64,000 nucleotides of DNA from Bacteroidales bacterium (GTDB taxonomy: Bacteria > Bacteroidota > Bacteroidia > Bacteroidales > UBA12077): positions 1 to 64,000 of the forward strand of contig JAHOYT010000054.1 in assembly GCA_019038645.1 (NCBI GenBank), read 5' to 3'. The notes beneath the pieces were generated by a model. That model was given only the letters and a program-made list of their open reading frames with translations. It had not been told where the DNA came from and made no database searches. The position numbers and the translations under genes were made by a program. This document shows positions 1-64,000 of this stretch, one piece after another (the stretch's first letter is position 1; the number at the start of each line of letters is the position of its first letter).

Positions 1-152
1 GTCGAAGACGCGCGCCAGATGAGTTAGCTATTGTTTAATTATTTAACTGAATACATAAAACAGAGAAATAGGCAATAAAGCAAAATATTATTTTGGTTAC
101 AAAATAGCGTGGTTTTAAGATATAATAGTATTAACCCTAAAATTTAAAAGAA

Positions 153-407
153 ATGGAAAAATACACCTATAAATGTGTCCCAGTACCTTCAATAGTGGAA
201 ATGGGGAAGAATAAACATCTGGAAGCAATTCAAAAATATGAAGATAAAATCAACAAAATGGCACTTGAAGGCTGGGAGCTAGCATTAATAGACTCACTTA
301 CTACAAAATACAATCCTGGCTGTTTAGCGGGAATTTTAGGAGGGAAAGGTGAAACTATTACTCATAAGTTTTTGGTATTTAAAATGAAACTGAAAAAAAT
401 AGAATAA
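153..407 (+). CDS. Small DUF4177-like protein
   Basis: An 84-residue soluble protein without signal peptide or membrane segment. The pattern of an N-terminal beta-strand with YKCVPVP, a central helix ending in ALEGWELA, and a C-terminal FLVFKMK strand resembles the DUF4177 family of small proteins of unknown role; this is recognition by eye. A glycine-rich loop (AGILGGKGE) sits before the last strand. It lies only 28 bases upstream of the large AAA ATPase gene in the same direction, so the two are probably co-transcribed. No biochemical function can be assigned. It may be an accessory subunit of the ATPase or simply a neighbour. Confidence 0.7.
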   Translation: MEKYTYKCVPVPSIVEMGKNKHLEAIQKYEDKINKMALEGWELALIDSLTTKYNPGCLAGILGGKGETITHKFLVFKMKLKKIE

Positions 408-435
408 AAAATGAAGTCTTATTTTGAAACACCAT

Positions 436-3400
436 ATGAAAAATGAAATTGAAGTTGCAGCAATTAATTTAGCGATAGCCTTTTCTATCGAAACAGATAT
501 TCCTGTTAGATATAGAAAAAGTAAAAGTTTAAAAAAAAAGAAATTGGATGAATCTTCTAGGATTGAATTAAATTTCAAAGAGGATGTAGAACGCTGGGAA
601 TTAGTAATAAAGAATATTTTAGAAAAAATTGAACAAGATCAAGTTTGGAGGTTTATTAATTTGATACCCAGAATTGAACCACTCACAGTTACCGCAACAA
701 AATGTAAAGATTTTATCGATTTTACTGATTATTTTGTAAAAAGGAGAGACGTTGAAAATTGTGGACCTGAAGAAACTGGGAGACTTGCGATATTGCATAC
801 ATCTTTTCAAAGAAAGATCAATGATATTATTGATTCTCAACAATTTATAAATTTTGAAAATGATATTAAACAGAATATAATGGAACCTAAAACAGAAAAT
901 ATTAAGACTGTAGAGACCTTTGAAACAGAAGTTAAAAAATATGTCGAAGGATTACCATATTGGGCAAAATATCTTGCAGACAAAATTTTGTCAGGTAATG
1001 CTATTTCAGATAAGGATATTGATACTTCATACAACTTCCTGCTAGAAGAATTAGAATTAGTTTTAGAAACTGAAAAACCTGAAATTTCACTCATCTACAA
1101 TCCTGAAGCCTCTGATGACTATAAAGAGAATTTGATATTCAATGTTCTACAAAACGTCGAAGGTGTTAATGCCCTTGCAGAAAAACAAACCATTGAATTT
1201 AGTCCTAATCTAACAATAATTTATGGAGCTAACGGAGCTGGGAAATCAGGATATGTTCGTTTATTTAAAAATACTTTCTATTCAAAAGATATGGAAACTA
1301 TTTTAGAAAATATTAATCTTGCGGAAGGTCACAAACCTATTTATGCAGAATTTAATTTTAGTTCAAATGGGGAAATAATACCACTAAAATACCCTCAGGA
1401 TTTAGATAATGGTATTTTTAATCAATTTGCTGTTTTTGATGGTGAAATTGGTCGTAGGCATTTGAGAAACCGTAATGATTTTAGTTTTCGGCCGGCTGGA
1501 TTAACATTGTTTGCGGAGTTTAATTCAGCTCTTGAAAAGCTTCAGAGTAAATTATTATCTGAAATACAGTTAAAACCAATACATAATCCATTTTCAGATG
1601 ACGATATTTTTCCAGGAGAATCTATAATAAAAACTTTTCTTTCTTCTTTGGATCATAATTCCAAACTTGATGAATTGAAAAAGCAAATTCCATTTACTGA
1701 AGAAGATAAAATACAAAAAACTAAGATAGATAAGGAATATGATGATTTAAAAATTGCGCTTTCTCAAAAGGACAAAGAATTAAAATCTTTAAGGGATATT
1801 AAGAAACAACTGGCTGGCAGGAAACAAAATCTTGATACTATCAATAAATATTTCAACCAGGTATATCTTGATTCTGTTCGTATCTCAATATCAGATTGCA
1901 AAACTAAACTGGAGACTGCTAAAAAGGAAGGAATTGAAAACTTTGCAACAGATAAAATTAAAAATGTAGGAATTCCCGAATGGAAACATTTTATTGATGC
2001 AGCCGAAAAATTTGCATTAAAACAAAAAAAAGAAGATGAAGTTTATCCTGTGATTGGAGACCATTGTCTATTATGTTATAGACCAATTGAGGATGAACAG
2101 CAAAAACTAATTTTAAGTTATTGGGACTTTATTAAAAGCATAGTAGAACAAGTAGCTAAAGAAGCTAAAGAAAGTTTGGAAAAAATCCGGGAAGGATTTG
2201 AAAAATTAAATCTTAATCAATTTTTTGAAACTGATACTTTAACAGTTTGGCTTAAAGAAAAACATAATGATATATTAGATACATTAAATCAAACACTTTC
2301 TAACCAAAAAGAACTTTTAATAAACATTATTTCTGATATTGAAACAAAGGAAACTAAAAAAAGAACAGCTATTCAACTAGATTTAACTAAAATAGACGCT
2401 ATAGATAAAGAAGTTGATGCCCTAATCAAAACTTTGGAAGAAGATGAACAAAATACAGAATTAGCAAAACTGCTAAAGAAAAAAGACTATTTGTTACATA
2501 AAGAAAAGCTACAACTACGGTTTACTGAAATAGAAGAACTATATCAAAATATGGTTTGGATTAACAAAGCAAACAACTTTAGTAAGCAAAGCTGGAAACG
2601 GCATTCAACTGAAACTGAAAAAAGGTTATCAAAAAAATACTTCAATGAGAAATATATTCAAACTTTCAATGATGAATGTATTACTTTAGATGGTGATTTT
2701 GGGATTGATGTTGATGCTAAAAGTTCTGAAGGACAATCTAATCGACAATTATTTTTGAAAGGGCGGAATCCCTCATCCGTTTTGAGTGAAGGTGAACAAA
2801 AGGTAATTTCCCTTGCTGACTTTCTTACTGAAATAAAACTTTCTTCTATTAACAAAGGAATCATTATTGACGACCCTGTTACTTCCTTGGATCATGACAG
2901 GAAAGATGTAATTGCTGAACGACTGGTTAAAGAGGCCCAAAAAAGGCAAGTTATTATACTAACACATGATATTGTTTTTATGAGTATGATAGTTCGACAC
3001 GCTTATGATAGCACTTTAGAGTTTTACGCTCATTGGATTAAAAAAATATTGGATGGAACACCTGGCATTATTGAACATCACCAGAATCCCAAATTGTCTA
3101 ATTTAGCAAGTTTGAAAAAGGATGCAGATGAGGGACTCAATAACTATGATGAATTGGGAGAAAAAGATAAAGAGAGAACATTAGGAGTTTCGTTTGACTA
3201 TTTGAGAAGTGCATGTGAAGCAATGGTTAGAGAAATATTATTTGCTGGTACGATTAAAAGATATGATGATCATATTAGGATGCAAAATATTGAGGAGATG
3301 CCATTTGATCAGGGACTTGCATTACAGATTGTTGAATTACATGGAAAAATATCTGAGCTTGGATTAATGCATGATAGAAGTGATAAAATGAGGGAAAAAC

Positions 3401-3543
3401 TTCCAGGAATAGGTGATTGGAATAAGGTTAGAAAAGAATTTGAAGAATTAGAACTAAATTTAAAAGCCTTAAGAAAACAAGCGCGAAAAGAAAGAATAGA
3501 AAGAGGAAAGAACTTAGCCAAAGAAAGTCAAGGATGGTTATAA
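436..3543 (+). CDS. RloC/Rad50-like AAA ATPase with CxxC hook, putative defence nuclease
   Basis: The ORF track begins at a TTG (424), but the ATG four codons later (436) is the likelier start, giving 1035 residues. Numbering from that ATG, Walker A GANGAGKS is near 264-271, an ABC signature (LSEGEQ) near 783-788, Walker B (GIIIDDP) near 808-814 and an H-loop THD near 843-845. Between the two ATPase halves is a long Lys/Glu-rich coiled coil carrying CLLC at 544-547, like the zinc hook of Rad50 and RloC. The 190-residue tail after the ATPase core contains R924-x3-E928 followed by H969/H979, a layout reminiscent of the Arg-Glu-His triad of PrrC/RloC anticodon nucleases; that is inference. The alternative is a generic SMC-like defence ATPase (AAA_13 type). 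Spacing suggests an operon with the DUF4177-like gene upstream and the exonuclease downstream. Confidence 0.82.
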   Translation: MKNEIEVAAINLAIAFSIETDIPVRYRKSKSLKKKKLDESSRIELNFKEDVERWELVIKNILEKIEQDQVWRFINLIPRIEPLTVTATKCKDFIDFTDYFVKRRDVENCGPEETGRLAILHTSFQRKINDIIDSQQFINFENDIKQNIMEPKTENIKTVETFETEVKKYVEGLPYWAKYLADKILSGNAISDKDIDTSYNFLLEELELVLETEKPEISLIYNPEASDDYKENLIFNVLQNVEGVNALAEKQTIEFSPNLTIIYGANGAGKSGYVRLFKNTFYSKDMETILENINLAEGHKPIYAEFNFSSNGEIIPLKYPQDLDNGIFNQFAVFDGEIGRRHLRNRNDFSFRPAGLTLFAEFNSALEKLQSKLLSEIQLKPIHNPFSDDDIFPGESIIKTFLSSLDHNSKLDELKKQIPFTEEDKIQKTKIDKEYDDLKIALSQKDKELKSLRDIKKQLAGRKQNLDTINKYFNQVYLDSVRISISDCKTKLETAKKEGIENFATDKIKNVGIPEWKHFIDAAEKFALKQKKEDEVYPVIGDHCLLCYRPIEDEQQKLILSYWDFIKSIVEQVAKEAKESLEKIREGFEKLNLNQFFETDTLTVWLKEKHNDILDTLNQTLSNQKELLINIISDIETKETKKRTAIQLDLTKIDAIDKEVDALIKTLEEDEQNTELAKLLKKKDYLLHKEKLQLRFTEIEELYQNMVWINKANNFSKQSWKRHSTETEKRLSKKYFNEKYIQTFNDECITLDGDFGIDVDAKSSEGQSNRQLFLKGRNPSSVLSEGEQKVISLADFLTEIKLSSINKGIIIDDPVTSLDHDRKDVIAERLVKEAQKRQVIILTHDIVFMSMIVRHAYDSTLEFYAHWIKKILDGTPGIIEHHQNPKLSNLASLKKDADEGLNNYDELGEKDKERTLGVSFDYLRSACEAMVREILFAGTIKRYDDHIRMQNIEEMPFDQGLALQIVELHGKISELGLMHDRSDKMREKLPGIGDWNKVRKEFEELELNLKALRKQARKERIERGKNLAKESQGWL

Positions 3544-3551
3544 TTGAGCGA

Positions 3552-3595
3552 GGATAAGCCCCGCTTGCGCGAACATATTGTCCGTGCAAAAAATA
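3552..3595. repeat. Degenerate copy of GTCCGTGCAAAAAA intergenic repeat
   Basis: The spacer between the ATPase and exonuclease genes contains a GC-rich segment ending GTCCGTGCAAAAAA. The same 14-mer ends a GC-rich hairpin at 10928-10962. The base composition stands out from the A/T-rich surroundings, consistent with a dispersed palindromic repeat in decayed form. Confidence 0.45.
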
Positions 3596-3602
3596 AAGCA
3601 AA

Positions 3603-4439
3603 ATGAACTTTACAGCAATTGACATAGAAACAGCACAAGGACCAAGATGGAGTATTTGCCAAATTGGTTTGGTTAAAGTAGAAAATTTTAAAATTATAGA
3701 TGAAGTATCTTTTTTAATTCAACCTCCGGATAATGAATATTCAAGTTGGAACACTAAAACTCATGGAATAACTGCAAATGATACTAAAGATTCTCCTATT
3801 TTTCCTGAATTATGGGATGAAATTAAACCTTTTATAGAGAATCAAAAGCTTGTTGCACATAATGCAAGTTTTGATATTGATTGCTTAACTAAAACACTTG
3901 AACTGTACGATATTAAAGTGCCAGAATTTGAACATTCTTGTACTATGAAATCAACTGGAGCGAAACTAGATGAAATATGTCAAGCATATAATATTGAATT
4001 AGTAAATCATCATGATGCATTATGTGATGCAAGAGCTTGTGCAAATGTTTTCTTGAAATTACTAAATAAAGAAAAGCCTGATTTTTCCAAAGTAATACGT
4101 GAAAAGAAAACAGACTCGTTCATGGAACCAGGTCACGAAAGAATAAAAGGAGAATTATTACAACCAGATTTGGAGAATGGGAATCCTGATAGTCCATTTT
4201 ATAATAAAAAAATTGTATTTACTGGAGTATTAGAAAAAATATCTCGTCAAGAAGCTGCCGAGATTGTTAAAAATTTAGGTGCTGATATTGATACAGGTAT
4301 CACTAAAAGAACTAATTATGTCATTACTGGAAAAGCACCAGGCCCTTCAAAAATGAAAAAAATAGAAAAATACAATAATGAGGGGTCAGATATAAAAATT
4401 GTTTTTGAAAATGAGTTCTTAGAAATGTTAAATAGTTAA
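3603..4439 (+). CDS. DnaQ-like 3'-5' exonuclease with C-terminal BRCT domain
   Basis: 278 residues. The N-terminal domain is a DEDDh exonuclease: D7 and E9 in the IDIET motif, D91 in HNASFD, and H137-x4-D142 in HHDALCD, so all catalytic residues are present. The C-terminal ~85 residues form a BRCT domain (VFTGVLEKISRQEAAE and TNYVITG). Exonuclease-BRCT fusions of this type are known outside the replicative polymerase and are thought to act in DNA repair or nucleic-acid trimming. The gene starts 59 bases after the AAA ATPase and runs the same way. Its position next to an RloC-like protein raises the possibility that it belongs to a defence cassette, but an independent repair role is equally compatible. 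Confidence 0.85.
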   Translation: MNFTAIDIETAQGPRWSICQIGLVKVENFKIIDEVSFLIQPPDNEYSSWNTKTHGITANDTKDSPIFPELWDEIKPFIENQKLVAHNASFDIDCLTKTLELYDIKVPEFEHSCTMKSTGAKLDEICQAYNIELVNHHDALCDARACANVFLKLLNKEKPDFSKVIREKKTDSFMEPGHERIKGELLQPDLENGNPDSPFYNKKIVFTGVLEKISRQEAAEIVKNLGADIDTGITKRTNYVITGKAPGPSKMKKIEKYNNEGSDIKIVFENEFLEMLNS

Positions 4440-4478
4440 GATCTGAACGAATGAAAGAAACATTTAAATTCCCAGCTA

Positions 4479-4499
4479 GGCGTAGCTTGTAGCTACGTC
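4479..4499. repeat. Short hairpin repeat (GGCGTAGC family), copy 1
   Basis: CGTAGCT and AGCTACG form a 7-bp perfect stem with a TGT loop at 4481-4497. It shares the GGCGTAGC left edge with the stronger hairpin at 5489-5510. The two copies bracket the secreted hypothetical gene at 4537-5436. Confidence 0.5.
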
Positions 4500-4536
4500 A
4501 TAAAAATTAAATTATAATTAACCTAAAATTATTATT

Positions 4537-5436
4537 ATGAAAAAAATATTAACACTTCTTATTTTCACTATTTTACTACAAACTAGTGTTTTTTCTCAAG
4601 TTAAATTTTGGGAACCTGAAAAATTCATTGCTGTAAGAACAAAAGGAATCATTTGTAAATTTGATGAACCAGTAAAAATTAGTTCGGATATCTCAAACAA
4701 ATCAGATGAATCTGCAAAAATGCAAAAACCAGATTCAATTGCTGGTATAATACCAGCGTATACTATCGCAGGTGTATTATTACCTTATGTTATTAAATAT
4801 GGAAGTTATGCAATCCAAAAAGCAACAAGTAAAGATGAGAAAGATTACACTGCAGTATTCACATCAATGAATTCAATAAATTTTGCTGATAGTTTAATTA
4901 ACGAAAATGGTTTAAAGTTTTCAACTCAACTGAAGTATTATCAAAAGAGAGAGTCTGCGATTGATGTTGCATGTAATTATGAATTTAAACTTCAAAAAGA
5001 AAAAAAGTTTTATTCTGTTAGTTTAGAAAATAATAATATGCTTCACAATTCGCCTGTCAAAGTCAAGAAGAAATATGATTTAGTGCTCACTAATTTTGAC
5101 ATTTCTATAAAAGCACTAATAGATGAAATACAAGAAAATGGAAATATAGAATCAAAAATTGTTGACATCGGAACACAAAAAATTTATTTGATATCTCCTT
5201 GTTTTCTGGATTCATCTGTAAAAAATTCTATAGTTAATGAAGCGAAATATAAAATTCCAAATTTAACAAATGATAAAAAGAAAATTGAAATAAAAAATAT
5301 AATTATTTCATTGAGCATTAATTATTCTAATCCTTATGGATTAACTTCCAGCACTGCAAATCATTTTTTCACAGAAAATTCTGAAACAAACGAAGAACTT
5401 TTAAATTCAATATTGATAGAAAAAGAAGATGAATAA
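4537..5436 (+). CDS. Secreted hypothetical protein
   Basis: 299 residues beginning with a clear signal peptide (MKKILTLLIFTILL, cleavage likely after VFSQ), so the product is exported to the periplasm or beyond. After the signal there is a short hydrophobic Gly/Ala/Tyr stretch around residues 70-95 (AYTIAGVLLPYVIKYG), which could associate with membrane, then alternating charged and beta-like sequence to the C terminus. I do not recognise a family, and no catalytic motif stands out. The gene is bracketed by related hairpin repeats (4479 and 5489) and lies next to the defence-like island, so it may be an accessory gene. Start is an ATG with an A-rich leader. Confidence 0.65.
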   Translation: MKKILTLLIFTILLQTSVFSQVKFWEPEKFIAVRTKGIICKFDEPVKISSDISNKSDESAKMQKPDSIAGIIPAYTIAGVLLPYVIKYGSYAIQKATSKDEKDYTAVFTSMNSINFADSLINENGLKFSTQLKYYQKRESAIDVACNYEFKLQKEKKFYSVSLENNNMLHNSPVKVKKKYDLVLTNFDISIKALIDEIQENGNIESKIVDIGTQKIYLISPCFLDSSVKNSIVNEAKYKIPNLTNDKKKIEIKNIIISLSINYSNPYGLTSSTANHFFTENSETNEELLNSILIEKEDE

Positions 5437-5488
5437 CGATATTCGAGTTTACACCGAAAAGGTAATGAAGCGTGTGGCTCCCTCGTTC

Positions 5489-5510
5489 GGCGTAGCGTCT
5501 ACGCTACGCT
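5489..5510. repeat. Hairpin repeat (GGCGTAGC family), copy 2
   Basis: GCGTAGCGT and ACGCTACGC (5490-5509) form a perfect 9-bp stem around CT. It is GC-rich inside an A/T-rich spacer and has no T-run, so it is not an ordinary terminator. Its left edge matches the 4479 copy. Confidence 0.6.
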
Positions 5511-5545
5511 TAACAAAGAAAGAAATAGTCGAAAAAAAGTTATAC

Positions 5546-5582
5546 CCCCAATTAGCACAAGCGTCTTTCGTTTGTGCTAATT
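5546..5582. repeat. Palindromic repeat CCCCAATTAG...CAAGCGTCTTTCG, copy 1
   Basis: ATTAGCACAAGCG pairs with CGTTTGTGCTAAT (one G-T wobble) around TCTTT. The left flank CCCCAATTAG and the core CAAGCGTCTTTCG recur at 6389-6427 in the same orientation. The two copies flank the minus-strand lipoprotein gene 5684-6277. Confidence 0.65.
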
Positions 5583-5683
5583 ATCTACAATAAAAACCTG
5601 CTGTGCGGCTAATTTTTCAGGATAAAACCAGACATCACCGGATTGAAAAAAACCAGGACAGTGTAGCCCTTACTTTTTCTTTG

Positions 5684-6277
5684 TTACTTCCCGGAATACT
5701 TTTGTTCAAGTTTTCCTGTAAAATAACCGGAAATTAAAACATTACCTTCAACAAAAACACTTTCCAATGGTTCATCTGTCCCTTCGTGTTTATCTGTAAT
5801 AACATTTAAAGTTAAGGTGTAGTAATCCCCGCTCTTTGCAACGGTAAAAGTTCCTCCCGTTGGGGAAAAGAAGTAGTTGGCTGTCCAGGTTTCCTCGTCC
5901 CAGCCAGTTACAAGAATCCCATTTCCGAAACATCCTACAGCGCCCGTTTCGTCCAGGTCGAAGGTATAAACTCCAGGACTAAGCTGGCCTGTAGTTGCAG
6001 AATAGAATTCTATTTGCATCATAAAATCTAAATAAGTAGTGTTTTCCATACCACTACTGGTATCGGCTGCCATTAAAATAATATCGTAGCCATAACCCTG
6101 ACAAACAGAATATTCTCCATGGAACATTTCTCCGAATACAAGAGTGTATTCAACTCCTTCGATAGTTACCTTTCCTGTTTCTGTATTTTCCGGTATAGGA
6201 TCATCATCGTCGTCTGAGCATGCCGTTAAAATAGAGAGGAAAGCAATTAATAAAATAAAAAAGAATGGCTTTTTCAT
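5684..6277 (-). CDS. Lipoprotein of unknown function
   Basis: 197 residues with a type II signal peptide: hydrophobic stretch followed by lipobox LTAC with Cys20, then SDDDDDP. An acidic run straight after the lipidated cysteine is typical of the export signal of surface lipoproteins in Bacteroidota, so surface exposure is likely. The mature part is beta-rich and aromatic (TIEGVEYTLVFG, GVYTFDL, SGDYYTLTLNV), resembling small Bacteroidota lipoproteins of about 200 residues without an assigned role. No catalytic motif is visible. It is monocistronic, with about 240 bases on its downstream side and a repeat-containing spacer upstream. Confidence 0.75.
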   Translation of the reverse strand: MKKPFFFILLIAFLSILTACSDDDDDPIPENTETGKVTIEGVEYTLVFGEMFHGEYSVCQGYGYDIILMAADTSSGMENTTYLDFMMQIEFYSATTGQLSPGVYTFDLDETGAVGCFGNGILVTGWDEETWTANYFFSPTGGTFTVAKSGDYYTLTLNVITDKHEGTDEPLESVFVEGNVLISGYFTGKLEQKYSGK

Positions 6278-6388
6278 TGTTGTTGCTTTTTGTTAAACCT
6301 ATTTATACAAGTTACGATATGAGGAAGGCGAAATCAATTATATTTAAATAAATTTGATTAGCAAAGCAGAATATTAAAACTCAGACAT

Positions 6389-6427
6389 TCCCCAATTAGA
6401 GCAAGCGTCTTTCGCTTGTGCTTTTTT
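6389..6427. repeat. Palindromic repeat CCCCAATTAG...CAAGCGTCTTTCG, copy 2
   Basis: Second copy of the repeat at 5546, same orientation. GCAAGCG pairs with CGCTTGTGC around TCTTT, and the right arm runs into a T-stretch (CTTTTTT), so this copy could also terminate rightward transcripts. Confidence 0.65.
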
Positions 6428-6574
6428 AGTTATTTAAAAATAATAGATGAGAATTTTGCAAATTCACATTTATAAAAATGGACAGGATTACGTATATTCG
6501 TAAAATTGTAAAAGATTAAAGGCAAAAGATAAAGAGCAAAGTGCAAAAAATAAAAGTTTAAAATCTAATTTAAA

Positions 6575-7957
6575 ATGGAAGAAAATAACACACAAATAAA
6601 AAATACGGAAGCTTTTCCGAGAACATTCTGGACAGCAAATGTAACCGAACTAATTGAAAGGGCTGCTTATTATGCAATGGCGAGTTTCGTGGTGCTTTAT
6701 CTTGGGCGTCTGGGGCTCGGCGATTATTGGCCAAGTACCTTGAACGGAATCTTATGGTTTCTCGTGTTTTTCTTACCCATTTTATCGGGAACCATTGCCG
6801 ATGAAATTGGTTTTAAAAAATCGTTACTTGGAGCCTTTGTTCTTTTGGCCATTGGATATTTTATCATGGGATATCCGGTATGGTTTGGAGGAGCAACATT
6901 ACTGGCTAAAGGTTCAAGCGAAATAACCAGTGGATATGATATTATCATTCCTGTAATTGGTGCCATTATACTAATTGGTATTGGTGGATCAGTTATTAAA
7001 CCATGTATCTCAGGAACAATTCAAAAAACTTCCGGATCAAGAGCAACACTGGGTTTTGGTATATTCTATATGATAATCAATGTTGGATCATTATTAGGAA
7101 GAGGCATAAGTTATATAGCCAGAAAAGAATTTGATCTGAGCTATATATTTGCAGTATCGGTAGCTGCCTCCATTTTTGCATTTTTTGTAGTTCTGTTTTT
7201 TTATAATGAGCCTGAACAGGAAATAAAAGATAAAACCAAAAAAACAGTTGCAAAAATTCTGTTAGACATGGTTCTTGTTTTACGTAATCTTAGATTTGCT
7301 GTTTTTTTATTGGTGATTAGTGGTTTTTGGTTCGTTTATGCACAAGTATATAATGTTCTCCCTAAATATCTGGAAATGGTAGTGGAAATTGATCCCGCTG
7401 TGGATATTTACACTATGACCAATCCATTTGTTATTGTTTTTTTCCAGTTATTAGTTATAAGACTATTCGGTAAGCTTAAACCAATTAAATCAATTATTAT
7501 TGGCGGGATTATTATTGGACTTTCAATGTTAATCAACCTGGTACCAATACTTTTATATGGTAATATCAGAGAGGGTGTAAACCTTTTTTGGGTAACAATT
7601 CCTATAGGTTCACTATTCATTGTTCTTACTGTGGCTTTAATTGCTTTCGGTGAACTTTTTGCAGCTGCCCGACAATTTGAATTTATTGGAGCACTTGCTC
7701 CTAAAGGCAAGGAAGGTCTTTTCCTGGGTTATGCAAACCTTCCTATGGCAATAGGTGCACTAATTGGCGGACCTGCAGGCGCTGCTATTCTAAATGAGAT
7801 AATGTGTAAGAATTCAATCATGCTCGAAAACGGGCTTTTGGAACTTGATCCTTTTTGGAATTCTTTAGGGTGGATAATTCTTATGGGAATCGGTATCGCC
7901 TCTGCATTTTTCATGTGGTTATATAACCGGTGGATTCAAAAAAATCCTTTAAAATAG
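6575..7957 (+). CDS. POT/PTR2-family peptide transporter (MFS)
   Basis: 460 residues with about 12 hydrophobic segments. The first helix carries E25-L-I-E28-R29 followed by AAYY, the ExxER signature of proton-coupled oligopeptide transporters (POT family), which import di- and tripeptides across the inner membrane using the proton gradient. A second family-like feature is the glycine-rich IGGSVIKPCISG segment in the next bundle. The length fits bacterial POTs (about 450-500 residues). It is followed by its own spacer, with the flavin reductase promoter beginning about 35 bases on. A/T-rich leader with many AAAGA-like words and no strong Shine-Dalgarno sequence. Substrate specificity cannot be read from sequence. 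Confidence 0.82.
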   Translation: MEENNTQIKNTEAFPRTFWTANVTELIERAAYYAMASFVVLYLGRLGLGDYWPSTLNGILWFLVFFLPILSGTIADEIGFKKSLLGAFVLLAIGYFIMGYPVWFGGATLLAKGSSEITSGYDIIIPVIGAIILIGIGGSVIKPCISGTIQKTSGSRATLGFGIFYMIINVGSLLGRGISYIARKEFDLSYIFAVSVAASIFAFFVVLFFYNEPEQEIKDKTKKTVAKILLDMVLVLRNLRFAVFLLVISGFWFVYAQVYNVLPKYLEMVVEIDPAVDIYTMTNPFVIVFFQLLVIRLFGKLKPIKSIIIGGIIIGLSMLINLVPILLYGNIREGVNLFWVTIPIGSLFIVLTVALIAFGELFAAARQFEFIGALAPKGKEGLFLGYANLPMAIGALIGGPAGAAILNEIMCKNSIMLENGLLELDPFWNSLGWIILMGIGIASAFFMWLYNRWIQKNPLK

Positions 7958-7990
7958 ACGCCGGATCAAATGATATATTGTTTAGTGTAC

Positions 7991-7998
7991 TAAATTTG
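7991..7998 (+). promoter_or_regulatory. Bacteroidota -7 element TAAATTTG for flavin reductase gene
   Basis: An exact match to TAnnTTTG sits 16 bases before the ATG at 8015, predicting a transcript with a leader of roughly ten bases. No clear -33 TTG is at the ideal distance. Confidence 0.5.
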
Positions 7999-8014
7999 TA
8001 ATAAATAAAGAATT

Positions 8015-8590
8015 ATGAAAACAAAGCTGGGACCGCAACGAATATTATTTCCATTACCAACAGTTTTAGTTGTAACAGGCACAATGGAAAATGCAAATAT
8101 TGCAACCATTGCATGGATAAGCCTGTTGTCGGGCAAACCACCAACGCTTGGAATTTCTGTTGGTACGAAAGGAATAACAGGAGAACAAATTCTAAGAAAT
8201 AAAGAATTTTCTGTAAATATCGCCACGGCCGATATTATGAAAGAAACAGATTTTTGTGGTATAACTTCAGGCAGAGATACCGATAAATTTGAAAAAACGG
8301 GATTTGTAAAAATGCCGGCCTCGGAAATTAAGGCTCCTATAATAAAGCAATGTCCAATAAACCTTGAGTGCAAATTAATCGAATCGAAAATTATAGGCAC
8401 AACTAATCATTTTGTTGGAGAAATACTTGAAACACACATCGATACCGATAAAATTAAAGATATTAACAATTGGAATTCTATTGATATAGAAGCTTTTAAT
8501 CCACTTGTATATATTTCGGGAGCAAGAGAATACCGCGAAATAGGAAAGAAAATTGGCGATGCATATAAAATCGGGGAAGAACTTAAATAA
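8015..8590 (+). CDS. Flavin reductase-like FMN-binding split-barrel protein
   Basis: 191 residues, cytoplasmic. The N-terminal part (PLPTVLVVTGTMENANIATI followed by the AWISLLSGKPP loop) and the FSVNIATADIMKETDFCG segment match the flavoredoxin/flavin reductase family that binds FMN in a split barrel and transfers electrons from reduced pyridine nucleotides or other donors. Length is typical for the single-domain family of anaerobes. It is expressed from its own promoter at 7991 and ended by a hairpin terminator at 8595. The physiological partner is unknown; candidates are reductive detoxification or flavin recycling. Confidence 0.82.
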   Translation: MKTKLGPQRILFPLPTVLVVTGTMENANIATIAWISLLSGKPPTLGISVGTKGITGEQILRNKEFSVNIATADIMKETDFCGITSGRDTDKFEKTGFVKMPASEIKAPIIKQCPINLECKLIESKIIGTTNHFVGEILETHIDTDKIKDINNWNSIDIEAFNPLVYISGAREYREIGKKIGDAYKIGEELK

Positions 8591-8594
8591 AAAA

Positions 8595-8626
8595 TTGCCA
8601 GGAACTATTTTACCTGGCTTTTCTTT
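8595..8626 (+). terminator. Rho-independent terminator after flavin reductase gene
   Basis: GCCAGG and CCTGGC form a stem with a 10-base A/T loop, followed by TTTTCTTTT. Confidence 0.7.
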
Positions 8627-8666
8627 TCAGATTATATAATTTTGATTTCTGACTCTACACTCACAA

Positions 8667-9443
8667 CTAATTAAAATAATATCCCACACGGAAAGAAAAA
8701 CGATCATAAATAAATTCACGTTCATATTTAGTTTCCAGCCACCAGTCATCAAATCGTTCACCCATAATTTTCATATGCCTGAAACCGCAGGTTATTACAA
8801 AAGCGTTTCTTGAATTTTTGAAATTAGCTTTCAAACCAATCACGGGATTATAAAAATATCCTCTTTTGTAATTATAATCATCCCATTCCATTTCATTATC
8901 ATTTCGTTCTAACGGGAATAAAAATCCGCCTTGCATTCCTATAAAAACTTGTGTATTTCCTTTATTTAAATTCCATCTGAGATCTCCAAATAAAGGGATT
9001 AATTGTATATCCATAAACTCAATACCAAATCCTAAGCCAACAGAAGCTTTTTCATTCAGCTGAACACCATTTATCATATTAAAACTTAATGAATACTTCT
9101 TATATCCATCTCGTTTTCCGGCCAACATACCAATATCAGAAATATTGAAATAAGATGATGTCATACCAACTTTATTACTGTCTTTACTCTTCTCTTTAAA
9201 ATTAATTTTAATCTTATCCTCAAAACTAACTTTATGCTTAGCTTTATAAATATCTAATATTTCATTCTTATTAATTATTTTTACCTCATCATTTATTTTA
9301 ACTATTATATCATAATGGTAATAATTTAATATTTCTCCATGAATTAAAGAGCTGTCGTTTAAAATGATTAATTGACTTTGTCCGAATAGGTTTATTGCAA
9401 TAAAAGTGAGGATGATAATTAAGATGAATTTCAATTGTTTCAT
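8667..9443 (-). CDS. Secreted or outer-membrane hypothetical protein
   Basis: 258 residues with an N-terminal signal peptide (FILIIILTFIAINLFGQ). Residues about 25-70 form a small beta domain (LIILNDSSLIHGEIL, VKINDEVKIINKNEILDIY) like domains that precede barrels in Bacteroidota. From about residue 95 to the C-terminal aromatic residues (FRVGYYFN) the pattern of alternating strands and turns suggests a small outer-membrane beta-barrel. The terminal aromatic residue supports barrel assembly. No specific family is recognised. It is convergent with the flavin reductase gene and divergent from the LVIVD lipoprotein gene. Confidence 0.65.
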   Translation of the reverse strand: MKQLKFILIIILTFIAINLFGQSQLIILNDSSLIHGEILNYYHYDIIVKINDEVKIINKNEILDIYKAKHKVSFEDKIKINFKEKSKDSNKVGMTSSYFNISDIGMLAGKRDGYKKYSLSFNMINGVQLNEKASVGLGFGIEFMDIQLIPLFGDLRWNLNKGNTQVFIGMQGGFLFPLERNDNEMEWDDYNYKRGYFYNPVIGLKANFKNSRNAFVITCGFRHMKIMGERFDDWWLETKYEREFIYDRFSFRVGYYFN

Positions 9444-9518
9444 TATTATGGATTATTTAATATTATTACTTTATGGTCCAGGGCATATAATTTTATAGAT
9501 GAGGATAATTATATATAA

Positions 9519-9552
9519 GTTGCGTTAACAGTTTATTTCCTGATACGCAACC
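9519..9552. repeat. Inverted repeat GTTGCGT...ACGCAAC upstream of LVIVD gene
   Basis: 7-bp arms about 19 bases apart, in the divergent spacer before the LVIVD lipoprotein gene. It could be an operator or a decayed repeat; no T-run follows. Confidence 0.3.
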
Positions 9553-9600
9553 AGAACCGACATTCTTTCATCTAAAGAGCATACCATAAATTTATCAGCT

Positions 9601-10893
9601 ATGAAAAATTTTACTGTAATATTATATTTGATTGCATTATCCTTAGTTCTTTTTAGTAGTTGTGAGGATGAAATTATCGACCGGCGTATATACACTGCTA
9701 ATGTGCCCATATATATGTCAAATGCCGATTTTAAAGCAGGTCTTAAAATTAAAGAACCACAGGATTTAGTAAATCCCGGAAAGATTTATTTTAAGGATAG
9801 TTACATTTTTATTAATGAAATGTATAAAGGAATTCATGTTTTTGATAATTCAGATCCTTCTGATCCACAAAATATTTCGTTTATAGAATTACCATCAAAT
9901 TTGGATATTGCAATAGCTGATAATTTTCTGTATGCTGACAGTTATACTGATCTTGTTGTTATAGATATATCAGATATTCATAATCCCATAGAAATTTACC
10001 GCATCGATAGTGCGTTTCCATACTCTATTCCACCTTATGATACAAACTATCCATTAACCGATATTGATGAAAGTAAAGGGGTGGTTATTGGGTTTGAAAT
10101 TCAGGAAATAACTGAAGAAATTACAGTAACCGAAATGGAATTAAGAGACAGAGGTATTTTCTTTTTTGATGCTTTAGGATTCACTGAAATGAGCAAATCT
10201 AATATTACCAATGGATCAGGAACATCTATTGGAATTGCAGGTTCAATGTCAAAGTTTATGATTTATGATCATTATTTATATACTCTGTTTCTCTCACAAA
10301 TGAAATTATTTGATATTTCAACTTTGAATCAACCTCTTGAATCAAATGATATAAGTATAGCGTGGGATATTGAAACATTGTTCCGCTATGAGGATAAAAT
10401 GTTTATTGGAGCACAAACAGGAATGTATATTTACGATTTATCATCTCCTGGAAATCCAACTTATATATCAGAATTCACACATGCTCAAAGTTGTGATCCC
10501 GTTGTTGTAGAAGATGATATTGCCTATGTTACACTTCGATCAGGAACTCGTTGTGGTGGTATTTTAAATCAACTTGATGTATTGGACGTATCGGATGTTA
10601 CCAATCCTATTCATTTAAAATCGTATTCTTTTTATAATCCTCATGGATTAGGTATTGATAACGGAACATTATTTATCTGCGATGGCGAATCAGGATTAAA
10701 AATATTTGATGCACAAGATCCATTGTCAATCTCCGATAATCAAATTGCTCATTTTGAGAGTATCAATTCTAAAGATGTTATTCCTTTAGGAGATATTCTG
10801 TTAATGATAGGCAATGAAGGTCTTTATCAATATGATTATACTGATCTCAGTAATCTTAAATTGCTTAGTATAATTCCTGTAACGGAACAATAA
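9601..10893 (+). CDS. LVIVD-repeat lipoprotein
   Basis: 430 residues. The N terminus is a lipoprotein signal (LSLVLFSSC, lipidated Cys at about 21) followed by acidic residues. The mature region contains repeated segments of the LVIVD type: LVVIDISDIHNPIEIY, MYIYDLSSPGNPTYISEF, LDVLDVSDVTNPIHLKSY and LKIFDAQDP, each a beta-propeller-like blade of about 40-45 residues. LVIVD proteins are predicted surface propellers in Bacteroidota and marine bacteria; binding partner and role are unknown. It appears monocistronic. The next spacer carries the GGACG palindromic repeat. Confidence 0.85.
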   Translation: MKNFTVILYLIALSLVLFSSCEDEIIDRRIYTANVPIYMSNADFKAGLKIKEPQDLVNPGKIYFKDSYIFINEMYKGIHVFDNSDPSDPQNISFIELPSNLDIAIADNFLYADSYTDLVVIDISDIHNPIEIYRIDSAFPYSIPPYDTNYPLTDIDESKGVVIGFEIQEITEEITVTEMELRDRGIFFFDALGFTEMSKSNITNGSGTSIGIAGSMSKFMIYDHYLYTLFLSQMKLFDISTLNQPLESNDISIAWDIETLFRYEDKMFIGAQTGMYIYDLSSPGNPTYISEFTHAQSCDPVVVEDDIAYVTLRSGTRCGGILNQLDVLDVSDVTNPIHLKSYSFYNPHGLGIDNGTLFICDGESGLKIFDAQDPLSISDNQIAHFESINSKDVIPLGDILLMIGNEGLYQYDYTDLSNLKLLSIIPVTEQ

Positions 10894-10925
10894 CAAACCT
10901 AACTAATAAAATAGAAGAAGCTTCC

Positions 10926-10964
10926 CTGCCGGCGCGGACGTTCACGTCCGTGCAAAAAACCCTG
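10926..10964. repeat. Palindromic repeat CGGACG-TTCA-CGTCCG
   Basis: CGGACG and CGTCCG form a perfect stem around TTCA within a GC-rich island (CCGGCGCGGACG), followed by TGCAAAAAA. The right half is shared with 3552-3595. It resembles REP-like elements and lies in the spacer between the LVIVD and cupin genes. Confidence 0.6.
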
Positions 10965-11009
10965 AACGGCGTTGTGTATATTTTTTAACAATAAATTTTA
11001 TCCGGAGAA

Positions 11010-11348
11010 TTATTTTTTAGGTCCGTACCTGTCTGCATCTTCAAAGAAATCCATTAAAAATGTTTTCTGTTTAAAACAAGCCGAATGCGGTACACCTGCA
11101 GGAATAAAATACCTGTCACCGGCTTTATAGGTCGTGGTTTTGCCACCTATAGTAAAGTCCATCTCACCCGAAAAAACAACTCCCCATTGTGCTCCGTGCG
11201 AATGCTCTGCTACTTCACCAATGGCTTCGATCTCAAAAAATACCATCTGATGGTCATTTCCCTGAAATAGTTTTCCCTTAACTCCTGCAAAAGGTATATC
11301 TGCGTCGGGCAAATGCCTGATCATTTCCGGATAGAATACATTTTCCAT
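11010..11348 (-). CDS. Single-domain cupin protein
   Basis: 112 residues, cytoplasmic, one cupin barrel. Motif 1 is represented by HSHGAQWG (two metal-ligand histidines; the usual glutamate is replaced by Gln or shifted), and motif 2 by GDRYFIPAGVPH with the third histidine. Small cupins bind a divalent metal and may be enzymes, sugar-acid binding proteins or sensors. Function cannot be specified. It lies 40 bases downstream of the BASS symporter gene on the same strand and may be co-transcribed with it. Confidence 0.8.
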   Translation of the reverse strand: MENVFYPEMIRHLPDADIPFAGVKGKLFQGNDHQMVFFEIEAIGEVAEHSHGAQWGVVFSGEMDFTIGGKTTTYKAGDRYFIPAGVPHSACFKQKTFLMDFFEDADRYGPKK

Positions 11349-11388
11349 AATCCTGATTTTTATTCGTTGTTTTTATAAATGAAATAAA

Positions 11389-12258
11389 CTAAATCTCTTT
11401 TGTTGCTTTATTTTTTTTAAGACCTAAATATATAGCGATACCACCTGTAAAGAACATTAATAAACTATATATAGCCGGTGTAATAGCAAATTCGCTATTG
11501 CCAAGTAAAACCACTGCAATTGTTATAGCCAGAGTACCGTTTTGAATTCCCGACTCAATGGAAATAGATATGGCTCTTTTATTTGTAATTTTAAATAATT
11601 TCGCAGAATAATAGCCCACTGCCATAGTGACAACATTTAAAATCAGGGCAACTAATCCGGCTTGTCTGAAATATGGAATAACATTTTCTTTTTCTTTAAT
11701 AACAATACCTATTATAATTAATGCTATAACAATCCCTGACGCTTTTCGTACAGGTTTAGCCATTTTTAATGCGAAACCTTCTTTGTATCGTCTTATTATC
11801 ATTCCAATACTAACGGGAATAACTATAATTACAAAAATCTGGATTATAGTTTCAACAATATTCAGCTTAATCATTTGTCCTTCTTCTAAAAAATGAACAA
11901 GAGCAAAATTCACAATAAATGGTATTGATAAAATTGTAATAAAACTGCTCATTGCAGTAAGGGAAACAGATAATGCAACATCTCCCTTTGCCAAATGGCT
12001 TATTAAATTTGATGTTGGCCCGCCCGGACAAGCAGCTAAAATCATAATTCCTATAGCAATTTCGGGCTTTAGCGGAAATAATAATGCAATAGAAAATCCT
12101 ATTATGGGTAAAATGATTAACTGGTTTGTTAAACCAACCAATATTGCTTTTGGATAAGCAAATATCCTCTTAAAATCGTTAGCAACCAACGATAATCCCA
12201 TTCCTAACATAATAATAATGAGAGAAGAAGCTAAAAAAATTGTAGAAATTCTGTCCAT
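11389..12258 (-). CDS. Bile acid:sodium symporter family (BASS) transporter
   Basis: 289 residues with 8-9 predicted transmembrane helices. The segment ILAACPGGPTSNLISHLAKG is the hallmark of the BASS/SBF family, with the conserved Pro-Gly-Gly and Asn of the sodium site. The later ESGIQNGTLAITIA segment is the second signature, with the Glu-Ser-Gly-Gln-Asn cluster. Members import organic anions such as bile acids, pantoate or keto-acids together with sodium; the substrate here is unknown. The ATG at 12258 is the only good start. The cupin gene follows on the same strand. Confidence 0.85.
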   Translation of the reverse strand: MDRISTIFLASSLIIIMLGMGLSLVANDFKRIFAYPKAILVGLTNQLIILPIIGFSIALLFPLKPEIAIGIMILAACPGGPTSNLISHLAKGDVALSVSLTAMSSFITILSIPFIVNFALVHFLEEGQMIKLNIVETIIQIFVIIVIPVSIGMIIRRYKEGFALKMAKPVRKASGIVIALIIIGIVIKEKENVIPYFRQAGLVALILNVVTMAVGYYSAKLFKITNKRAISISIESGIQNGTLAITIAVVLLGNSEFAITPAIYSLLMFFTGGIAIYLGLKKNKATKEI

Positions 12259-12383
12259 AATGTATAATTTAGTTTAAAAGGCAATATACAAGATTAATTT
12301 CTTTTATATAGCGAAAATAAAAAAATAACAATATGGATGCAGATGAGATCGTGAATATTAAAAGGACAAATAAGCGGTATGTA

Positions 12384-13598
12384 TTATTTTCTTTTTCCTT
12401 TACCTTTTCCTTTGTAATTCCTTTTTGTGTATTTGCGAACCGGCTTCGGGTTCCAAACAGGACTTTCTCCAATTTCAGGAGGAACAGGTATTTTAATAAT
12501 TTCGCGGTCAATTAAGCTTTCAATATGCTTAAATTTTAGCATATCGTCCTCGTTAATCAGGGTAAGAGCAACACCTGTTGTATTTGCACGCGCGGTTCTT
12601 CCAACACGATGCACATAATCTTCAGCATCATGCGGTACATCATAGTTAATAATCAGGTTAATATCTTTTATATCGATACCTCTGCTAATAACATCGGTAG
12701 CAACTAACACCCGTGTTCTTTTTGAGCGAAAGCGTGAAAGAACTTCTTCGCGTTCCTTTTGTTCCAGATCAGAAGATATTCCTTCAATAGAATAATCTTT
12801 ATTTTTCAATCCGCGAACTATTTCAAATACTTTGCTTTTTGTTGATGTAAAAATAAGGATGCTGTCGTATTCAGATTTATTTTTTATGAGGTATTTAATT
12901 AAGGCTGTTTTTTGTTTCTCGAAAACCAAATAGGATGCCTGCAAAACTCCTTCGGCAGGTTTTGAGAGTTCTATGCTTATTTCTTTTGGATTCTTAAGTA
13001 TCTGACTGGCCAGAGTGCGTATTTTCGGTGGCATTGTTGCACTAAACATCAATGTTTGTCTTTTTTTAGGAATATAGGATATGATCTTCTGTATATCTTC
13101 ATAAAATCCCATATCGAGCATTTTATCAGCTTCATCAAGAATTAGATGCTTAATCTCATCGAATTTTACATATCCCATTTTTAAATGAGAAATTAATTTG
13201 CCAGGTGTTGCAACAATAATTTCGGCGTTACCCAAAAGGGCTTTTCGCTCAGATTCAAAATCGTTACCATCTCCGCCACCATAAACAGGACACGAGCTAA
13301 CCGGTACAAAATAAGAAAAACCCTGAATCTGTTGTTCAATTTGCAATGCCAGTTCACGTGTAGGAACAATGATTAAAGTATTAATTGATGATCCTTTGGA
13401 TTCTTCACTCAACTTATTTAAAATAGGTAAAATAAAAGCCGCTGTTTTGCCTGTTCCTGTTTGTGCACAGGCAATAAGGTCGTTTTGCTTCATTATTTCC
13501 GGGATGGCCATTTCCTGCACAGGAGTAGCCTCATCAAAATTCAGGTATGATATTGCCTCCAGAAGGCTATCATTCAAATTAAACTCAGTAAATTTCAT
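12384..13598 (-). CDS. rhlE: DEAD-box RNA helicase (RhlE-like)
   Basis: 404 residues. The Q motif is FDEATPVQEMAIP; motif I is AQTGTGKT (45-52), then PTRELALQ, the DEAD box in LDEADKMLDMG, SAT, and HRVGRTAR, so both RecA-like domains are complete. The C-terminal tail is short and strongly basic (YKGKGKGKRK), typical of RNA-contacting tails. These helicases unwind short RNA duplexes in ribosome assembly, mRNA turnover and cold adaptation. It is divergent from the cold-shock protein gene with a 348-base spacer, a sensible pairing for cold response. A TATCTTTG element on the minus strand predicts a leader of about 24 bases. Confidence 0.9.
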   Translation of the reverse strand: MKFTEFNLNDSLLEAISYLNFDEATPVQEMAIPEIMKQNDLIACAQTGTGKTAAFILPILNKLSEESKGSSINTLIIVPTRELALQIEQQIQGFSYFVPVSSCPVYGGGDGNDFESERKALLGNAEIIVATPGKLISHLKMGYVKFDEIKHLILDEADKMLDMGFYEDIQKIISYIPKKRQTLMFSATMPPKIRTLASQILKNPKEISIELSKPAEGVLQASYLVFEKQKTALIKYLIKNKSEYDSILIFTSTKSKVFEIVRGLKNKDYSIEGISSDLEQKEREEVLSRFRSKRTRVLVATDVISRGIDIKDINLIINYDVPHDAEDYVHRVGRTARANTTGVALTLINEDDMLKFKHIESLIDREIIKIPVPPEIGESPVWNPKPVRKYTKRNYKGKGKGKRK

Positions 13599-13626
13599 TA
13601 ATTATGCTCTGTATTGTATAAACATG

Positions 13627-13634
13627 CAAAGATA
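13627..13634 (-). promoter_or_regulatory. -7 element TATCTTTG of the helicase gene
   Basis: Reading the minus strand, TATCTTTG matches TAnnTTTG about 29 bases before the helicase ATG. Confidence 0.55.
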
Positions 13635-13780
13635 CCGATTTTTTGGGATAAAAGCTGTTAAGGTGTTCATCATGTCATTTTTATAAAACTTTTTCCACAG
13701 AAATTTCAATATTAATGAAAAAGCTACATTGTTTGGTTATCAAGTGAGGTCTTGTTATGGGTATTTGTATGCCAGATGAA

Positions 13781-13801
13781 CTGTCTGTAGTTATCAGACA
13801 G
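13781..13801. promoter_or_regulatory. Inverted repeat CTGTCTG-N7-CAGACAG in divergent helicase/csp spacer
   Basis: A perfect 7-bp inverted repeat in the 348-base spacer between the divergent helicase and csp genes (13599-13946). It could be a regulator site shared by both genes, or a structured element. Otherwise the spacer shows only the two promoters and A/T-rich sequence. Confidence 0.3.
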
Positions 13802-13908
13802 CTGCAAATAAGGTAACAAAAAGCCGGTTTTAGGTTAAAAATGTGGTCTTTATGCAAAAAAAATCAAAAAAAAACAGTAATAAATTTTCGGATAATAATA
13901 TATATTAC

Positions 13909-13916
13909 TAAATTTG
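13909..13916 (+). promoter_or_regulatory. -7 element TAAATTTG of the csp gene
   Basis: Exact TAnnTTTG match 31 bases before the csp ATG, giving a leader of about 26 bases. Confidence 0.6.
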
Positions 13917-13946
13917 CGCATTAAATAATTTATTAAAAATTGAATA

Positions 13947-14138
13947 ATGAACAAAGGTACAGTAAAATTTTTCAATGAGTCTAAAGGTTTTGGATTCATA
14001 AGTGAAGACGACACAAACAAAGAACATTTCGTACACGTTTCCGGTTTAATTGATGAAATTAACGAAGGTGACACTGTTGAATTTGAATTAACAGAAGGTA
14101 AAAAAGGATTGAACGCAGTAAATGTTAGAGTAATTTAA
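13947..14138 (+). CDS. cspA: Cold-shock domain protein
   Basis: 63 residues, a single cold-shock domain. It contains the RNP1-like FFNESKGFGFI and RNP2-like EHFVHVS motifs with their aromatic nucleic-acid-binding residues, then the usual GDTVEFEL and GLNAVNV strands. Such proteins bind single-stranded RNA/DNA and melt RNA structure, acting as chaperones or antiterminators. Length is normal for the family. It has its own promoter at 13909 and a strong terminator at 14170. The divergent DEAD-box helicase is a functional match. Confidence 0.95.
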   Translation: MNKGTVKFFNESKGFGFISEDDTNKEHFVHVSGLIDEINEGDTVEFELTEGKKGLNAVNVRVI

Positions 14139-14169
14139 TATTTATTCTTCAACTTTACGATACTGAAAG

Positions 14170-14198
14170 AGCCTGTCAATATTGACAGGCTTTTTTTA
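14170..14198 (+). terminator. Terminator of csp
   Basis: AGCCTGTCAAT pairs with ATTGACAGGCT (11-bp perfect stem) followed directly by seven T residues. Confidence 0.9.
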
Positions 14199-14206
14199 TT
14201 GCCTTC

Positions 14207-14325
14207 ACTTCGACATCCTTCGACAAGCCTGACTGCCGTCAGGCAGGCTCAGGATGACATTGCTCAGTGTGACAGATTGATTATTTGACAGTTGTCATAT
14301 TGAGCCTGTCGAAATATGAACAATC
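14207..14325. repeat. Dispersed TTCGACAAGCCT...AGCCTGTCGAA repeat
   Basis: A composite palindromic element: TTCGACAAGC on the left pairs with GCCTGTCGAA on the right (one mismatch), with a nested GCCTGAC-TGCC-GTCAGGC hairpin and CTCAGGATGACATT inside. Such TTCGACAAGC/CTCAGGATGACA words are typical of short dispersed repeats in Bacteroidota spacers. A related word (GTCATACTGAGCTTGTTGAA) occurs at 48264. Together with two terminators it fills the 319-base spacer 14139-14457. Confidence 0.65.
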
Positions 14326-14393
14326 GTAAGACTTTTGGACAGGCTTTTTTATTATTTGATATGTCGTTTTGAAATAAGTTGAAGTATTACCCA

Positions 14394-14425
14394 TTAAAAA
14401 ACCGGCTTTAATTTAAAGCCGGTTC
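14394..14425 (-). terminator. Terminator of small Cys/Lys-rich protein gene
   Basis: On the minus strand AACCGGCTTTAA pairs with TTAAAGCCGGTT, followed by a T-run (AAAAAA on the plus strand at 14395-14401). Confidence 0.8.
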
Positions 14426-14457
14426 TGATTTATTAACCTATTCACAACTGAAAAGAA

Positions 14458-14664
14458 TTACTTCTTTTCCTTCTTCTTTTCTTCAGTCTTAGTTTCTGCT
14501 TTTTTATCACATGCTTTTGGGCAGCACTTAGATTTTTCTTTATCGCATTTTTCTGTTTTTGCCTTAGTTTCGGTTGCTTTCGTTTTAGGATCCTGAGCAT
14601 TAACTGATAACGTCATAAGAGTTATAAATGCTATTCCTGATAATACTACTACAAATTTTTTCAT
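14458..14664 (-). CDS. Small secreted Cys/Lys-rich protein
   Basis: 68 residues: a signal peptide (VVVLSGIAFITLMTLSVNAQ) and a mature region of about 45 residues consisting almost only of Lys, Glu, Thr, Ala and five cysteines in the cluster CDKEKSKCCPKACDKK. The low-complexity charged tail and clustered cysteines suggest an exported metal- or thiol-binding peptide, but no family is recognised. It has its own terminator and is divergent from a histidine kinase whose periplasmic domain is also Cys-rich. A gene prediction of this size could be spurious, but the signal peptide, terminator and stop codon make it credible. Confidence 0.7.
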   Translation of the reverse strand: MKKFVVVLSGIAFITLMTLSVNAQDPKTKATETKAKTEKCDKEKSKCCPKACDKKAETKTEEKKKEKK

Positions 14665-14798
14665 AACAATTTTAATTATTTGTTTAATAAGAATTAATCT
14701 TTAGCAAATGTAAGTAGTGAAAATTAATTTCCGGGTTATAATGAGGTTAATTCATGTTAATGCGATGTTAAAATCGTGCAAGTCACCCATTTTCTGGT

Positions 14799-14806
14799 TA
14801 AATTTG
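14799..14806 (+). promoter_or_regulatory. -7 element TAAATTTG immediately before histidine kinase start
   Basis: Exact TAnnTTTG match ending four bases before the GTG start at 14811. Transcription would begin at or within a base or two of the start codon, implying a leaderless mRNA. Confidence 0.55.
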
Positions 14807-14810
14807 TTGC

Positions 14811-16070
14811 GTGAAGAAGAATAAATTACAAATCATATTAATCATTGTTACATTTTTAAGTTTGATTGCACTTGTAGCAATACAGGTTTCGTGGATTGTT
14901 AAAGCAGCTAACATACAGGAAAAGCAATTTAGCCACAGTGTAAAAATGGCCATGAGTATGATCGTGGAAAATCTGGCCGAAGATGAGTCTATCTGCAGCG
15001 AAGTAGCTAGTTGTATGAGTAAGGGTGATGCAGCTTCTTGTTATAAAAGTATGTACAATCAAATTGAATGGAGTAAAGTAGATTCTATTGTAAGTGCTGC
15101 ACTGGATAATTACAACATCGACACCGGTTACGAATTCGACATTGTTGATACACGCAAAGATTCCGATTTTAATGTTTGTAATAAATCCTATTTTTCCGAT
15201 AATCTGGAAAGTGTGTTCTTACAAAATGGTGTAGAGCTTAAAATAAAATTTCCTCAAAAAAGTGAATTTATTGCAGCACAAATAGGAGCTATGTTTATTA
15301 GTTCAATTCTCTTAATTTTACTTATAAGTATTTCATTTTTAATGATTATAAAATATTACAAGCGGGAAAAAAGACTGTATAGCAGTACCCGCGACTTTAT
15401 AAATAATATAACGCACGAATTTAAAACACCAATAACAAATATTGCCCTGGCCAATAGTATGATTTCGAAAAGCGAAAATATATTGCATGACGAAAAATTA
15501 ATGCAGTATTCTGGTATTATTAAATCGGAACATAAGAAATTAAAAAACCGTGTTGAGGGATTACTGGATGCAGCACGAATTGAAAACGGGAATAGCAATT
15601 ATTGCGAAACGATTGATATTTGTGATATTATAAGAGGAACCGTTGATTCATATCAGGTTCAGCTTCAGGAACAAAATGGTAAAATAACTTATGAAAAAAT
15701 ATCGGATCGATGTACTGTGCATGCCGACAAAGAGCAGATTCAGTTTGCAATATCTAACCTCATTGATAATGCTATTAAGTATTGTGACCGGGAACCAAAA
15801 ATTGTAATCCGTACATTAGATAAAGGAGATAATATTATCATAGAAATAGAAGATAATGGAATTGGAATAAAACATGAACATATAAAGCAGATTTTTGAAA
15901 AATATTATCGCGTTCCGACAGGCGACATTCATAATGTAAAAGGATTTGGCATTGGCTTATCGATGGTAAAAGCTATTATTGAATCTGTTAGTGGCGCTAT
16001 AGAGATTCACAGTAAACCAGGAAAAGGAACCATATTTAGTATTAAGTTACCTTATTGCAGCGAAGATTAA
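14811..16070 (+). CDS. Two-component sensor histidine kinase
   Basis: 419 residues starting at GTG. TM1 spans about 7-29, a periplasmic domain about 30-160 contains a cysteine cluster (CSEVASCMSKGDAASC), and TM2 lies near 162-184. The cytoplasmic part has the HisKA H-box HEFKTPITN with phospho-acceptor H202, N-box NLIDNAIKYC, and G-boxes DNGIGI and GFGIGLSM. It would autophosphorylate and transfer to the OmpR-type regulator encoded 3 bases downstream. The periplasmic cysteines suggest a redox, metal or thiol signal, which is inference. The domain order resembles RprX/RprY-like pairs of Bacteroidota. Confidence 0.92.
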   Translation: MKKNKLQIILIIVTFLSLIALVAIQVSWIVKAANIQEKQFSHSVKMAMSMIVENLAEDESICSEVASCMSKGDAASCYKSMYNQIEWSKVDSIVSAALDNYNIDTGYEFDIVDTRKDSDFNVCNKSYFSDNLESVFLQNGVELKIKFPQKSEFIAAQIGAMFISSILLILLISISFLMIIKYYKREKRLYSSTRDFINNITHEFKTPITNIALANSMISKSENILHDEKLMQYSGIIKSEHKKLKNRVEGLLDAARIENGNSNYCETIDICDIIRGTVDSYQVQLQEQNGKITYEKISDRCTVHADKEQIQFAISNLIDNAIKYCDREPKIVIRTLDKGDNIIIEIEDNGIGIKHEHIKQIFEKYYRVPTGDIHNVKGFGIGLSMVKAIIESVSGAIEIHSKPGKGTIFSIKLPYCSED

Positions 16071-16073
16071 AAT

Positions 16074-16772
16074 ATGAATAATCAAAAGGTTAAAATATTA
16101 CTTGTTGAGGATGACACGAATCTTGGGTTCCTTTTATTGGAGTTCCTTGAATCCAAAGGTTTTGATGTAAAGTTATATCGCGATGGTATTTCAGGACTTA
16201 CTGGTTTCAAAACTTCTGTTTTCGATTTTTGTATTTTAGATGTAATGCTTCCCAATATGGATGGATTTACATTAGCTGAAAAAATTCGCGAAAAAAATAA
16301 AAAGGTTCCTGTTGTTTTTCTTACTGCACGCTCAATGAAAGAAGACAAGCTTAAGGGTTTCCGTATTGGAATCGACGATTATATTACCAAACCATTCGAT
16401 GAGGATGAATTATTATTTCGAATACAGTCTATTTTAAATCGTGTTAATCCTGAACGATCAGTAGAAAGCAAACTGATTTATAAGTTGGGGCAATTTTCTT
16501 TCGATGTTCAGAATCAGGTGTTAAAATTTGGAAGCGAATCAAAAAGATTAACTTCAAAAGAGAGTAAAATTTTGGCCATATTGGCAAAACATAAGAACAA
16601 TATTGTATCGCGCGAGGATATAATGCAGGAAGTATGGGGCGAAACCGATTACTTTATTGGCCGCAGCTTCGATGTTTTTATTTCTAAATTAAGAAAGCAC
16701 CTTGATCCAGAACCAAAATTGAAAATCGAAACAATTCCTACAGTGGGAGTAATTCTTAATATTTCTGAATAA
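16074..16772 (+). CDS. OmpR-family response regulator
   Basis: 232 residues. The receiver domain has the acidic pair in LLVEDD, phospho-acceptor D56 (LDVMLPNMDG) and the conserved Thr/Lys in VVFLTARS and TKPFDEDEL. The C-terminal winged-helix DNA-binding domain shows LTSKESKILAILAKHKNNIV, REDIMQEVWG and RSFDVFISKLRKHL. It is the partner of the histidine kinase immediately upstream and acts as a cytoplasmic transcription factor. Target genes are not evident; the tungstate operon starts 255 bases downstream in the same direction, but across a repeat and its own promoter. Confidence 0.94.
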   Translation: MNNQKVKILLVEDDTNLGFLLLEFLESKGFDVKLYRDGISGLTGFKTSVFDFCILDVMLPNMDGFTLAEKIREKNKKVPVVFLTARSMKEDKLKGFRIGIDDYITKPFDEDELLFRIQSILNRVNPERSVESKLIYKLGQFSFDVQNQVLKFGSESKRLTSKESKILAILAKHKNNIVSREDIMQEVWGETDYFIGRSFDVFISKLRKHLDPEPKLKIETIPTVGVILNISE

Positions 16773-16837
16773 CAAGACAATCAAAGTACTTGTATTATTA
16801 TTTCAATTTCGTTTAGTAAGGTTTTTTTCTGCATTCT

Positions 16838-16905
16838 GTCATTCCGCACTCCTGTCTGCCGGTTTAACTGCTGCAGGCATGTCGTGCATGTGATGCGGAA
16901 TCTCT
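16838..16905. repeat. Dispersed repeat with ATTCCGCA...TGCGGAAT arms
   Basis: ATTCCGCA and TGCGGAAT flank about 45 bases of GC-richer sequence that contains CTGTCTGCCGG and CTGCAGGCATG. It is unlike the surrounding A/T-rich spacer and appears to be an intergenic palindromic repeat. Confidence 0.5.
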
Positions 16906-16969
16906 TTAAACAACATTTACTATTATTTCCTGAATTATTTATCAGAACCAAAATAATGTAAGAATCATT

Positions 16970-16998
16970 TTGTATTTTGATCGATATGTTTATTTTTG
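16970..16998 (+). promoter_or_regulatory. Promoter of the wtp operon
   Basis: TTG at 16970-16972, an 18-base spacer and TATTTTTG at 16991-16998 match the Bacteroidota TTG/TAnnTTTG promoter. The ATG of wtpA follows 29 bases later. Confidence 0.6.
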
Positions 16999-17027
16999 CA
17001 TATCCTTAATTAAACAATTGAACAAAA

Positions 17028-17981
17028 ATGAAACGCATTAAATTATTAACCATTTTTCTCACAGCTTTAATCCTTTTTAGCTGTAACAATAAAAATTCTG
17101 AAAACAATCAACTTATTATTTTCCATGCAGGAAGCCTTTCTGTTCCTTTCAAACAAATGAAAGCAGAATTTGAAAAAGAAAACCCCGGCGTTAAAATTTT
17201 ACTGGAATCGGCAGGAAGTGTTGCAAGTGCCAGAAAAATTACGGATTTAAATAAAGATTGTGATATTATGGCATCCGCAGATTATACTATTATTGATGAA
17301 ATGTTAATTCCGGATTACACCAGCTGGAACATAAAATTTGCCAGTAACGAAATGGCAATCGTATATCATGATGCATCAAAATACTCCGATGAAATAAATG
17401 CAGAAAACTGGCATGAAATATTATTACGCGATGATGTATTATTCGGACGCTCAGATCCAAACTCCGATCCATGCGGATACCGTGCTATATTAACTTCTCA
17501 GTTATCGGAACAGTTTTATAATCAGGATGGTTTAACGAACAAAATCATACAAAAAAATCAGGAATATATTCGTCCCAAAGAGGTTGATTTATTGGCGCTG
17601 TTAGAATCGAATACAATTGATTACTTATTCTTATATCGTTCGGTAGCACAACAACACGAATTAAAATATGTTATTCTTCCTGATTCAGTTAACCTGAAAA
17701 ATCCTGAATTAAGAGAATTCTATAAAAATGCGAAAGTAGATATTACAGGTAAAACTCCGGGAACCACAATAACAAAAATCGGTCAGCCAATGGTTTATGG
17801 CATTACAATTTTAGATAATGCGCCAAATAAAGAACTGGCCTTAAAATTCACCGATTTTATTTTATCAAAACAAGGAGGCGCAAAAATTATGGAAGAAAAC
17901 GGCCAACCATCTATGATTCCTTCGTATTCCGAAACTTATATTTCAATTCCTGAGACACTTAAACAATATGCCAAAAATTAG
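17028..17981 (+). CDS. wtpA: Tungstate/molybdate ABC transporter substrate-binding lipoprotein
   Basis: 317 residues with a lipoprotein signal (LILFSC, Cys19). The segments FHAGSLSVPFKQM, SAGSVASARKI and IMASADYTIID match the WtpA/ModA oxyanion-binding family, in which the GSL and SAGS segments lie at the oxyanion-binding site; FGRSDPNSDPCGYR is a further family-like segment. It binds tungstate or molybdate in the periplasm and delivers it to the permease. WtpA rather than ModA is favoured by this pattern and by the AOR gene in the window, but the metal cannot be proved from sequence. It heads an operon with an outer-membrane barrel, permease and ATPase. Confidence 0.9.
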   Translation: MKRIKLLTIFLTALILFSCNNKNSENNQLIIFHAGSLSVPFKQMKAEFEKENPGVKILLESAGSVASARKITDLNKDCDIMASADYTIIDEMLIPDYTSWNIKFASNEMAIVYHDASKYSDEINAENWHEILLRDDVLFGRSDPNSDPCGYRAILTSQLSEQFYNQDGLTNKIIQKNQEYIRPKEVDLLALLESNTIDYLFLYRSVAQQHELKYVILPDSVNLKNPELREFYKNAKVDITGKTPGTTITKIGQPMVYGITILDNAPNKELALKFTDFILSKQGGAKIMEENGQPSMIPSYSETYISIPETLKQYAKN

Positions 17982-18030
17982 CTGTTAGCTTTAGTAATTG
18001 GCTTTTAGCAAAAAAAAAGAATCTCAAAAA

Positions 18031-19275
18031 ATGAAATACATATATTTATTTTTACTAATCAGTATAATAACAACAAGCATAAAAGCGCAATTAAGAATTG
18101 ATGCAGAATATCGCCCGCGATTTGAACTGAGAGATGGTTACAGTACTTTAAAAGCAGAAGATTCTGAGCCTGCATATTTTGTTACTCAACGTACCAGACT
18201 AAATTTAAATCACACATATAATAATGTTACATCAAAATTGTCGGTTCAGGATTATCGTGTTTGGGGAGACTCAAAATTAAAAGCTGATGATCCGGGAGTA
18301 AGTGTTTTTGAAGCTTATTTTAAATTGAATTTAAACGATTATTGGGCAATAACTGCTGGTCGTCAGGCAATTGATATTGATAACAAACGACTTTTTTCGG
18401 CAGCAAACTGGAATCAGGTTAGTACTTCGCACGATGGTGTAACTCTTGATTTCATGAATGAATTGTTCAATTTTAAAATGATTACAGCCTTTAATCAGGC
18501 AGAAGTTTCTAATTTTGGAACCGATTATTCTGCTCAGATCAGCAATTACAAATTTTTAAACGTAATCTGGTTAGAGAAAAAAATCAAAAAACTGACTCTT
18601 GCCAATTTAACCATAACCGATGCTTATCAAAAAGTTGGTACAAGCAATACCGATTATTACAGATTTACGACAGGTGCGATAATCAAATATAAGAAAACAG
18701 CAAATGATATTCAGATAAGAGGATTTTATCAGACGGGGAAGAATAAGACAGGACAGGATGTAAGTGCGTATTATACAAGTGCAAGTTATGCACGTAAATT
18801 TGGATCGGTTCTGAGTTTAACCGGAGGGTTCGAATATATGTCGGGTAACAATTTAACCGATATAACCAATGAGAAAGATAATGCATTTGATATTTTATAT
18901 GGAGCAAAACATTGGTTTAATGGAATGATGGATTATTTTAGCACTCCAAATACAACTCATAATGCGGGTTTAGTTGATGGATATATAAAAGTTGATTTCA
19001 CAAAAATTGAGAATTGGAAATTATCTACACATTATCATTATTTAGCTTTTGCTAATAATTATATTCACGAAGGCGAAAAGCAAGATAAATTTTTAGCAAA
19101 CGAAATCGACTTGGTTGGAACCTGGAAGGTTAATGATATTATAAATTTACAGTTAGGATACGGAATGTTATTTGGAGGAAAAACGCTGGAATATGTTAAA
19201 GGAGTTGAAGGTGATGGATTACAACACTACTTTTTTGCAATGATAACAGTAAAACCAACATTCTTTAAAAATTAA
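18031..19275 (+). CDS. Outer-membrane porin-like beta-barrel within tungstate operon
   Basis: The track starts at a TTG (17998), but the ATG at 18031 begins a standard signal peptide (YIYLFLLISIITTSIKAQ) and is preferred, giving 414 residues. The mature protein is a string of amphipathic strands with RPRFELRDGY, LRIDAEYR and FVTQRTRLNLN at the N terminus, as in the alginate-export/OprD-like porin class, and ends in a Phe-rich segment. It sits between wtpA and wtpB, overlapping the wtpB start (TAATG), so it is almost certainly co-expressed with the transporter. I infer that it admits tungstate/molybdate through the outer membrane; a general anion porin is the alternative. Confidence 0.82.
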   Translation: MKYIYLFLLISIITTSIKAQLRIDAEYRPRFELRDGYSTLKAEDSEPAYFVTQRTRLNLNHTYNNVTSKLSVQDYRVWGDSKLKADDPGVSVFEAYFKLNLNDYWAITAGRQAIDIDNKRLFSAANWNQVSTSHDGVTLDFMNELFNFKMITAFNQAEVSNFGTDYSAQISNYKFLNVIWLEKKIKKLTLANLTITDAYQKVGTSNTDYYRFTTGAIIKYKKTANDIQIRGFYQTGKNKTGQDVSAYYTSASYARKFGSVLSLTGGFEYMSGNNLTDITNEKDNAFDILYGAKHWFNGMMDYFSTPNTTHNAGLVDGYIKVDFTKIENWKLSTHYHYLAFANNYIHEGEKQDKFLANEIDLVGTWKVNDIINLQLGYGMLFGGKTLEYVKGVEGDGLQHYFFAMITVKPTFFKN

Positions 19276-20063
19276 TGATAAATAACCGAAATACACCGAT
19301 ACTATTCGTACTATTTGGCGGACTAATTTTACTTTTTATTATTAGTCCGTTGCTTAGCATGTTTTTGGCAACAACTCCGCTGCAATTATTCGAAACATCT
19401 AAAGATCCTGAAGTAGTTAATAGTATCTGGCTAACGCTAAGAGTTTCTTTTTTAGCCACTTTGTTTTTTGCTATTGGTGCTATTCCGCTGGCCTATTTTT
19501 TGGCAAGAACAAAATTCAAATTTAAAAAACTTGTAAATGGTATTATTGATTTACCCATTGTAATACCACACTCAGCTGCCGGAATTGCTATTCTTGGATT
19601 TATTTCAAGAGATTCTGTTTTAGGAAAAGTAGCATCTTCGCTTGGGCTTAATTTTGTTGGTCATCCTGTTGGAATAGCGTTAGCAATGGCATTTGTGAGT
19701 ATCCCGTTTTTAATAAATGCTGCCCGCGATGGATTTGAGAGTGTTCCAATAAAACTTGAAAAAACAGCATTAAACCTTGGGGCATCGCCCGTAAGAGTAT
19801 TTTTTACTATATCCTTTCCCCTGGCATGGAAAAATATATTGTCGGGATTAATAATGATGTTTGCCCGTGGATTAAGCGAATTTGGAGCTGTTGTTATTGT
19901 TGCATATCACCCAATGATAACACCTGTACTTATTTTTGAGAGATTTGGTGCATTCGGGTTAAAATATGCAAGGCCTGTCTCAGTTGTATTTATTATTGTA
20001 TGTCTGGTATTCTTTATTTTTTTAAGAACCTTATCGAAAGAAAAACACACAAATAATGCTTAA
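19275..20063 (+). CDS. wtpB: Tungstate/molybdate ABC transporter permease
   Basis: 262 residues with about six transmembrane helices. The cytoplasmic EAA-type loop reads KTALNLGASPVRVFFTISFP, the contact with the ATPase. LARGLSEFGA-like text (ARGLSEFGAVVIVAYHP) and LPIVIPHSAAGIAILG are characteristic of the ModB/WtpB and CysT group of oxyanion permeases. It begins within the stop codon of the porin gene and overlaps wtpC by eight bases, which indicates translational coupling. It forms the inner-membrane channel of the transporter with WtpC. Confidence 0.92.
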   Translation: MINNRNTPILFVLFGGLILLFIISPLLSMFLATTPLQLFETSKDPEVVNSIWLTLRVSFLATLFFAIGAIPLAYFLARTKFKFKKLVNGIIDLPIVIPHSAAGIAILGFISRDSVLGKVASSLGLNFVGHPVGIALAMAFVSIPFLINAARDGFESVPIKLEKTALNLGASPVRVFFTISFPLAWKNILSGLIMMFARGLSEFGAVVIVAYHPMITPVLIFERFGAFGLKYARPVSVVFIIVCLVFFIFLRTLSKEKHTNNA

Positions 20064-21096
20064 GCTAAAAGATATATCAATTAAGCTCGGGGATTTTCAA
20101 CTGAGAAAAATAAATCTTGAGTTGAATAAAGGAGATTATTATGTTCTTTTAGGTAAATCGGGTGTAGGAAAAACTGTTTTGCTGGAAATTATTGCCGGAC
20201 TTATTAAACCCGATTCAGGTAATGTTTTTATGAATAATACAGAAATAACTAATGAAAAAATACAAAACAGAAAAGTAGGAATTGTTTTTCAGGACTATTC
20301 AGTTTTCCCGCATTTAAATGTAAAACAAAATATCGCATACTCTTTAAAAGGCAAGAAGATTACAAATAGTAAAAAAGAAGTATTAATAAATCAATATGCC
20401 GGATTAACCAATATTACTCACTTGTTAGATCGAAATACTCAAAATTTATCGGGTGGGGAATTACAGCGTGTAGCATTGGCCCGTATGTTGGTTTCAAAAC
20501 CTGAATGCCTGCTTTTAGATGAACCATTAGCTTCCCTTGATATACAATTGAAAGGCGGTTTAAGAAATTTATTACGACAAATAAATCAAAGTGGAGTAAC
20601 TATTTTACATGTAACGCACGATTATGAAGAAGCAATTGCTTTATCGGATAAAGTTGCTGTTATACACGAAGGTGAAATAGTTCAGAGAGGATCAACAAAA
20701 GAAGTATTCCAAAAACCTGCCAATGAGTTTGTTGCCAATTTTACCGGAATAAAGAATTTTTTTCTTGCAGATTTTTCCCCAATTAATAATGCAAAAATTA
20801 ATGGTACACTGGAAATAAACGTTTCAAATAAAGATCAGATAAAAAACGGGAAAATAATTATTCGTGGTGAGGAAATTATCTTATCCAATGAAAAAATGGA
20901 ATCAAGTGCAACTAATAATTTCAAAGGAAAGATAAAACAAATTATCCCGTACTTAACCAATCATGAAATAATTGTTGATATTGGAATTGATTTAACAGTT
21001 GTAATATCTGAAGAATCATTACAAAAATTTAAATTCAGTGAAAATTCTGAAGTTTGGGTTTCCTTTAAATCTACTGCAATAAAGATTATTCCGTAG
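20056..21096 (+). CDS. wtpC: Tungstate/molybdate ABC transporter ATP-binding protein
   Basis: 346 residues. The nucleotide-binding domain has Walker A GKSGVGKT, Q-loop VFQDYSVFPH, signature LSGGELQRVALARML, Walker B LLLDEPLASLD and H-loop THD. The C-terminal ~110 residues form a beta-rich regulatory domain of the TOBE/MOP kind (IRGEEIILS, WVSFKSTAIKII), often the oxyanion-sensing part of ModC/WtpC proteins. It powers transport through WtpB and is the last gene of the operon. The following MATE gene is on the opposite strand. Confidence 0.92.
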   Translation: MLKLKDISIKLGDFQLRKINLELNKGDYYVLLGKSGVGKTVLLEIIAGLIKPDSGNVFMNNTEITNEKIQNRKVGIVFQDYSVFPHLNVKQNIAYSLKGKKITNSKKEVLINQYAGLTNITHLLDRNTQNLSGGELQRVALARMLVSKPECLLLDEPLASLDIQLKGGLRNLLRQINQSGVTILHVTHDYEEAIALSDKVAVIHEGEIVQRGSTKEVFQKPANEFVANFTGIKNFFLADFSPINNAKINGTLEINVSNKDQIKNGKIIIRGEEIILSNEKMESSATNNFKGKIKQIIPYLTNHEIIVDIGIDLTVVISEESLQKFKFSENSEVWVSFKSTAIKIIP

Positions 21097-21127
21097 AACA
21101 CATCCATATCATTATTCTTAATTGTAA

Positions 21128-22426
21128 TTATAATCTTCGATAAATATGTTTAGGTGCGAATATAGTTAAGGTGACAAGTCGTGCAATCATAAATATCATA
21201 AATGCAGCCCATAATCCATGATTATTAAAATAGTGATGCAAAATAAAATATGAAGGAATAAAAATTAAATAAGTCGAAATTAGCATGGCATTTCGCATAC
21301 TTGCCGATGCTGTTACCCCAATAAAAATTCCATCCCAGATAAAAGCTCCGAATGTTATAACAGGAATCAGGTAAATCCAGAATAAGTAAGTTTGAATATT
21401 TTGAATTACTTCTGAATTATTGGTTAAAATTTTTAGCAGTAAATTATCTCCAAAATAATAAACAATGGTGAAGATAGCTGCCATTAATAATCCCCAATAA
21501 AATAATAGTTTGCTTACTTTAATCAGGCTTGTTTTATCACGTGCTCCGAAATATTTGCCTGCCAAAGCTTCTCCTGCATAGGCAAATCCATCAACTACGT
21601 GTGCATAAATCATAAAAAACTGAAGTAACAAAGTGTTTACTGCCAGTAAAGTATCTCCGTATTTAGCTGATTTTGCAGTAAAGAATGATAGTGCAAAAAC
21701 TAAACTAATGGTTCTTATAAATATGTCCTTATTTACATTTAAGAATTTTTTAAGTGCATTCAGTTGAAGAATCTCTTTGAAGATCAGATACTGTTTTAAT
21801 CTTTTCGAATTCTTCCGTAAGAAAATGACTCCAAGAATTAATCCTAAGTATTGAGCCAGTACAGTTCCAAGTGCAACTCCATCGGATTTCATTCCAAATA
21901 CCTTGATGAATAAAACATTGAAGCCTACATTCAACAGATTAACAGTAATAGCAATAATCATCGGGATTTTGGCATTTTGCATTCCAATGTACCAGCCTGA
22001 TATAGAATAAAGAGCAATGGTTGCAGGAGCAGCCCAAATCCGGATATAAAAATATTGCCGGGCAAAAAATTCTACTTCGTTACTACCGCCAATGAAAAAA
22101 AAGCTTAATAAATCGATTGGTTTTTGAATGATAAGTAAAAATACTGCACCTATAAATCCTACAAAAAGAGCTCTGTACAAAATAAAAAAACTTTCACGAA
22201 AATCTTTTTTGCCATAGGATTGTGCTGCAAAACCACTGGTTCCTATTCGCAGGAAACTAAATCCCCAGTAAATAAAATTGAATATCATGCTTCCAAGGGC
22301 AATGGCTCCAATGTAAACTTTGGAATCAAGATGACCAACTAAAGCCAGATCTACAATTCCGAGTAGAGGTATTGTAATATTACTAATGATATTCGGAACG
22401 GCAATATTTAAAATTCGTCGGTTCAA
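21128..22426 (-). CDS. MATE-family efflux transporter
   Basis: 432 residues with 12 predicted membrane helices in two similar halves. The N terminus (ILNIAVPNIISNITIPLLGIVDLALVGHL) is the typical MATE start, with the PNI and VD(L/T) motif of the first helix. These proteins export cationic drugs, toxins or metabolites in exchange for sodium or protons. Size and motifs fit the DinF/NorM-like group. It converges with wtpC (31 bases between stops) and is divergent from the SOD cluster. Substrate unknown. Confidence 0.9.
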   Translation of the reverse strand: MNRRILNIAVPNIISNITIPLLGIVDLALVGHLDSKVYIGAIALGSMIFNFIYWGFSFLRIGTSGFAAQSYGKKDFRESFFILYRALFVGFIGAVFLLIIQKPIDLLSFFFIGGSNEVEFFARQYFYIRIWAAPATIALYSISGWYIGMQNAKIPMIIAITVNLLNVGFNVLFIKVFGMKSDGVALGTVLAQYLGLILGVIFLRKNSKRLKQYLIFKEILQLNALKKFLNVNKDIFIRTISLVFALSFFTAKSAKYGDTLLAVNTLLLQFFMIYAHVVDGFAYAGEALAGKYFGARDKTSLIKVSKLLFYWGLLMAAIFTIVYYFGDNLLLKILTNNSEVIQNIQTYLFWIYLIPVITFGAFIWDGIFIGVTASASMRNAMLISTYLIFIPSYFILHHYFNNHGLWAAFMIFMIARLVTLTIFAPKHIYRRL

Positions 22427-22560
22427 ATCCCTTGTTTTTGTGGTACGAAAGTAATTTTTAAAAAAATATTAAACAATTGGAAGTCTTCTTTGTTATAAAG
22501 TAAAATTAATTAGAATCGATCTAAATAAATAATATTTAACTAATAACAAAGAATAAAATT

Positions 22561-22920
22561 ATGGCTTTTAAATTACCGGAATTAACATATAAGTACAATG
22601 CATTAGAGCCTTACATCGATGCACAAACAATGGAAATACATCACACTAAGCATCATGCAGGGTATACTAACAATTTGAATAATGCTATTAAAGGTACAGA
22701 ATTAGATAACAAATCCATAGAGGATATAGTAAAGGATATTTCTAAATATCCTGTTGCAGTCAGGAATAATGGAGGCGGATTATATAATCACAAGTTATTC
22801 CGTGAAATAATGACGCCAAATGGTGGTGGTGAACCAACCGGAGATTTATCTCCGGTTTTTTTGTTATGGCAGGATTCATTTTCTGGTCATTTATCTTTAA
22901 ATTTGTTTAAAATAAATTAA
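22561..22920 (+). pseudogene. Truncated Mn-type superoxide dismutase remnant
   Basis: The 119-residue ORF matches the N-terminal half of an Fe/Mn [37 protein letters not shown] with the first metal ligand, and [13 protein letters not shown] plus [11 protein letters not shown], words typical of Mn-type SODs. Homology stops after PTGDL; the remaining 20 or so residues are unrelated and come from a terminator-like hairpin and downstream sequence. The C-terminal ligands Asp and His (DVWEHAYY in the intact paralogue) are missing, so it cannot be an active SOD. It is not a frameshifted copy: no frame downstream resumes the homology. An intact SOD gene follows 18 bases later. It is divergent from or tandem to that gene rather than a duplicate of it, because it uses the Mn-type pattern. 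Confidence 0.8.
22836..22863 (+). terminator. Terminator hairpin inside the SOD remnant
   Basis: AACCGGAGA and TCTCCGGTT form a perfect 9-bp stem with a TTTA loop, followed by T residues. The 5' arm consists of SOD codons for Pro-Thr-Gly-Asp; the 3' arm lies just past the end of homology. Confidence 0.75.
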
Positions 22921-22938
22921 CAACCTAAAATAGATCTC

Positions 22939-23514
22939 ATGGCTTTCGAATTACCTAACCTACCCTATGCATATGATGCTTTAGAACCGTTTATTTCAAA
23001 ACAAACACTGGAATTTCACCACGACAAGCACCATGCGGCTTATGTAAATAATCTAAATAATTTAATAAAAGGCACGGAGTTTGAAAATGCCAATATCGTT
23101 GATATTATTACCAAAGCTAAAGGTGGTATTTTTAACAATGCAGCTCAGGTTTGGAATCATACATTTTATTTTGATCAGTTTGGGAAAAACAAAATTGAAA
23201 AATTGAGTGGTCAGTTATTGGTAGCAATTAATGCCAGCTTTGGATCATTTGACGAGTTCAAGGAGAAATTTTCTGTAGCAGCAAAAACTCTGTTTGGATC
23301 AGGTTGGGCATGGTTGGTTAAAAAACCAAATGGAAGCCTGGAAATTATTCAGACTTCAAATGCAACAAACCCATTAACTGAAGGTTTGATCCCAATTTTA
23401 ACCTGCGATGTTTGGGAGCACGCTTATTATCTTGATTATCAGAATAAACGTCCTGATTATGTAGGGAACTTCTGGAGCCTGATTGATTGGGAAATTGTTT
23501 CGGGTCGATACTAA
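22939..23514 (+). CDS. sodB: Superoxide dismutase, Fe type
   Basis: 191 residues, complete. Metal ligands are visible in HHDKHHAAYVNNLN, VWNHTFYFDQF and CDVWEHAYYLDYQ (Asp and His). The GGIFNNAAQVWNH segment with Gln in the position preceding the second ligand is the iron-type pattern. It dismutates superoxide to oxygen and peroxide in the cytoplasm. It follows the truncated Mn-type copy and precedes rubrerythrin, which removes the peroxide, so the cluster makes an oxygen-defence set. Length is standard for Fe-SOD (about 190-195 residues). Confidence 0.95.
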   Translation: MAFELPNLPYAYDALEPFISKQTLEFHHDKHHAAYVNNLNNLIKGTEFENANIVDIITKAKGGIFNNAAQVWNHTFYFDQFGKNKIEKLSGQLLVAINASFGSFDEFKEKFSVAAKTLFGSGWAWLVKKPNGSLEIIQTSNATNPLTEGLIPILTCDVWEHAYYLDYQNKRPDYVGNFWSLIDWEIVSGRY

Positions 23515-23636
23515 CAGAGAGTATTTAAAATGATTTTAAATTGACTAATCAGGTAATTGATTACCTAATTATTGTGTTGAATTTTATATATTCGGGGTCA
23601 TTAAATATTAAAAGTAATTACATAAAACAATAAATT

Positions 23637-24212
23637 ATGAGCTCTTTAAAAGGAACACGTACAGAACAGAACTTATTAAAATCATTTGCCGGCGAATCAC
23701 AGGCAAAAAACAGGTATGAGTTTTTTGCTAAAGTGGCAAAAAAAGAAGGTTACGAACAAATTGCTGAATTCTTCAATGAAACTGCATTACAAGAACAACA
23801 ACATGCTAAAACTTTTTTCAAATTCCTTGAAGGAGGAGTGGTTGAAATAACAGCTTCATATCCTGCAGGAGTTATCGGTACAACAGCAGAAAATTTAAAA
23901 GCTGCAGCTGAGGGAGAAAATGAAGAATGGACAGATCTTTATCCTGAATTTGCAAGAATAGCTGAAGAGGAAGGATTTAAAAAAATTGCTATTGCTTACA
24001 AATTAATTGCTAAAGTAGAAGCAGAGCATGAGAAAAGATATTTAAAACTTCTGGAGAATATCGAAAGCGGAAAAGTTTTTGCACGTGAAGAAAAAGTGCG
24101 TTGGGTTTGTCGTAAGTGCGGACATGTTCACGAAGGCACAAAAGCTTTAAAGAATTGTCCTGTTTGTGCTCATCCGGAAGCATATTTCGAAATTGAGAAA
24201 ACAAATTATTAA
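23637..24212 (+). CDS. rbr: Rubrerythrin
   Basis: 191 residues. The N-terminal four-helix bundle supplies the di-iron site (ESQAKNRYEFF, ETALQEQQHAKTFF, EEEGF, KVEAEHEKRY), and the C-terminal rubredoxin-like domain has CRKCGHVHEG and CPVCAHPEAYF, the four iron-binding cysteines. Rubrerythrin reduces hydrogen peroxide in anaerobes with electrons from rubredoxin or NAD(P)H donors. Length matches the classical family. It lies 122 bases after sodB and ends in a hairpin terminator at 24234. Confidence 0.96.
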   Translation: MSSLKGTRTEQNLLKSFAGESQAKNRYEFFAKVAKKEGYEQIAEFFNETALQEQQHAKTFFKFLEGGVVEITASYPAGVIGTTAENLKAAAEGENEEWTDLYPEFARIAEEEGFKKIAIAYKLIAKVEAEHEKRYLKLLENIESGKVFAREEKVRWVCRKCGHVHEGTKALKNCPVCAHPEAYFEIEKTNY

Positions 24213-24233
24213 AATATTCAAATGCAGATTTTA

Positions 24234-24265
24234 AAAGATGGTCAGATTTAGACCATCTTTTTTTG
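24234..24265 (+). terminator. Terminator of rubrerythrin gene
   Basis: AGATGGTC and GACCATCT form an 8-bp stem around AGATTTA, followed by a T-run. Confidence 0.85.
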
Positions 24266-24289
24266 TATCTTTTCGAAAAAATAAATAGT

Positions 24290-24856
24290 ATGATAAAAGA
24301 ATTAGTATTAAAAAACAGAAGTTATCGCAGGTTTTATCAGGATCATTTAATTACTCCTGATAATTTAAGGGAATTAGTTGATCTGGCAAGACTTTCTGCT
24401 TCAGGAAAAAATCTGCAGCCATTAAAGTATTTTATTTCGGCAGATAATGTAACAAACGAAAAGATTTTTTCAACACTTGCATGGGCCGGATATTTAAAGG
24501 ATTGGGACGGACCGGAGGAAGGAGAGAAACCCGCAGGCTATATTGTTATTTTGGGAGATACACGCTTAACAAAAAACTATTTCTGTGATCATGGAATAGC
24601 ATCACAAAGTATGCTCCTGGGTGCAGTTGAAAAAGGCCTCGGAGGTTGTATTTTTGCTTCAATAAAAAGAGAGAAATTAAAGGAGCTATTAAAGGTTGAG
24701 GATTATTTTGAGATTTTATTGGTTTTGGCTTTAGGCAAACCTAAAGAAGAAGTTGTAACGGAAGATGTTGTTGATGATAACATAAAATATTACCGTGATG
24801 AAAATCAGGTTCATCATGTTCCAAAAAGAACTCTGCAGGAAATTATTATTTCATAA
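24290..24856 (+). CDS. Nitroreductase-family protein
   Basis: The track uses a TTG at 24263, which falls inside the upstream terminator T-run; the ATG at 24290 is the real start (188 residues). It has the FMN-binding NRSYRRF motif near the N terminus, LARLSASGKNLQP, and GLGGCIFASIKREKL near residue 120-135, as in short single-domain nitroreductases. These cytoplasmic flavoproteins reduce nitro compounds, quinones or other electrophiles with NAD(P)H. It belongs to the oxygen-stress neighbourhood but has separate signals. Substrate unknown. Confidence 0.88.
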   Translation: MIKELVLKNRSYRRFYQDHLITPDNLRELVDLARLSASGKNLQPLKYFISADNVTNEKIFSTLAWAGYLKDWDGPEEGEKPAGYIVILGDTRLTKNYFCDHGIASQSMLLGAVEKGLGGCIFASIKREKLKELLKVEDYFEILLVLALGKPKEEVVTEDVVDDNIKYYRDENQVHHVPKRTLQEIIIS

Positions 24857-24889
24857 TAAGAAAGCCGGAAATAGTCCGGCTTTCTTATT
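24855..24889. terminator. Bidirectional terminator between convergent genes
   Basis: AATAAGAAAGCCGGA pairs perfectly with TCCGGCTTTCTTATT (15 bp) around AATAG. It lies between the nitroreductase gene and the end of the giant minus-strand gene and can serve both. Confidence 0.85.
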
Positions 24890-24903
24890 TGTACTTTCAT
24901 TTA

Positions 24904-27900
24904 TCATTGTATAATCAGTTTCCTCAAATAATATTTATCATCAATTCTGAATCTTATGTAATAAATACCATTAGCGTATGGATTAACATCTATATGCTTC
25001 GTTGTATTCTGAACATTTGATAATTTGTTGTTATACAGAATTTGTCCGTTAATATTTATTATTTCTATTACAACATCAGTTGATTTTTCATTTTCAAGAA
25101 TTATACTCAGACTTTCGGAAACAGGATTTGGATAATAAGTAATTTTATATCCTTCTCCCTTAATTAAATTATCAATTCCGGTTATTTTTTCACAATATAT
25201 CTCTCCCATGCCCTGACATCCTAACGCATCAGTTACCGTAACTGTATAAGTATCTGTTTCTGTTACTGTAATTGTTGGAGTTGTGTCTCCTGTGGACCAT
25301 AAATAAGAACTATAAGTATCGAATATAATTATTTCATAACTGTCTGAAAAGCGTACCGTATCACTTCCCATATCAACAACAGGTTGGCTAATTTCAATAG
25401 GATTATCAGATAAAGTATCATTAACTGCATTTTCATCACCGCCTAATTTAACAAAAGGTTTAAATTCATAATCTCCTGCAGCATCAAATGTAATATCATC
25501 GGCAAAAGTATAATCGATTGTAGTACTTGCATTCAGAGTCGAGCTTAAGTTGGTATTTTCAAGTACAATAGGTCCGTTCCCAATACGATATCCAACATCT
25601 AAATAAGATCCGGACGTAATGTTAACTTCTCCTAAATTTTCAATAGTAATTTCAACCTGATATGTTTTTCCCGATTGCCAGCATTCCGATACAGGTGATT
25701 TTAAAACTGTTACTCCCAAATCAGGAGTTATATCAAATATAACCATAACTGAATCTGAAGCCACACAGCCTAAATCATTGGTTACAGTAACGGCATAATA
25801 ATTATTCAGTGTTTGGGTATTGATATCTACAGTATAAGTCTGAAGGTCACTTTCATCAAACCATTCATAAATGACATAACCACTGCCAGCATCAAGTACA
25901 TACTCTGTATTAGCTGTATTTACAGTTTCTCCCAGATCGAGATCTGGTTTTGGGTGGTCAATTATTATTGTAGTTGTATCAATTAGATCAACGTCAAGAC
26001 TGGTCAGTTTGGCAAATACATTAAATTCGTGTGGCTTGTTTTCTGTTAAATCAGCATCATTTCCTGATAATGTGAATAAGCTTGTACTATCAGGATAAAG
26101 AATCTCAGTTAAATTAAACAATTCACTTACATAAGGATCAGAATTTAATAAATATCCTACTTCCAGTTGTTCTCCAATTTGCAATGTATCTGCTCCATTA
26201 TTTATTACTCCAATAATAACAGTTTCAGTTGTGGTTAAATCACATTTTACAACAGGAGAATTAATTGAGTCGGCAGTAACATTATAAGTGTAAATATTAA
26301 GGTAATCGGTTGTGGTACATCCGTTTACGTCTGCAACTGTTAAAGTGTATTCCTTTGAAGCCAGATATGTTACATTTAATGTTTGGCCTACTGTCCCGTC
26401 ACTCCAGTTATAAGCATTGAAACCGCCAGGTGCTACAATTGAAACAGTATCGGGTTGTGTGGTTAGTATATCGTCACCTATTTCAACATCAGGGAAGCCG
26501 AATGTTTTTATTGCATCAATTAATGTGTCATTTGTTGTATTCACATCCAGGTTATAAGCTGTGAATAACTTAAACTTGTGTGTCTTTATTAATGAAACAT
26601 CAACCTGGTCTGCAAAAGTATAATTAACAGTTTGAGAAGGCCCCAGATCTGCTTCTAAAGTAAAGTTTTCAACCACGGGAACTTCGCCTTCTAAAATATA
26701 GCCGACAGGAATAACAGTGTCCGTATATAAAATGTCCAGACTATAATTTTTAATAGTAATAGTTACGTTCTCATTAGCTGAATTTTCACAAGCATTAGTG
26801 GGACTAACCATAGCATTTATTCCTACATTATAGGTAATAATATGAGTTGAATCAACACTGGTAATACAATCATGCATGTCAGTAACTGTTACCTTATATT
26901 TTTTAGAAAAATTATCACTTACTGAAAGGCTGTTACTTCCTGAAGAACCATCACTCCAGTTATATGTTTTAAAGCCGCTTTGTACAATTAATTCTACAGT
27001 ATCTGCACTTGTTGTAAAAATAGTATCATAAGGAAGTGAAACAGTCGGATATCCATAAGTTTCCAGGGCTCCGTCGAAACTATCGTTTAATGAATTGGCA
27101 TCTTGTTCTGAGTTAAGCTCTATTACAAATGAATAACTTCCGTCAATATTCGGATCTACAGTATTTGTTAAGGTCAGTGTTCTGTCAATACCCGATCCCA
27201 AATCACTCGCGAGAGTAACTGTGTCATTTACCCATCCAGCGCCATTAAAATCAAATCTGAACGGAATTTTAGTACCTGTTAAATATGTATTGCCACTGTA
27301 ATTATGAATTGATACCTGTATTGGTTCAGTGGTCGTATGTCCGCAGTCACTTACAGGATTTATTACACTGTTAATTCCAAAATCATATGTTTGAACAAAA
27401 ACGGAATCAGAATCGCTTCCGCATGCAAAATTATCTGTAACCGTTACATAAAACCAGTTACTTAAATTGTTTGGTGGTTTAATAGAATCATTTGTTTCTG
27501 CTGTGTTCCATATATAATTCAAATAGCCAGCTGTAGCAACTAAATCCAATGTATCTGCTTGTGATGTGTACGCAGTATCATAATTTAGATTGACATCAAC
27601 ATAACCGTTTGTATTAATTATACTGGTTACAGTATCATCGGCATGATTCAGGTCTTTTAATACATTAGTGAATACCTTGACCGTATAAGCTCCTGGTGTT
27701 TTTAGATCACACTTTTCGTTATATGTAAAATCGGCATTACCTCCTATACCGATTTCAGAAGAAACGAATAAAGTATCCTCAACAACCGGATTATTATTAA
27801 TCTGATAACCCAGTAAAACCGTATCAGTATCACTTATAACACTTATGCCATTATTTATAAAACGCACTGATAATTCAGTAAGCAGGTTTCGTTCACAGGA

Positions 27901-30900
27901 ATCAGCTGTTTCGGTATAAAGGACATCCATTGTAAGATCAATTAAAGAAGAAACAATTTCAATTGAATCCTGAGCTGAACAACCAGCAAGGTTTGTAACA
28001 GTTACATAATGCATTCCTGTCTGTGTTACATCCCATGTTTGTGTTGCTGCAGAGTTATCCGGAGGTGGTAATAACCACGCATAGGTATCATATCCTGCTT
28101 CTGCATCTAATGTTATATCTGTTATAGGATTTCCTCCAACAATATCTTCAAACGGGTTGTAATTTGGCATTCCGGTAACTGAAATAGTTGTTGAAAGAGT
28201 GTCGTTACTTACCGTTTCATTATAGAAATAAGTATTATTCTCCAGTTTTGTATAAACCGTAAAACCAAAATCACCTGCATACGACATATCAACAGTTGTT
28301 CCGAAAGTAAAAAGTACATTGTTGCCGTATAATAAATCGCTGGCCAGAGTTAAAGTATCATTAATAATATCGGAATTAAATTCTAACGTTAGTGGAATTT
28401 TTGTGCCTGATTTAATAGTATTTATTCCGTAATTTTCAACATAAACTTTAACTTCAGTATCTGCACCAATTTCACAGTCTGTAACCGGTTCTGATATTGA
28501 ACTGATTCCAACATCAACAGGTGCGTTATAAATTCGGATATCATCAATCCCAAATCCTTCATAATTATTTGTTTCGTTACTTTCAAAAACAAATTTAAAC
28601 TTAACACTACTTTGATTCATTACATCTAACGGAAGAAGTTGTCTGAAAGAAAGCCATTCTCCATTAGTAGTGTCGATTCCAGGTAACTCCAGATCACTAA
28701 TATTTGCTTCGGTGTACCAGTTCCAGTAAAAATCTCCGTCATCAGGAACTATGTTCCATGAAGTTCCTTCGTTTAATGAATACAATAGTGATAATCCATC
28801 AGTTTTATCTTCCGAAATTCCTTTACATTTAAATTCGAATACAATAGAATCCGATCCACTAAAATTAAAACACGGGCTTAATAAATATGAGGAATCATTA
28901 TTTGAGTATAATCCGTCAGGATTTGTAACCCATGCCTTTGTACCTGAAGCTGCAGCATCAATTATAATATAATTCGGCTCCCCATATTCCCATGAAGAAT
29001 TTGTACCTCCTGATAAATAATATCCATAATTAGTTTCAAAATCTTCGTAATAAGGCAAACTATAAGTTGGTGTAATAAATATAGTAGTATCAATTCTGTT
29101 GTTTGTATTGTCCTCATCACCAGCCAAATGAGTTGTTGCATAAACATTGTTATACCAACCTGGTACTGTCAAATCAATTGGTTTGTCAATCTGATAAACT
29201 ATAAAGTCATCAATTGCAATATTGGGATTTATAATAGTGTCATATGAAATAGTTTCACCATCATCAAACGAGTAACTTACTGGTAATGGATCGTTTAATA
29301 ATTCTCCTGCATAGTTTTGTATTTTTACTTCAACATATTCTTCGCTGGTATGTCCGCAACCATCCAGAGGAGCAATCCATTCTGTAATTCCAACATCTTT
29401 AGATATATAGTTGCCAATTATTATTACGTCTTCAATATTCCACCCTGTATATGCATTAACGGCTCCTGTTTCCCCTAAAGTATATTTTAATTTTGCAATT
29501 TCTTGTCGTTCAAAAACAGAACTAATGTCTAAGGATTTATAATACCATGAATTTTCTGTATAAAAACCGCTACCACTCCAGATAGCTGTCCAGTCTGTCC
29601 CGTTTGAGGATCCAAGAATTTTTGCGTAGTCTTGAAAATCGACATTGAGCCACCTATAATATGTAAGGTAAATATCTTTATAATACTTAAAATTTAAAGT
29701 AGGGAGTTCTGCTACATAGGCAGTGTCGGCAATTCCATTTGCATATAAACCATCATCTGTTAAATCTGTGCCCAAAACATAACTACCGCTATATGCTTCT
29801 TCAGGATCTGCATTTCCGTTTGCTCCAAATAGTCCAAGTGGAATTGCTCGTTCAAATTCACCGGTAAGTCTCCATCCCTTATCTGTTTCAAAATTATCAA
29901 TAAAAACAGATTCATAAATTGTTCTTGAAGCTTCCGGCGATTTATCTGCAAATGGATATAAATAGTTATTTATTTTAATTCCTGATTCTTCAATATAAAC
30001 ATCAGCAATATGTCCGTGCATTTCATGACTTAAGTCTTCTTTAATATCATATGTTATCCAAATTGAACTTAATTTTCTGGGAATATCATAATTTAGGTTA
30101 TCAAAAACTCCTATTCCTGAATTGAAATTACCAGAAGCCAGCAAATTCGTTGTTGAAAAAATTGTATCATCTGTTGCATATATTTTTAAACCATTAATTT
30201 CAAGATCATCATCGGATGTATTTAATGTTTTTACAGCTAAGGAATCTAAAATTAATGTTCCATCATTTCCTTCAACAACCAGATCAATTCTCATTATCGG
30301 GTTGTTAGTGGTTCCTGTAGGTATAAATGATGAATTAGTTTGCTTTATAGTAATAGAACTTAAATATTTTGCTATGATTCCGGTTTCAACAATTTGTATC
30401 TCGTCGATACAAACACCGTGGCCATATCCGGTTATTCCCTCAAAACCAATATAGTAAGTTGATGAAATACTGCTGTCAGGTAATAATATATTGCGGGCAG
30501 TCCAATCTGTTACAGGTAAAAGATATTCCTCAAGCAAAACCCATGAGCTGTCTTCACCTCTTTTATAATATACTTTTAATCTATCCCACCAATCTTGTTC
30601 GTCCCACCAAATATCCTGGGCATGTCCAAATCTTAATTCAGGTTTAATTATATCCGCTATATCTATGGAGGGAGTTATAAGTCTGGTTGCTTCATTATTA
30701 TAACTTTGATACTGGAATATAGCATTATAAGTACTTCCATTATAACCTGAAGCAGGATTTCCCTGATGACCTCCACTCATTGATTCCCAATCAATTTGAC
30801 TTGAACCAACGACTTTTTCCTGTGTCCATCCGGATGGAAGAGCAGGTGGAACAATGCTTTCAAAGTCTTCACTAAAAACTACTGTTTGTGAATAAACTGC

Positions 30901-30945
30901 GATATTAAGAAGTACTGCAAGCAGAGTTGTTGATAGTAATTTCAT
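24904..30945 (-). CDS. Giant secreted CARDB-like repeat protein with T9SS type A sorting domain
   Basis: 2013 residues. The signal peptide is LSTTLLAVLLNIAVYSQ. The N-terminal third has two or three jelly-roll-like domains (FSEDFESI, PSGWTQE; FIDNFETDKGW; YYEDFETNYGYYL). The middle and C-terminal two thirds carry about seven CARDB-like modules, each opened by DVGI/GINS-type text with SPV..C and a GYxxYxWSDG segment of the kind seen in FKTYNWSDGSSG. The last ~85 residues (YYPNPVSESLSIIL ... GIYYIRF ... YLRKLIIQ) form the type A C-terminal sorting domain, so the protein is exported by the type IX system and probably surface-attached. Its adhesive or enzymatic partner is unknown. It is divergent from the other giant gene at 31088. 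Confidence 0.9.
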   Translation of the reverse strand: MKLLSTTLLAVLLNIAVYSQTVVFSEDFESIVPPALPSGWTQEKVVGSSQIDWESMSGGHQGNPASGYNGSTYNAIFQYQSYNNEATRLITPSIDIADIIKPELRFGHAQDIWWDEQDWWDRLKVYYKRGEDSSWVLLEEYLLPVTDWTARNILLPDSSISSTYYIGFEGITGYGHGVCIDEIQIVETGIIAKYLSSITIKQTNSSFIPTGTTNNPIMRIDLVVEGNDGTLILDSLAVKTLNTSDDDLEINGLKIYATDDTIFSTTNLLASGNFNSGIGVFDNLNYDIPRKLSSIWITYDIKEDLSHEMHGHIADVYIEESGIKINNYLYPFADKSPEASRTIYESVFIDNFETDKGWRLTGEFERAIPLGLFGANGNADPEEAYSGSYVLGTDLTDDGLYANGIADTAYVAELPTLNFKYYKDIYLTYYRWLNVDFQDYAKILGSSNGTDWTAIWSGSGFYTENSWYYKSLDISSVFERQEIAKLKYTLGETGAVNAYTGWNIEDVIIIGNYISKDVGITEWIAPLDGCGHTSEEYVEVKIQNYAGELLNDPLPVSYSFDDGETISYDTIINPNIAIDDFIVYQIDKPIDLTVPGWYNNVYATTHLAGDEDNTNNRIDTTIFITPTYSLPYYEDFETNYGYYLSGGTNSSWEYGEPNYIIIDAAASGTKAWVTNPDGLYSNNDSSYLLSPCFNFSGSDSIVFEFKCKGISEDKTDGLSLLYSLNEGTSWNIVPDDGDFYWNWYTEANISDLELPGIDTTNGEWLSFRQLLPLDVMNQSSVKFKFVFESNETNNYEGFGIDDIRIYNAPVDVGISSISEPVTDCEIGADTEVKVYVENYGINTIKSGTKIPLTLEFNSDIINDTLTLASDLLYGNNVLFTFGTTVDMSYAGDFGFTVYTKLENNTYFYNETVSNDTLSTTISVTGMPNYNPFEDIVGGNPITDITLDAEAGYDTYAWLLPPPDNSAATQTWDVTQTGMHYVTVTNLAGCSAQDSIEIVSSLIDLTMDVLYTETADSCERNLLTELSVRFINNGISVISDTDTVLLGYQINNNPVVEDTLFVSSEIGIGGNADFTYNEKCDLKTPGAYTVKVFTNVLKDLNHADDTVTSIINTNGYVDVNLNYDTAYTSQADTLDLVATAGYLNYIWNTAETNDSIKPPNNLSNWFYVTVTDNFACGSDSDSVFVQTYDFGINSVINPVSDCGHTTTEPIQVSIHNYSGNTYLTGTKIPFRFDFNGAGWVNDTVTLASDLGSGIDRTLTLTNTVDPNIDGSYSFVIELNSEQDANSLNDSFDGALETYGYPTVSLPYDTIFTTSADTVELIVQSGFKTYNWSDGSSGSNSLSVSDNFSKKYKVTVTDMHDCITSVDSTHIITYNVGINAMVSPTNACENSANENVTITIKNYSLDILYTDTVIPVGYILEGEVPVVENFTLEADLGPSQTVNYTFADQVDVSLIKTHKFKLFTAYNLDVNTTNDTLIDAIKTFGFPDVEIGDDILTTQPDTVSIVAPGGFNAYNWSDGTVGQTLNVTYLASKEYTLTVADVNGCTTTDYLNIYTYNVTADSINSPVVKCDLTTTETVIIGVINNGADTLQIGEQLEVGYLLNSDPYVSELFNLTEILYPDSTSLFTLSGNDADLTENKPHEFNVFAKLTSLDVDLIDTTTIIIDHPKPDLDLGETVNTANTEYVLDAGSGYVIYEWFDESDLQTYTVDINTQTLNNYYAVTVTNDLGCVASDSVMVIFDITPDLGVTVLKSPVSECWQSGKTYQVEITIENLGEVNITSGSYLDVGYRIGNGPIVLENTNLSSTLNASTTIDYTFADDITFDAAGDYEFKPFVKLGGDENAVNDTLSDNPIEISQPVVDMGSDTVRFSDSYEIIIFDTYSSYLWSTGDTTPTITVTETDTYTVTVTDALGCQGMGEIYCEKITGIDNLIKGEGYKITYYPNPVSESLSIILENEKSTDVVIEIININGQILYNNKLSNVQNTTKHIDVNPYANGIYYIRFRIDDKYYLRKLIIQ

Positions 30946-31087
30946 GACGTTTTTTATTAATTAACAAATCGCTAAAACCTTAGGTTGCGTTTTTCGTATA
31001 CTTTTCCATAAACGCTAGTTTTTCTTACGTAAATTTAAGAAAATTGTTTATAAAAAATGATATATTTACTTTTCAAACTCAAAAAAG

Positions 31088-34000
31088 ATGAAAAAATTAT
31101 TAATATTCATATCGTTATTATTTTTCACAATTAATTTGTTTGCACAAACAGATAGAGAATTTTGGTTTGCTGCTCCTGAAGTAACCTGGCGACATGATAA
31201 TGGACGATTTTATCCGGAATGGGGAACTACATATGCCGGTGGAGAACCAATTTTACTTAGGGTGGTAACTAATACTTTACCAGCAAATGTTACTATAGAA
31301 CAACCTGCAAACTCAGTAAATTTTCCTACAATTAACTTAAGTATTGCTGCAAATTCAACTCAAACGGTTAATTTAACTGATCTGGGAATGCAAGCGGAGG
31401 TGGAAAATACATATGATAATGCTAATGGAATAATGGATAAGGGCATACACATATTTTCTGACAATTTAATTACTGTATATTATGAGGTGAGGACCAGAAA
31501 TAATTGTGATATTTTTGCTTTAAAGGGACAAAATGGATTAGGATCTGACTTTTATGTACCTTTTCAGGATATTGGTAGAAATCAGAGAGATAGTTGGGCT
31601 ACAGACAAAGCTTATTCTGCAATAAATATTGTAGCAATAGAAGATAATACAATAATAACAGTTTTACCATCACAAGCAGTACTTAGAGATATGGGTGCAA
31701 ACATGGTACATCCTGCCGGAGTTCCTTTTGATGTTGTTTTAAATAAAGGACAAACATATTCATTGCCACCTGCATGGGATGCAGCGTGGAACTGGTTTGG
31801 TCGGGAGAAAAATCAACATATTGGTGGAACATATTTACATGTACATGATGACAAAAAGATTGCTGTTACAATTAGTGATGACTCGGTTAGAGAAGATTTA
31901 GCAAGTGTTGATTGGGGCTGTTATGATCTTATTGGAGACCAGATGGTTCACCTCGGTGTTTTAGGAAAGGAATATATTGCAATGAGAGGTCAGTTAAATA
32001 CTGATTTGGAAAATATATTTATGGTTGCAACAGAGAATAATACACGAATTTGGGTTGAAGGTAATGATACATTAAACCCCCCTGATGCAATAATAGATGC
32101 AGGAGAACAGTTCATGTATACATTTGTTGTAGCTTCTCCAGACTTTTTACATATGATTTCAAATAAGAAACTATCTGTTTTACATGTTTCCGGATTTGGT
32201 TGTGAGATGGGTGGTGCAGTACTTCCACCAACTGACAAATGTACTGGTTCCACACAAGTTGGTTTTACGAGATCTACCGATGAAGGATTTTATTTAAATA
32301 TAATGGTTTGGAACGGAGCTGAAGATGGATTTTATATAGATGGGGTTTTACAGGATGGGTCAGCAGGTACTCTTTTTGACGATACTGATTTTCTACCTGT
32401 AACCGGAACTGCAGATTGGTTAGTATATAGATCTCTTAATCTTAATACAGCAACTATTCCTTTAAATGCTCAAACACTTATTACAAATAACAAGGATGTT
32501 TTTCATTTAGGTATAATAAATGGAGGTACAAATTCTGGTTGCCGTTTTGGTTATTTTTCAGATTTTAATGAATTAGCAGTTTCAGCTGAAGCTACAGGTA
32601 GTCAATCAAGTTCTATTAGAGCTTGTAGTTATGAACAAATACAATTATATGCAGCCGGAGGAACTAATTTTAACTGGTGGCCGGCAGAGTATTTAAATGA
32701 TCCGTCTATTGCGGAACCAATTGCTGATCCACCAGCAGGTTCAACTACATTATTTGAAGTTGAAGTTAGTGGTGCCTGCGGATTAACAGACACTGCGAAT
32801 GTTACAGTAAAAAAATTCCCTAATCTTGATGCCCAGTTTTCTGTTGATAAAGGAAACGGATGTTCTCCTTTAGAAATTGAAATGAACGAAACCTCAACGC
32901 AAATTTATGAAAGATATTGGGATTTCAATTATTCAGGAATAGGAGGTATACTTGATAGAGATACTGTTTTATTTACTGATAACACAAATTATGACACAGA
33001 TACTACATTTACACATTTTTTTATTAATACTACTAACGAGGCAGATCCTGATTCAATAGAAAACTATGAAATTCGACTACTAGTAAAGAATACCAACGAT
33101 TGTGTAGATACGGCTTATGGTTCCATAATTGTTTACCCGGAAGTAACTGCTGATTTTACATTAACAGATTTGAATGATACTATTGGTTGTAGCCCGTTGT
33201 TAGTAGGATACGTTGATAATTCAAATAATGAAGATTTTTATTATTGGAAATTTGGTGATGGAGTGTCTAGTACGGTTCAAAACCCTATTCACGAATTTAT
33301 CAATATTCTGAATTCTGATACTGTGTATAACACAGAATTAATTGTAAGATCAATACACTTCTGTAGAGATACTTTAAATATGGATATTACTTTACATCCT
33401 TACCTTGAGGCAGGATTTACAATTGATGTATACGAGGGATGTTCGCCCCTTGATGTTACCGTTACAACAAATAATGTATTTGAAGATTCAGTTGTACTTG
33501 TGTATGGTGATGGAGATACTCTTAAGGCTCCTACTTTAGGCTCGGTTGTTCATACATATAGTAATACAGGTACGAGTGTTGATACCAATGCTATTGAGTT
33601 GCATGTGTTTAATGACGAAGGCTGTGAGAAAATCTGGTATGATACGGTTATTGTATTTCCAGAATTTACTGCAGATTATAATATAGATGTTCCTTCCTAT
33701 TCCGGATGTAATTCTCAATTGTTTAATTTTACAAATGCAACTACTACTAGTTTGCATGCTGCTTCAGAATTTCTTTGGTCCTTTGGTGATGGTTCGAACT
33801 CTAATGTAGAAAACCCACCTCCACATTTATATGATAATACTTCATCAGCCGATAAAGTATACAATTTTACTTTACATGCAGAATCTCAATATGGTTGTTT
33901 TGATGATACTACAGATCAAATTATAATCTATAGGGCTTATGCTGATTTTACAGTTGATGCTGATGAAGGATGTTCTCCTCTTGATGTTACAATTTCAAAT

Positions 34001-37000
34001 ATTTCTGAAGGTAATCAAATAACAACATGGGCTTGGGATTTTGATGATGCAACTAATAGTGCTTTGCAAGATCCTCCTGTAAAAACATATACGAATACTT
34101 CAGGAGCAACTCAGGTTCGCAATATGCAACTCACTGTTACCGGAACAGCTGGTTGTAGCACATCTAAAATTACACCTATAACTGTTTATTCATCTGTAGA
34201 TTTAACATTTATTCCATTAAATCAAACCGGTTGTGATTCCTTTGAGATTGACTTCAATTCAACCATTAATCCGATTATAGCAGGAACAACTTATCAATGG
34301 GATTTTGGTGATGGAACTTCATCAGGTATAGATGACCCAACACATATTTACAGGAATTTAACAAACGCAAATGCAGTAGTATATCCTGTTAATATTGCAG
34401 TTCAAACACCTGACGGTTGTACTGATGCTGAAACAACGAATATAACTGTTAGACCTTACGTTAATGCAAAATTCACAGTTGACAAGGTGGCAGACTGTTC
34501 ACCTTTAACCCTGGACGCAGTTGCAACAGAATATATAGGTATTCCTGTTGGTAATTATGCGTGGACATATGGTGATGGGTATAATCCGACAGTATCTGAT
34601 CCTCCTGCACATACGTATCCTGCTAATCCTCCAGGGGCAAATGATATTTATACACTTAGATTAGATGTATCTGATCCAAGTGGAATTTGCACTGATTTTA
34701 TTACACAAACAATAACAGTTTACGATGAAGCACTGGCCGATTTTGATCCAAAAAATTCAACAGATTGTAATCCGTATGTTTTAACTTTCGATAATGTATC
34801 ACTAAATGCAGCAATAAATAAGTGGGATTTTGATGATGGAGGTACAACTTCATCTGACTTTGAACCTACATATACTTTTACAAATGATGCTGTTGTTACA
34901 AAAACGTATGATGTTGAATTAGAGGTTACTTCGGATGAAGGATGTACTGATGTTACAACCTCACCTGTGAATGTTTATCCTCTCGTAATAGCTGATTTTG
35001 ACATTGATATTTCCGAAGGTTGTTCTCCGGTTATTGTAACTATTTCTAATAATTCGTCCGGTGGTAATTATAGATGGTTTTGGACTGATGATGATCTAAC
35101 TGCTGCTGCGGACTTCACAACAAATACTTCACCAGATTCATTTACTCATACTTATACCAATTCATCCGGGATTACAGATATTAATAACCTAACCGTAATT
35201 GCAGATAATGGAAATGGTTGTTTTGATACATTGCAAAGAGCAGTTACAGTACATACAACAATTGACGCTCAGTTTACTGTCAATCCTGTTAGCGAGGAAG
35301 GATGTAATCCTTTAACAGTTGATTTTACAAATACAACATTTAACGGGGATACTTATAATTGGTCATTTGGTGATGGATCATCAACAACAATAACTTCTCC
35401 AACAAATGAATTTATTAATACAACTACCAGCGATAAAACATTCAATGTGAGAATGGATGCTGAATCTGTAAATGGTTGTACAGATTTTGCAGAAACTGTA
35501 ATTACAGTTTATTCGAAGGTAATTTCTGGTTTTTCTATTGAAACGAGTGAAGGATGCCCTCCTTTTTATACATCAATTGATAATACTTCAGTAGGGAATG
35601 CAGCAAATACATACCAATGGTTAATTGACAATGTTCCGGTTGGTGGTTCACCTGTAGATTTATCAGATTTTGACCATACTTATGAAAATACTGTAACTTT
35701 CACACGCGATTATGAAGTTAAGTTAATTGCAACAAATCCACATGGATGTACATCTGAACATACAGATATCGTTACTGTATATGAATATATTGAAGCATCA
35801 TATAGTATGGATATTGATAATGGTTGTAGTCCTCTTGACATTGAATTTACAGATTTATCTTCGGTGCCGGCCTCAACTAAGTATATATGGGGTTTTGGTG
35901 ATGGAGCTTCTTCGGGTTTATCCGACCCCACACATACATTTTATAATTCAAGCCGAACAGCAGATTTAACATATACAGTTGATCTGACAGTACAATCACC
36001 AAATTATTGTGCTGATGATACAAGCATGGAAGTAGATGTTTATCACCAGCCATTATCGAAGTTCTTTATTGATAATACTTCTTCTTGTCCACCTTTATTA
36101 TCTACCCTGATAAAACAATCAGAAGGAGAAGATATGTTTGAATGGCGTTTTGATGACGGTAACCCAAATAATACAACAGATGCAAATTTAACGTATTCAT
36201 GGCCAAACACAGACGTTGATGTTATTCAAACCTACAATTTAGAACTTTGGGTGGGAACTTTTAATAATTGTAAAGATAGTGTCTCATTAGATTTGAATGT
36301 ATTCCCTTTAGTAGATGCTGATTTTACTATTGATAATAATGAAGGTTGTAGTCCGTTAGAAGATGTGAATTTTACGAATGAATCCACATCACCCGCAACA
36401 CAGTTTTTCTGGAGTTTTGGAGATGGTTCAACTACCAACATGGAAAATCCGGCACATGATTTTGCGAATATAGGAATTACTGATAGAACATATGATGTGT
36501 TTTTTAGAGCATCATCGGAATATAATTGCTGGGATACAATAACAAAGCAAGTTACGGTTTATGTGCAACCGAATGCAGAGTTTTATGTCGATCCGGTATT
36601 ATTAACATTCCCTGACAATATAGTAGGTGTTGATAATAAGACGAATAGTGGTCCGTTTGATTATCTGTGGAAGTTTGGAGATATTGATAATACTGAATCC
36701 GATGCGGAAGAACCAGGTTCTTTTGAATATGAACATTGGGGAGAGAAAATAATTGAATTAACTGCAATTAGTCAAACTAATATTGATTGTAATGATTATT
36801 ATGCTGACACGATAACTATTATACCTCCTGAAGTAAATGCAGACTTTACAAGCAATATTAATGAAGGCTGTTTAGCAGATGGTTTAGAAGTGCAGTTTAC
36901 AGCTGCTGGTTCTGCTTACTCTGAAGATTATAGCTATTCATGGGAGTTTGGAGATGGAAAAACCGGTACGGGACAATATATTAATCATATTTATGAAGAA

Positions 37001-37633
37001 GCAGGTATTTATTATGTAAAAATGACTGCTTCAAGTACTGAGGGAATGGGAGAAGATTATGAATATAAAACCATTCAGGTATACTCAAACCCAACAGCTA
37101 ACTTTGAGGTGTCTCCGGCTCTTGTCATGTTAAATATTGATCTTGAAGCAAGAGTAGAATTTTTTAATTTATCTGAGTGTAGCGACACTTCGGGCTGTTC
37201 ATATGTTTGGGACTTTGGGGATGGAAGTACTGGCATATCAAGAGATGTAACACATCAATATACTGAGTTAGGTATATATGATATTGGTTTAACCGTAACA
37301 TCTTTTAATAATTGCGTAGATTCATTATTCAAACCAGGAGCGGTTGAGGTAATCGGAGCAGGTCAAATTTCATTTCCAAATGCCTTTACTCCAAATGGTG
37401 ATGGATTGAATGATGTTTTCAGGCCGGTATCCGAAGGAGTTATAAAATATGAATTGCTGGTATATACCAGATGGGGTGAATTAATTTTTACCACAAAAGA
37501 TTTAAGTGCAGGTTGGGATGGCAAGATACAAGGTGAATATGCAAAACCTGAAGTATATGTGTGGAAAGCAGAGGGTAAATTTACAAATGGCAGAGCGTTT
37601 GAACTGGCAGGTGATATAACATTAATAAAATAA
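31088..37633 (+). CDS. Giant PKD-repeat surface protein with T9SS type B sorting domain
   Basis: 2181 residues. Signal peptide at 1-20 (LLFFTINLFAQ). Residues about 20-490 resemble an IgGFc-binding-type domain (REFWFAAPEVTW, GLGSDFYVPFQD). Then come about 16-17 PKD-like modules recognised by WxFGDG words (LWSFGDG, QWDFGDG, NWSFGDG, SWEFGDG), most opened by a GCSPL motif (for example DEGCSPLDV, NEGCSPLED) and a second Cys later in the module, spacing about 100-110 residues. The final ~85 residues (FPNAFTPNGDGLNDVF, YTRWGELIF, YVWKAEGKF) are the type B C-terminal (gliding-motility-type) sorting domain. It is probably a T9SS-exported adhesin or cell-surface filament. A PorP/SprF gene follows in the same direction, a common pairing. 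Confidence 0.92.
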   Translation: MKKLLIFISLLFFTINLFAQTDREFWFAAPEVTWRHDNGRFYPEWGTTYAGGEPILLRVVTNTLPANVTIEQPANSVNFPTINLSIAANSTQTVNLTDLGMQAEVENTYDNANGIMDKGIHIFSDNLITVYYEVRTRNNCDIFALKGQNGLGSDFYVPFQDIGRNQRDSWATDKAYSAINIVAIEDNTIITVLPSQAVLRDMGANMVHPAGVPFDVVLNKGQTYSLPPAWDAAWNWFGREKNQHIGGTYLHVHDDKKIAVTISDDSVREDLASVDWGCYDLIGDQMVHLGVLGKEYIAMRGQLNTDLENIFMVATENNTRIWVEGNDTLNPPDAIIDAGEQFMYTFVVASPDFLHMISNKKLSVLHVSGFGCEMGGAVLPPTDKCTGSTQVGFTRSTDEGFYLNIMVWNGAEDGFYIDGVLQDGSAGTLFDDTDFLPVTGTADWLVYRSLNLNTATIPLNAQTLITNNKDVFHLGIINGGTNSGCRFGYFSDFNELAVSAEATGSQSSSIRACSYEQIQLYAAGGTNFNWWPAEYLNDPSIAEPIADPPAGSTTLFEVEVSGACGLTDTANVTVKKFPNLDAQFSVDKGNGCSPLEIEMNETSTQIYERYWDFNYSGIGGILDRDTVLFTDNTNYDTDTTFTHFFINTTNEADPDSIENYEIRLLVKNTNDCVDTAYGSIIVYPEVTADFTLTDLNDTIGCSPLLVGYVDNSNNEDFYYWKFGDGVSSTVQNPIHEFINILNSDTVYNTELIVRSIHFCRDTLNMDITLHPYLEAGFTIDVYEGCSPLDVTVTTNNVFEDSVVLVYGDGDTLKAPTLGSVVHTYSNTGTSVDTNAIELHVFNDEGCEKIWYDTVIVFPEFTADYNIDVPSYSGCNSQLFNFTNATTTSLHAASEFLWSFGDGSNSNVENPPPHLYDNTSSADKVYNFTLHAESQYGCFDDTTDQIIIYRAYADFTVDADEGCSPLDVTISNISEGNQITTWAWDFDDATNSALQDPPVKTYTNTSGATQVRNMQLTVTGTAGCSTSKITPITVYSSVDLTFIPLNQTGCDSFEIDFNSTINPIIAGTTYQWDFGDGTSSGIDDPTHIYRNLTNANAVVYPVNIAVQTPDGCTDAETTNITVRPYVNAKFTVDKVADCSPLTLDAVATEYIGIPVGNYAWTYGDGYNPTVSDPPAHTYPANPPGANDIYTLRLDVSDPSGICTDFITQTITVYDEALADFDPKNSTDCNPYVLTFDNVSLNAAINKWDFDDGGTTSSDFEPTYTFTNDAVVTKTYDVELEVTSDEGCTDVTTSPVNVYPLVIADFDIDISEGCSPVIVTISNNSSGGNYRWFWTDDDLTAAADFTTNTSPDSFTHTYTNSSGITDINNLTVIADNGNGCFDTLQRAVTVHTTIDAQFTVNPVSEEGCNPLTVDFTNTTFNGDTYNWSFGDGSSTTITSPTNEFINTTTSDKTFNVRMDAESVNGCTDFAETVITVYSKVISGFSIETSEGCPPFYTSIDNTSVGNAANTYQWLIDNVPVGGSPVDLSDFDHTYENTVTFTRDYEVKLIATNPHGCTSEHTDIVTVYEYIEASYSMDIDNGCSPLDIEFTDLSSVPASTKYIWGFGDGASSGLSDPTHTFYNSSRTADLTYTVDLTVQSPNYCADDTSMEVDVYHQPLSKFFIDNTSSCPPLLSTLIKQSEGEDMFEWRFDDGNPNNTTDANLTYSWPNTDVDVIQTYNLELWVGTFNNCKDSVSLDLNVFPLVDADFTIDNNEGCSPLEDVNFTNESTSPATQFFWSFGDGSTTNMENPAHDFANIGITDRTYDVFFRASSEYNCWDTITKQVTVYVQPNAEFYVDPVLLTFPDNIVGVDNKTNSGPFDYLWKFGDIDNTESDAEEPGSFEYEHWGEKIIELTAISQTNIDCNDYYADTITIIPPEVNADFTSNINEGCLADGLEVQFTAAGSAYSEDYSYSWEFGDGKTGTGQYINHIYEEAGIYYVKMTASSTEGMGEDYEYKTIQVYSNPTANFEVSPALVMLNIDLEARVEFFNLSECSDTSGCSYVWDFGDGSTGISRDVTHQYTELGIYDIGLTVTSFNNCVDSLFKPGAVEVIGAGQISFPNAFTPNGDGLNDVFRPVSEGVIKYELLVYTRWGELIFTTKDLSAGWDGKIQGEYAKPEVYVWKAEGKFTNGRAFELAGDITLIK

Positions 37634-37809
37634 GAATCACTTAACATGTCAGGTATCTCAAAATGATAATAAATAAAATAAAGATTTGTTAAACAATGTT
37701 AATAAGTAATTTATTGTAAGATTTGAAAATATTTATAAATTTACAATTAAGAACGTAATAGTGCGTTGTATGTGTAATGAAATTGCTATAATAAAGGAAA
37801 ATAAAAATT

Positions 37810-38796
37810 GTGAAACGATTATATATACTATTCATTTTAATAGGTTTAATAATTTTTAAAACTGGTTTATCGCAGGATTCTCAGTTTTCACAATTTTATG
37901 CAAGCCCGCTTTATTTAGCCCCTTCGTTTGCAGGGTCAACTGATGGTGACCGTATTTCAATAAATTATCGTAATCAATGGCCCTCTTTAACTAAATCGTT
38001 TCAAACTTATTCGCTTGGTTATGACCATTATTTTCCACATTTGAATAGTGGAGTCGGGCTTTTAATGTACAGAGAACAAGCCGGGGCCAGTAGCCTGTCT
38101 ACAACAAATATTGGTTTAGTTTATTCGTATAAATTCAGTTTTAGAAGTGGCTGGAGAGTAAGCCCAGGATTGAGTTTTTTTTATACACAACGAAATGTTG
38201 ATTTTGGAAGCTTACTTTTTGAAGATGAAATCCGAAGTGATATAACCACAGGTACCGGCGAGCAGCAGATTCTTGAGAAGAAAGCAGATATTGACGCATC
38301 ATTTTCGGTGTTAACTTATAATAAAAATTATTGGGTTGGATTTACCTGGGATAGAATATTAAAGCCAAATCGTTCTTTAACGGGTGATGTGATTGAGGAT
38401 CCTTTCAAGTTTTCTATATACGGAGGAACGAAATTTACAATTTTTGACAGGTATAACTGGGCAAGCGGACAAAGTTTATCACCTTCTTTTCTTTTTAAAA
38501 TGCAGGATACTTATTCTCAGCTTGATATTGGATTATACTGGTATCAGATTCCTCTTGTTATTGGTTTATGGTATAGAGGGATACCGGTTTTTAAAGAGCT
38601 TGCCAGTAATGATGCTTTAACTCTTTTATTAGGTTTTAAAATAGATCAGGTTAGTGTTGGATATAGCTATGATGTAACTATCTCAAAGCTTGCAGGATTT
38701 ACTGGTGGCACTCATGAAATTTCTTTGAACTACATGTTTAACCAGGGTATTACTAAAAGAGAAAAAAGAAAAGGTATTCCTTGTCCTACTTTCTGA
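37810..38796 (+). CDS. PorP/SprF-family outer-membrane protein
   Basis: 328 residues starting at GTG. Signal peptide (LYILFILIGLIIFKTGLSQ), then the family opening DSQFSQFYASPLYLAPSFAG, and strands with NYRNQWPSL and GVGLLMYREQAG typical of PorP/SprF barrels, which assist secretion or surface attachment of type IX substrates. It ends with a Cys-Pro-Thr-Phe tail. It lies 176 bases after the giant type-B-sorted protein, which is the usual arrangement of a partner pair. No T9SS core gene (gldK-N, porV) is in the window, so this is likely a dedicated partner, not the core machine. Confidence 0.92.
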   Translation: MKRLYILFILIGLIIFKTGLSQDSQFSQFYASPLYLAPSFAGSTDGDRISINYRNQWPSLTKSFQTYSLGYDHYFPHLNSGVGLLMYREQAGASSLSTTNIGLVYSYKFSFRSGWRVSPGLSFFYTQRNVDFGSLLFEDEIRSDITTGTGEQQILEKKADIDASFSVLTYNKNYWVGFTWDRILKPNRSLTGDVIEDPFKFSIYGGTKFTIFDRYNWASGQSLSPSFLFKMQDTYSQLDIGLYWYQIPLVIGLWYRGIPVFKELASNDALTLLLGFKIDQVSVGYSYDVTISKLAGFTGGTHEISLNYMFNQGITKREKRKGIPCPTF

Positions 38797-38885
38797 TAAA
38801 AAATCCCAAAATTCTTTTTGGAGTGTATTATATTCAATTATATTTGCTTTGTTAAAATAACGAATAAAAATTAAATTAATTAATT

Positions 38886-39491
38886 ATGAAAAAACTTTCT
38901 CTTTGGTTAAATATAGTTTTAATCATTGCTGTTGCGGTAATCTATTTTTTACATTTTTCAGGAAACAAAACTGCTAAGGTAGAAGTGAATGAGGATGGAA
39001 CAGAATTGGTAATTGACAGAGATTACGCAATTGCATACGTGAATATTGATACATTGGTGAGAAATTATGATTTATTTATTGATAAGAGTGGTGAGTTAAC
39101 TCAAAAGAAAAATGAATCAGAAGCAGAATTGCAAATTCAGTCGAGAAAATTTGAAAAGGAAGTTCGGGACTATCAGGATAAAGTTAATAAGGGTCTAATT
39201 ACCAGAACAAAAGCTCAAATGTTGCAACAGGAACTTGCTCAAAAAGAGCAGCAATTATATGCAACAAGAGATAACTTGGCAATGCAATTACAAGAAGAAG
39301 AGCAGGTAATGTATCGACAGGTACTAAATGAAGTTATGTCCTATCTTGAAGAGTATAATAAGGATTATAATTACAAATTTATTTTTAGCAATTCATTCGG
39401 AGGACAGCTTTTATATACTGATAAAAGCCTGAATATTACAAGTGACGTACTTGTAGGTTTGAATGAAAAGTACGGTAAATCAAAGGAGTAA
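38886..39491 (+). CDS. OmpH/Skp-like periplasmic chaperone, membrane-anchored
   Basis: 201 residues. An N-terminal membrane anchor or uncleaved signal (LWLNIVLIIAVAVIYFLHF), then a short beta segment (AIAYVNIDTLVRNYDLF), a long Glu/Gln/Lys-rich coiled coil about 75-150 (ELTQKKNESEAELQIQSRKF to QEEEQVMYRQVLNEVM), and a C-terminal strand pair (YKFIFSNSFGGQLLYTD). This is the Skp/OmpH organisation, with strands at both ends and helical tentacles between, used to chaperone outer-membrane proteins. It lies between the PorP/SprF gene and a glycosyltransferase. Confidence 0.82.
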   Translation: MKKLSLWLNIVLIIAVAVIYFLHFSGNKTAKVEVNEDGTELVIDRDYAIAYVNIDTLVRNYDLFIDKSGELTQKKNESEAELQIQSRKFEKEVRDYQDKVNKGLITRTKAQMLQQELAQKEQQLYATRDNLAMQLQEEEQVMYRQVLNEVMSYLEEYNKDYNYKFIFSNSFGGQLLYTDKSLNITSDVLVGLNEKYGKSKE

Positions 39492-39503
39492 AAGTACTAT
39501 AAA

Positions 39504-40769
39504 ATGGGATTTGCAGATTTTTACTTTGAAAGACAAAAGGAATTTCAGGTGAAAATTGATGATACTCCTAACAGTGATCTTAAATATATTGTAGTTATTC
39601 CATGTTATTATGAGTTTGAAATAATCACAACACTCAACTCAATCAGGAATAGCAATAGACCAAAATCTTCTGTAGAAATATTAATAGTAATTAATTCATC
39701 TGAAGATTCCGATCAGAGGGTTTTAGATCAAAATAAGAAAACATATAGCGAAGTGAATAATTGGATTGCACTGCATGATGATTCTTCACTTCGTTTTTTT
39801 GTTATTAACGATGAAAACCTTCCCCGAAAATTTGCAGGAGCTGGATTAGCCAGAAAAACAGGGATGGATCAGGCCGTGTATCGGTTTAACCAAATAAATC
39901 AGGAGCGGGGCGTTATCATTTCGCTTGATGCCGATGCTGTTATAAAAGAGAATTATTTTACTGAGTTGGAAAAACACTTTAACCGGTTTCCGAAAACAAA
40001 TGTTGCAACAATTTATTTTGAACATCCGATTGAAGGCAATGAGTATGACAATGAAACATATGATGCTATTACAACATATGAACTGTATTTAAGGTATTAC
40101 AAACAGGTTTTAAAATATTCTGGTTTTCCGTATTCGTTTTATACAGTTGGTTCATGTTTTAGTGTTAATGCGAAAGCATATGTAAAGCAGGGGGGAATGA
40201 ATAAAAAACAAGCCGGAGAAGATTTCTACTTTTTACATAAAATTTTCCCACTTAGTCACAATCACGAAATCAATACAACTTGTGTTTATCCATCGCCAAG
40301 ACCTTCGGACAGAGTCCCATTTGGAACCGGACCAATGGTTAAATCAATAATTGAAGCTGGAGAAGAAGTTTTTTTAACTTATAATCTCGATTCTTTTTTT
40401 GAATTAAGAAGTTTTTTTGAGCGCATAAATGATTTATTTAAAATATCATCAGAAGAACTTGATAGACTTATGGATAAATTGCCTGTTTGTATAACTGAAT
40501 TTTTAAAACAAAATGAAATAAGTGTAGCTATTAAAGAAATTAACGGGAACAGTACTACTCTTATAACATTCACAAAACGTTTCTTTGATTGGTTTAATGC
40601 TTTTAGGGTATTGAAATTCCTTAATTTTGCGCATGAAAAATACTATCAGAAACAGTCTTTGTTAAACGAAGTGGAAAAACTTTTGGTTTTTTTATCAATT
40701 AAGGAGTCAAAAAAGAAAACTAATAAAATTTATTTAGAGATTTTCAGGAAACTGGAAAGACGGTATTAA
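39504..40769 (+). CDS. Family 2-like glycosyltransferase
   Basis: 421 residues, predicted cytoplasmic. The N-terminal GT-A fold has VVIPCYYEFEIITTLNSI, a long nucleotide-sugar-binding segment ending in the DxD motif DADAVI (about residue 147), and a later AGEDFYFLHKIFPL segment resembling the ED region of family 2 enzymes. The C-terminal 150 residues are helical and family-specific. Sugar donor and acceptor are unknown; a role in envelope glycan synthesis is likely. It starts 12 bases after the OmpH-like gene, and its stop codon overlaps that of the convergent FtsB-like gene. Confidence 0.8.
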   Translation: MGFADFYFERQKEFQVKIDDTPNSDLKYIVVIPCYYEFEIITTLNSIRNSNRPKSSVEILIVINSSEDSDQRVLDQNKKTYSEVNNWIALHDDSSLRFFVINDENLPRKFAGAGLARKTGMDQAVYRFNQINQERGVIISLDADAVIKENYFTELEKHFNRFPKTNVATIYFEHPIEGNEYDNETYDAITTYELYLRYYKQVLKYSGFPYSFYTVGSCFSVNAKAYVKQGGMNKKQAGEDFYFLHKIFPLSHNHEINTTCVYPSPRPSDRVPFGTGPMVKSIIEAGEEVFLTYNLDSFFELRSFFERINDLFKISSEELDRLMDKLPVCITEFLKQNEISVAIKEINGNSTTLITFTKRFFDWFNAFRVLKFLNFAHEKYYQKQSLLNEVEKLLVFLSIKESKKKTNKIYLEIFRKLERRY

Positions 40770-41077
40770 TCTTCTTCAACAATAACAAAAATATCTTCAT
40801 TATCTTTTTTCATAAGGTATTGTTCGCGTGCAAATTTCTCAAGATTTTTATTATTGGTTTTTAATTGCTGTAAACGTTTAGAATCTTTATCAATTCGCTC
40901 AATATAGTACTTCTTATCTTTTTCTAATTGACGAAGATGTCTTAACTCTCTTGCTCTGTCCAGCAGGTTGTTCCTGTCGAAAAAGAAAAGCCATATAATG
41001 AAAATGAGTATTGTAAGAATAAATTTATTCTTAGCAAAAGGAAGTATTTTCTTCCATATTTTAAGTGCAGTACTCAT
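40766..41077 (-). CDS. FtsB/DivIC-like septum formation initiator
   Basis: 103 residues: cytoplasmic N terminus, one membrane helix (FILTILIFIIWLFFFD), then a coiled coil of about 45 residues (LRHLRQLEKDKKYYIERIDK ... LKTNNKNLEKFAREQYLM) and an acidic end. The membrane helix plus leucine-zipper coil plus AREQYLM/KKDNEDIF tail matches the DivIC/FtsB family, which links late division proteins (FtsL, FtsQ). Its TAA overlaps the stop of the glycosyltransferase gene by four bases on the opposite strand. Confidence 0.85.
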   Translation of the reverse strand: MSTALKIWKKILPFAKNKFILTILIFIIWLFFFDRNNLLDRARELRHLRQLEKDKKYYIERIDKDSKRLQQLKTNNKNLEKFAREQYLMKKDNEDIFVIVEED

Positions 41078-41225
41078 GCTACAATATTAAGAGAAAATAG
41101 ATCTTACACAAAAGATTTTAATGGGAAAGTATTAACAATAATTAGTAAAAAGTTTAGATTTAATAGTTAAAAGTTTTAAAATGTGAATAACTCCGAACTT
41201 TAAACTCGAAACTCAGAACTATTGT

Positions 41226-41429
41226 TTATCCTCCGCTTACCAGATGAAGCACTATTACATTATCTCCCTCATTGATTTCAAAAATATCGTAAGCATCTTT
41301 TTTAATCAACTTGCTATTAACTTTTATAACCAACATTTTAAAAGTGTAGTTCTTAATTTGAAGAATTTCAGAGATAGTTATTTTTTCTCTATCAAAAGAT
41401 TCCTGCCGGTTATTTAGTATGATTTCCAT
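41226..41429 (-). CDS. thiS: ThiS/MoaD-like sulfur-carrier protein
   Basis: 67 residues with ubiquitin-like pattern and the C-terminal Gly-Gly (HLVSGG) that is adenylated and thiocarboxylated. The N-terminal MEIILNNRQE and C-terminal INEGDNVIVLHLVSGG are typical of ThiS. Its start codon overlaps the stop of thiF (TAATG), so the two are coupled. It would accept sulfur with the ThiF-type enzyme for thiazole or for molybdopterin/tungstopterin dithiolene synthesis. Position opposite an AOR gene favours the pterin role; no other thiamin gene is present in the window. The assignment between ThiS and MoaD is not settled. Confidence 0.85.
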   Translation of the reverse strand: MEIILNNRQESFDREKITISEILQIKNYTFKMLVIKVNSKLIKKDAYDIFEINEGDNVIVLHLVSGG

Positions 41430-42013
41430 TATTTCTTACTTAACAAAATTTCTAAAACAGTATTCGCCTGCATATTTGCCACTATCCCAACTCTTGGTGC
41501 CAATGGTGGATTATTATCAGCAATTTCTGATTTTTCATCGCCGCAAATATATAAATTTTCGTTTTGTCTGAATTTTATAGCGTTATTTTTTCCCCAACCA
41601 GCCATGCCAGAGCCAATAATAACTGGTATTTCAGGTAATTCTGATAAACATGTTTCAATCAACATCTTTTTCATTTCTGCTAAATCGAATGCTTCTACAA
41701 TAATGTCACAATCTTTATAAATCTCAACAATGTTATTCTCATTAAGTTTAATATTATTGTCAATAACATTAATTTCAGGATTTATTCTTTTAATATTTTC
41801 TTTTAATGCATCCACTTTTCTAAGACCGATCTGATCTTTAAAGAAATACTGGCGATTAAGATTCGATTCATACACAATATCAAAATCAGAAATAATGATT
41901 TTACCAATTCCAACTCTTGCCAGAGCCACAGCACAATTCGAACCTAATCCTCCTGCTCCTGCAATACCAATGGTGTAATTTTTAAGTTTTGTTTTTATTT
42001 CTTCGAAAGTCAT
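41429..42013 (-). CDS. thiF: ThiF/MoeB-type adenylyltransferase
   Basis: 194 residues. Rossmann motif GIAGAGGLGSN near the N terminus, the FDIVYESNLNRQYF segment with the nucleotide-contacting Arg, and DIIVEAFDLAEMK with catalytic Asp. It activates the C-terminal glycine of the ThiS/MoaD-like protein by adenylation. It is short for MoeB (about 250 residues) and lacks the paired CxxC zinc motifs at its C terminus; short ThiF forms of about 200 residues are common in anaerobes. Operon with DUF364 upstream (3 bases) and ThiS downstream. Confidence 0.9.
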   Translation of the reverse strand: MTFEEIKTKLKNYTIGIAGAGGLGSNCAVALARVGIGKIIISDFDIVYESNLNRQYFFKDQIGLRKVDALKENIKRINPEINVIDNNIKLNENNIVEIYKDCDIIVEAFDLAEMKKMLIETCLSELPEIPVIIGSGMAGWGKNNAIKFRQNENLYICGDEKSEIADNNPPLAPRVGIVANMQANTVLEILLSKK

Positions 42014-42016
42014 AAT

Positions 42017-42715
42017 TTATGGTTTTAAAAAGACCTTACTCATAAATGATAAAAACTGTTTTGTGCCTCCTCCTTTCTTAATAATTTTCAATGTATTTTC
42101 ATCATTGGGTTCAAAGACGGAACCAAAAAGTAATTTAATATTACGATACTGAAACATTTCGCCATTAAGTATTGTTGACGGACCCAAAGTGTAAATATCG
42201 CAATTATCTCTGGTTGCATTAACCAAATCTAAGAATGTTTTATTAAAAACTGAAGTTGAGGAAAGAATCAAGGCATCAGCCTTTTCAATTTCGATTAACT
42301 GTTCTGACATATTAGTTAACTTATTATCTTCTTCAGCTTTATCAAATATTTTTAAATCTATTTTTTCATTTTCGAATTTTTCAACCAACGATCGAAAAAA
42401 CCCAATCATTACAATTTTATTATATTTTTTAAAATCGATTTTGTTAAAAATATCTATGGTTGTATCATATTGATTATCATAATTATAAGTGGCATTAAAA
42501 TACGCATTTAAAACAATCCTGTGCTGAATATTTTTTAAATCAGGAATCTTTAAATCCCGGATATCAACTTTTATATAATTATCGAGTGTAGCACAAACAC
42601 CAATATTTCCATTCTTTAGAATAACTGCTACATATTTTGCTCCACAAACAATATTCTGGATGTTATTAATGTCGGTTCCGTATTTTTCGAAAAAGTATTC
42701 TAAGGGTTCTTGCAT
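42017..42715 (-). CDS. DUF364-family putative heavy-metal chelation protein
   Basis: 232 residues, cytoplasmic. The central-to-C-terminal part (IVMIGFFRSLVEKF, ADALILSSTSVFNKT, LGPSTILNGEMF and terminal KKGGGTKQFLSF) fits the DUF364 family, whose members have a substrate-binding pocket similar to periplasmic metal-chelate proteins and are often found near genes for molybdenum/tungsten enzymes. Exact chemistry is unknown. It is the first gene of the thiF-thiS operon, divergent from the AOR gene, so a link to tungsten handling is attractive but inferred. Confidence 0.75.
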   Translation of the reverse strand: MQEPLEYFFEKYGTDINNIQNIVCGAKYVAVILKNGNIGVCATLDNYIKVDIRDLKIPDLKNIQHRIVLNAYFNATYNYDNQYDTTIDIFNKIDFKKYNKIVMIGFFRSLVEKFENEKIDLKIFDKAEEDNKLTNMSEQLIEIEKADALILSSTSVFNKTFLDLVNATRDNCDIYTLGPSTILNGEMFQYRNIKLLFGSVFEPNDENTLKIIKKGGGTKQFLSFMSKVFLKP

Positions 42716-42728
42716 ATTTTTAAATCTT

Positions 42729-42799
42729 GAATGCTAAAATATTTAACAAATTTACAATTAATTCTTTCAAATAATTAATATAATTTGGAATGCTAATAT
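42729..42799. repeat. Direct repeat GAATGCTAA(A/T)AT in AOR/DUF364 spacer
   Basis: GAATGCTAAAAT (42729-42740) and GAATGCTAATAT (42788-42799) are 59 bases apart in the 238-base divergent spacer. They could be regulator half-sites shared by the divergent operons. The rest of the spacer is A/T-rich. Confidence 0.3.
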
Positions 42800-42905
42800 G
42801 TTCATATACAAACCAGTAATTGTATTTCTAAATTCATTCCCGATATGCACAATATAACATATTGATTTAAGTCATATTATACTTTCAATGCAAACTATAA
42901 TTTTA

Positions 42906-42913
42906 TAATTTTG
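42906..42913 (+). promoter_or_regulatory. -7 element TAATTTTG of the AOR gene
   Basis: Matches TAnnTTTG 41 bases before the AOR ATG, predicting a leader of about 36 bases. Confidence 0.5.
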
Positions 42914-42953
42914 AAAGGCTAAAATTTAAAATAAACTTTAAGGAAAAATAGAT

Positions 42954-45107
42954 ATGGATATTCAAAAAATGAAAGACGCTCACAAGCTTTTAAAAGAGTG
43001 GAAATATGAGCTTCGCCCAATCGATAAAGGGTATAATGATCGTACATTGTATGTGAATGTTGGTTCAAATGAAATTAAGGAGAAACCTGTTCCACAACAA
43101 ATGAAAGAAAAATTTATTGGTGGAAAAGGATATGGCTTAAGATTATTATGGGATGCTACTGCACCTGAAACAAAATGGAACGACCCTGAAAATGAAATCA
43201 TTATTGCTGGTGGTCCTATTTGCGGTATAACTCAATATTCTGGTACAGGTAAAGCTATTGTAGTATCTGTATCTCCGCAAACTAATTCCATTATGGATTC
43301 AAACGTAGGTGGTCATTTTGGTCCGTTTTCTAAGTTTGCCGGATTTGATGCTGTTGAGATTCAGGGAAAATCTGAAAAAGAAGTTATAGTATTTATTGAT
43401 GGAGTTAATGGTAAAGTTGAGATTTTAGAAGCTCCAGAAGAACCAATTGATAGTCATGTTTTGGGTGAAGTATTACACGAAATGTATTCTGATGATGAAA
43501 AGGACAGAAGAAATGTTTCTGTTGTTTCAGCCGGAACTGCTGCTGATCATTCATTAATTGGAATGTTAAACTTTACTTTCTGGGATAATAAACGTAAACT
43601 GGTTCGTTTAAAACAAGCTGGTCGTGGTGGAATCGGAACTGTTTTCAGAGATAAAAAAATTAAAGCATTAGTTTGTAAAATACCTGGTGTAAAGGGTAAC
43701 TTGAATAATGTTGTTGATATGGAAGCTATCATGGAACGTGGTAAGCGATTCAACAAAGAAATGCGTGAGCTTGACGATTCGCAATGCGAAATGAAGAGTA
43801 AAGGTACAGCTCACCTTACTGGAATAATGAATGATTATGATCTACTTCCGGTAAATAATTTTAAGTTTGGAAATCATCCGGATGCTCATAAAATTAACGG
43901 AGATGTTTGGAAATCATATTTTACACAAGGTGTTCCTGATGGATGTTGGATTGGTTGTAATATGTCATGTGCAAAAGGTGTTGATAATTACTTATTAAGA
44001 ACCGGACCATATGCCGGAGATAAAGTAATTGTTGATGGACCTGAATATGAAACAACTTCATCGAATGGTTCAATAATGGGTATCTTTAATCCTGATTTTA
44101 CTATTGAAACTAACTTTTATTGTGATACTTATGGTATTTGTACTATTACTTTTGGTACAATCATGGGATTTGTAATGGAATGTTACGAAGCTGGAATTTT
44201 GAACGAAGAACGTACTGGTGGATTAAAATTGAACTTCGGTAATGCAGATGATGCAATGGAGGTGTTACACCAAATGGCAGGTGGCGAAGGATTCGGTAAG
44301 ATTGCAGGATTAGGTGTTCGTAAAATGAAACAACTGTTTGCTGAAAAAGGATGGGGTGATGCTCAATTCATGCAAGACATTGGAATGGAAAACAAAGGGT
44401 TGGAATATTCTCAATATGTTTCTAAAGAATCATTAGCTCAGCAGGGTGGTTATGCCATGACTAATAAAGGTCCACAGCACGACGAAGCCTGGTTAATTTT
44501 CATGGATATGGTAAACAACCAGATTCCTACTTTCGAGAAAAAAGCAGAAGCATTGCATTATTTCCCAATGTTCCGTACCTGGTTTGGTTTAACAGGATTA
44601 TGTAAATTGCCATGGAACGACGTTGAGCCTGTAAATAATGCAGAAGCTGATGAGCCAGCAAAAGTACCGGAGCATGTTGACAATTATGTAACTATTTTCA
44701 AAGCTGTTACAGGATTAGAATTCGATAAAGAAGAAATGATTACTCAATCGGAAAGAGTATATAACTTTCAGCGTATTTTTAATATTCGTAGAGGTTATGG
44801 TGTACGGAAAGATGATGCTCAGCCATATCGTGCTGCAGGTCCTGTTACAATAGAAGAATACGAATCTAAAGCAGAGCATTATGACAAACAGCTGAAAGAA
44901 TTAATCGGTGTTGATCCTGCCGGGAAATCTGTTGAGGAAAAGAATGCGATTACAAGAAAATACAGAGAAGAACAATACGAAAAACTACTTGATGCAGTTT
45001 ATGCGCGTCGTGGTTGGACATCTAATGGTGTTCCAAAAATTGAACACTTAAAGAATATAGGTATGGATCTTCCGGAATTAATCGAAGTAATAAAAGATAA
45101 GCAATAG
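42954..45107 (+). CDS. aor: Aldehyde ferredoxin oxidoreductase-family tungsten enzyme
   Basis: 717 residues, longer than the typical AOR of about 600. The N-terminal domain has GGKGYG (56-61), and the family words GGPICGITQYSGTGKAIV, VGGHFGPFSKFAGFDAVEI and LKQAGRGGIGTVF are visible. [4Fe-4S] cysteines lie at C331-x3-C335-x3-C339 (CWIGCNMSC) with the fourth at C550 (GLCKLPW), close to the C-x2-C-x3-C arrangement of characterised AORs. It would use a tungsto- or molybdo-bispterin to oxidise aldehydes to acids with ferredoxin, though the substrate is unknown. Divergent DUF364-ThiF-ThiS genes and the wtp operon fit a tungsten enzyme. A terminator follows, and a partial copy of its 3' end recurs at 48284. 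Confidence 0.93.
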   Translation: MDIQKMKDAHKLLKEWKYELRPIDKGYNDRTLYVNVGSNEIKEKPVPQQMKEKFIGGKGYGLRLLWDATAPETKWNDPENEIIIAGGPICGITQYSGTGKAIVVSVSPQTNSIMDSNVGGHFGPFSKFAGFDAVEIQGKSEKEVIVFIDGVNGKVEILEAPEEPIDSHVLGEVLHEMYSDDEKDRRNVSVVSAGTAADHSLIGMLNFTFWDNKRKLVRLKQAGRGGIGTVFRDKKIKALVCKIPGVKGNLNNVVDMEAIMERGKRFNKEMRELDDSQCEMKSKGTAHLTGIMNDYDLLPVNNFKFGNHPDAHKINGDVWKSYFTQGVPDGCWIGCNMSCAKGVDNYLLRTGPYAGDKVIVDGPEYETTSSNGSIMGIFNPDFTIETNFYCDTYGICTITFGTIMGFVMECYEAGILNEERTGGLKLNFGNADDAMEVLHQMAGGEGFGKIAGLGVRKMKQLFAEKGWGDAQFMQDIGMENKGLEYSQYVSKESLAQQGGYAMTNKGPQHDEAWLIFMDMVNNQIPTFEKKAEALHYFPMFRTWFGLTGLCKLPWNDVEPVNNAEADEPAKVPEHVDNYVTIFKAVTGLEFDKEEMITQSERVYNFQRIFNIRRGYGVRKDDAQPYRAAGPVTIEEYESKAEHYDKQLKELIGVDPAGKSVEEKNAITRKYREEQYEKLLDAVYARRGWTSNGVPKIEHLKNIGMDLPELIEVIKDKQ

Positions 45108-45126
45108 AATAAATCAGATAAATTTT

Positions 45127-45174
45127 AAAGGGTTGGTCCGGCATCTATCGGGATCAGCCCTTTTTTATTAATAA
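45127..45174 (+). terminator. Terminator of AOR gene
   Basis: AAAGGGTTGGTCC pairs (with G-T wobbles) with GGGATCAGCCC and runs into TTTTTT. The same AAAGGGTTGG...CCCTTTTTT design is found at 48327. Confidence 0.75.
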
Positions 45175-45352
45175 GTGTATTGTTTAACTAAATTATTTGT
45201 ACGGATGATTTTAAACTATTTTGTTATATCTAAGTCATATGGTTCAGTCTTTTAGATCAGTTTACATGTTGTTTAATTAAATAGTGTAAAAAAAAGTTAA
45301 ACAAAACAACAAATACCTAAAACATGGTATTTCAGAATTAAATGGTTTATTA

Positions 45353-45360
45353 TACTTTTG
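45353..45360 (+). promoter_or_regulatory. -7 element TACTTTTG immediately before small His protein gene
   Basis: Exact TAnnTTTG match ending seven bases before the ATG at 45368, so the mRNA would start at or within a few bases of the ATG. Confidence 0.55.
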
Positions 45361-45367
45361 ACCCATA

Positions 45368-45751
45368 ATGAGTGATAGAAAACTAAATAACAACAAGCGA
45401 ATTATAACATTCCTGTTTTTTGTTTTAATAGGAGGAATTATTTTTAATTCCACTTTCTTTCTTCATTCTCACAGAACGGCTTGCGGTAAAGTAATTGTTC
45501 ACGCTCATCCGTTTAATAAAAGTGCCGAAGGCGAAGATTCTTCTTCACAACACAAGCATAATAAAATCGATTTACAGGTAATATCTTCTTTAAAGTATTT
45601 CGTAAGCATAGCTTCATCAGCAGAAATACCATACAATCCTGTTTTGGAAACAGAATTTGTTGATGAGCAATTTGTATTTTTAATTTCAGAGAGTATTTCT
45701 TTACAAACAGACCGTGGTCCTCCTTTTGATTCTCCATTTATTATAGCTTAA
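45368..45751 (+). CDS. Small membrane-anchored His-containing protein, RGPP C terminus
   Basis: 127 residues. A basic N terminus and one hydrophobic helix (IITFLFFVLIGGIIFNSTFF, about 12-31) precede HSHRTACGKVIVHAHPF, SSQHKHNK and a C-terminal RGPP motif (TDRGPPFDSPF). The layout of one helix, a short His segment and terminal RGPP is shared with the 56425 protein, so I regard the two as one family. It probably lies in the periplasm anchored to the inner membrane. The HSH and HxH spacing suggests metal binding. It starts an operon with a TonB receptor 80 bases downstream. No biochemical function is known to me. Confidence 0.7.
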   Translation: MSDRKLNNNKRIITFLFFVLIGGIIFNSTFFLHSHRTACGKVIVHAHPFNKSAEGEDSSSQHKHNKIDLQVISSLKYFVSIASSAEIPYNPVLETEFVDEQFVFLISESISLQTDRGPPFDSPFIIA

Positions 45752-45831
45752 TATTTAAAGCATTATTCTTCATTTAATTAATTGGGATAGTAATTCCGGT
45801 TTATCATTATTTAATACAACACAATATTACA

Positions 45832-48201
45832 ATGCGTAGAATTATATATATATTTCTGGCAATAACATTTAATATATTTTCAAATAATATAATTGCAAAC
45901 AATCCGGTCTCAACAGTTAATGGTTCTGTTACAAGTAATGGCGAACAGGTATCATTTGCAACTATAATAGTAAAAGGAACAACAATAGGTACTGCTTCAG
46001 ATGAATACGGGCAGTATAATTTAATTAATATACCTGATGGTAAAATTATTGTTCGTGCTCAGGCCATTGGTTACAAACCCAAAGAGATAGAAGTGGAAGT
46101 TATTACTGCAAAATCGAAACAGATTAATTTTGATTTGGAAGAGGATGTTTTTGGACTTGAACAGGTGGTTATTACAGCCGACAGAAACGAAAAAAACAGG
46201 AAAGAATCATCTGTAATTGTAAACACTTTAACTCCAAAATTATTTGGCATTGCACAAACTGCAACATTAAGCGAGGGATTAAATTTTTGTCCGGGATTAA
46301 GAATGGAGAATAACTGTCAGAACTGCGGCTTTAATCAGGTTCGTATGAACGGCATGGAAGGGCCGTATTCTCAGATTCTAATAAATAGCCGACCAATTTT
46401 TAGCGGATTAGCAGGTGTTTATGGTCTTGAATTAATCCCATCTAATATGATTGAGCGAATTGAAGTTGTACGCGGTGGAGGTTCTGCTTTATATGGAAGT
46501 AACGCCATAGCAGGAACAATAAATTTAATTTTGAAAGATCCAATCAATAATTCTTATGAAGTGGCACTTAATAGTGCCCTAACCGGTGTTGGGATTAATG
46601 GCTCCGGAAATCCGGCAGAAGATTACAGTGTGAATTTTAATACATCCATTGTTTCAGATGAAAATAAAACAGGAGTAGCATTGTATGGATTTTACAGGGA
46701 TCGCCAACCTTTTGATGTTAACGATGATGGATTTTCGGAATTATCTTTAATAAAAAATAATACCATTGGAACACGATTATTTTACCGTCCCGGATATAGA
46801 AATAAAATAGCCATAGATTTTTTTAATATCAGAGAAGACAGGAGAGGTGGTAATAAATTTGATTTACCTAAACACGAAACAGATATTACCGAAGCTGTTG
46901 AACATAATATCACTACAGGTGCAATAACTTTTGATCAATTTTTCAGGGAATTTGATTTGTGGTCGGTATTTGCATCGGGGCAGTTTGTCAACAGAGATTC
47001 GTATTATGGTGCATTACAGTCACTTAAAGATTATGGAAGGACCAGCGGATTTACATATACAATAGGATCACAATACAATGCCAAATTTAAAAATTCAGGT
47101 TTGATTTTAGGAATTGAAAATCGGAGAGAAACTTTATTTGATGAAAAACTGGGCTATCCTGATTATGAAGGCGCTTATTACGTAGCTGGTAATTTATTTA
47201 TTCCTCATATTGAGAATACCACAGTTGCTGATCAGGTGTCGAACACTTTAGGTGCATTTGTACAGTATGAGGTTGATTTAAATAAGTTAAATATATCGGT
47301 TGGTGCCAGGTTCGATAATTATTTGGTTGAGGACAGAGAAAATAATGCAACCAAAAAAACAGGAAATGTAGTAAGCCCAAGGTTAACTTTTAAGTATGAT
47401 TTTATGGAGTATTTGCAGGCTCGTGTAAGTTATTCTCAGGGATACAGAGCACCTCAGATTTTTGATGAGGATTTACATATTGAAACATCAGGTTCCCGAA
47501 AAGTTGTTCACACGAATGATCCTGATTTAAAGCAGGAAACAAGCCATAGTTATATGGCTTCATTAGATTTTAATAAATCTTTTGGTACGATTAATACAAG
47601 TTTATTGATCGAGGGATTTTATACTAAACTAAATGATGCATTTGCTAATGAGTATAATAATCCTGATGCAAACGGAGTGGTTACTTATACAAGGATTAAT
47701 ACCGGTGATGGTGCTTTTGTTCAGGGTATTAATCTGGAATTAAATTTAGTTCCATCAGATATTTTTTCGTTTTCGGGTGGTTTTACATTTCAAAGTAGTA
47801 AATATGAAGAGGAACAGGAATTTAACGAAAAAAACTTTTTTAGAACTCCAAACCAATATGGATACTTAACAATTGACTGGGATTTTATGAAGAATATATG
47901 TTTATCTGCTACCGGAAACTACACTGGCAGCATGTTGGTTCCTTACTTTGGACCGGAACAAACAAATCCGGAAGTTGGTGAATTAAGAAAGTCTGGTTCG
48001 TTCTATGATATTAGCTCAAAATTAAGCTATGATATAAAAATTAAAGAGAGCAAAGTGCAGATATTTGCCGGAATAAAAAACATTTTTAATTCATATCAGA
48101 ATGATTTTGATTTAGGAATAGAGCGCGATCCGGGTTATTTGTACGGACCCACTTTGCCACGAACAGTATATTTCGGAATTAAACTGGGGAATTTATTGTA
48201 A
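45832..48201 (+). CDS. TonB-dependent receptor with N-terminal carboxypeptidase-regulatory-like domain
   Basis: 789 residues. Signal peptide (IYIFLAITFNIFSNNIIAN), a CarboxypepD_reg-like domain (about 25-110: VNGSVTSNGEQVSFATIIVK, EYGQYNLINIPDG), a plug domain with NCQNCGFNQVRMNGMEGP and RIEVVRGGGSALYGSNAIAG, and a 22-strand-type barrel ending YFGIKLGNLL. It imports or senses an unidentified ligand across the outer membrane using TonB energy. The Cys pair in the plug (ENNCQNCGF) is unusual and could bind metal. It follows the small His-containing protein. The substrate may be a metal complex, an inference from neighbourhood. Confidence 0.9.
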   Translation: MRRIIYIFLAITFNIFSNNIIANNPVSTVNGSVTSNGEQVSFATIIVKGTTIGTASDEYGQYNLINIPDGKIIVRAQAIGYKPKEIEVEVITAKSKQINFDLEEDVFGLEQVVITADRNEKNRKESSVIVNTLTPKLFGIAQTATLSEGLNFCPGLRMENNCQNCGFNQVRMNGMEGPYSQILINSRPIFSGLAGVYGLELIPSNMIERIEVVRGGGSALYGSNAIAGTINLILKDPINNSYEVALNSALTGVGINGSGNPAEDYSVNFNTSIVSDENKTGVALYGFYRDRQPFDVNDDGFSELSLIKNNTIGTRLFYRPGYRNKIAIDFFNIREDRRGGNKFDLPKHETDITEAVEHNITTGAITFDQFFREFDLWSVFASGQFVNRDSYYGALQSLKDYGRTSGFTYTIGSQYNAKFKNSGLILGIENRRETLFDEKLGYPDYEGAYYVAGNLFIPHIENTTVADQVSNTLGAFVQYEVDLNKLNISVGARFDNYLVEDRENNATKKTGNVVSPRLTFKYDFMEYLQARVSYSQGYRAPQIFDEDLHIETSGSRKVVHTNDPDLKQETSHSYMASLDFNKSFGTINTSLLIEGFYTKLNDAFANEYNNPDANGVVTYTRINTGDGAFVQGINLELNLVPSDIFSFSGGFTFQSSKYEEEQEFNEKNFFRTPNQYGYLTIDWDFMKNICLSATGNYTGSMLVPYFGPEQTNPEVGELRKSGSFYDISSKLSYDIKIKESKVQIFAGIKNIFNSYQNDFDLGIERDPGYLYGPTLPRTVYFGIKLGNLL

Positions 48202-48261
48202 AAGGTGCTTCCCATAATAAGATGCAAATCCTTTGCTTACATATAGATATAAGTAAATAGA

Positions 48262-48305
48262 GTGGTCATACTGAGCTTGTTGAAGTTATTAAAGATAAGC
48301 AATAA
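48262..48305 (+). pseudogene. Remnant matching the 3' end of the AOR gene, joined to a dispersed repeat word
   Basis: In one frame the bases at 48271-48303 read ELVEVIKDKQ-stop, nearly identical to the AOR C terminus ELIEVIKDKQ-stop. The core GAAGTTATTAAAGATAAGCA matches the AOR copy with two changes, both at third codon positions. Upstream the frame hits a stop after a few codons, so only the last codons are left. The upstream words GTCATACTGAGCTTGTTGAA also resemble a dispersed intergenic repeat, so part of the match may be coincidence. Confidence 0.5.
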
Positions 48306-48326
48306 GATAAAGAATTATATAGATAA

Positions 48327-48357
48327 AAGGGTTGGCAATATAGTCAACCCTTTTTTA
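48327..48357 (+). terminator. Terminator paralogous to that of the AOR gene
   Basis: AAAGGGTTG pairs with CAACCCTTT followed by T residues. The left arm AAAGGGTTGG and right end CCCTTTTTTATT are shared with the AOR terminator. Confidence 0.75.
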
Positions 48358-48358
48358 T

Positions 48359-50773
48359 TTATTCATACCTAAGCGCTTCAACCGGATTTTTATTAGCGGC
48401 AATTACTGCATGTATACTTATAGTAAGTTGAGCTATTAGTAAAGTTATTAAACCAGCTATAAAATATATCCAGTATGGCATATCAATTCTATAAGAAAAA
48501 TTCATTAACCATTTATTCATAAATAAGTATACCAATGGCCATGCAAGTATATTTGAAATTAGAACTAACCACATAAATCCTGATGACATATTTAATACTA
48601 TTTTTGAAATACTAGCACCAAGAACCTTTTTTATACCAATTTCTTTTGTTCTCTTTTCAGCAGAATATAAGGTTAATCCATAAAGTCCCAGGCAAGCAAT
48701 AAAAATTCCAAGAAATGTAAAGATTAATATTAACTTACCGGCTTTTTCCTCTTCATTGTAGAGTTTATTAAAATCATCATCTAAAAAGTAATAATAAAAT
48801 GGATTATCAGGATATAATTCATTCCATTTCTTTTCTATAGTTTTGACCGATGCACTGATGTCCCCATCATTAATTGTAAGATTTAAAGTGCTAAATTGAT
48901 CTGGAAAAAATTCTAAGATAAGTGGTTCAATTTTATTCTGGAGTCCCATAAAATGGAAATCTTCGACCACACCAATAACTTTTAATATTCTTCCTCCCAA
49001 TCCGGTAACAATTTCATGTCCAATTGCTTCTTCAGGATTGCTCCATCCGAATGATTTTAAAGCAGATTTGTTTAGAATATAAGAACCATATTCACGTTGT
49101 TCCCACGATGAAATATCTGTAATTATGGTTTTGTCAAAATTTCTACCTCCAATTAATTTAATATCAAATTGACTAATAAAGTTATCATCAACAAACATGT
49201 AATACATGGATTGACTTTTATTATCTTGTTCTCTTGGTAGATGAGCAGAAAAATTACCTATACTATGTCCGATGGAAGTAGATGAAACGGAAATATCTTT
49301 CACATTCGTATTTGAAATAAACTCTTTTTTAATTTCCTCATAATTTTCTTCAACTGAGATGCTACCTCTTATTGGAAGAATGAGTTTGTTAGATTTATTA
49401 AACCCAAGCTTTTTGTTTTTCATATAATTTACCTGGGTATATATAATAAAAGATGCAATAATTAAAGCAATTGAAATAGCAAATTGTATTATTACTAAAA
49501 CTTTACGAACAATTGAACTAAAAGAACCTTTTCTTTTTTCATTACGAAATGCATCTATAGGTTTTACAATTGACAAATAAATGGCAGGATAACTTCCGGA
49601 TAAAAGACCTATTAAAATTCCAAATACTATTAAGCCGGGCAATGTCCACCAATTAGATAAATATTCAATGTTTAAATCTTTATCTACAAGATTATTAAAT
49701 GTTGTTTGAACTAATTCAATTATGTATAGGGCAATATTCAACGCAATAAAACTTAAAATAACCGATTCAATAAGAAATTGAGAAATAACAACTTTTTTAG
49801 TTCCTCCAAGAATTTTCCGAATAGCGATTTCCTTAAAGTTATTTATGTTTTTGGATGTTGATAGATTCATAAAGTTAACACTTCCAATAATTAGAATAAA
49901 TATTCCAATAATTGAAAAAATGAATATATATATATTATTACCATGGATATTTTCATCAAGTCTGTATGGTTCATTTAAATGAATATCTGCTAATGGTTCT
50001 ACAAAGAATCTTATACTAAATCCATTATCTCTCATTCGCTGACCTTCATAATGATAAGCTATAGTATCAAGTCCTGCTTCAAATCTTTCAAAATCGATAT
50101 TTGGTTTAAGTGTGATATATGTAAAAAACATAGTGTTAAACCAATTGGCATTCAGTTCATGCCAGTCTTTCCAAGTAGCTAATGATGCTATAAATTCATA
50201 TTGCAAAATAGAATTATCTACACAATCTTCAATAATTCCAGTTATTTCATAATCACGAGTATTTACATGAATTAATTTTCCAATTGGATCTTCCTCACCA
50301 AAATATTTTTTTGTTGCACCTTGCGTTACTAAAATTGTGTTTGGGCGAACTAAGGCATCATCAGGATTTCCTTTGATAAATCTTATTTTAAATATTTTTA
50401 ATAGATCCGGCTCAGAAATAATCATTTTACTTTCGTAAAAGCTTTTATCTTCGTATTTAAATAATCTATTTCCCCAAACGTATGTACGGGCTGAATATTC
50501 AACCTGAGGGTGTTTTTCTTTTATCCCAGCACCTGCAGGTCCGCATACGGGAGCATAAATAGTACTTTCTTTTCCTTGGGTAAATTCTTGAAGTACTCTG
50601 TATGTTCGTTTATAATTAGGATGAAACTTGTCATAACTTAGCTCGTGATTAATCCACAAAAAGATTAAGATACTGCAAGCAAGACTAATTGCCAGACTCA
50701 ATATTTTTATAATCGAGAATATTTTATCGCTTATAATTTTTCGAAGGCTAATTTTTATATGATTCCAAAACAT
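48359..50773 (-). CDS. FtsX/MacB-type ABC transporter permease
   Basis: 804 residues. TM1 (IIKILSLAISLACSILIFLW) is followed by a periplasmic MacB-type domain, then membrane clusters near 280-300, 325-345, 375-400 and 425-450, a second periplasmic domain, and a final cluster from about 680 to 800. This two-domain FtsX-like duplication is common in Bacteroidota, where it functions with an ATPase encoded elsewhere in exporting lipopeptides, antibiotics or cell-wall signals. No ATPase gene is adjacent. It is divergent from an NtrC/NtrB-like pair, and its upstream region holds a candidate sigma-54 promoter. Substrate unknown. Confidence 0.85.
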   Translation of the reverse strand: MFWNHIKISLRKIISDKIFSIIKILSLAISLACSILIFLWINHELSYDKFHPNYKRTYRVLQEFTQGKESTIYAPVCGPAGAGIKEKHPQVEYSARTYVWGNRLFKYEDKSFYESKMIISEPDLLKIFKIRFIKGNPDDALVRPNTILVTQGATKKYFGEEDPIGKLIHVNTRDYEITGIIEDCVDNSILQYEFIASLATWKDWHELNANWFNTMFFTYITLKPNIDFERFEAGLDTIAYHYEGQRMRDNGFSIRFFVEPLADIHLNEPYRLDENIHGNNIYIFIFSIIGIFILIIGSVNFMNLSTSKNINNFKEIAIRKILGGTKKVVISQFLIESVILSFIALNIALYIIELVQTTFNNLVDKDLNIEYLSNWWTLPGLIVFGILIGLLSGSYPAIYLSIVKPIDAFRNEKRKGSFSSIVRKVLVIIQFAISIALIIASFIIYTQVNYMKNKKLGFNKSNKLILPIRGSISVEENYEEIKKEFISNTNVKDISVSSTSIGHSIGNFSAHLPREQDNKSQSMYYMFVDDNFISQFDIKLIGGRNFDKTIITDISSWEQREYGSYILNKSALKSFGWSNPEEAIGHEIVTGLGGRILKVIGVVEDFHFMGLQNKIEPLILEFFPDQFSTLNLTINDGDISASVKTIEKKWNELYPDNPFYYYFLDDDFNKLYNEEEKAGKLILIFTFLGIFIACLGLYGLTLYSAEKRTKEIGIKKVLGASISKIVLNMSSGFMWLVLISNILAWPLVYLFMNKWLMNFSYRIDMPYWIYFIAGLITLLIAQLTISIHAVIAANKNPVEALRYE

Positions 50774-50806
50774 AATTTGTAAATTTAATTGGTTTTGAAA
50801 TTGAAT

Positions 50807-50822
50807 TTCAAGATAAGTGCCG
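50807..50822 (-). promoter_or_regulatory. Candidate sigma-54 promoter for the FtsX-type permease
   Basis: On the minus strand CGGCACTTATCTTGAA matches the -24/-12 consensus TGGCACGN4TTGC in the GGCAC and TTG cores with correct spacing, differing at the T before GGCAC, the G after it and the C of the -12 GC pair. Its predicted start is about 22 bases before the permease ATG at 50773. Confidence 0.5.
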
Positions 50823-50888
50823 TAATTACAAATGTATTGTAAGTCAGTTAAATGCTAATATAAATTCATTGATAAAGTTCACAAATGT

Positions 50889-50921
50889 AGCAAAATGATC
50901 AATTTGCTGTAGCAAATTGAT
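50889..50921. promoter_or_regulatory. Palindromic enhancer site for NtrC-like regulator
   Basis: ATCAATTTGCT and AGCAAATTGAT form a perfect 11-bp inverted repeat around GT (50898-50921). A third half-site, AGCAAAATGAT, directly precedes it. The cluster lies about 110 bases upstream of the predicted permease transcription start, the normal distance of NtrC-type enhancers. Confidence 0.55.
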
Positions 50922-50980
50922 ACAGTATATTTTGAAATTAATCTTAGGCTCAATACATTTGAATTCTAATACTTAAAATT

Positions 50981-52351
50981 TTGAATAAAGGTAAAGGAAA
51001 AATATTAATTGTTGACGACAATAAAAGTTTATTAAAAGCTCTAGAATTACTTTTAACAAAGGAATTTGAATTAATTCAAACCATAAGTAATCCTAATTTA
51101 ATTCCTGAAACTATCAGAGCTAATGACTTTGACATTGTGTTACTTGATATGAACTATAAGGCTGGATTAAATACAGGTACTGAAGGATTATATTGGTTAA
51201 AAGAAATTCAAAAGTTCGATAAAGATATAGTTGTAATAATGATAACTGCTTATGGAGATATAAATCTTGCAGTTAATACAATGAAGGAAGGTGCAACCGA
51301 TTTTATTTTAAAGCCTTGGGAAGATAGTAAACTCTTAATTACTTTAAAAAATGCTTTAAAATTAAGAGAATCAAAAAGGGAAATTGGTAGCCTAAAACAA
51401 AAACAAAAGCATTTGATTAATGATATGGATAAACCATATTCAAAAATAATAGGGAACTCACCTGCGATGCAAGAAATTTTTCGAAAGATTAAAAAGGTTT
51501 CTAAAACGGATGCAAATATCCTATTATTAGGTGAAAATGGTACAGGAAAAGAACTGATAGCAAGAGAAATTCACAGGCAATCATTAAGAAAGGATCGAAT
51601 TTTTTTTGGTGTTGATTTAGGTGCTATAAGTGAAACTCTTTTCGAAAGTGAGTTATTTGGACATACTAAAGGCGCTTTTACCGATGCAAAAGAAGAAAGG
51701 GCTGGCAAATTCGAATCTGCATCAAAAGGTACAATATTTTTGGACGAAATAGGGAATCTATCATTAAATATGCAAGCCAAACTATTATCGGTTCTGGAGA
51801 AAAGATTCATTACTAAAGTTGGTGCCGATATAGAAATTCCAATTGATGTAAGGATTATTTCAGCTACAAATCAAGATTTAAAAAAACTAATTAACAATAA
51901 TCAATTTAGAGAAGATTTATTATATAGAATTAATACAATTGAAATTGAAATTCCACCATTGCGGGAAAGACAGGACGACATTATTGAGATAGCAAATCAT
52001 TATTTAAAAATTTATGAATCTAGATATAAGAAAGAAAACCTAACTTTAGATGAGAATACACTTGCCAGATTGCAAAAATATCATTGGCCTGGAAACATTA
52101 GAGAACTTAGGCATGCAATCGAAAAAGCTGTAATTTTAACGGAATCAAATAAGATTTCTATTTCAGATTTAAGTATAGATAGTGAATTCATTAGTCCTGC
52201 AGATAAGTTGTCTCTTGATGAAATTGAAAAACATGCTATTTTAAAGGTGCTTAAAAAAAATAAATGGAATCACAGTCATGCAGCAAATGAATTAAAGATT
52301 GCTCGAACAACCCTTATTCGAAAGTTAAAGAAGTATGGTCTTCATAATTAA
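50981..52351 (+). CDS. Sigma-54-dependent NtrC-family response regulator
   Basis: 456 residues. Start is TTG: the next in-frame ATG lies inside the receiver domain and an in-frame stop occurs about 20 bases upstream, so TTG is required. Receiver domain with D56 (LLDMNYKAG) and TAYGD; AAA+ domain with Walker A GENGTGKE (184-191), the sigma-54-contact loop GAFTDA (231-236, instead of GAFTGA), Walker B GTIFLDEIGN and arginine-finger region FREDLLYRIN; C-terminal Fis-type helix-turn-helix HAANELKIARTTLIRKLKKYG. It acts on sigma-54 promoters from an enhancer. The kinase gene follows after 8 bases. Confidence 0.94.
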   Translation: MNKGKGKILIVDDNKSLLKALELLLTKEFELIQTISNPNLIPETIRANDFDIVLLDMNYKAGLNTGTEGLYWLKEIQKFDKDIVVIMITAYGDINLAVNTMKEGATDFILKPWEDSKLLITLKNALKLRESKREIGSLKQKQKHLINDMDKPYSKIIGNSPAMQEIFRKIKKVSKTDANILLLGENGTGKELIAREIHRQSLRKDRIFFGVDLGAISETLFESELFGHTKGAFTDAKEERAGKFESASKGTIFLDEIGNLSLNMQAKLLSVLEKRFITKVGADIEIPIDVRIISATNQDLKKLINNNQFREDLLYRINTIEIEIPPLRERQDDIIEIANHYLKIYESRYKKENLTLDENTLARLQKYHWPGNIRELRHAIEKAVILTESNKISISDLSIDSEFISPADKLSLDEIEKHAILKVLKKNKWNHSHAANELKIARTTLIRKLKKYGLHN

Positions 52352-52359
52352 AGTAACTC

Positions 52360-53709
52360 ATGATATATAAGAAATTTTATATAAATATTGTTGTCAGAGT
52401 AGTTCTTTTATTAGCAACTTGTTTTTTAATTACTTTTTCATTTCCTACCCAAAAAGCATTCTTGATAATAAATCATTTAGCTCTATTAATTATTCAAATA
52501 ATTTTACTTGTTAGATATTTAAATAAAACCAACTATGAACTAGCTGATTTCTTTGAGAGTGTTGTTAATAAGGATTATAACTTCTTGCAGTTTTCTAAAA
52601 AAAAGGGAAAGTCGTATTCAAAATTATATGAATCGTTAACTGTAATAAGTGATGCATTAAAGAAATCTGAAATAGAAAATATTTTTAAATCCCAATATTT
52701 ACTTGCGGCTATTGAAAATGTAGGAACTGGATTAATTTGGTTCGATGATAAGGGAAATGTGCTTTTAGTAAATAAATCTACAAGGGAACTGCTAAGTATA
52801 AGCACGTTATCAAATATTTCTGAGTTAGATTATGTAATGAAAGGATTTTCTCAAATAATAAATGAAATTAAACCTTCAGAAAATAGATTAATTAAACTAT
52901 ATATAGGAGATGATTATAGACAGATTTCAATAAAATCTACAGAACTTATACAACAGGGTAAACACATTAAGTTAATTTCTTTGCAGGATATTAAAAACGA
53001 ACTTGACGAAGTAGAATTGGATTCATGGCAAAAGTTAATTAGAGTCCTGGCACATGAAATAATGAACTCTATCGGACCAATAACTACAACTACAACTGCA
53101 ATTTTAAGGTATTTTAGAAATGATCAAGGAATGACAATAGATTTAAATAATATAGATAAAACAACCATAGATAATACAATAAAAGGGCTTGAAATAATTG
53201 AAGATCGTAGTGTTGGTTTAAAAGAATTTGTAAGCAATTATAGGCAATTAACTAATTTGCCGAAACCAATTATTTCCGAAATAAAGCTAAATTCTTTTGT
53301 TGAAAATATCAGTTTATTATTTAAGGAAGAATTTCTGGATAGAAATATTGATTTTAATTATGTTGTTGAACCAAAAGATAAGAGTTTATCAGCTGATGAG
53401 AAACTTATTTCCCATGTCATAATAAATCTCTTGAAAAATTCTATTGAAGCTGTTCGATCTATTAAAAAACCTAAAATAGATCTGAAAGTTTTTGAAAACA
53501 AAAACAATGAAATAGTAATTCAAGTTAGAGATAATGGACCTGGAATTCCCGAAGAAATTATTGATAAAATATTTATACCATTCTTTACAGCCAAAGAAGA
53601 AGGTTCAGGAATTGGATTAAGCTTATCGCGTCAGATTATGCGATTGCATAATGGTTCAATTAAGGTAAAATCTTCAAAAGGAGGAACAGATTTTCAATTG
53701 ATTTTTTAA
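52360..53709 (+). CDS. NtrB-like sensor histidine kinase
   Basis: 449 residues with two N-terminal membrane helices ([18 protein letters not shown] and [19 protein letters not shown]), a PAS-like segment (about 115-200: [20 protein letters not shown]), a HisKA-type H-box [14 protein letters not shown] with H232, N-box [14 protein letters not shown] and G-boxes [10 protein letters not shown] and GSGIGLSL. It would phosphorylate the adjacent NtrC-like regulator. It lacks a large periplasmic domain, so it probably senses a membrane or cytoplasmic signal, maybe membrane stress handled by the divergent permease. The last residues are at 53709; a stop-rich A/T spacer follows. Confidence 0.93.
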
Positions 53710-53833
53710 TGCTTGTACGTTAGTCTAAATATTTATAAAAATGATTACAATAAAAAATAAGCACTAATTTAGATTTATTTGTTAGAAACACACAATTAAC
53801 AATATAAATTACAATCGGATCTCATTAAACAGT

Positions 53834-54859
53834 CTAAAAATTCCACCAATCAACTTTTGAAGTGGTAAGCTGATTGTAAATGACAATAATATTCTCTTTA
53901 AATTGATCTTCGTTTCCTTTTAAATCATGATCCATAATATCGCATATTGCAATAATCTGATCAAGACTTAAGTTTTGTTTTTTTAAACGCTCAATTTTTT
54001 GGGCTAGGGTTTTAAAATAATCTGATTGTTCTTTTAAAATAATTTTTTCTCCAATTTCTCCATGACCCGGAATTACGGTGTAAATATTTTCTTTATAAAG
54101 ATCATCCAGTATTTTTACCCAGGTATAAATATCTACTCCATGTTCTTCAATGGTATAAGGAAACATCTTATTAAAAATAAGATCTCCCATATGGATTACA
54201 TTGTGATTTGAAAATTTCACCAGTATATTATCGTTTGTATGTCCCGGACCTGGATGTTCAAGCATAATTCGTTCATTTGCAATTCTGAATCGGTAAAAGT
54301 TTTCAAATGCGATATCCGGTTCTCTTAATTTAATATTTTTAATATCTTCAAAATATTCCAAATTGGTTTCATAGTCCTTTTTTAGGGAAATGAATTCTTC
54401 ACTTTCTTTATTTTCAATTAATCCCATTTGTAATTTTAGATTAACTAAATAGCCCGGAAGTACATTGTTTATATAATTATCCAAATTCTTTTTATTAAAT
54501 AAATCGTTATTTTTTGATAAATCCTGATGGGCAATTATCTTAACATCTCGTGGAAAGCCAACAATACCATTAATATGATCACCATGAAAATGTGTTAATA
54601 TTAAATATTTAATTGGCTTGTTCGAAACAGATTTTATTATGGACACTATTTTTGCACCATTTTCTGGTGTACTACCGGCATCAACCACAACAATTCCTTT
54701 TTTCGTTACAAGGAAAGCAACATTTCCACCACTAATTTCGGTTATTACATAAAGGTTATGGCTTACTTCGATATAATTAAAATCTTCCTGTGAATTTGAA
54801 GTTTTTGTAAATAAAAGGATTATAATTTGAAGAGATAATAGAATGATTTTTATTTTCAT
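53834..54859 (-). CDS. Secreted MBL-fold metallo-hydrolase
   Basis: 341 residues with a signal peptide (IILLSLQIIILLFTKTSNSQ). The metal-binding motif HFHGDH and later Gly/His/Asp elements (HPGPGHTNDN, HMGDLIFNKMF, IPGHGEIG) mark the metallo-beta-lactamase fold with two-zinc-type ligands. The HxHxDH signature is complete. Members hydrolyse lactams, lactones or phosphoesters; the closest-looking group here is the secreted MBL hydrolases with glyoxalase-II/SoxH-like sequence, of unknown substrate. It is downstream of the HAMP-GAF gene, separated from it by a terminator. Confidence 0.85.
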   Translation of the reverse strand: MKIKIILLSLQIIILLFTKTSNSQEDFNYIEVSHNLYVITEISGGNVAFLVTKKGIVVVDAGSTPENGAKIVSIIKSVSNKPIKYLILTHFHGDHINGIVGFPRDVKIIAHQDLSKNNDLFNKKNLDNYINNVLPGYLVNLKLQMGLIENKESEEFISLKKDYETNLEYFEDIKNIKLREPDIAFENFYRFRIANERIMLEHPGPGHTNDNILVKFSNHNVIHMGDLIFNKMFPYTIEEHGVDIYTWVKILDDLYKENIYTVIPGHGEIGEKIILKEQSDYFKTLAQKIERLKKQNLSLDQIIAICDIMDHDLKGNEDQFKENIIVIYNQLTTSKVDWWNF

Positions 54860-54887
54860 TTTGAGATTCTAGTTTTGATATAAGTCT

Positions 54888-54917
54888 TAAAAAAATACCC
54901 TTCAATAAAGGGTATCT
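54888..54917 (-). terminator. Terminator of HAMP-GAF gene
   Basis: On the minus strand ATACCC pairs with GGGTAT around TTTATTGAA, followed by a T-run. Confidence 0.75.
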
Positions 54918-54936
54918 CAGTTTTTGTAGACTAAAA

Positions 54937-56205
54937 TTATTTCTTTTTTAATTTGGATTCCAGCTTCTTTATTTTTCTGGTAAGTTCGTCATTAGTATTC
55001 TGAAGTTCAACCATCTGTGTTTCTGATTCTTCTGCCCTTCTTGATGATTCTTCCTGTGTAGCTTGCAATTCTTCCATATTCTGACGCATTTCTTCTTCCT
55101 GAGCCGACATTTCTTCAGCTTGTTGCTGAGTTTTTTCAAGAAGTTCTGAAGTACGCCTGTTTGTTTCCGCCATATTAAGCGAACTGGCAATACTTAACGA
55201 TGCCTGTTCAAGAAATTCAATCTGAAATTTTTCGAATAAATTAAACGAAGCAATCTCAATAACACCTAATACTTCTTCTTCCATTTTCATAGGAATGAGC
55301 AATAAACTGTTCGGATTTGATCCGCCCAGACCACTTGTAATCTGAATATAACTATCCGGAATTTCTGTTAAATGAATTGTCTGTTTTTCAAGTGCACAAT
55401 TTCCAACCAATCCTTCTCCCAATTCAAATACTTTTTTAATATATTTTCTTCTGTTAAAAGCATAAAATGATTGTAACTCCAGAGTAATATTGTTCTGATC
55501 ATCGCTATTTCTTATAAATATTCCACCCTGATTAGCATTCATGTAGTTTACAATATAACTTAATATCTGATAAGATAATTCAGCTACATCATCCTGTTTT
55601 CTTAAAATTTCGTTTAGTTTGGCTAATCCCTCATTTACCCAGGATCTTTTTTCTTCTTCAATATGTTTTTCTTCCTGTATTTTAGTTGCTTCCTGAAGCT
55701 TTTTTCTCATTTCCATCAACGCTGATCTTAAATGGTCCGATTCACCCAGAAGTTCTATTTCATGATCAAGGTTTCCTTCTCCCACTTGTCTGGCAAATTC
55801 TGCAGTATCTCTCAGATTATTAATCATTTTTTCCAACGCAATGTTCATTTGGCCTGTTTCGTCATTATTTTTCTTAATTTCTTCATTAATTTCAACTGAT
55901 AAATCACCGTTCGATATTTTCTTTAAAGCGTTGATAGAACCTTTAATAGGTTTTTGTATATATTTTTTAAAAATTAGGTTTCCCATAAGTAATATTAAAT
56001 ATCCTACTGGAACATACCAAATTAAATACTTAATTCCGTACATACCAATTACAAAGGAGATAACTCCAACAAGAAGATTTGTACTGAGTATTGCCATCGC
56101 CGATTTGAATATTATCGTTCCACGATATCTTAGCCGGTTAACAACAATACCTAACGGAATAGCAACGAAAATCATAAATAAAATAAATACGAATAAAGGA
56201 TTCAT
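54937..56205 (-). CDS. Membrane HAMP-GAF protein with C-terminal coiled coil
   Basis: The track's start (56349) adds a non-conserved stretch; the ATG at 56205 begins a good membrane helix (PLFVFILFMIFVAIPLGIVV) and is preferred (422 residues). A second helix pair follows, then a HAMP segment (about 95-150: KPIKGSINALKKISNGDLSV), a GAF domain (about 200-345: LIPMKMEEEVLGVIEIASF) and a coiled coil of about 75 residues (EEMSAQEEEMRQNMEELQAT). There is no kinase, cyclase, methyl-accepting or DNA-binding output. It may signal by protein-protein contact through the coil. Such architecture is common in Bacteroidota; function is unknown. Confidence 0.85.
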   Translation of the reverse strand: MNPLFVFILFMIFVAIPLGIVVNRLRYRGTIIFKSAMAILSTNLLVGVISFVIGMYGIKYLIWYVPVGYLILLMGNLIFKKYIQKPIKGSINALKKISNGDLSVEINEEIKKNNDETGQMNIALEKMINNLRDTAEFARQVGEGNLDHEIELLGESDHLRSALMEMRKKLQEATKIQEEKHIEEEKRSWVNEGLAKLNEILRKQDDVAELSYQILSYIVNYMNANQGGIFIRNSDDQNNITLELQSFYAFNRRKYIKKVFELGEGLVGNCALEKQTIHLTEIPDSYIQITSGLGGSNPNSLLLIPMKMEEEVLGVIEIASFNLFEKFQIEFLEQASLSIASSLNMAETNRRTSELLEKTQQQAEEMSAQEEEMRQNMEELQATQEESSRRAEESETQMVELQNTNDELTRKIKKLESKLKKK

Positions 56206-56391
56206 AAGCTTAGATTTTTGGTCCGTTCCAAAATACGATTTTTTTGACAAAAAGAAAAATCTAAATATATAAAGGCTTGTATGTGTTGTAGTTATATTGT
56301 TATAATGACTTGCTAAATTAAGAGAAATAAATATACTATTAATCTGCATTCTGTTTCAAATATTAAACGTTGTACCATTTTATATGTCATA

Positions 56392-56420
56392 TTGTTAATT
56401 CAATTTATTCATTATCTTTG
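56392..56420 (+). promoter_or_regulatory. Promoter of metal-efflux operon, nearly leaderless
   Basis: TTG (56392-56394), 18 bases, TATCTTTG (56413-56420) fits the TTG/TAnnTTTG consensus well. The GTG start at 56425 lies only 4 bases downstream, so the transcript would begin almost at the start codon. The ORF-track start (TTG, 56392) is inside this promoter and cannot be the real one. Confidence 0.6.
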
Positions 56421-56424
56421 GATC

Positions 56425-56799
56425 GTGGTAAAAAATAAATATAGCATATTACCTTTCTTACTTTTAGCGTGGACTATAATTTTTGCTCACAGTGTTATCC
56501 CGCATCATCATTCAGAGAATTTTCATTCCGAATGTAGTCATCACTCCCATGAAACTCATTTTTCTGAAATGTCAGAAATTCATGATTGTAATCACGAGTG
56601 TAATGATCATACCTGCCATTTTCATGTTGATGTTTTAACGAAGGTTTCTGTTGATAATGTTTTTATCACAAATAACATAAATACATTTTTAAATAATCTC
56701 AACTTTTCAGAATCATATGATAATGGTTTCTTTGTTGATTTTATTTCTAATCAGATACCAAAAACCAATCATCTTCGCGGTCCTCCTGTACTTGTTTAA
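56425..56799 (+). CDS. Small His-rich membrane-anchored protein, RGPP C terminus
   Basis: 125 residues from the GTG at 56425 (the track start overlaps the promoter). One hydrophobic helix (ILPFLLLAWTIIFAHSV), then a very His/Cys-rich central part (HHHSENFHSECSHHSH, HDCNHECNDHTCHFH) and C-terminal LRGPPVLV. Helix, His cluster and terminal RGPP recur in the 45368 protein. It probably anchors in the inner membrane with the His-rich part in the periplasm, as a metal buffer or chaperone for the efflux pump encoded next. It is the first gene of an operon with a fusion protein (61 bases downstream), RND pump and TolC-like protein. Confidence 0.72.
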   Translation: MVKNKYSILPFLLLAWTIIFAHSVIPHHHSENFHSECSHHSHETHFSEMSEIHDCNHECNDHTCHFHVDVLTKVSVDNVFITNNINTFLNNLNFSESYDNGFFVDFISNQIPKTNHLRGPPVLV

Positions 56800-56860
56800 T
56801 GAGGTTTTCAATTCCAACAAGGAATTTTATTTTTTTCTTTAATCCAAATCTTAAATTATA

Positions 56861-58126
56861 ATGAGAAAATTCACAGTTGTTCTCATATCAATGGTTTATA
56901 TAACCATGATGAGTTGTAAACATAATGATGATCATAATCATGATGATCACGGTCATTCACATGAAGAAGTAAGTGAACATACAGATCATGATAATGAACA
57001 TGAGCACGAAAAAGAAACAGAAGAACACGCACACGATCATTCAGTTGAAGAGCATAATCAGGATGAAGCAGAAGAACATGTACACAATCATACAGATGAA
57101 GAGCATAATCAGAATGAAACAGAGGAGCACGATCATAAGCACGAGTATAAAACAGCAAAAATACAGTTACAGTCATTTCATCAAATTATTAAAACAAGTG
57201 GCGAAATAATAAATTCTCCATCAGAGGAAATTGAGGTTGTAGCAACCAACAACGGAAGAATAAGCCTTTTTGCCGGTTTGGCAAAAGGTGTTAATGTTAA
57301 TACTGATCAAATTCTTTTTCAAATATCAGGAGATAATATTATAGATAACAACATTGCTTTAAGGTATAATACAGCAAAAGCAGATTTTGAAAAAGCAAAA
57401 TCAGATTTTGAAAGAGCTGAAAAATTGACTAAAAACAATATTATTTCTGAAAAGGAGTACGAACAAATTAAACTTGAATATTCAAATACAAAGTACGAAT
57501 ATGAATTAATTGCAAAATCATACAAAAAGGGTAGTGGCGTTGTAGCTTCTCCGTCAAAAGGTTATGTGAAAGAGTATTTTGTTAATGAGGGACAATATGT
57601 TGAAACCGGACAAAAGCTGGCCGTTATTAATAAACAGAGTAGATTAAGATTGGTAGCTGAAGTATCTCAAAAGTATGTTCACAATTTGCCTGAAATAGAA
57701 TCAGCCACTTTTCTAATTAATAATAGTGAAAAGGCATTCGATACTGAATCATTAGATGGGAAACTTATTTCATATGGTAAATCAGTTAATAGTAAAAGCT
57801 ATTATATCCCGGTAATCTTTGAAATCAAAAATGATAAAGATTTACTGCCCGGTTCTTTTACGCAGGTTTTTTTAAAAGGTAAAGAGCTGAAGGATGTTAT
57901 TGTTGTACCTGTATCGGCATTAATTGAAGAGCAAGACAATTATTTTGTTTTTGTTGAAGAAGATCATGATAAATTTCAGAAACGACATGTTATTTTAGGT
58001 GACAGTGACGGAACAAATGTATTGGTAAAAGAAGGTTTATCTGCCGGAGAAATTATTGTAACCGAAGGAACATATTTTGTTAAACTGGCAAGTATGTCAA
58101 ATGAACTTCCTGTACATAGTCATTAA
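56861..58126 (+). CDS. RND-efflux periplasmic adaptor lipoprotein with His-rich N-terminal repeats
   Basis: 421 residues. A lipoprotein signal (VYITMMSC) precedes a His/Glu/Asp-rich region of about 80 residues (HNDDHNHDDHGHSHEE) with a 17-residue unit in at least two tandem copies (57020-57121) plus a part-copy. The rest is the HlyD/CusB-type adaptor: a lipoyl-like half (GEIINSPSEEIEVVATNNGR), an alpha-hairpin (about 150-205) and beta-barrel domains (VVASPSKGYVKEYFVNEG, LPGSFTQVFLKG). It bridges the RND pump and outer-membrane channel and probably binds the metal directly. Which metal is unclear; the His region suits Zn, Cu or Co. Confidence 0.9.
   Translation: MRKFTVVLISMVYITMMSCKHNDDHNHDDHGHSHEEVSEHTDHDNEHEHEKETEEHAHDHSVEEHNQDEAEEHVHNHTDEEHNQNETEEHDHKHEYKTAKIQLQSFHQIIKTSGEIINSPSEEIEVVATNNGRISLFAGLAKGVNVNTDQILFQISGDNIIDNNIALRYNTAKADFEKAKSDFERAEKLTKNNIISEKEYEQIKLEYSNTKYEYELIAKSYKKGSGVVASPSKGYVKEYFVNEGQYVETGQKLAVINKQSRLRLVAEVSQKYVHNLPEIESATFLINNSEKAFDTESLDGKLISYGKSVNSKSYYIPVIFEIKNDKDLLPGSFTQVFLKGKELKDVIVVPVSALIEEQDNYFVFVEEDHDKFQKRHVILGDSDGTNVLVKEGLSAGEIIVTEGTYFVKLASMSNELPVHSH
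57020..57145 (+). repeat. 51-bp coding tandem repeat in the adaptor gene
   Basis: The unit EEH(A/V)H(D/N)H encoded at 57020-57070 and 57071-57121 repeats nearly exactly, and a third partial copy starts at 57122. The unit encodes EEHxHxH followed by an acidic EEHNQ segment, so the His content scales with unit number. Confidence 0.7.
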
Positions 58127-58143
58127 CATTAAACCTGATAATT

Positions 58144-61100
58144 ATGCTAAATAAAATTATAAAATTTTCGCTGGAAAACAGGTTGCTGGTGGTTTTTGGT
58201 TCGGTTTTACTGCTTCTGTCCGGAGGATATGTGACATCCAGAATGGAAGTTGATATTTTCCCTGAATTAACTGCTCCTACAGTAGTTGTTATGACCGAAG
58301 CGCATGGTATGGCTCCTGAAGAAGTTGAAAAACTTGTAACTTTTCCAATAGAAACATCAGTTAACGGAGCAACGGATATTCGTCGCGTTCGATCTTCATC
58401 ATCAATGGGCTTTTCCATTGTTTGGGTTGAGTTTGACTGGGGGACAGATATATATAATGCCCGACAAACGGTAACTGAAAGGCTTGTGGCTGTTAAGGAT
58501 CAGTTACCAACACAGGCCGGTGATCCTTTTATTGCACCTCAATCATCTTTGCTGGGAGAAATAATGCTGGTTGCCATTACTTCTGATACAAAGTCGCCGA
58601 TGGAATTACGCACTATCGCTGAATGGAATCTGCGTCCCAGGTTACTTTCAATTGGTGGTGTAGCTCAGGTTTCAACAATTGGAGGGGAATTTAAGGAATA
58701 TCAAATATTGGTAAATCCTGACTTAATGAAATATTACAACGTTTCGTTTAGTGAGATTATTGAAAACAGCCAGTTAATGAACGAAAACGCTACCGGTGGA
58801 TTTATTGAGCAACATGGTAATCAGTATATGGTTCGGGGAATTATCCGAACAAATAATACAGATGAGCTTGGGAATGTCGTAATTAAAATGGCTGAAAATT
58901 ATCCCGTTAAAATCTCTGATGTTGCAAAAGTAAAAATTGGAAGCTCTCCTAAAATTGGTGACGCATCGTATCGTGGCGAAAAAGCTGTTATTTTATCAAT
59001 AACCAAACAGCCTAATGTAAATACAATTGAACTTACAAAAAGTGTAAATGAATCATTGGTTGATATACAGAAAAACATTGGAAATGAAATTCATTTTCAT
59101 ACAGATATCTATAACCAGTCTGAATTCATCAACACATCAATTAACAATGTAAAAAAGGCGTTAGTTGAAGGGTCTTTTTTTGTGATCATTATTCTTTTCT
59201 TATTCCTGATGAATTACAGAACAACTCTGATTTCACTTCTGGCAATTCCGCTTTCGTTATTAGTTACAATTCTTGTATTAAAAGCGTTGGGATTAACAAT
59301 TAATACAATGAGTCTGGGAGGGATGGCTATTGCAATCGGCTCTCTTGTTGATGATGCAATTATTGACGTTGAGAATGTTTACAAACGTTTGAAACAAAAC
59401 GTAGGATTTGAAACAACACACAGGGAAAAGCCATTAAAAGTTATTTTCGATGCTTCAACTGAAATAAGACCTTCAATCATGAATGCTACTATTATTATAA
59501 TTGTTGCATTTGTACCATTATTCTTTTTAGGTGGAATGGAAGGCCGGATGTTAAAACCTCTGGGTATATCATATATAGTTGCATTGTTTGCATCACTTGT
59601 TGTGGCAATTACTATTACCCCGGTTTTATGTAGTTATTTACTCACTAACGAAAAACGTTTAAAAAAGCATAAAAAAGGAAGTTGGTTAGAGAGGAAACTG
59701 AACAGGTTATATTTTGCCAGCCTAAAATGGGTTTTAAATAAGAAAACTGTCGTTCTAAGTTCCGCCTTTGCTCTGTTGATATTAGCAGTTGTTGTATTTA
59801 CCGGATTCGGGAGTAATTTTTTACCACCTTTTAACGAAGGTTCGCTCACGATAAATTTGAATTCTTTACCAGGGATTTCTCTGGAAGAATCATACAAACT
59901 TGGGAAAAAGGCCGATGATATTTTACTTGATATTCCAGAAATAAAATCAGTGGCACGAAGAACAGGACGTTCAGAATTGGCTGAGCATTCATTTGGTGTA
60001 AACGTATCTGAAATAGATGCTCCATTTGAATTAATAGACAGATCCAGAGCTGAGTTTTTGGCTGATGTAAGATCACAGCTTAAAACCATAAAAGGAGCAA
60101 CGGTGGAAGTCGGACAGCCTGTCACACACCGCATGGATCATATGTTATCAGGAACAAAGGCTAACATTGCCATTAAATTATTTGGTAACGAATTAAATGA
60201 AATGTTCCAGGTGGCTAATGTTATAAAAAGCGAAATTCAGGATATTGAAGGTATAGGCGATTTATTTGTTGAACAGCAAATCGAAATTCCTCAGTTAAAG
60301 ATAAAACCAAAACGTGATATGCTTGCTAAATACGGAATCCCGTTAAATAAATTTATGGAATTTGTCGATTATGCTTTTGCCGGTGAAAAAGTATCTGATG
60401 TTTTTGAGGATGAAAAATCATTTGATCTGGTTCTTCGTTTTGATGAGGAGCATAGAAATTCTATTGAGACAATTCAGGAGGCAATGATTGATACACATGA
60501 TGGCAAAAAAATACCGATTTATTATGTGGCTGATATTACATCATCTTCCGGCCCAAATACTATAAGTAGAGAAAATGTTCAGCGTAAAATTGTTGTTTCG
60601 GTAAATGTTGCTGATCGTGATGTAGGCAGTGTTGTAAAAGATATTATTGAAAGGGTTAATGATCACGTTATTTTGCCCGAAGGTTACCGGGTTGAATACG
60701 GAGGACAATTTGAAAGTGCTGCCAGTGCTTCAAGAACTTTAACCATAACTTCAATAATTGCAATTTTGGTAATATTCCTGATTCTTTTTCAGGAGTTTAA
60801 AAGTACAAAATTGGCATGGATTATTTTATTAAACCTTCCGTTAGCAATGATCGGAGGAGTTATTGCAATCAGGTTAACATCCGGAGTTGTAAGTATTCCT
60901 GTTATAATTGGATTTATTACATTATTTGGAATAGCAACGCGTAATGGGATTTTGCTTGTTTCAAGATACAGAAATATGGCAGAAAAAGGAATAGAGGTAT
61001 ATGATAGAGTTATAAGGGGTTCGCTGGACAGGTTAAATCCTATTCTAATGACAGCTCTTACGGCGGCTCTTGCTTTAATTCCATTAGCAATTGCAGGTGA

Positions 61101-61239
61101 TAAGCCTGGTAACGAAATCCAAAGTCCAATGGCGGTTGTTATTTTAGGCGGATTGCTGAGTTCTACATTTTTAAACATTTATATTGTTCCGGTAATTTAT
61201 TTGATAATGCATAATAAGGAGGTGAAAGATGAAAAGTAG
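58144..61239 (+). CDS. Heavy-metal RND efflux pump (CusA/CzcA family)
   Basis: 1031 residues, the usual HME-RND size. The N terminus (LENRLLVVFGSVLLLLSGGY, VDIFPELTAPTVVVMTEAHG) and the GMAPEEVEKLVTFPIE loop are diagnostic. Transmembrane helix 4 carries LVDDAIIDVENVYKRL, with the acidic residues of the proton relay. The final helices include the IGFITLFGIATRNGILLVSR family text. It pumps metal cations from the periplasm or cytoplasm with proton drive, together with the adaptor and TolC-like protein flanking it. Subfamily (Cu/Ag versus Zn/Co/Ni) is not settled from these motifs. Confidence 0.95.
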   Translation: MLNKIIKFSLENRLLVVFGSVLLLLSGGYVTSRMEVDIFPELTAPTVVVMTEAHGMAPEEVEKLVTFPIETSVNGATDIRRVRSSSSMGFSIVWVEFDWGTDIYNARQTVTERLVAVKDQLPTQAGDPFIAPQSSLLGEIMLVAITSDTKSPMELRTIAEWNLRPRLLSIGGVAQVSTIGGEFKEYQILVNPDLMKYYNVSFSEIIENSQLMNENATGGFIEQHGNQYMVRGIIRTNNTDELGNVVIKMAENYPVKISDVAKVKIGSSPKIGDASYRGEKAVILSITKQPNVNTIELTKSVNESLVDIQKNIGNEIHFHTDIYNQSEFINTSINNVKKALVEGSFFVIIILFLFLMNYRTTLISLLAIPLSLLVTILVLKALGLTINTMSLGGMAIAIGSLVDDAIIDVENVYKRLKQNVGFETTHREKPLKVIFDASTEIRPSIMNATIIIIVAFVPLFFLGGMEGRMLKPLGISYIVALFASLVVAITITPVLCSYLLTNEKRLKKHKKGSWLERKLNRLYFASLKWVLNKKTVVLSSAFALLILAVVVFTGFGSNFLPPFNEGSLTINLNSLPGISLEESYKLGKKADDILLDIPEIKSVARRTGRSELAEHSFGVNVSEIDAPFELIDRSRAEFLADVRSQLKTIKGATVEVGQPVTHRMDHMLSGTKANIAIKLFGNELNEMFQVANVIKSEIQDIEGIGDLFVEQQIEIPQLKIKPKRDMLAKYGIPLNKFMEFVDYAFAGEKVSDVFEDEKSFDLVLRFDEEHRNSIETIQEAMIDTHDGKKIPIYYVADITSSSGPNTISRENVQRKIVVSVNVADRDVGSVVKDIIERVNDHVILPEGYRVEYGGQFESAASASRTLTITSIIAILVIFLILFQEFKSTKLAWIILLNLPLAMIGGVIAIRLTSGVVSIPVIIGFITLFGIATRNGILLVSRYRNMAEKGIEVYDRVIRGSLDRLNPILMTALTAALALIPLAIAGDKPGNEIQSPMAVVILGGLLSSTFLNIYIVPVIYLIMHNKEVKDEK
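61216..61225 (+). promoter_or_regulatory. Consensus Shine-Dalgarno AAGGAGGTGA inside pump gene
   Basis: A perfect AAGGAGGTGA lies just before the TolC-like ATG (61229) and within the last codons of the pump gene. Most genes here lack a recognisable Shine-Dalgarno sequence, so this strong site decides the 11-base overlapping start and suggests coupled translation. Confidence 0.7.
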
Positions 61240-62407
61240 AAGAAATCTGATAATTTCGATATTGTTTTTTGTTTCGATAAATGCTTACTCACAGTCATTT
61301 AATGAAATTTTGGAAACAATTGAGCAGAATAATAAAGAGCTGCAGGCCGGAAATAAATTCCTGGAAAGTAAAATCTATGAGCATAAACAAAACAATTTAC
61401 CGGGAGGCCCGTCATTATCATACGGATATTTTCCTGATAATTCTTCGGTTTCAGGAACAAAGGAAGTTTTTGAGGTAAGTCAGTCATTTCAGATGCCATG
61501 TTTTTACAGAAATCAATCGGCGTATTCAAAGTTAATGATTGGAACAGAAGAATTAAATCATTTGGTATTAAGGCAAAACATATTGAGCGAAGCAAAAAGC
61601 CTTTTAACAGAATATGTTTATCTCTTAAAACAGATATCAATTCTCAGCATAAGATTAAAGTTTGCTGAAGATATTTATAACGCTTATCTGGTTCGGGGTG
61701 AATTAGGAGATGTAAATGCTCTGGAAATAAATAAAGCAAAGTTGCATTTACTTCAGGTTCAGAAACAAGAGAAAGATTTACAAACTCAATTTTTGGCAAT
61801 AACAGAAAAACTCATGAATCTAAATGGTGGAGATGATTTAAGCTTAGGAGTAATAAATTATCCTTTAGAAAATCTGACAGATTTGGACACATTGTTATTT
61901 GAAAGACTGGAGTACGATCCGGAATTATTGTATAATCAAAAGGCATTTGAAGCATCAGAAAAGAGAATAAAAGTTGCTAAAAACCTGCAGTTACCTGAAT
62001 TTAGTCTGGGTTATGGAAGTGAGACAGTTGCAAATGAGAAATTCAAAGGATTTTTAGTTGGTGTTTCAGTTCCTTTATGGGGAAGCAAAAACTCAATTCA
62101 GCAGGCAAAAGCAGAATCAGATTTTTATGACGTAAATAATAATTTTTTAAGAGAGAAAAGAATATCTGAAACAAAAATTCAATTTGAAAAAGTACATTCA
62201 CTCAAAGAAAACCTGGAAAGTTATGAAACAGTTTTAAGTTCTGTAAATAATGAAGATCTTCTTAATAAGTCGTTAGAATTAGGGGAAATATCAGTAATTG
62301 AATTTTTTACTGAGATGTTTTATTTCTATGAAATTTATGATGATTATTTATTACTGGAGAAAGATTACTATCAGGCTTTAACGGAATTGTATAAATACAA
62401 ACTATAA
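61229..62407 (+). CDS. TolC-family outer-membrane efflux protein
   Basis: 392 residues with a signal peptide (NLIISILFFVSINAYSQ). Two helix-rich halves with the LQAGNKFLESKIYEHKQNNLP start and heptad-like segments up to ELGEISVIEFFTEMFYFYEIYDDYLLLEKDYYQALTELYKYK, as in CusC/TolC proteins. It forms the outer-membrane channel of the tripartite metal efflux complex. Overlap with the pump gene by 11 bases, with a strong internal ribosome site, implies translational coupling. Length is somewhat short for CusC (about 450) but normal for Bacteroidota versions. Confidence 0.92.
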   Translation: MKSRRNLIISILFFVSINAYSQSFNEILETIEQNNKELQAGNKFLESKIYEHKQNNLPGGPSLSYGYFPDNSSVSGTKEVFEVSQSFQMPCFYRNQSAYSKLMIGTEELNHLVLRQNILSEAKSLLTEYVYLLKQISILSIRLKFAEDIYNAYLVRGELGDVNALEINKAKLHLLQVQKQEKDLQTQFLAITEKLMNLNGGDDLSLGVINYPLENLTDLDTLLFERLEYDPELLYNQKAFEASEKRIKVAKNLQLPEFSLGYGSETVANEKFKGFLVGVSVPLWGSKNSIQQAKAESDFYDVNNNFLREKRISETKIQFEKVHSLKENLESYETVLSSVNNEDLLNKSLELGEISVIEFFTEMFYFYEIYDDYLLLEKDYYQALTELYKYKL

Positions 62408-62414
62408 TATTTTG

Positions 62415-62452
62415 TGATCTGTCAGTCCCAATAATCGGGACCGACAGATCTT
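62415..62452. terminator. Hairpin between convergent TolC-like and Cys-rich genes
   Basis: GATCTGTC-A-GTCCC pairs with GGGAC-C-GACAGATC around AATAATC. The T-run is weak, so it may serve as a shared structured end. Confidence 0.65.
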
Positions 62453-62458
62453 ATAGCT

Positions 62459-62647
62459 TTATCTTTCACAGGATTCAGTTCCGCATCCACAACCAATTCC
62501 CTGGTCTTTTAATTCCTTAGGATGATTATTGTGACACGAACCTCCGTGAAACTCACTTTTTTTGGTGAAAATCAATCTGACTGACAATGCTAATACTGCA
62601 ATCAAAACTAATACAAAAGTTAGTATAAGTAATTCTAAAATTGGCAT
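62459..62647 (-). CDS. Small Cys-rich single-helix membrane protein (NqrM-like?)
   Basis: 62 residues: one membrane helix (ELLILTFVLVLIAVLALSVRLIF) followed by FHGGSCHNNH and GIGCGCGTESCER. A single helix and a C-terminal cluster of four cysteines resemble the Na+-NQR maturation factor NqrM (DUF539) and other small Fe-S/metal-delivery proteins, but no homology test was possible. No nqr gene is in the window; a nuoE-like gene starts 1.1 kb downstream. It is convergent with the TolC-like gene. The alternative is a metal-binding membrane peptide belonging to the efflux operon neighbourhood. Confidence 0.6.
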   Translation of the reverse strand: MPILELLILTFVLVLIAVLALSVRLIFTKKSEFHGGSCHNNHPKELKDQGIGCGCGTESCER

Positions 62648-62736
62648 GATATTCCTTTTGTTTTAATAACAATAAGACGTTCGAAAGGTTCAAAACAATA
62701 CTCTTTTAGTTTTTATGCAGGCAAAAAGTTAGAGTA

Positions 62737-62767
62737 TTGATTTTCACTGTAATAATACTTAAATTTG
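62737..62767 (+). promoter_or_regulatory. Promoter of the 62814 barrel gene
   Basis: TTG at 62737-62739, 20 bases, TAAATTTG at 62760-62767 match the TTG/TAnnTTTG consensus; the ATG is 46 bases further. Confidence 0.6.
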
Positions 62768-62813
62768 TTTTGTTATTACAATTATTATTGATTTTAACCT
62801 AAAACAAATTGCC

Positions 62814-63518
62814 ATGAGAAAATTAATTTCTGTCTTTTTAGCTTTAGTTTTATTTTCATTTAGTGATTATGCATCGGATGGTCTTAAAGAAGTAAATGGG
62901 AATATATCTTTGTCAAATTACTCTCTAAGCTTATCTGAAAAATATTCCTCTAATAGTTTTGATACAGATTATGATTTGGCCTTAATGAATCTTCAGGTGG
63001 ATCTTTTGGGAATAGTATTTTTTGGCCCGCAAATCGCTCTTGATTTTCAACTTGCAAACATGATTGCTGTCGGGCCATTTTTTAGATGGAATTACGCAGG
63101 GGTAATCTATCAGGGTGTTGTTACAGATTGGTTTACAGATGAATCTGTGGCTTCGCCGGCGAGTTATGGGATCGGAGTTCAGGCTAAAATATTGATTCCG
63201 ATTGGATCAGGACAACACAGACCATATGCAGGGTTTTCTTATGAGAGATTTAGGGGAGAAGATTCATATGATCCGGGAGGAACGGATGGCAAGCACATAT
63301 GGGAATACAAAAGTAATGTCATGCTTGTAAATTTGGGATACAGAATGTTGACAGAATCCAGTTTTAATTTATCAGTCGGATTAAGCCTTGGTATATCTAC
63401 TGAAACTGAAAGTATAGATTATTATGAATTTGGAGATGGTACTGTGGATTACAATCCAACATATACTCGTTTTATAGGAATGTTACAAATTGGTCTCGGC
63501 TGGCAATTAGGAAATTAA
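62814..63518 (+). CDS. Outer-membrane beta-barrel protein, hypothetical
   Basis: 234 residues with a signal peptide (LISVFLALVLFSFSDYASDG). The mature protein has regular amphipathic strands (NMIAVGPFFRWNYAGVIYQG, YGIGVQAKILIPIGSGQHRP) and ends with YTRFIGMLQIGLGWQLGN, consistent with a small outer-membrane barrel of 8-10 strands. No family-specific motif. It has its own promoter and a terminator at 63541, so it is monocistronic. Confidence 0.7.
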   Translation: MRKLISVFLALVLFSFSDYASDGLKEVNGNISLSNYSLSLSEKYSSNSFDTDYDLALMNLQVDLLGIVFFGPQIALDFQLANMIAVGPFFRWNYAGVIYQGVVTDWFTDESVASPASYGIGVQAKILIPIGSGQHRPYAGFSYERFRGEDSYDPGGTDGKHIWEYKSNVMLVNLGYRMLTESSFNLSVGLSLGISTETESIDYYEFGDGTVDYNPTYTRFIGMLQIGLGWQLGN

Positions 63519-63540
63519 AATAATCAAATATATAGAAATT

Positions 63541-63590
63541 GGGAATCTCGTGGTTTGCTGTTAATAGAGCAATTAAGAGATTCCCTTTTT
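63541..63590 (+). terminator. Terminator of 62814 barrel gene
   Basis: GGGAATCTC pairs with GAGATTCCC followed by TTTTT. Confidence 0.8.
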
Positions 63591-63734
63591 ATACGCTTTG
63601 CTCATAACAAAAGTTCTGGGAAATGACATTTTCCGGATTTCTTGAACAGCCGTAATTTTAATTAAAATCAATCTAATTTATTCCTATATATTGATATATT
63701 TGGATACTTATTTTATATTTATAAGATACAAAAT

Positions 63735-64000
63735 ATGATTTCTATGAACAATAATTTAGTTGATGTTTTTTCTTCCTTTGATGGGAAAGAAGAAGAACTT
63801 ATTCCGATACTTCAGAAAGTACAAAATGCATTGGGTTTTTTATCAGATGATTCGATGGAAGAGATTGCGCGATTTGCTCGCGTACCCATGAGTAAGGTTT
63901 TTGGAGTTGCTACATTCTATGCTCAATTTAGATTTACTCCTAAAGGTGAAAAACACATTATGTTGTGCCGGGGAACTGCATGTCATGTGAAAGGAGCTCC
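63735..64000 (+). CDS. nuoE: NADH-quinone oxidoreductase/hydrogenase [2Fe-2S] subunit NuoE-like, partial
   Basis: The gene runs off the window; about 88 residues are present and the reading frame is open to the end. It is not in the ORF track because it has no stop. LIPILQKVQNALGFLSDDSM and EEIARFARVPMSKVFGVATFYAQFRF are the NuoE/HndA N-terminal helical region, and MLCRGTACHVKGA provides the first two cysteines (C-x4-C) of the [2Fe-2S] cluster. A second in-frame ATG at 63744 is possible. It may be the start of a Nuo or electron-bifurcating hydrogenase (Hnd/Hym) operon. Confidence 0.85.
   Translation, partial: MISMNNNLVDVFSSFDGKEEELIPILQKVQNALGFLSDDSMEEIARFARVPMSKVFGVATFYAQFRFTPKGEKHIMLCRGTACHVKGA

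What the first reader, a model, noticed from the sequence alone, without database searches (positions are those of the whole stretch)
48359..53709. Complete sigma-54 circuit: permease promoter, palindromic enhancer, NtrC and NtrB genes
A minus-strand GGCAC-N5-TTG element sits about 22 bases before the permease start by prediction, and a perfect 11-bp palindrome with a third half-site lies about 110 bases further upstream. The divergent genes encode the matching NtrC-like activator and NtrB-like kinase. The geometry fits enhancer-dependent activation and identifies the likely target and binding site of this regulator.
Basis: partly seen in the sequence, partly recalled or inferred. Interest (0 to 1): 0.6.

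Follow-up and report, generated by a model that had tools for sequence, protein, structure and literature searches.

The report
Sigma-54 switch for an orphan permease
This stretch encodes a membrane-embedded sensor kinase and its matching gene activator, which most likely switch on a neighbouring membrane transporter through the enhancer-dependent sigma-54 system; it is one of 16 similar switch modules in this bacterium, most with visibly different DNA 'addresses', which makes a poorly known way for Bacteroidota to control dozens of transporters directly testable.

Summary
Permease (48359-50773 -), NtrC-type regulator (50981-52351 +), kinase (52360-53709 +) and a -24/-12 element (50807-50822 -) are real. 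Alone the element is near chance (2 seen, 0.96 expected), but all 42 related loci with a close divergent permease carry one, and exact copies fall on the target strand 55:1. The genome encodes RpoN with an intact RpoN box.

The 11-bp palindrome exists but its register is probably wrong. A syntenic orthologue (regulator 79% identical) and the paralogues indicate that the operator is two NifA-like TGT-N11-ACA sites 22 bp apart (50886-50902, 50908-50924); the palindrome bridges them and its right arm is not conserved.

The cassette is one of 16 in this 3.4-Mb genome: 15 face permeases, one faces an adaptor plus ABC ATPase. Operators differ between cassettes and covary with the recognition helix. 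The 110 kinases examined have, with two unclear cases, two membrane helices joined by a ~9-residue loop, so they look intramembrane-sensing, not NtrB-like. Activators carry GAFTDA/GSFTDA, and promoters show no preference for C at -12.

Best reading: a sigma-54-driven transporter module, loosely analogous to Bce modules of Firmicutes. Signal and substrate unknown.

The parts
48359..50773 (-). FtsX/MacB-type permease without ATPase domain, 804 aa, 8 predicted TM helices and two large extracytoplasmic domains; predicted target gene
50796..50796 (-). predicted sigma-54 transcription start of the permease (about 12 nt downstream of the -12 position; approximate)
   Evidence: inference from the position of the -24/-12 element
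50807..50822 (-). -24/-12 element CGGCACTTATCTTGAA; orthologue has TGGCATTACTATTGGT at the aligned position
50886..50902 (+). operator site B, TGTAGCAAAATGATCAA (one strong half-site TGTAGCA)
50908..50924 (+). operator site A, TGTAGCAAATTGATACA (TGT-N11-ACA); the only match to TGTAGCANNNTGCTACA with at most 1 mismatch in the genome
50930..50961 (+). predicted Bacteroidetes housekeeping (-33/-7) promoter of the regulator gene, TTTTG-N19-TACATTTG; same pattern in the orthologue
   Evidence: consensus from general knowledge
50981..52351 (+). NtrC-type response regulator: receiver, sigma-54 AAA+ domain with GAFTDA loop, Fis-type HTH with recognition segment IARTTLIRKL; TTG start aligned in the orthologue
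52360..53709 (+). histidine kinase with two N-terminal TM helices and a ~8-residue loop, i.e. intramembrane-sensing type

Best explanation
The locus is a self-contained, locally acting sigma-54 module. The regulator and kinase genes are transcribed from a housekeeping-type promoter (50930-50961). The kinase has no periplasmic domain, so it reads the membrane or a membrane partner, most plausibly the permease or its cargo, and phosphorylates the regulator. Phosphorylated regulator dimers occupy two 17-bp TGT-N11-ACA sites on one face of the helix (22 bp apart), assemble the AAA+ hexamer, loop to RpoN-RNA polymerase at the -24/-12 element ~90 bp away and start permease transcription at about 50796. 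The ATPase would come from elsewhere in the genome. Shown by sequence comparison: the genes, the element, the paired sites, their conservation in an orthologue, their match to recognition-helix type, one intact rpoN, kinase topology. Inferred: phosphorylation, binding, looping, the signal, the ATPase partnership, any autorepression of the regulator promoter that adjoins site A.
For: -24/-12 element in all 42 loci with a close divergent permease (at least 8 of 9 informative bases in 81% vs 1.3% of shuffles); exact TGGYA-N6-TTG on the target strand in 55 of 122 loci vs 1 on the regulator strand. Paired TGT-N10/11-ACA sites ~22 bp apart score >=13 in 43% of 122 loci vs 0.4% of shuffles, and in 30 of the 42. 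Element and both TTGCTACA half-sites are retained in the syntenic orthologue. Recognition helix and operator sequence covary beyond overall relatedness (partial r 0.39, 0 of 2000 permutations). The window operator is unique in the genome, suggesting one local target. Single rpoN with intact RpoN box. Kinases have two TM helices with median loop 9 aa. 95 of 122 loci have a permease and/or adaptor/ATPase in the divergent direction.
Against: No expression, start-site or binding data. The -12 element lacks the canonical C (TTGA) and the activator loop is GAFTDA, not GAFTGA; GAFTDA is regarded as functional in Desulfovibrio vulgaris (PMC4641369). Site B has only one strong half. Only one orthologue of this exact cassette was found (2 of 20 genus genomes including our own), so footprinting rests on two sequences. 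Pair score >=13 is missing in 12 of the 42 closest loci. The transporter-sensing step is an analogy.
Confidence: 0.82

Rival explanations
1. The regulator binds the 24-bp palindrome 50898-50921 as one symmetric site with a third half-site beside it.
For: Perfect 11-bp arms; 0.01 matches to the core expected by chance in the window.
Against: Right arm keeps only 5/11 bases in the orthologue while TGTA(T/G)CANNNTGCTACA becomes more symmetric there; many paralogues have two separate TGT-N10/11-ACA dyads at the same spacing.
Confidence: 0.1
2. The divergent promoter is read by the housekeeping sigma factor and the regulator acts as a repressor or locally without sigma-54; the GGCAC-N5-TTG is accidental.
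For: The element alone is near chance; GAFTDA and the -12 base are non-canonical.
Against: Element present in 42/42 related loci with strong strand asymmetry; AAA+ sigma-54 domain intact and rpoN present.
Confidence: 0.06
3. The kinase detects a small molecule or membrane state directly, and the permease is only an output, not part of the sensor (a rival to the sensing step only, compatible with the sigma-54 output step).
For: Short-loop kinases that sense the membrane directly are known, such as DesK (PMC8534201); kinase and permease are on opposite strands, not co-transcribed.
Against: Repeated one-to-one pairing of such kinases with FtsX-type permeases.
Confidence: 0.45

Closest known systems
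NtrC/AtoC/ZraR-type class I sigma-54 activators with a partner kinase
   Same: Receiver-AAA+-Fis HTH architecture, paired dyad enhancer upstream of a -24/-12 promoter
   Different: GAFTDA/GSFTDA loop in 119 of 122; 17-bp TGT-N11-ACA sites 22 bp apart; fails the NtrC, AtoC and ZraR equivalog cut-offs
NifA upstream activator sequence TGT-N10-ACA
   Same: Same outer TGT...ACA dyad and 16-17 bp size (NifA site as in PMC6066989, PMC4999443 and others)
   Different: Inner bases differ between cassettes and track the recognition helix; two-component rather than NifA-type signalling
Bce-type peptide-sensing and detoxification modules of Firmicutes (BceRS-BceAB)
   Same: Two-helix intramembrane-sensing kinase next to an FtsX-type permease whose gene the pair is predicted to activate (Bce description: PMC8534201)
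   Different: Sigma-54 activator instead of OmpR-type regulator; no ATPase in this cassette; duplicated MacB-like permease rather than BceB; flux sensing untested
Predicted sigma-54 regulation of COG0577 permeases in Bacteroidia (PMC12316311, 2025)
   Same: Same general claim that FtsX-like permeases are sigma-54 targets in this class
   Different: That genome-scale survey kept only activators with a GAFTGA motif, so it would drop nearly all of this family; no reference to paired operators, cassettes or kinases was found in the passages read
ADOP duplicated permeases (TIGR03434) and darobactin exporter DarB (NF038008)
   Same: Full-length similarity to the permease (242 and 164 bits)
   Different: Both far below the family cut-offs (622 and 700)

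Membership tests
Sigma-54 enhancer-binding response regulators (class I bEBP) | Receiver + sigma-54 AAA+ + HTH_8 domains | tested here: met
   Pfam hits all above cut-off
Sigma-54 enhancer-binding response regulators (class I bEBP) | Exact GAFTGA loop | tested here: not met
   GAFTDA here; GAFTDA/GSFTDA in 119 of 122 relatives. GAFTDA is listed as a tolerated variant in PMC4641369, so this does not exclude function
NtrC (NR(I)) orthologue | NCBIfam equivalog cut-off | tested here: not met
   296 bits vs 620 for NF008176
NtrB (NR(II)) orthologue | NCBIfam equivalog cut-off; soluble kinase | tested here: not met
   64.6 bits vs 240; two N-terminal TM helices predicted
Sigma-54 promoter | TGGCAC-N5-TTGC with GG at -24 | tested here: inconclusive
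   GG and TTG present, C at -12 absent; family-wide the -12 dinucleotide is GG 14, GA 13, GT 9, GC 1 of 42
Sigma-54 promoter | Transcription depends on rpoN | not testable with these tools
   rpoN present; needs a mutant
NifA/NtrC-type enhancer | Two or more 16-17 bp dyads in helical phase upstream of the promoter | tested here: met
   Two sites 22 bp apart, conserved half-sites in the orthologue
Intramembrane-sensing histidine kinase | Two TM helices with a very short extracytoplasmic loop | tested here: met
   Hydropathy only: loop 8 aa here; median 9 and 95th percentile 14 across 110 kinases; one helix only detected in 2
Bce module | OmpR-type regulator and ATPase in the cassette | tested here: not met
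   NtrC-type regulator; no ATPase gene at this locus
Bce module | Kinase activity controlled by transporter flux | not testable with these tools
   needs permease mutants
ADOP family permease TIGR03434 | Score above model cut-off | tested here: not met
   241.9 vs 622.3 bits, although aligned over the full length

The most novel reading that the evidence does not exclude
Bacteroidota have built a large set of mutually insulated sigma-54 transporter-sensing modules, each with an intramembrane kinase that reads its own permease, a dedicated activator and a private operator, functionally parallel to Bce flux sensors but on a different transcription platform; activator loop (GAFTDA) and promoter (-12 without C) have drifted together.
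Probability: 0.35. Interest if true: 0.75.

Novelty: new variant of a known kind. Interest (0 to 1): 0.55.

Why it matters
It turns a single-locus guess into a testable rule: recognition-helix type predicts operator, operator predicts target. With 16 parallel cassettes in one genome and relatives across the Bacteroidota, the set suits work on how paralogous two-component systems avoid crosstalk, and offers a route to the signals and substrates of dozens of uncharacterised permeases. It also warns that sigma-54 surveys requiring GAFTGA or TTGC would miss this family.

Tried and rejected
A strict Bacteroidetes -33/-7 promoter for the regulator is present in window and orthologue but in only 6 of 43 loci, so it is not claimed as a family feature. 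The pair scan recovers operators poorly for several distant Cytophagales loci whose target lies behind a longer intergenic region. Literature searches for an earlier description of the cassette found only the 2025 survey; the library is open-access only, so earlier work may exist. Shared-ATPase idea: two ATPases 83% identical exist (C2 inducible-looking, C33 standalone without an element), plus several at 41-47%, so a single shared ATPase is not established.

Full report
What was checked. The window holds a permease gene (48359-50773, minus), a divergent response-regulator gene (50981-52351) and a kinase gene (52360-53709). Pfam finds MacB_PCD and FtsX in the permease; Response_reg, Sigma54_activat, AAA_lid_14 and HTH_8 in the regulator; HATPase_c in the kinase. 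The GGCAC-N5-TTG element is at 50809-50821 minus and the 11-bp perfect inverted repeat at 50898-50908/50911-50921. On its own the element is unremarkable: two matches in the window, 0.96 expected.

The genome. The assembly has 3.39 Mb in 102 contigs. It holds one rpoN, 494 aa with an intact RpoN box ARRTVAKYRE, and 18 strong sigma-54 activators. Sixteen of these are regulator-kinase pairs like the window's. Fourteen face an FtsX/MacB-type permease on the same contig. A fifteenth lies at the left end of contig C50 and probably continues on C68, which starts with the same promoter element followed by four permease genes (the contig junction is inferred). The sixteenth faces a HlyD-type adaptor and an ABC ATPase. 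In one cassette (C30) the kinase gene lies beyond the contig end and was not seen.

The promoter. In all 16 own-genome cassettes a TGGCA-like -24/-12 element precedes the target (the C19 copy, TGGTCTGATAATTGA, and the C5 copy, TGGCACAATTTTATC, are the weakest). Over 42 loci from this and related genomes with a permease within 400 bp, the best element scores at least 7 of 9 informative bases in 42 of 42 (12% of mononucleotide shuffles) and at least 8 in 81% (1.3%). Across 122 loci the exact form occurs on the target-gene strand in 55 and on the regulator strand in 1. The base after TTG is rarely C: GG 14, GA 13, GT 9, GC 1 of 42, and 6 of 55 in the wider set.

The operator. Among 59 related genomes one, G013, holds a syntenic orthologue: regulator 79%, permease 75% over its first 429 residues, kinase 64% identical. 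Aligning the two intergenic regions shows CTGTA(T/G)CA...TGCTACA kept where the window reads TGTATCAATTTGCTACA (permease direction), and a second TTGCTACA kept 22 bp on, whereas the right arm of the palindrome is largely lost (5 of 11). In the orthologue the first site is a near-perfect dyad, TGTAGCA-AAA-TGCTACA. The same layout, two TGT-N10/11-ACA dyads about 22 bp apart, is visible in many paralogues and relatives: a pair score of at least 13 in 43% of 122 loci against 0.4% of dinucleotide shuffles, and in 30 of the 42 loci with a close permease. This is the outer form of the NifA site TGT-N10-ACA (PMC6066989 and others). In the window the sites are 50886-50902 and 50908-50924, and the palindrome 50898-50921 bridges them. 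I therefore judge the observation real but its register probably wrong.

Specificity. Grouping regulators by recognition helix gives recurring operator types: TRQTL(Y/H)NK with TGTAAAA or TGTCTAA, INRSTLY with TGT(C/T)GGA-like, TRGALYRR with TGTCCAT, TR(T/A)SLYRR with TGT(T/A)CG, and the window's IARTTLIRKL with TGTAGCA. Over 63 cassettes, helix similarity and operator similarity correlate after correcting for identity in the rest of the protein (partial r 0.39; 0 of 2000 permutations as high). The window operator has no second match with at most one mismatch in the genome, which suggests a private target. The C19 regulator seems to have several: C19-type sites with -24/-12-like elements also precede the fourth permease of its operon and an unlinked permease on C43 (L170:2128).

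The kinase and the permease. A hydropathy scan of 110 partner kinases gives at least two N-terminal membrane helices in 108, with a median loop of 9 residues (95th percentile 14). Such kinases lack an extracytoplasmic sensor and often take their signal from a membrane partner; BceS, which depends on the BceAB transporter, is the model case (PMC8534201). The window permease has 8 predicted helices and two large extracytoplasmic domains, and resembles MacB in its FtsX part. It has no ATPase domain and no ATPase gene beside it. Across the 122 loci, 95 have a permease and/or an adaptor/ATPase in the divergent direction, often in one operon in other lineages. That makes a link between these permeases and the adaptor/ATPase plausible, not proven.

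Interpretation. The best-supported mechanism is sigma-54-dependent activation of the permease by the local regulator from two phased sites. The first steps, signal and phosphorylation, are inferred; that the kinase monitors the permease is my working hypothesis at about even odds.

Novelty. A 2025 survey predicted sigma-54 control of FtsX-like permeases in Bacteroidia and called it the first such evidence (PMC12316311), so the general link is not new. That study kept only activators with a GAFTGA motif, while 119 of 122 regulators here read GAFTDA or GSFTDA. GAFTDA is considered functional elsewhere (PMC4641369). In flavobacteria sigma-54 promoters have been mapped and one validated by mutagenesis, in connection with stress, envelope and gliding genes (PMC9723704). 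The parallel cassette set, the paired operators, the helix-operator covariation and the kinase topology were not found described in the papers I could search. I class it as a new variant of a known kind.

Limits. No experiment; one orthologue for footprinting; some operator calls are weak; the 122 loci are related sequences, so counts over them are not independent events; topology is from hydropathy only; the genome is a 102-contig assembly without a name, and its genus mates are also unnamed.

Noticed in passing
G000 (own genome), 16 cassettes; L165-L177: Sixteen of 18 sigma-54 activators sit in near-identical divergent cassettes; the number of related regulators per genome varies from 1 to 21 among 20 genus members, some of them incomplete assemblies.
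   Followed up: partly
42 loci, -24/-12 elements: The -12 position shows no preference for C (1 of 42 GC), unlike the canonical TTGC; in more distant loci TTGGC is frequent. May go with the GAFTDA loop.
   Followed up: partly
L170:2026-4536 (C43) and L169:16008-18503 (C19): An unlinked permease and the fourth permease of the C19 operon carry C19-type operator sites and -24/-12-like elements, suggesting a multi-target regulon.
   Followed up: partly
L224:4650-5333 (C33) and L167:10299-10982 (C2): Two ABC ATPases 83% identical, one in a sigma-54 cassette with an adaptor, one standing alone without a detectable element.
   Followed up: partly
window 45832-48201: The TonB-dependent receptor next to the permease lies on the other side of the cassette in the orthologous locus L211, a local rearrangement.
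   Followed up: no
window 56392-58126: A short His-rich protein followed by a membrane-fusion-like protein with a long His-rich N-terminus, resembling a metal efflux operon by eye; not tested.
   Followed up: no
G000 contigs C50 and C68, left ends: Both ends carry the same TGGCATGTTTATGG element, so they probably adjoin, giving a cassette that drives four permeases.
   Followed up: partly
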